DNA of 6,639 nt, taken from NCBI GenBank assembly GCA_029239415.1, contig JAQZAY010000213.1, positions 1 to 6,639 of the forward strand, written 5' to 3'. Under the pieces are notes generated by a model that searched no databases, had not been told where the DNA came from, and saw only the letters and a program-made list of their open reading frames with translations. Both the position numbers and the translations under genes were made by a program. The DNA comes from Pseudomonas sp. GTDB taxonomy: Bacteria; Pseudomonadota; Gammaproteobacteria; Pseudomonadales; Pseudomonadaceae. Of the stretch, positions 1-6,639 are shown piece after piece (position 1 is the stretch's first letter; each line of letters begins with the position of its first letter).

Positions 1-166
1 CCCCAAGCCCATCACCATGGGTGACTTCGATCAGGGGTACGCCGGCCTGGTCGAGACCGCTGGCGATGGCTTTCATCTGCTCCAGGCTGATGCGGTGCTG
101 CTTGGGGTGCATGCCGTCGCGCAGGCACATGTCGTGAACGGTGATTTTCTTGCCGCGAAGTTCCAT
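1..166 (-). CDS. 4-hydroxy-2-oxovalerate (or 4-hydroxy-2-oxohexanoate) aldolase, N-terminal part
   Basis: This is the class II pyruvate aldolase of meta-cleavage pathways (DmpG/BphI/MhpE/HsaF/TesG family). It splits a 4-hydroxy-2-oxoacid into pyruvate and an aldehyde, which the family passes through a tunnel to the partner dehydrogenase encoded just upstream. Only the first 55 codons are visible; the gene continues past the left edge. The segment carries the family signature LRDGMH at residues 15-20, where R16, D17 and H20 match the catalytic Arg, metal-binding Asp and catalytic His of DmpG, followed by EVTHGDGLG near residue 47. The start at 166 is preferred over an in-frame ATG at 172, because GAGGGA (173-178) lies 6 nt from the first and directly abuts the second. 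That ribosome site overlaps the stop codon of the dehydrogenase gene, suggesting translational coupling. Whether the aldehyde is acetaldehyde or propanal cannot be read from this fragment. Confidence 0.93.
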
Positions 167-172
167 GGGCAT

Positions 173-178
173 TCCCTC
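173..178 (-). promoter_or_regulatory. Ribosome binding site of the aldolase, overlapping the preceding stop codon
   Basis: GAGGGA on the minus strand lies 6 nt upstream of the ATG at 166-164. It shares two bases with the TGA (179-177) of the aldehyde dehydrogenase gene. This placement selects the aldolase start and suggests that ribosomes finishing the dehydrogenase reinitiate on the aldolase, which would help equal expression of two proteins known to form a complex. Confidence 0.7.
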
Positions 179-1106
179 AGGCGGTGGCAGGTTGGGCGGA
201 GGCAGTACGCAGCACCCGGTCGCCCTTGAGGATGTCCTCGGCGAACAGTTCGGCAGTGCGCGCTGCAGCAGCAGTCATGATGTCGAGGTTGCCGGCATAC
301 TTGGGCAGGTAGTCGCCCAGGCCTTCGACCTCCATGAAGATCGAGACGCGATTGCCATCGAAGACCGGGCCGTTGACCAGCTTGTAGCCCGGCACGTAGC
401 GCTGCACCTCGAGGATCATGGCGGCGATGGAGGCACGGATGGCGTCTTCATTGGGGGTCTGGGCAGTGATGCAGTGCACGGTGTCGCGCATGATCAGCGG
501 CGGCTCGGCCGGGTTGATGATGATGATCGCCTTGCCCTGTTTCGCGCCGCCGACCTGTTCCACTGCGCGGGCGGTGGTGCGGGTGAACTCGTCGATGTTC
601 TTGCGCGTTCCGGGGCCTACCGATTTGGAGGCGGCAGTGGCGATGATCTCGGCATAGTCCACCGCCTGCACGCTTGACACCGCGGCGACCAGGGGAATCG
701 TCGCCTGGCCACCGCAGGTGACCATGTTGACGTTCATCTCGCCACGCGCCAGGTTGGCCTCGAGATTGACCGGTGGAACGCAATAAGGACCGATGGCGCA
801 CGGGGTGAGGTCGATCATCAGCACGCCGAGGGCGTTGAGCTTGCGCGAGTTCTCGGCATGCACGTAGGCGGAGGTAGCGTCGAAGGCGATCTGCACCTGG
901 TCCTCGAGCACATGCGGCAACAGGCCGTCGACGCCCAGCGCGGTGGTCTTCAGGCCCAGCTCGCGCGCGCGCTGCAGGCCGTCGGAAGCGTCATCGATGC
1001 CCACCATCCAGACCGGCTCGAGCACCTCGCTGCGCATCAGTTTGTAGAGCAGGTCGGTGCCGATGTTACCCGGGCCGATCAGCGCGCATTTGATCTTCTT
1101 GCTCAT
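177..1106 (-). CDS. Acetaldehyde/propionaldehyde dehydrogenase (CoA-acylating)
   Basis: 309-residue NAD-dependent acylating aldehyde dehydrogenase (EC 1.2.1.10; DmpF/BphJ/MhpF/HsaG/TesF family). It oxidises the aldehyde released by the aldolase to acetyl-CoA or propionyl-CoA. The N-terminal Rossmann motif GPGNIGTD lies at residues 11-18. The catalytic cysteine is C131 in the conserved stretch [12 protein letters not shown], and a family motif [14 protein letters not shown] lies near residue 162. Length matches the family (about 305-320), so the gene looks complete. The start is supported by GGAG 9 nt upstream. The gene lies 38 nt after the hydratase and 10 nt before the aldolase, the usual order for this trio. 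In steroid degraders the physiological substrate would be propanal; the sequence alone does not settle C2 versus C3. Confidence 0.96.
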
Positions 1107-1144
1107 TGTTGATCACTCCAAAGAGAGGGAAGGGCAGGGCGGGC

Positions 1145-1936
1145 TCAGGCGACGAAGCGCAGGCTGGCATTGCCCAGGCCGCTCATCGACAACGTGAGCC
1201 GGTCTCCCGGCACCAGTGGTATCAGCGGCGCCAGGGCGCCGGACAGAATGACTTCACCCCGGCGCAGGGGCATGCCCAGCTCGCCCAAGGTGTTGGCCAG
1301 CCAGGCCACGGCTTCGCAAGGGTGGCCCTGCACTGCCGAGCCCAGGCCGCTGCCGGCCGGTTGGCCATTTTTCAGGATGTGCATCTCGACCCGGGCCAGG
1401 TCCAGCTCGCGCGGGTCGATGCGCGCCGCGCCGAGGGCAAACACGCCGCACGAAGCGTTGTCGGCCACGGTGTCCTGGATGCGGATCTGCCAGTTGTCGA
1501 TGCGCGAATCGACGATCTCGAAGCACGGTGCCACTGCCTGGGTCGCGGCCAGCACGTCATGGGCACTGATTCCGGGACCTTGCAGGTCTTCACCGAGGAT
1601 GAAGGCGATCTCGCCTTCGGCACGGGGCTGGATCAGCTGGTGGCAGGCAAAACTCACTTCGCTGCCATCGGCTACCTGCATGGCATTGGTGAGAAAGCCG
1701 AAATCGGGCTGGTGCACGTCGAGCATCTGCTGCACGGCGCGGCTGGTGACACCGATCTTCTTGCCCACCAGCTGTTCGCCCAAGGCCTCGCGGCGTTGCA
1801 GGATCCGCAGGGAGATCCGGTAGGCCTGCTCCAGGCTGATGCCCGGATGGCGCTGGGTCAGGGGGGCGAGGGTGGTACGCCCCCGCAATGCATTGAACAG
1901 TTCATCGCCCAGGGCGGTGATCAATGAGGCATCCAT
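1145..1936 (-). CDS. 2-hydroxypenta-2,4-dienoate / 2-hydroxyhexa-2,4-dienoate hydratase
   Basis: 263-residue metal-dependent hydratase of the fumarylacetoacetase (FAH) fold (MhpD/DmpE/BphH/HsaE/TesE family). It adds water to a 2-hydroxy-2,4-dienoate to give the 4-hydroxy-2-oxoacid used by the aldolase. Visible features are GKKIGVTS at residues 58-65 with conserved K60, and the metal-binding acids E107 and E109 in PRAEGEIAF plus E140 in CFEIVDSRI, which match the Glu106/Glu108/Glu139 set of E. coli MhpD. Length is typical. The frame stays open to 1993, but that extension would read through the predicted terminator stem and lacks family sequence, so the ATG at 1936 is chosen. Its ribosome site is weak: only a GAGCGA-like stretch is present. 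The gene follows the SDR after 72 nt containing a terminator, so it may be expressed separately or at a lower level. Confidence 0.94.
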   Translation of the reverse strand: MDASLITALGDELFNALRGRTTLAPLTQRHPGISLEQAYRISLRILQRREALGEQLVGKKIGVTSRAVQQMLDVHQPDFGFLTNAMQVADGSEVSFACHQLIQPRAEGEIAFILGEDLQGPGISAHDVLAATQAVAPCFEIVDSRIDNWQIRIQDTVADNASCGVFALGAARIDPRELDLARVEMHILKNGQPAGSGLGSAVQGHPCEAVAWLANTLGELGMPLRRGEVILSGALAPLIPLVPGDRLTLSMSGLGNASLRFVA

Positions 1937-1964
1937 GGTGGCTTCGCTCGTGGCATGGGGAATG

Positions 1965-1997
1965 AAAAAGCCGGTCCCAAGGGTCCAGGGCACCGGC
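1965..1997 (-). terminator. Predicted Rho-independent terminator between the SDR and hydratase genes
   Basis: Read on the minus strand, GCCGGT (1997-1992) pairs with ACCGGC (1975-1970). After one bulged base, three further G/C pairs extend the stem (1990-1988 with 1978-1976) and enclose a 9-nt loop. The stem is followed directly by five T residues (1969-1965), the layout of an intrinsic terminator. No T-run follows on the plus strand, so it acts leftward only. It begins 11 nt after the SDR stop codon and ends 28 nt before the hydratase start, so it could end the SDR transcript or let only part of it through. Confidence 0.72.
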
Positions 1998-2008
1998 GAG
2001 AAAAGGGT

Positions 2009-2791
2009 TCAGCCCGGCCAGACGCTGCTGTCGGCACCGCCGTCGACATCGATGATCTTGCCGGTAACCCAGCCAGAGGCGGGGCTGGCCAGGTAGAGGG
2101 CTGCCGCGGCGATATCCTCGGGGCTGCCCAGGCAACCGAGCGGCGTGCTGGCTTCCATGGTCTGGCGCATGGCTGCGGGCATCACTTTGCCCAAGGCCTC
2201 GGTCAGGGTCGGGCCGGGCGCCACCGCATTGACCCGCACCTGGGGCGCGAAGTCCTGGGCGAGCAGGCGCGTCAGGTGGCTCAGCGCTGCCTTGGCCGTG
2301 CCGTAGGCGCTGAAATGGCGCTGCGCATAGCGCGCCGCCACCGAGCTGATGTTGACGATATTGCCGCCGCCGGCCTCGCGCATCACGGGTACGCACAGCT
2401 GGCACAGGGCATAGGCGCTGGACACGTTGAAACGCAGGATGTCGTCGAACTGCTCGGGGCTCAGGGCAAGGGCGTCGTTGGGGCCGCCGCCGCCAGCATT
2501 GTTGACCAGGTGGGTGATGCGCCCGAAGTGCTCCTGGCTGCAACGGACCAGGGCCTGGCGCTGCTCAGCGTCGTTGACATCGCAGGCGATGGCCAGGGCT
2601 CCTCGCCCGAGCCTGCGGACCTCTTCGGCGACCTGTTCGATGTCCTCGATGCTGCGCGCGCTGCACACCACGTCGGCGCCCGCTTCGGCGTAGGCCAAGG
2701 CAATGGCGCGGCCAATGCCACGCCCGCTGCCGGTGACAATGGCCACGCGGCCAGGGAGCTGGAAACGTTGCAGGATATTCATTCGACTCAT
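2009..2791 (-). CDS. Short-chain dehydrogenase/reductase, 7-alpha-hydroxysteroid dehydrogenase-like
   Basis: Classical SDR of 260 residues, predicted NAD(P)-dependent and cytoplasmic. It has the cofactor motif TGSGRGIG (residues 20-27), NNAG (97-100), N122, and the catalytic set S150, Y163, K167 (YGTAK). From recall, it resembles E. coli 7-alpha-hydroxysteroid dehydrogenase (HdhA) in two places: the NNAGGGGP loop, and the C-terminal region with AP-G-TL-T-E/D-AL, then TP, LG, P-D-I-A, AAL and SP-A--WV-G. A hydroxysteroid or related alcohol/ketone substrate is therefore plausible, but FabG-like SDRs are so diverse that substrate assignment is inference. It is the first gene of the leftward set. 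Two starts are possible: ATG at 2791, with GAGG 4 nt upstream, or ATG at 2782 (257 residues, starting MNILQRF, common for the family), with AAGGA 8 nt upstream. The stop is followed by a predicted terminator. Confidence 0.9.
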   Translation of the reverse strand: MSRMNILQRFQLPGRVAIVTGSGRGIGRAIALAYAEAGADVVCSARSIEDIEQVAEEVRRLGRGALAIACDVNDAEQRQALVRCSQEHFGRITHLVNNAGGGGPNDALALSPEQFDDILRFNVSSAYALCQLCVPVMREAGGGNIVNISSVAARYAQRHFSAYGTAKAALSHLTRLLAQDFAPQVRVNAVAPGPTLTEALGKVMPAAMRQTMEASTPLGCLGSPEDIAAAALYLASPASGWVTGKIIDVDGGADSSVWPG

Positions 2792-2853
2792 CCTTCCTCA
2801 AGCCTGGGCAGACCCCTGGGGCATTCGATGTGTCGAGTATTTCCCCTCGCCCA

Positions 2854-2890
2854 GGGGGCGGCATCGTCTCAACGGACTAACGCCGCCCCC
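2854..2890. repeat. Perfect 9-bp inverted repeat (GGGGGCGGC / GCCGCCCCC)
   Basis: Positions 2854-2862 are the exact reverse complement of 2882-2890, with a 19-nt loop that contains most of the left operator-like box. All nine pairs are G/C, so a transcript from either strand could fold strongly. No T-run follows on either strand, so it is not a standard intrinsic terminator. In a GC-rich spacer, part of this could be chance. Confidence 0.55.
2864..2879. promoter_or_regulatory. Operator-like near-palindrome, left box
   Basis: TCGTC-N6-GACTA is a 16-bp imperfect palindrome with 4 of 5 arm pairs matching, typical in size for a dimeric repressor or activator. It is the mirror image of the right box at 2914-2929: outside the central N4 (2869-2872), the stretch 2862-2879 matches the reverse complement of 2914-2931 at every base. 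Its centre lies about 80 bp from the SDR start codon. The cognate regulator is not in the window; family assignment (GntR, TetR or MarR type) would be a guess. Confidence 0.5.
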
Positions 2891-2913
2891 GCCAGCCCAG
2901 GCCTGCGCTGCTC

Positions 2914-2929
2914 TAGTCCGCATTGACGA
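2914..2929. promoter_or_regulatory. Operator-like near-palindrome, right box
   Basis: TAGTC-N6-GACGA is the mirror copy of the left box, centred 50 bp away, close to five helical turns, so one regulator could bind both on nearly the same DNA face. Its centre lies about 82 bp upstream of the monooxygenase start codon, almost the same distance as the left box to the SDR start. A -35-like TTGACG (2923-2928) overlaps it, which would fit repression, although no good -10 accompanies that hexamer. Confidence 0.5.
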
Positions 2930-2990
2930 TGATCCCCAGGCGCCGCAGCCGGATGATCGGTCATGGCTCGCGCATTGGCGCAACGAGATC

Positions 2991-2994
2991 GGAG
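2991..2994 (+). promoter_or_regulatory. Ribosome binding site that decides the monooxygenase start
   Basis: GGAG lies 9 nt before the ATG at 3004. The reading frame is open back to an ATG at 2923, but that start has no comparable site, lies inside the right operator-like box, and would add 27 residues (MTMIPRRRSRM...) unlike the family N-terminus. A further in-frame ATG at 3013 is less well spaced. Confidence 0.6.
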
Positions 2995-3003
2995 AACAGA
3001 GTG

Positions 3004-4191
3004 ATGCACAGCATGCGAGAAAAGACCGCGGACGAAATCCAACTGCTGGAAAGGGCGCGCCAGCTGCTGCCGGCCCTGAGGGAACGCTCGGCGCAAGGGG
3101 ACCTCGAGCTCAAGGTCGCCGAAGACACCATCGCCGACCTGAAAGCGGCGGGGCTGTTGCGCGCCTTGCAGCCGCGCGCCTTCGGTGGCTTCGAAGTGGA
3201 CCCGCGCACGTTCTTCGAGATCCAGATGATCCTGGCCCAAGGCTGCATGTCCACTGCCTGGGTCTACGGGGTCATGGGCGTGCACCCTTGGCAGCTGGCG
3301 CGCTACCCGGTCGAAGCCCAGCGCGAGGTCTGGGGCCAGGACCCGGACACCCTGGTGTCCTCCACCTACATGCCGACCGCCAAGGTCACGGTCGTCGAAG
3401 GTGGCTACCGGATCAGCGGGCGCTGGGGCTTCTCCAGTGGCAGCGAACATTGCCAGTGGGCATTGCTGGGCGGGATCCTGCCGGCGGACGACACGCAGGC
3501 CGCCGAGCACGGCACCTTCCTGCTGCCGCGTGCCGACTACCGCATCGAACGCAACTGGGACGTGCTGGGCCTGCGCGGTACCGGCAGCCACGACATCATC
3601 GTCGAAGACGCCTTCGTGCCCGCGCACCGGGTCCAGCGCACCAACAATTGCTCCCTGGAGGCGACCCCAGGACGCCGGGTCAACACCAACCCTATCTATG
3701 CCATTCCCTTCGCCCAGGTGTTTTCCAGGGCCGTGTCGACCTCGGCCATCGGCGCCCTGCAAGGCGCGATCGATCTGTTCCGCGCCAATGCCGCCCAGCA
3801 TATCGGCAAGCACGGCTCGCGCACGGCCGACGACCCGGCGGCGCAGACGGCCGTGGCCGACGCCACGATCACCGTCGACAGCCTCAGGCTGGTGCTCGAG
3901 CGCAACTACGAGCACCTGATGCAGCTGGCGCGTGCCGGTGAAATGCCCGATGTGGAAACCCGCCTGCTCTATCGCTACCAGTCGGCGTACGTCACCAACC
4001 TGTGCGCGGAGAAGGTCAACGAACTGCTGCGCTGCATGGCCGCCTCCGGGCTCTACAACACCAACCCGGTGGCGCGCCTGTTCCGTGACCTGCACCAGGC
4101 GCGCGGGCATATCGCCAACAACTTCCAGGCCTACGGCCGCACCTTGGGCGCGGTGCAGCTGGGCTTGCCCAATCCGGACCCGTACGTCTGA
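3004..4191 (+). CDS. Flavin-dependent monooxygenase, HsaA/TesA2-like (acyl-CoA dehydrogenase fold)
   Basis: 395-residue group D flavin monooxygenase with the acyl-CoA dehydrogenase fold. The family includes HsaA/TesA2 (3-hydroxy-9,10-secosteroid 4-hydroxylase), the p-hydroxyphenylacetate hydroxylase C2 component and IacA; members use FMNH2 or FADH2 supplied by a separate reductase and O2. From recall, it matches HsaA along its length: LQPRAFGGFEVDP (55-67), STAWVYGVMGVHPWQLA (83-99), QREVWGQDP (106-114), WGFSSGSEHC (141-150), GLRGTGSHDIIVEDAFVP (189-206), FRDLHQARGHIANN (360-373) and the terminus GLPNPDPYV. Length equals that of HsaA (about 394). A true acyl-CoA dehydrogenase is unlikely given the SSG and RGTGS context and the neighbours. 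It is the first gene of the rightward set, with the KshB-like reductase 47 nt downstream. The expected flavin reductase partner (HsaB type) is not in view. The substrate could instead be another phenol or indole compound, as for IacA. Confidence 0.85.
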   Translation: MHSMREKTADEIQLLERARQLLPALRERSAQGDLELKVAEDTIADLKAAGLLRALQPRAFGGFEVDPRTFFEIQMILAQGCMSTAWVYGVMGVHPWQLARYPVEAQREVWGQDPDTLVSSTYMPTAKVTVVEGGYRISGRWGFSSGSEHCQWALLGGILPADDTQAAEHGTFLLPRADYRIERNWDVLGLRGTGSHDIIVEDAFVPAHRVQRTNNCSLEATPGRRVNTNPIYAIPFAQVFSRAVSTSAIGALQGAIDLFRANAAQHIGKHGSRTADDPAAQTAVADATITVDSLRLVLERNYEHLMQLARAGEMPDVETRLLYRYQSAYVTNLCAEKVNELLRCMAASGLYNTNPVARLFRDLHQARGHIANNFQAYGRTLGAVQLGLPNPDPYV

Positions 4192-4197
4192 TGCCCT

Positions 4198-4221
4198 TGC
4201 CCGCCTGTCTCAGGGCGGGCA
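4198..4221 (+). repeat. GC-rich intercistronic hairpin
   Basis: Between the monooxygenase stop and the reductase start, 4198-4206 pairs with 4213-4221. The stem has one A/T pair, seven G/C pairs and one G-T pair around a 6-nt loop. No T-run follows on either strand, so it is not a classical terminator. Such stems often protect the upstream message or adjust the output of successive genes. It ends 17 nt before the reductase ATG, leaving the weak ribosome site (GAGAG, 8 nt from the ATG) exposed. Confidence 0.6.
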
Positions 4222-4238
4222 CCTTGAGAGCTTGAGCC

Positions 4239-5261
4239 ATGAATGACTTTCTTGCCTTGCGCGTGGCGCGGGTGGTCGAGGAAACGGCCGATGCCTGCTC
4301 GCTGATCTTCGACGTGCCCGAGCACCTCGCCGAGCGCTTTCACTACCAGCCTGGGCAGTTCCTGACCCTGCGCATCCCCTACGCAGATGACTGGTTGCCG
4401 CGCTGCTATTCGCTGTCGAGCACGCCATTGCTGGACGAGCCATTGCGGGTGACGGTCAAGCGGGTCCGCGATGGACGCGCCTCGAACTGGCTGTGCGGCC
4501 AATTGCAGGAGGGCCAGACCCTGCAAGTGCTGCCGCCGGCGGGCGTGTTCGTGCCGCGCGACCTGGACGCCGACCTGCTGTTGTTCGGCGGTGGCAGCGG
4601 CGTGACGCCGGTGCTGTCGATCCTGCGCTCGGCGCTGTTGGCCGGCCAGGGGCGGATCCTGCTGATCTATGCCAACCGCAATGAAGCCTCGGTGATTTTC
4701 CGGGACGAGCTGCGGCTGCTCGCCAGCGCCCATCCTGAGCGCTTGCAGGTGGTGCACTGGCTCGATGTGGTCCAGGGCATACCGAGCGCGCAGCAGCTGG
4801 CGACGCTGGCCCGGCCGTTCATGGACGCCGAGGCGTTCATCTGCGGGCCTGGACCGTTCATGGACACTGCGGTCAGCGCTCTCAAGAGCTTGGGTGTTCC
4901 GGCCAGTCGGGTGCATGTGGAGCGCTTCGTCTCGTTGCCGGGAGAGGGAGAGACGGTGCAGTTGCACGCCAGTGAAGCGGCGGTGGCCGCACAGCTGGCC
5001 GTGCGCCTGGACGGCGAGGATCACCAGCTCGACTGTGCCAGCGGCGAAACCGTGCTGGCGGCCATGGAGCGGGCCGGCCTCAAGCCTCCCAGTGCCTGCA
5101 GGGTGGGCGGCTGCGCCTCGTGCATGTGCACCCTTGAAAGTGGCGACATCGAACTGCTGCTCAACGATGCCCTGGAGGCCGACGAACTGGCCGAGGGCTG
5201 GATCCTGGCCTGCCAGGCCGTCCCCACCAGTGCGCACCTGCGTATCCGATTCCCCGAGTGA
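4239..5261 (+). CDS. FAD/NAD(P)H and 2Fe-2S oxidoreductase, KshB-like reductase component
   Basis: 340-residue electron-transfer reductase with domain order FAD, NAD(P)H, plant-type 2Fe-2S ferredoxin at the C-terminus. This order is that of KshB (reductase of 3-ketosteroid 9-alpha-hydroxylase), PaaE and related phthalate-type relatives. The FAD motif RCYSLSS spans residues 55-61, as in KshB. The nucleotide-binding loop GGGSGVTP is at 117-124 and CGPGPFMD at 202-209. The cluster ligands are C287, C292, C295 and C325, a perfect C-X4-C-X2-C-X29-C set. It would pass electrons from NADH to a Rieske oxygenase such as KshA, which is not in the window. It could conceivably serve the adjacent monooxygenase instead, but HsaA-type enzymes normally take free reduced flavin from a small flavin reductase. 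The stop codon overlaps or nearly abuts the start of the ligase gene, so the two are probably co-translated. Confidence 0.9.
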   Translation: MNDFLALRVARVVEETADACSLIFDVPEHLAERFHYQPGQFLTLRIPYADDWLPRCYSLSSTPLLDEPLRVTVKRVRDGRASNWLCGQLQEGQTLQVLPPAGVFVPRDLDADLLLFGGGSGVTPVLSILRSALLAGQGRILLIYANRNEASVIFRDELRLLASAHPERLQVVHWLDVVQGIPSAQQLATLARPFMDAEAFICGPGPFMDTAVSALKSLGVPASRVHVERFVSLPGEGETVQLHASEAAVAAQLAVRLDGEDHQLDCASGETVLAAMERAGLKPPSACRVGGCASCMCTLESGDIELLLNDALEADELAEGWILACQAVPTSAHLRIRFPE

Positions 5262-5266
5262 TGCCT

Positions 5267-6639
5267 ATGAACGACCCAGTCATGACCCCAAGCGTGAGCA
5301 GTGACCCGAGCCCGGCTGCGGTGCCGGCCACCATTCCCCGGCTGCTGTTCGACAGCGCCCAGCGTTTCGCCGGCCGTACCGCGATCGAGGACGACGGCAT
5401 CTGCATCGATTATGCGCAACTGCCGGCGCTGGCGCTGGAGGTCACGCGCGGGCTGATGGCGCTGGGCATCCAGCCCGGCGAGCGGGTTGGCGTATGGGCG
5501 CCGAATGGGCGCGACTGGATCATCGCCGCCCTGGGCATTCATTGCGCGGGCGCCGTGCTGGTGCCGCTCAATACCCGCGCCAAGGGCAGCGAAGCCGCCG
5601 ATGTGCTCGCGCGCAGCGGTTGCCGGGTGCTGTTCGTCCAGCAACGCTTCCTCGACACCGACTATCCGGCCATGCTGCAGCCGTTTCGTCCGCGTAGCCT
5701 GGCCCACCTGGTGGTGCTGGACAGCGATTCGCCGCGTGAGCACTGCGACCTGACCTTCGAGCAGTTCAAGGCCGGGGCCGTGACGGTCGAGGCACTGACC
5801 GCCCGGCGGCGGGCCCTGTCCATCCAGCCGGAGGCGGTCTGCGACCTGCTGTTCACCTCGGGCACCACGGGCAAGCCCAAGGGCGTGATGAGCGGGCATG
5901 GCGCCTGCCTGCGTGCCTTCAGCGAATACGTGCGGGTGATCGGCCTGGTGCCGGGAGACCGCTACCTCATCGTCAACCCGTTCTTCCATGCCTTCGGCTA
6001 CAAGGCCGGCTGGCTGACGTGCCTGCTTGCCGGGGCGACCATCCTGCCGCATGCGGTCTTCGACGCCGACGCCGTGTTCCAGCGGATCGCCCATGACCGT
6101 ATCAGCGTGCTGCCCGGTGCGCCCACCTTGTACCTGTCGTTGCTGGCGCACCCGCGCCTGCGCGAAACCGACCTGTCGAGCCTGCGCATCGCCGTGACCG
6201 GATCGGCCAGCATTCCACCGAGCCTGATCGAGCGCATGCGCGACGAGCTGGGCTTCAGCTGCGTGATCACCGCCTACGGCCTGACCGAATGCGGCGGCCT
6301 GGCCACGCTGTGCGATCCCCGGGACTCGGCCGAGACCATCGCCACCACCAGCGGACGGGCGCTGGCAGGCACCGAAGTGAGTATCCGCGACCCGCACGGC
6401 CAGGCGTTGGCCACCGGTGACACCGGCGAGATCTGCCTGCGCGGCTTCCATGTGATGCAGGGGTATTTCGAGGACCCTGCAGCGACTGCCGAGGCCATCG
6501 ACAGCGAAGGCTGGCTGCATACCGGGGATGTCGGGCGCCTGGATGACTCAGGCAACCTGATCATCACCGATCGGCTCAAGGACCTGTTCATCGTGGGCGG
6601 CTTCAACTGCTACCCGGCAGAGATCGAGGCTGCCCTGAT
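5267..6639 (+). CDS. Acyl-CoA synthetase (AMP-forming), FadD3-like, 3' end missing
   Basis: ANL-superfamily ligase that activates a carboxylic acid to its CoA thioester through an acyl-AMP. The first 457 codons are visible, with no stop before the right edge. Motifs from the first codon used: P-loop TSGTTGKPKG (197-206), NPFFHAFGY (core motif near 235), AYGLTECGG, WLHTGD, and the hinge-region DRLKDLFIVGGFNCYPAEIE near the end. The VGGFN-YPAEIE form is like FadD3, the ligase for the C/D-ring propanoate HIP in steroid degradation, and the neighbours agree; a medium-chain or aromatic acid ligase remains possible. The C-terminal lid with the A10 catalytic lysine lies beyond the edge. Two starts are possible: ATG at 5261, which shares its A with the reductase stop (TGATG), or ATG at 5267, which leaves a GAG-containing site 6-9 nt upstream. 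Either implies translational coupling to the reductase. Confidence 0.9.
   Translation, partial: MNDPVMTPSVSSDPSPAAVPATIPRLLFDSAQRFAGRTAIEDDGICIDYAQLPALALEVTRGLMALGIQPGERVGVWAPNGRDWIIAALGIHCAGAVLVPLNTRAKGSEAADVLARSGCRVLFVQQRFLDTDYPAMLQPFRPRSLAHLVVLDSDSPREHCDLTFEQFKAGAVTVEALTARRRALSIQPEAVCDLLFTSGTTGKPKGVMSGHGACLRAFSEYVRVIGLVPGDRYLIVNPFFHAFGYKAGWLTCLLAGATILPHAVFDADAVFQRIAHDRISVLPGAPTLYLSLLAHPRLRETDLSSLRIAVTGSASIPPSLIERMRDELGFSCVITAYGLTECGGLATLCDPRDSAETIATTSGRALAGTEVSIRDPHGQALATGDTGEICLRGFHVMQGYFEDPAATAEAIDSEGWLHTGDVGRLDDSGNLIITDRLKDLFIVGGFNCYPAEIEAAL

Follow-up and report, generated by a model that had tools for sequence, protein, structure and literature searches.

Two directional boxes between divergent predicted steroid-catabolic operons of Pseudomonas are probably separate sites for a TeiR/TesR-type activator

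Two boxes lie between the divergent gene sets of the window, that is, the whole 6,639-nucleotide stretch of Pseudomonas DNA analyzed here, and are best read as separate sites for a TeiR/TesR-type activator of the LuxR family, one for each of two divergent predicted steroid-catabolic promoters. We put the probability of this reading, which is built on sequence comparisons, at roughly 0.84. The evidence comes from the conservation of the boxes in related spacers, their fixed distance to a -10-like hexamer, their concentration in one catabolic gene cluster of the closest relative found, and their co-occurrence with TeiR-like proteins.

As judged from open reading frames and profile matches, the window encodes two back-to-back predicted catabolic gene sets (Table 1). 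The HsaA-like, hydratase-like, reductase and FadD3-like proteins score below the equivalog cut-offs, and their names therefore denote the closest family. HsaA and FadD3 belong to the 9,10-seco pathway of steroid breakdown. The true start of the hydratase-like gene probably lies inside its open frame, and for the SDR gene the ATG at 2782 is a more likely start than that at 2791, because the purine-rich GGAAGG directly abuts 2791. A plasmid origin of the window was also considered and rejected, as a megablast search against plasmids returned 43 records, none with a coverage of 80% of the window and the best of the listed places with 17%.

Table 1. Predicted features of the window, with positions counted from its first letter
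Feature	Position	Strand	Remarks
4-hydroxy-2-oxovalerate aldolase (DmpG-like; dmpG)	next after 177..1106, running off the window at 1	-	named from similarity matches
Acetaldehyde dehydrogenase (acetylating)	177..1106	-	model match above cut-off
2-oxopent-4-enoate hydratase-like	1145..1993	-	best model TIGR03220, 377 bits; cut-off of 408.8 not reached
SDR (short-chain dehydrogenase/reductase), gene 1 of the leftward operon	2009..2791	-	start perhaps 2782
Predicted -10 element AATACT of the leftward operon, 20 bp beyond the left box	2836..2841	-	NANNNT at the exact offset
Left box TAGTCCGTTGAGACGATG, predicted TeiR/TesR activator site of the leftward (SDR) operon	2862..2879	-	conservation in spacers
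Right box TAGTCCGCATTGACGATG, predicted TeiR/TesR activator site of the rightward (HsaA-like) operon	2914..2931	+	conservation in spacers
Predicted -10 element GATGAT of the rightward operon, 20 bp beyond the right box	2952..2957	+	NANNNT at the exact offset
HsaA-like flavin-dependent monooxygenase, gene 1 of the rightward operon	3001..4191	+	best model NF045629, 373 bits; below equivalog cut-off of 450
Ferredoxin/flavin-type oxidoreductase (PaaE/KshB-like)	4239..5261	+	under the cut-offs of the listed models
FadD3-like acyl-CoA ligase, truncated at the window end	5258..6639	+	best model NF005801, 581 bits; whole-protein cut-off 657

The preliminary description of this DNA had reported a mirror pair, CATCGTC-N4-CGGACTA (2862-2879) and its reverse complement (2914-2931), and both letters and coordinates are correct. 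Read toward its own gene, each box consists of the arms TAGTCCG and GACGATG, separated by TTGA in the left box (minus strand, from 2879 down to 2862) and by CATT in the right box (plus strand, 2914-2931). All 14 arm positions agree between the two boxes, and the four differences all fall in N4. The 16-bp near-palindromes within the boxes pair at four of five arm positions and are centered 50 bp apart, while the dyad center of the pair (2896.5) is 105.5 bp away from the start codon of the SDR gene (ATG, 2791) and 107.5 bp away from the opposite ATG (3004). The mirror score of 14 of 18 is weak if taken alone and was rejected as evidence, because an 18-bp mirror pair with at least 14 matches appeared in 113 of 1000 Markov-resampled spacers. 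Among 20,000 resampled spacers, however, only six contained a mirror pair of the exact 7-N4-7 form.

Conservation in relatives was assessed over 80 loci, comprising 60 Pseudomonas-type relatives with an HsaA at least 70% identical to that of the window and 20 loci with an HsaA below 70%. The closest relative found (L001, record P. fluorescens isolate PS910) has an HsaA 97% identical and is located in genome G001. Divergent spacers, in which a relative of HsaA (at least 70%) faces a relative of the SDR (more than 60%) within 500 bp, were present in 22 relatives and the window, giving 23 spacers. The right box has no mismatch at its 14 specified positions in any of them, and 22 spacers have a left box with one mismatch or none, the remaining spacer (L010) having three. 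Mean pairwise identity is 1.00 in the right arms and 0.95 in the left arms, against 0.37 and 0.34, respectively, in the 25 bp upstream. The boxes are thus kept in orthologous spacers while their flanks change, and so survive one of the refutation tests named in the preliminary description.

A box with at most one mismatch lies within 400 bp upstream of HsaA in every one of the 61 sequences with an HsaA at least 70% identical (window included). Among the 20 loci with an HsaA below 70%, a box occurs near HsaA in two Comamonas loci (L058 and L059), and no box with the full GACGATG arm was found near HsaA in the other 18. One 3072-bp sequence recorded as Mycobacterium sp. MBM (L050) encodes an HsaA 76% identical to that of the window together with an intact box, and looks like a contaminant contig.

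Each box is tied to a -10-like hexamer. A NANNNT hexamer lies exactly 20 bp beyond GACGATG on both sides of all 23 spacers and in 59 of the 61 HsaA promoters. We pooled 76 matches from regions with boxes in eight genomes, of which five are Pseudomonas-type, two are from Comamonas and one is from another member of the Comamonadaceae. This pool includes coding and chance matches and counts palindromic sites on both strands. NANNNT was found at offset 20 in 53 of these, at offset 21 in 12, and at any other offset in at most seven. When the downstream sequences of four genomes were shuffled, a count as high as the observed one was reached, at whichever offset, in 0, 2, 1 and 0 of 2000 shuffles. 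The pooled hexamer has A at position 2 (58 of 76 sites) and T at position 6 (57 of 76), and the consensus of the 76 sites is TMGTCY-N5-GACGATG.

With the hexamer taken as -12 to -7, the box would span about -50 to -33 and the center of its 16-bp dyad would fall near -42.5. This is the classic position of lux boxes and of class II activators. The spacing and orientation are fixed and GACGATG is strongly conserved, which would also suit the core promoter of an alternative (ECF-type) sigma factor with GACGATG as its -35-like element and the hexamer as its -10. That reading is extremely unlikely, given that the distal arm TMGTCY is conserved as well and makes the box a dyad, that the hexamer resembles a sigma-70 -10 in its A2 and T6, and that there is no sigma-factor domain among the Pfam families listed for the steroid cluster of G001.

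The dyad is imperfect. Positions 6 and 11, which should pair in a strict dyad, mostly do not, being complementary in 29 of 76 sites, and position 11 is a purine in 67. In 59 asymmetric boxes the hexamer stands on the GACGATG side 45 times and at the mirror place six times. Since the imperfect dyad gives the box a direction, a divergent operon pair needs two mirror-oriented boxes, and the pair in the window looks like a designed mirror because each operon needs a directional box of its own. Boxes of the palindromic form CATCGTC-N6-GACGATG account for 17 strand entries, with the hexamer on one side in eight and on the other side in seven, which is suggestive only of some of them serving two promoters from one site. 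Palindromic sites of this form were seen at L132:6782-6801, L132:9381-9400, L135:12953-12972, L140:1517-1536, L141:2045-2064, L141:6910-6929, L142:14941-14960 and L096:6856-6875.

The preliminary description had interpreted the symmetry of the boxes as a sign that one regulator controls both gene sets, perhaps by bridging. In a bridged or looped pair, a single complex on both boxes would silence or activate both promoters from the shared center. The mirror orientation and the near-equal distances to the start codons in the window agree with such a looping pair, but the center-to-center distance of the boxes ranges from 26 to 226 bp across the 23 spacers, and no helical phase was detected in the 17 distinct distances (Rayleigh p ~0.88). 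Each box holds a constant distance to its own -10-like hexamer while the spacing between boxes is free. Where the genes are further apart (L013, L016 and L024), the SDR gene and its box lie several hundred to more than 1000 bp from the HsaA box and each box keeps to its own gene, and non-divergent genes in the same cluster are served by single boxes. Bridging is therefore very unlikely, and a meaning of the common center is not supported. Because the spacing varies and each box stays with its own gene, the near-equal distances (105 and 107 bp) are a coincidence of one sequence. What stands of the earlier proposal is that the boxes are operator-like and that one type of regulator probably serves both gene sets.

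The preliminary description had put forward a motif scan of the host genome, and a scan of this kind in the genome of the closest relative found showed a clustered rather than random distribution. In G001, 11 of the 13 matches to TMGTCY-N5-GACGATG fall within one 66-kb stretch of catabolic genes (C1:604757-670931), and the pattern read backwards has no match in this genome. Proteins of the stretch match Pfam models such as KshA_C, ChsH2 and BphC_D1. The G001 sites precede genes predicted, from Pfam tallies and similarity, to encode the SDR, HsaA, an HsaC/TesB-like dioxygenase, a flavin reductase, an FAD-dependent dehydrogenase, an old-yellow-enzyme-type protein and DUF1329 proteins, among others. 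Two of the 11 cluster sites overlap open frames as delimited by mechanical gene calling. The two matches outside the cluster lie inside open frames, have no hexamer and do not belong to the pooled 76.

At two of the 11 sites, the upstream gene ends in a TAG stop codon that doubles as the first three letters of the box (L083:3052-3054 and L082:7041-7043). The upstream genes concerned are a teiR-like gene and an acyl-CoA-ligase-like gene.

The candidate regulator is encoded in the same cluster. Among the Pfam families listed for its 71 ORFs, the only HTH-type match is GerE (PF00196, LuxR family; with a weaker overlapping HTH_30 match), and it occurs in two TeiR/TesR-like proteins of 411 and 404 aa. 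The families beyond those listed number up to 17 for A2, four for A5 and one for A3, and 12 of the 24 A2 members were scanned in full. The GerE match has an E value of 7.5e-05 in one protein (22.7 bits, just under the cut-off of 23.5) and of 2.1e-05 in the other (24.5 bits, above it). The TeiR-like proteins of Pseudomonas and Comamonas are 46% identical overall and share an unchanged recognition region, the helix RRNTARAHLRSIFSKTGVRRQTELVR. In a model of the TeiR-like protein, the first domain is GAF-like and would suit ligand sensing. A teiR gene would be expected next to the boxes of the window as well, by analogy with L001 and G001 (HsaA 97% identical).

In a Haliea relative, the recognition region of the TeiR-like protein is changed and no box was found in the 21 kb examined. 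TeiR-like proteins 30-36% identical are encoded in L111, L120, L126 (G011, Haliea) and L063; their recognition regions are changed in the first three, and the stretch of L063 examined has no box. These proteins are perhaps a related regulator with another operator. One TeiR-like gene itself has a palindromic box 131 bp upstream (L100:2250-2267; G004:C107), perhaps a case of autoregulation.

The number of boxes follows the presence of TeiR. Of 249 genomes from the same genus as G001, 40 were TeiR-positive at E 1e-40 or better, with up to seven candidates scored per genome. At least four boxes of the form TAGTCY-N5-GACGATG were found in 38 of the 40 TeiR-positive genomes versus none of the 209 TeiR-negative ones (Fisher 7e-43). 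This stricter pattern was applied because the five box-rich TeiR-negative genomes inspected (G174, G065, G053, G054 and G122) carry almost only TCGTC-type matches, with two TAGTC-type matches in G054. With the loose motif, the medians are 11 and 3, and at least eight matches occur in 36 of the 40 versus 2 of the 209. The exceptions to the strict pattern are G239, where a TeiR-like protein (38%) occurs without any TAGTCY-type box, and G237, which has three such boxes. In 150 Comamonadaceae genomes, the medians of loose matches are 12.5 in eight TeiR-positive and 3 in 142 TeiR-negative genomes (Mann-Whitney p 2.5e-6), with overlapping ranges of 7 to 21 and 0 to 12, respectively. Because box and teiR are passed on together in one cluster, and because related species are not independent samples, the co-occurrence is an association and not a proof of contact.

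Some genomes (G218, G060 and similar ones) encode TeiR-like proteins only about 40% identical to the G001 protein and have the same box at the same 20-bp offset. As proteins this distant go with the same box and offset, the box seems older than the paralog split.

Imperfect palindromes fit many regulator families, and the box could instead be bound by a repressor or a different activator (TetR, LysR, GntR, MarR or IclR type), perhaps with its gene outside the cluster, while TeiR acts upstream or elsewhere. Passages of PMC6678751 and PMC8700777 do report several repressors and a LysR regulator of steroid genes in C. testosteroni. This alternative is nevertheless unlikely, as none of these five domain types, TetR included, is among the Pfam families listed for the 71 cluster ORFs, a site near -42.5 that abuts the -35 region at a rigid 20-bp offset is typical of activation, and box number follows TeiR.

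The predicted control by a TeiR/TesR-type activator can also be set against published genetics. In C. testosteroni, TesR is needed to induce tesB-tesR, tesA1-tesG and tesA2-ORF18, according to a passage of PMC6895838. In Comamonas, the tesA2 relative is preceded by a full box at a distance of 97-98 bp (L058, L059, L097 and L136), and the tesB relative also has a full box before it (L098 and L139). On the tesA1 side of the same spacer in L058 and L059, the box is degenerate, with mismatches at 3 of 13 positions, and CACTCT follows exactly 20 bp beyond. P. stutzeri Chol1 has two TeiR-like genes, and deletion of one delays cholate degradation (unpublished data cited in a part of the review PMC8399759), which fits the two paralogs in G001. 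We found no description of a TeiR/TesR operator in the open-access literature searched, and an earlier account may exist in a subscription journal.

A plausible mechanism runs as follows. A steroid or pathway intermediate would switch on TeiR via its amino-terminal GAF-like domain. Bound at a dyad near -42.5, the TeiR dimer would lie over the -35 region and recruit RNA polymerase by class II activation, in place of a -35 element. Active TeiR would thereby turn on both operons of the window and about ten other promoters of the cluster.

Beyond the window, we lean toward regarding TMGTCY-N5-GACGATG, placed 20 bp ahead of the -10, as a general "steroid box" of gamma- and betaproteobacteria and the operator of the whole TeiR/TesR family. 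Such a box would define a steroid regulon from sequence alone, its asymmetry would set the direction of transcription, and its palindromic form CATCGTC-N6-GACGATG could serve two divergent promoters from a single site. An operator with a rigid promoter layout offers a testable target for the TeiR/TesR family, predicts steroid-regulon genes in new genomes and provides a promoter module for steroid biosensors. With such an operator, the "membrane kinase" role reported for TeiR could also be weighed against that of a plain DNA-binding protein.

Among known systems, EdcR, the TetR-type estrogen-dependent repressor of Caenibius tardaugens (PMC8700777), resembles the present case in that it controls a proteobacterial steroid cluster with divergent operons, but differs in regulator family and pathway. 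No TeiR homolog is reported for this species in a passage of PMC6895838. The KstR and KstR2 operators of actinobacteria control an analogous pathway (with HsaA, HsaC and FadD3 among its enzymes). However, KstR and KstR2 are TetR-type repressors, no TetR domain is among those listed for the G001 cluster, and KstR1 and KstR2 homologs are absent from bile-acid-degrading Proteobacteria according to a section of PMC8399759. The remark in the preliminary description that the boxes do not look like KstR or KstR2 operators is consistent with these data.

Lux boxes and class II activation by LuxR-family proteins offer an analogy, in that an imperfect dyad, about 20 bp long, overlaps the -35 region with its center near -42.5 and the candidate binder has a LuxR-type HTH. 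TMGTCY-N5-GACGATG differs in sequence from the canonical lux box, and the resemblance concerns the proposed working mode. The first domain of the candidate regulator, moreover, looks GAF-like in the model, which may set it apart from an acyl-homoserine-lactone domain.

The TeiR/TesR system of C. testosteroni differs from our reading in its published picture, as passages of the review PMC6678751 attribute kinase activity to TeiR, which is a polar membrane protein in that account. Such a role fits a simple DNA-binding activator poorly, and Pfam searches of the TeiR-like proteins gave only HTH matches. The likeness is that the same regulator family, with an identical recognition region, is encoded in the G001 cluster, and that the boxes precede relatives of tesA2 and tesB, the heads of two of the gene groups that require TesR in the published passage.
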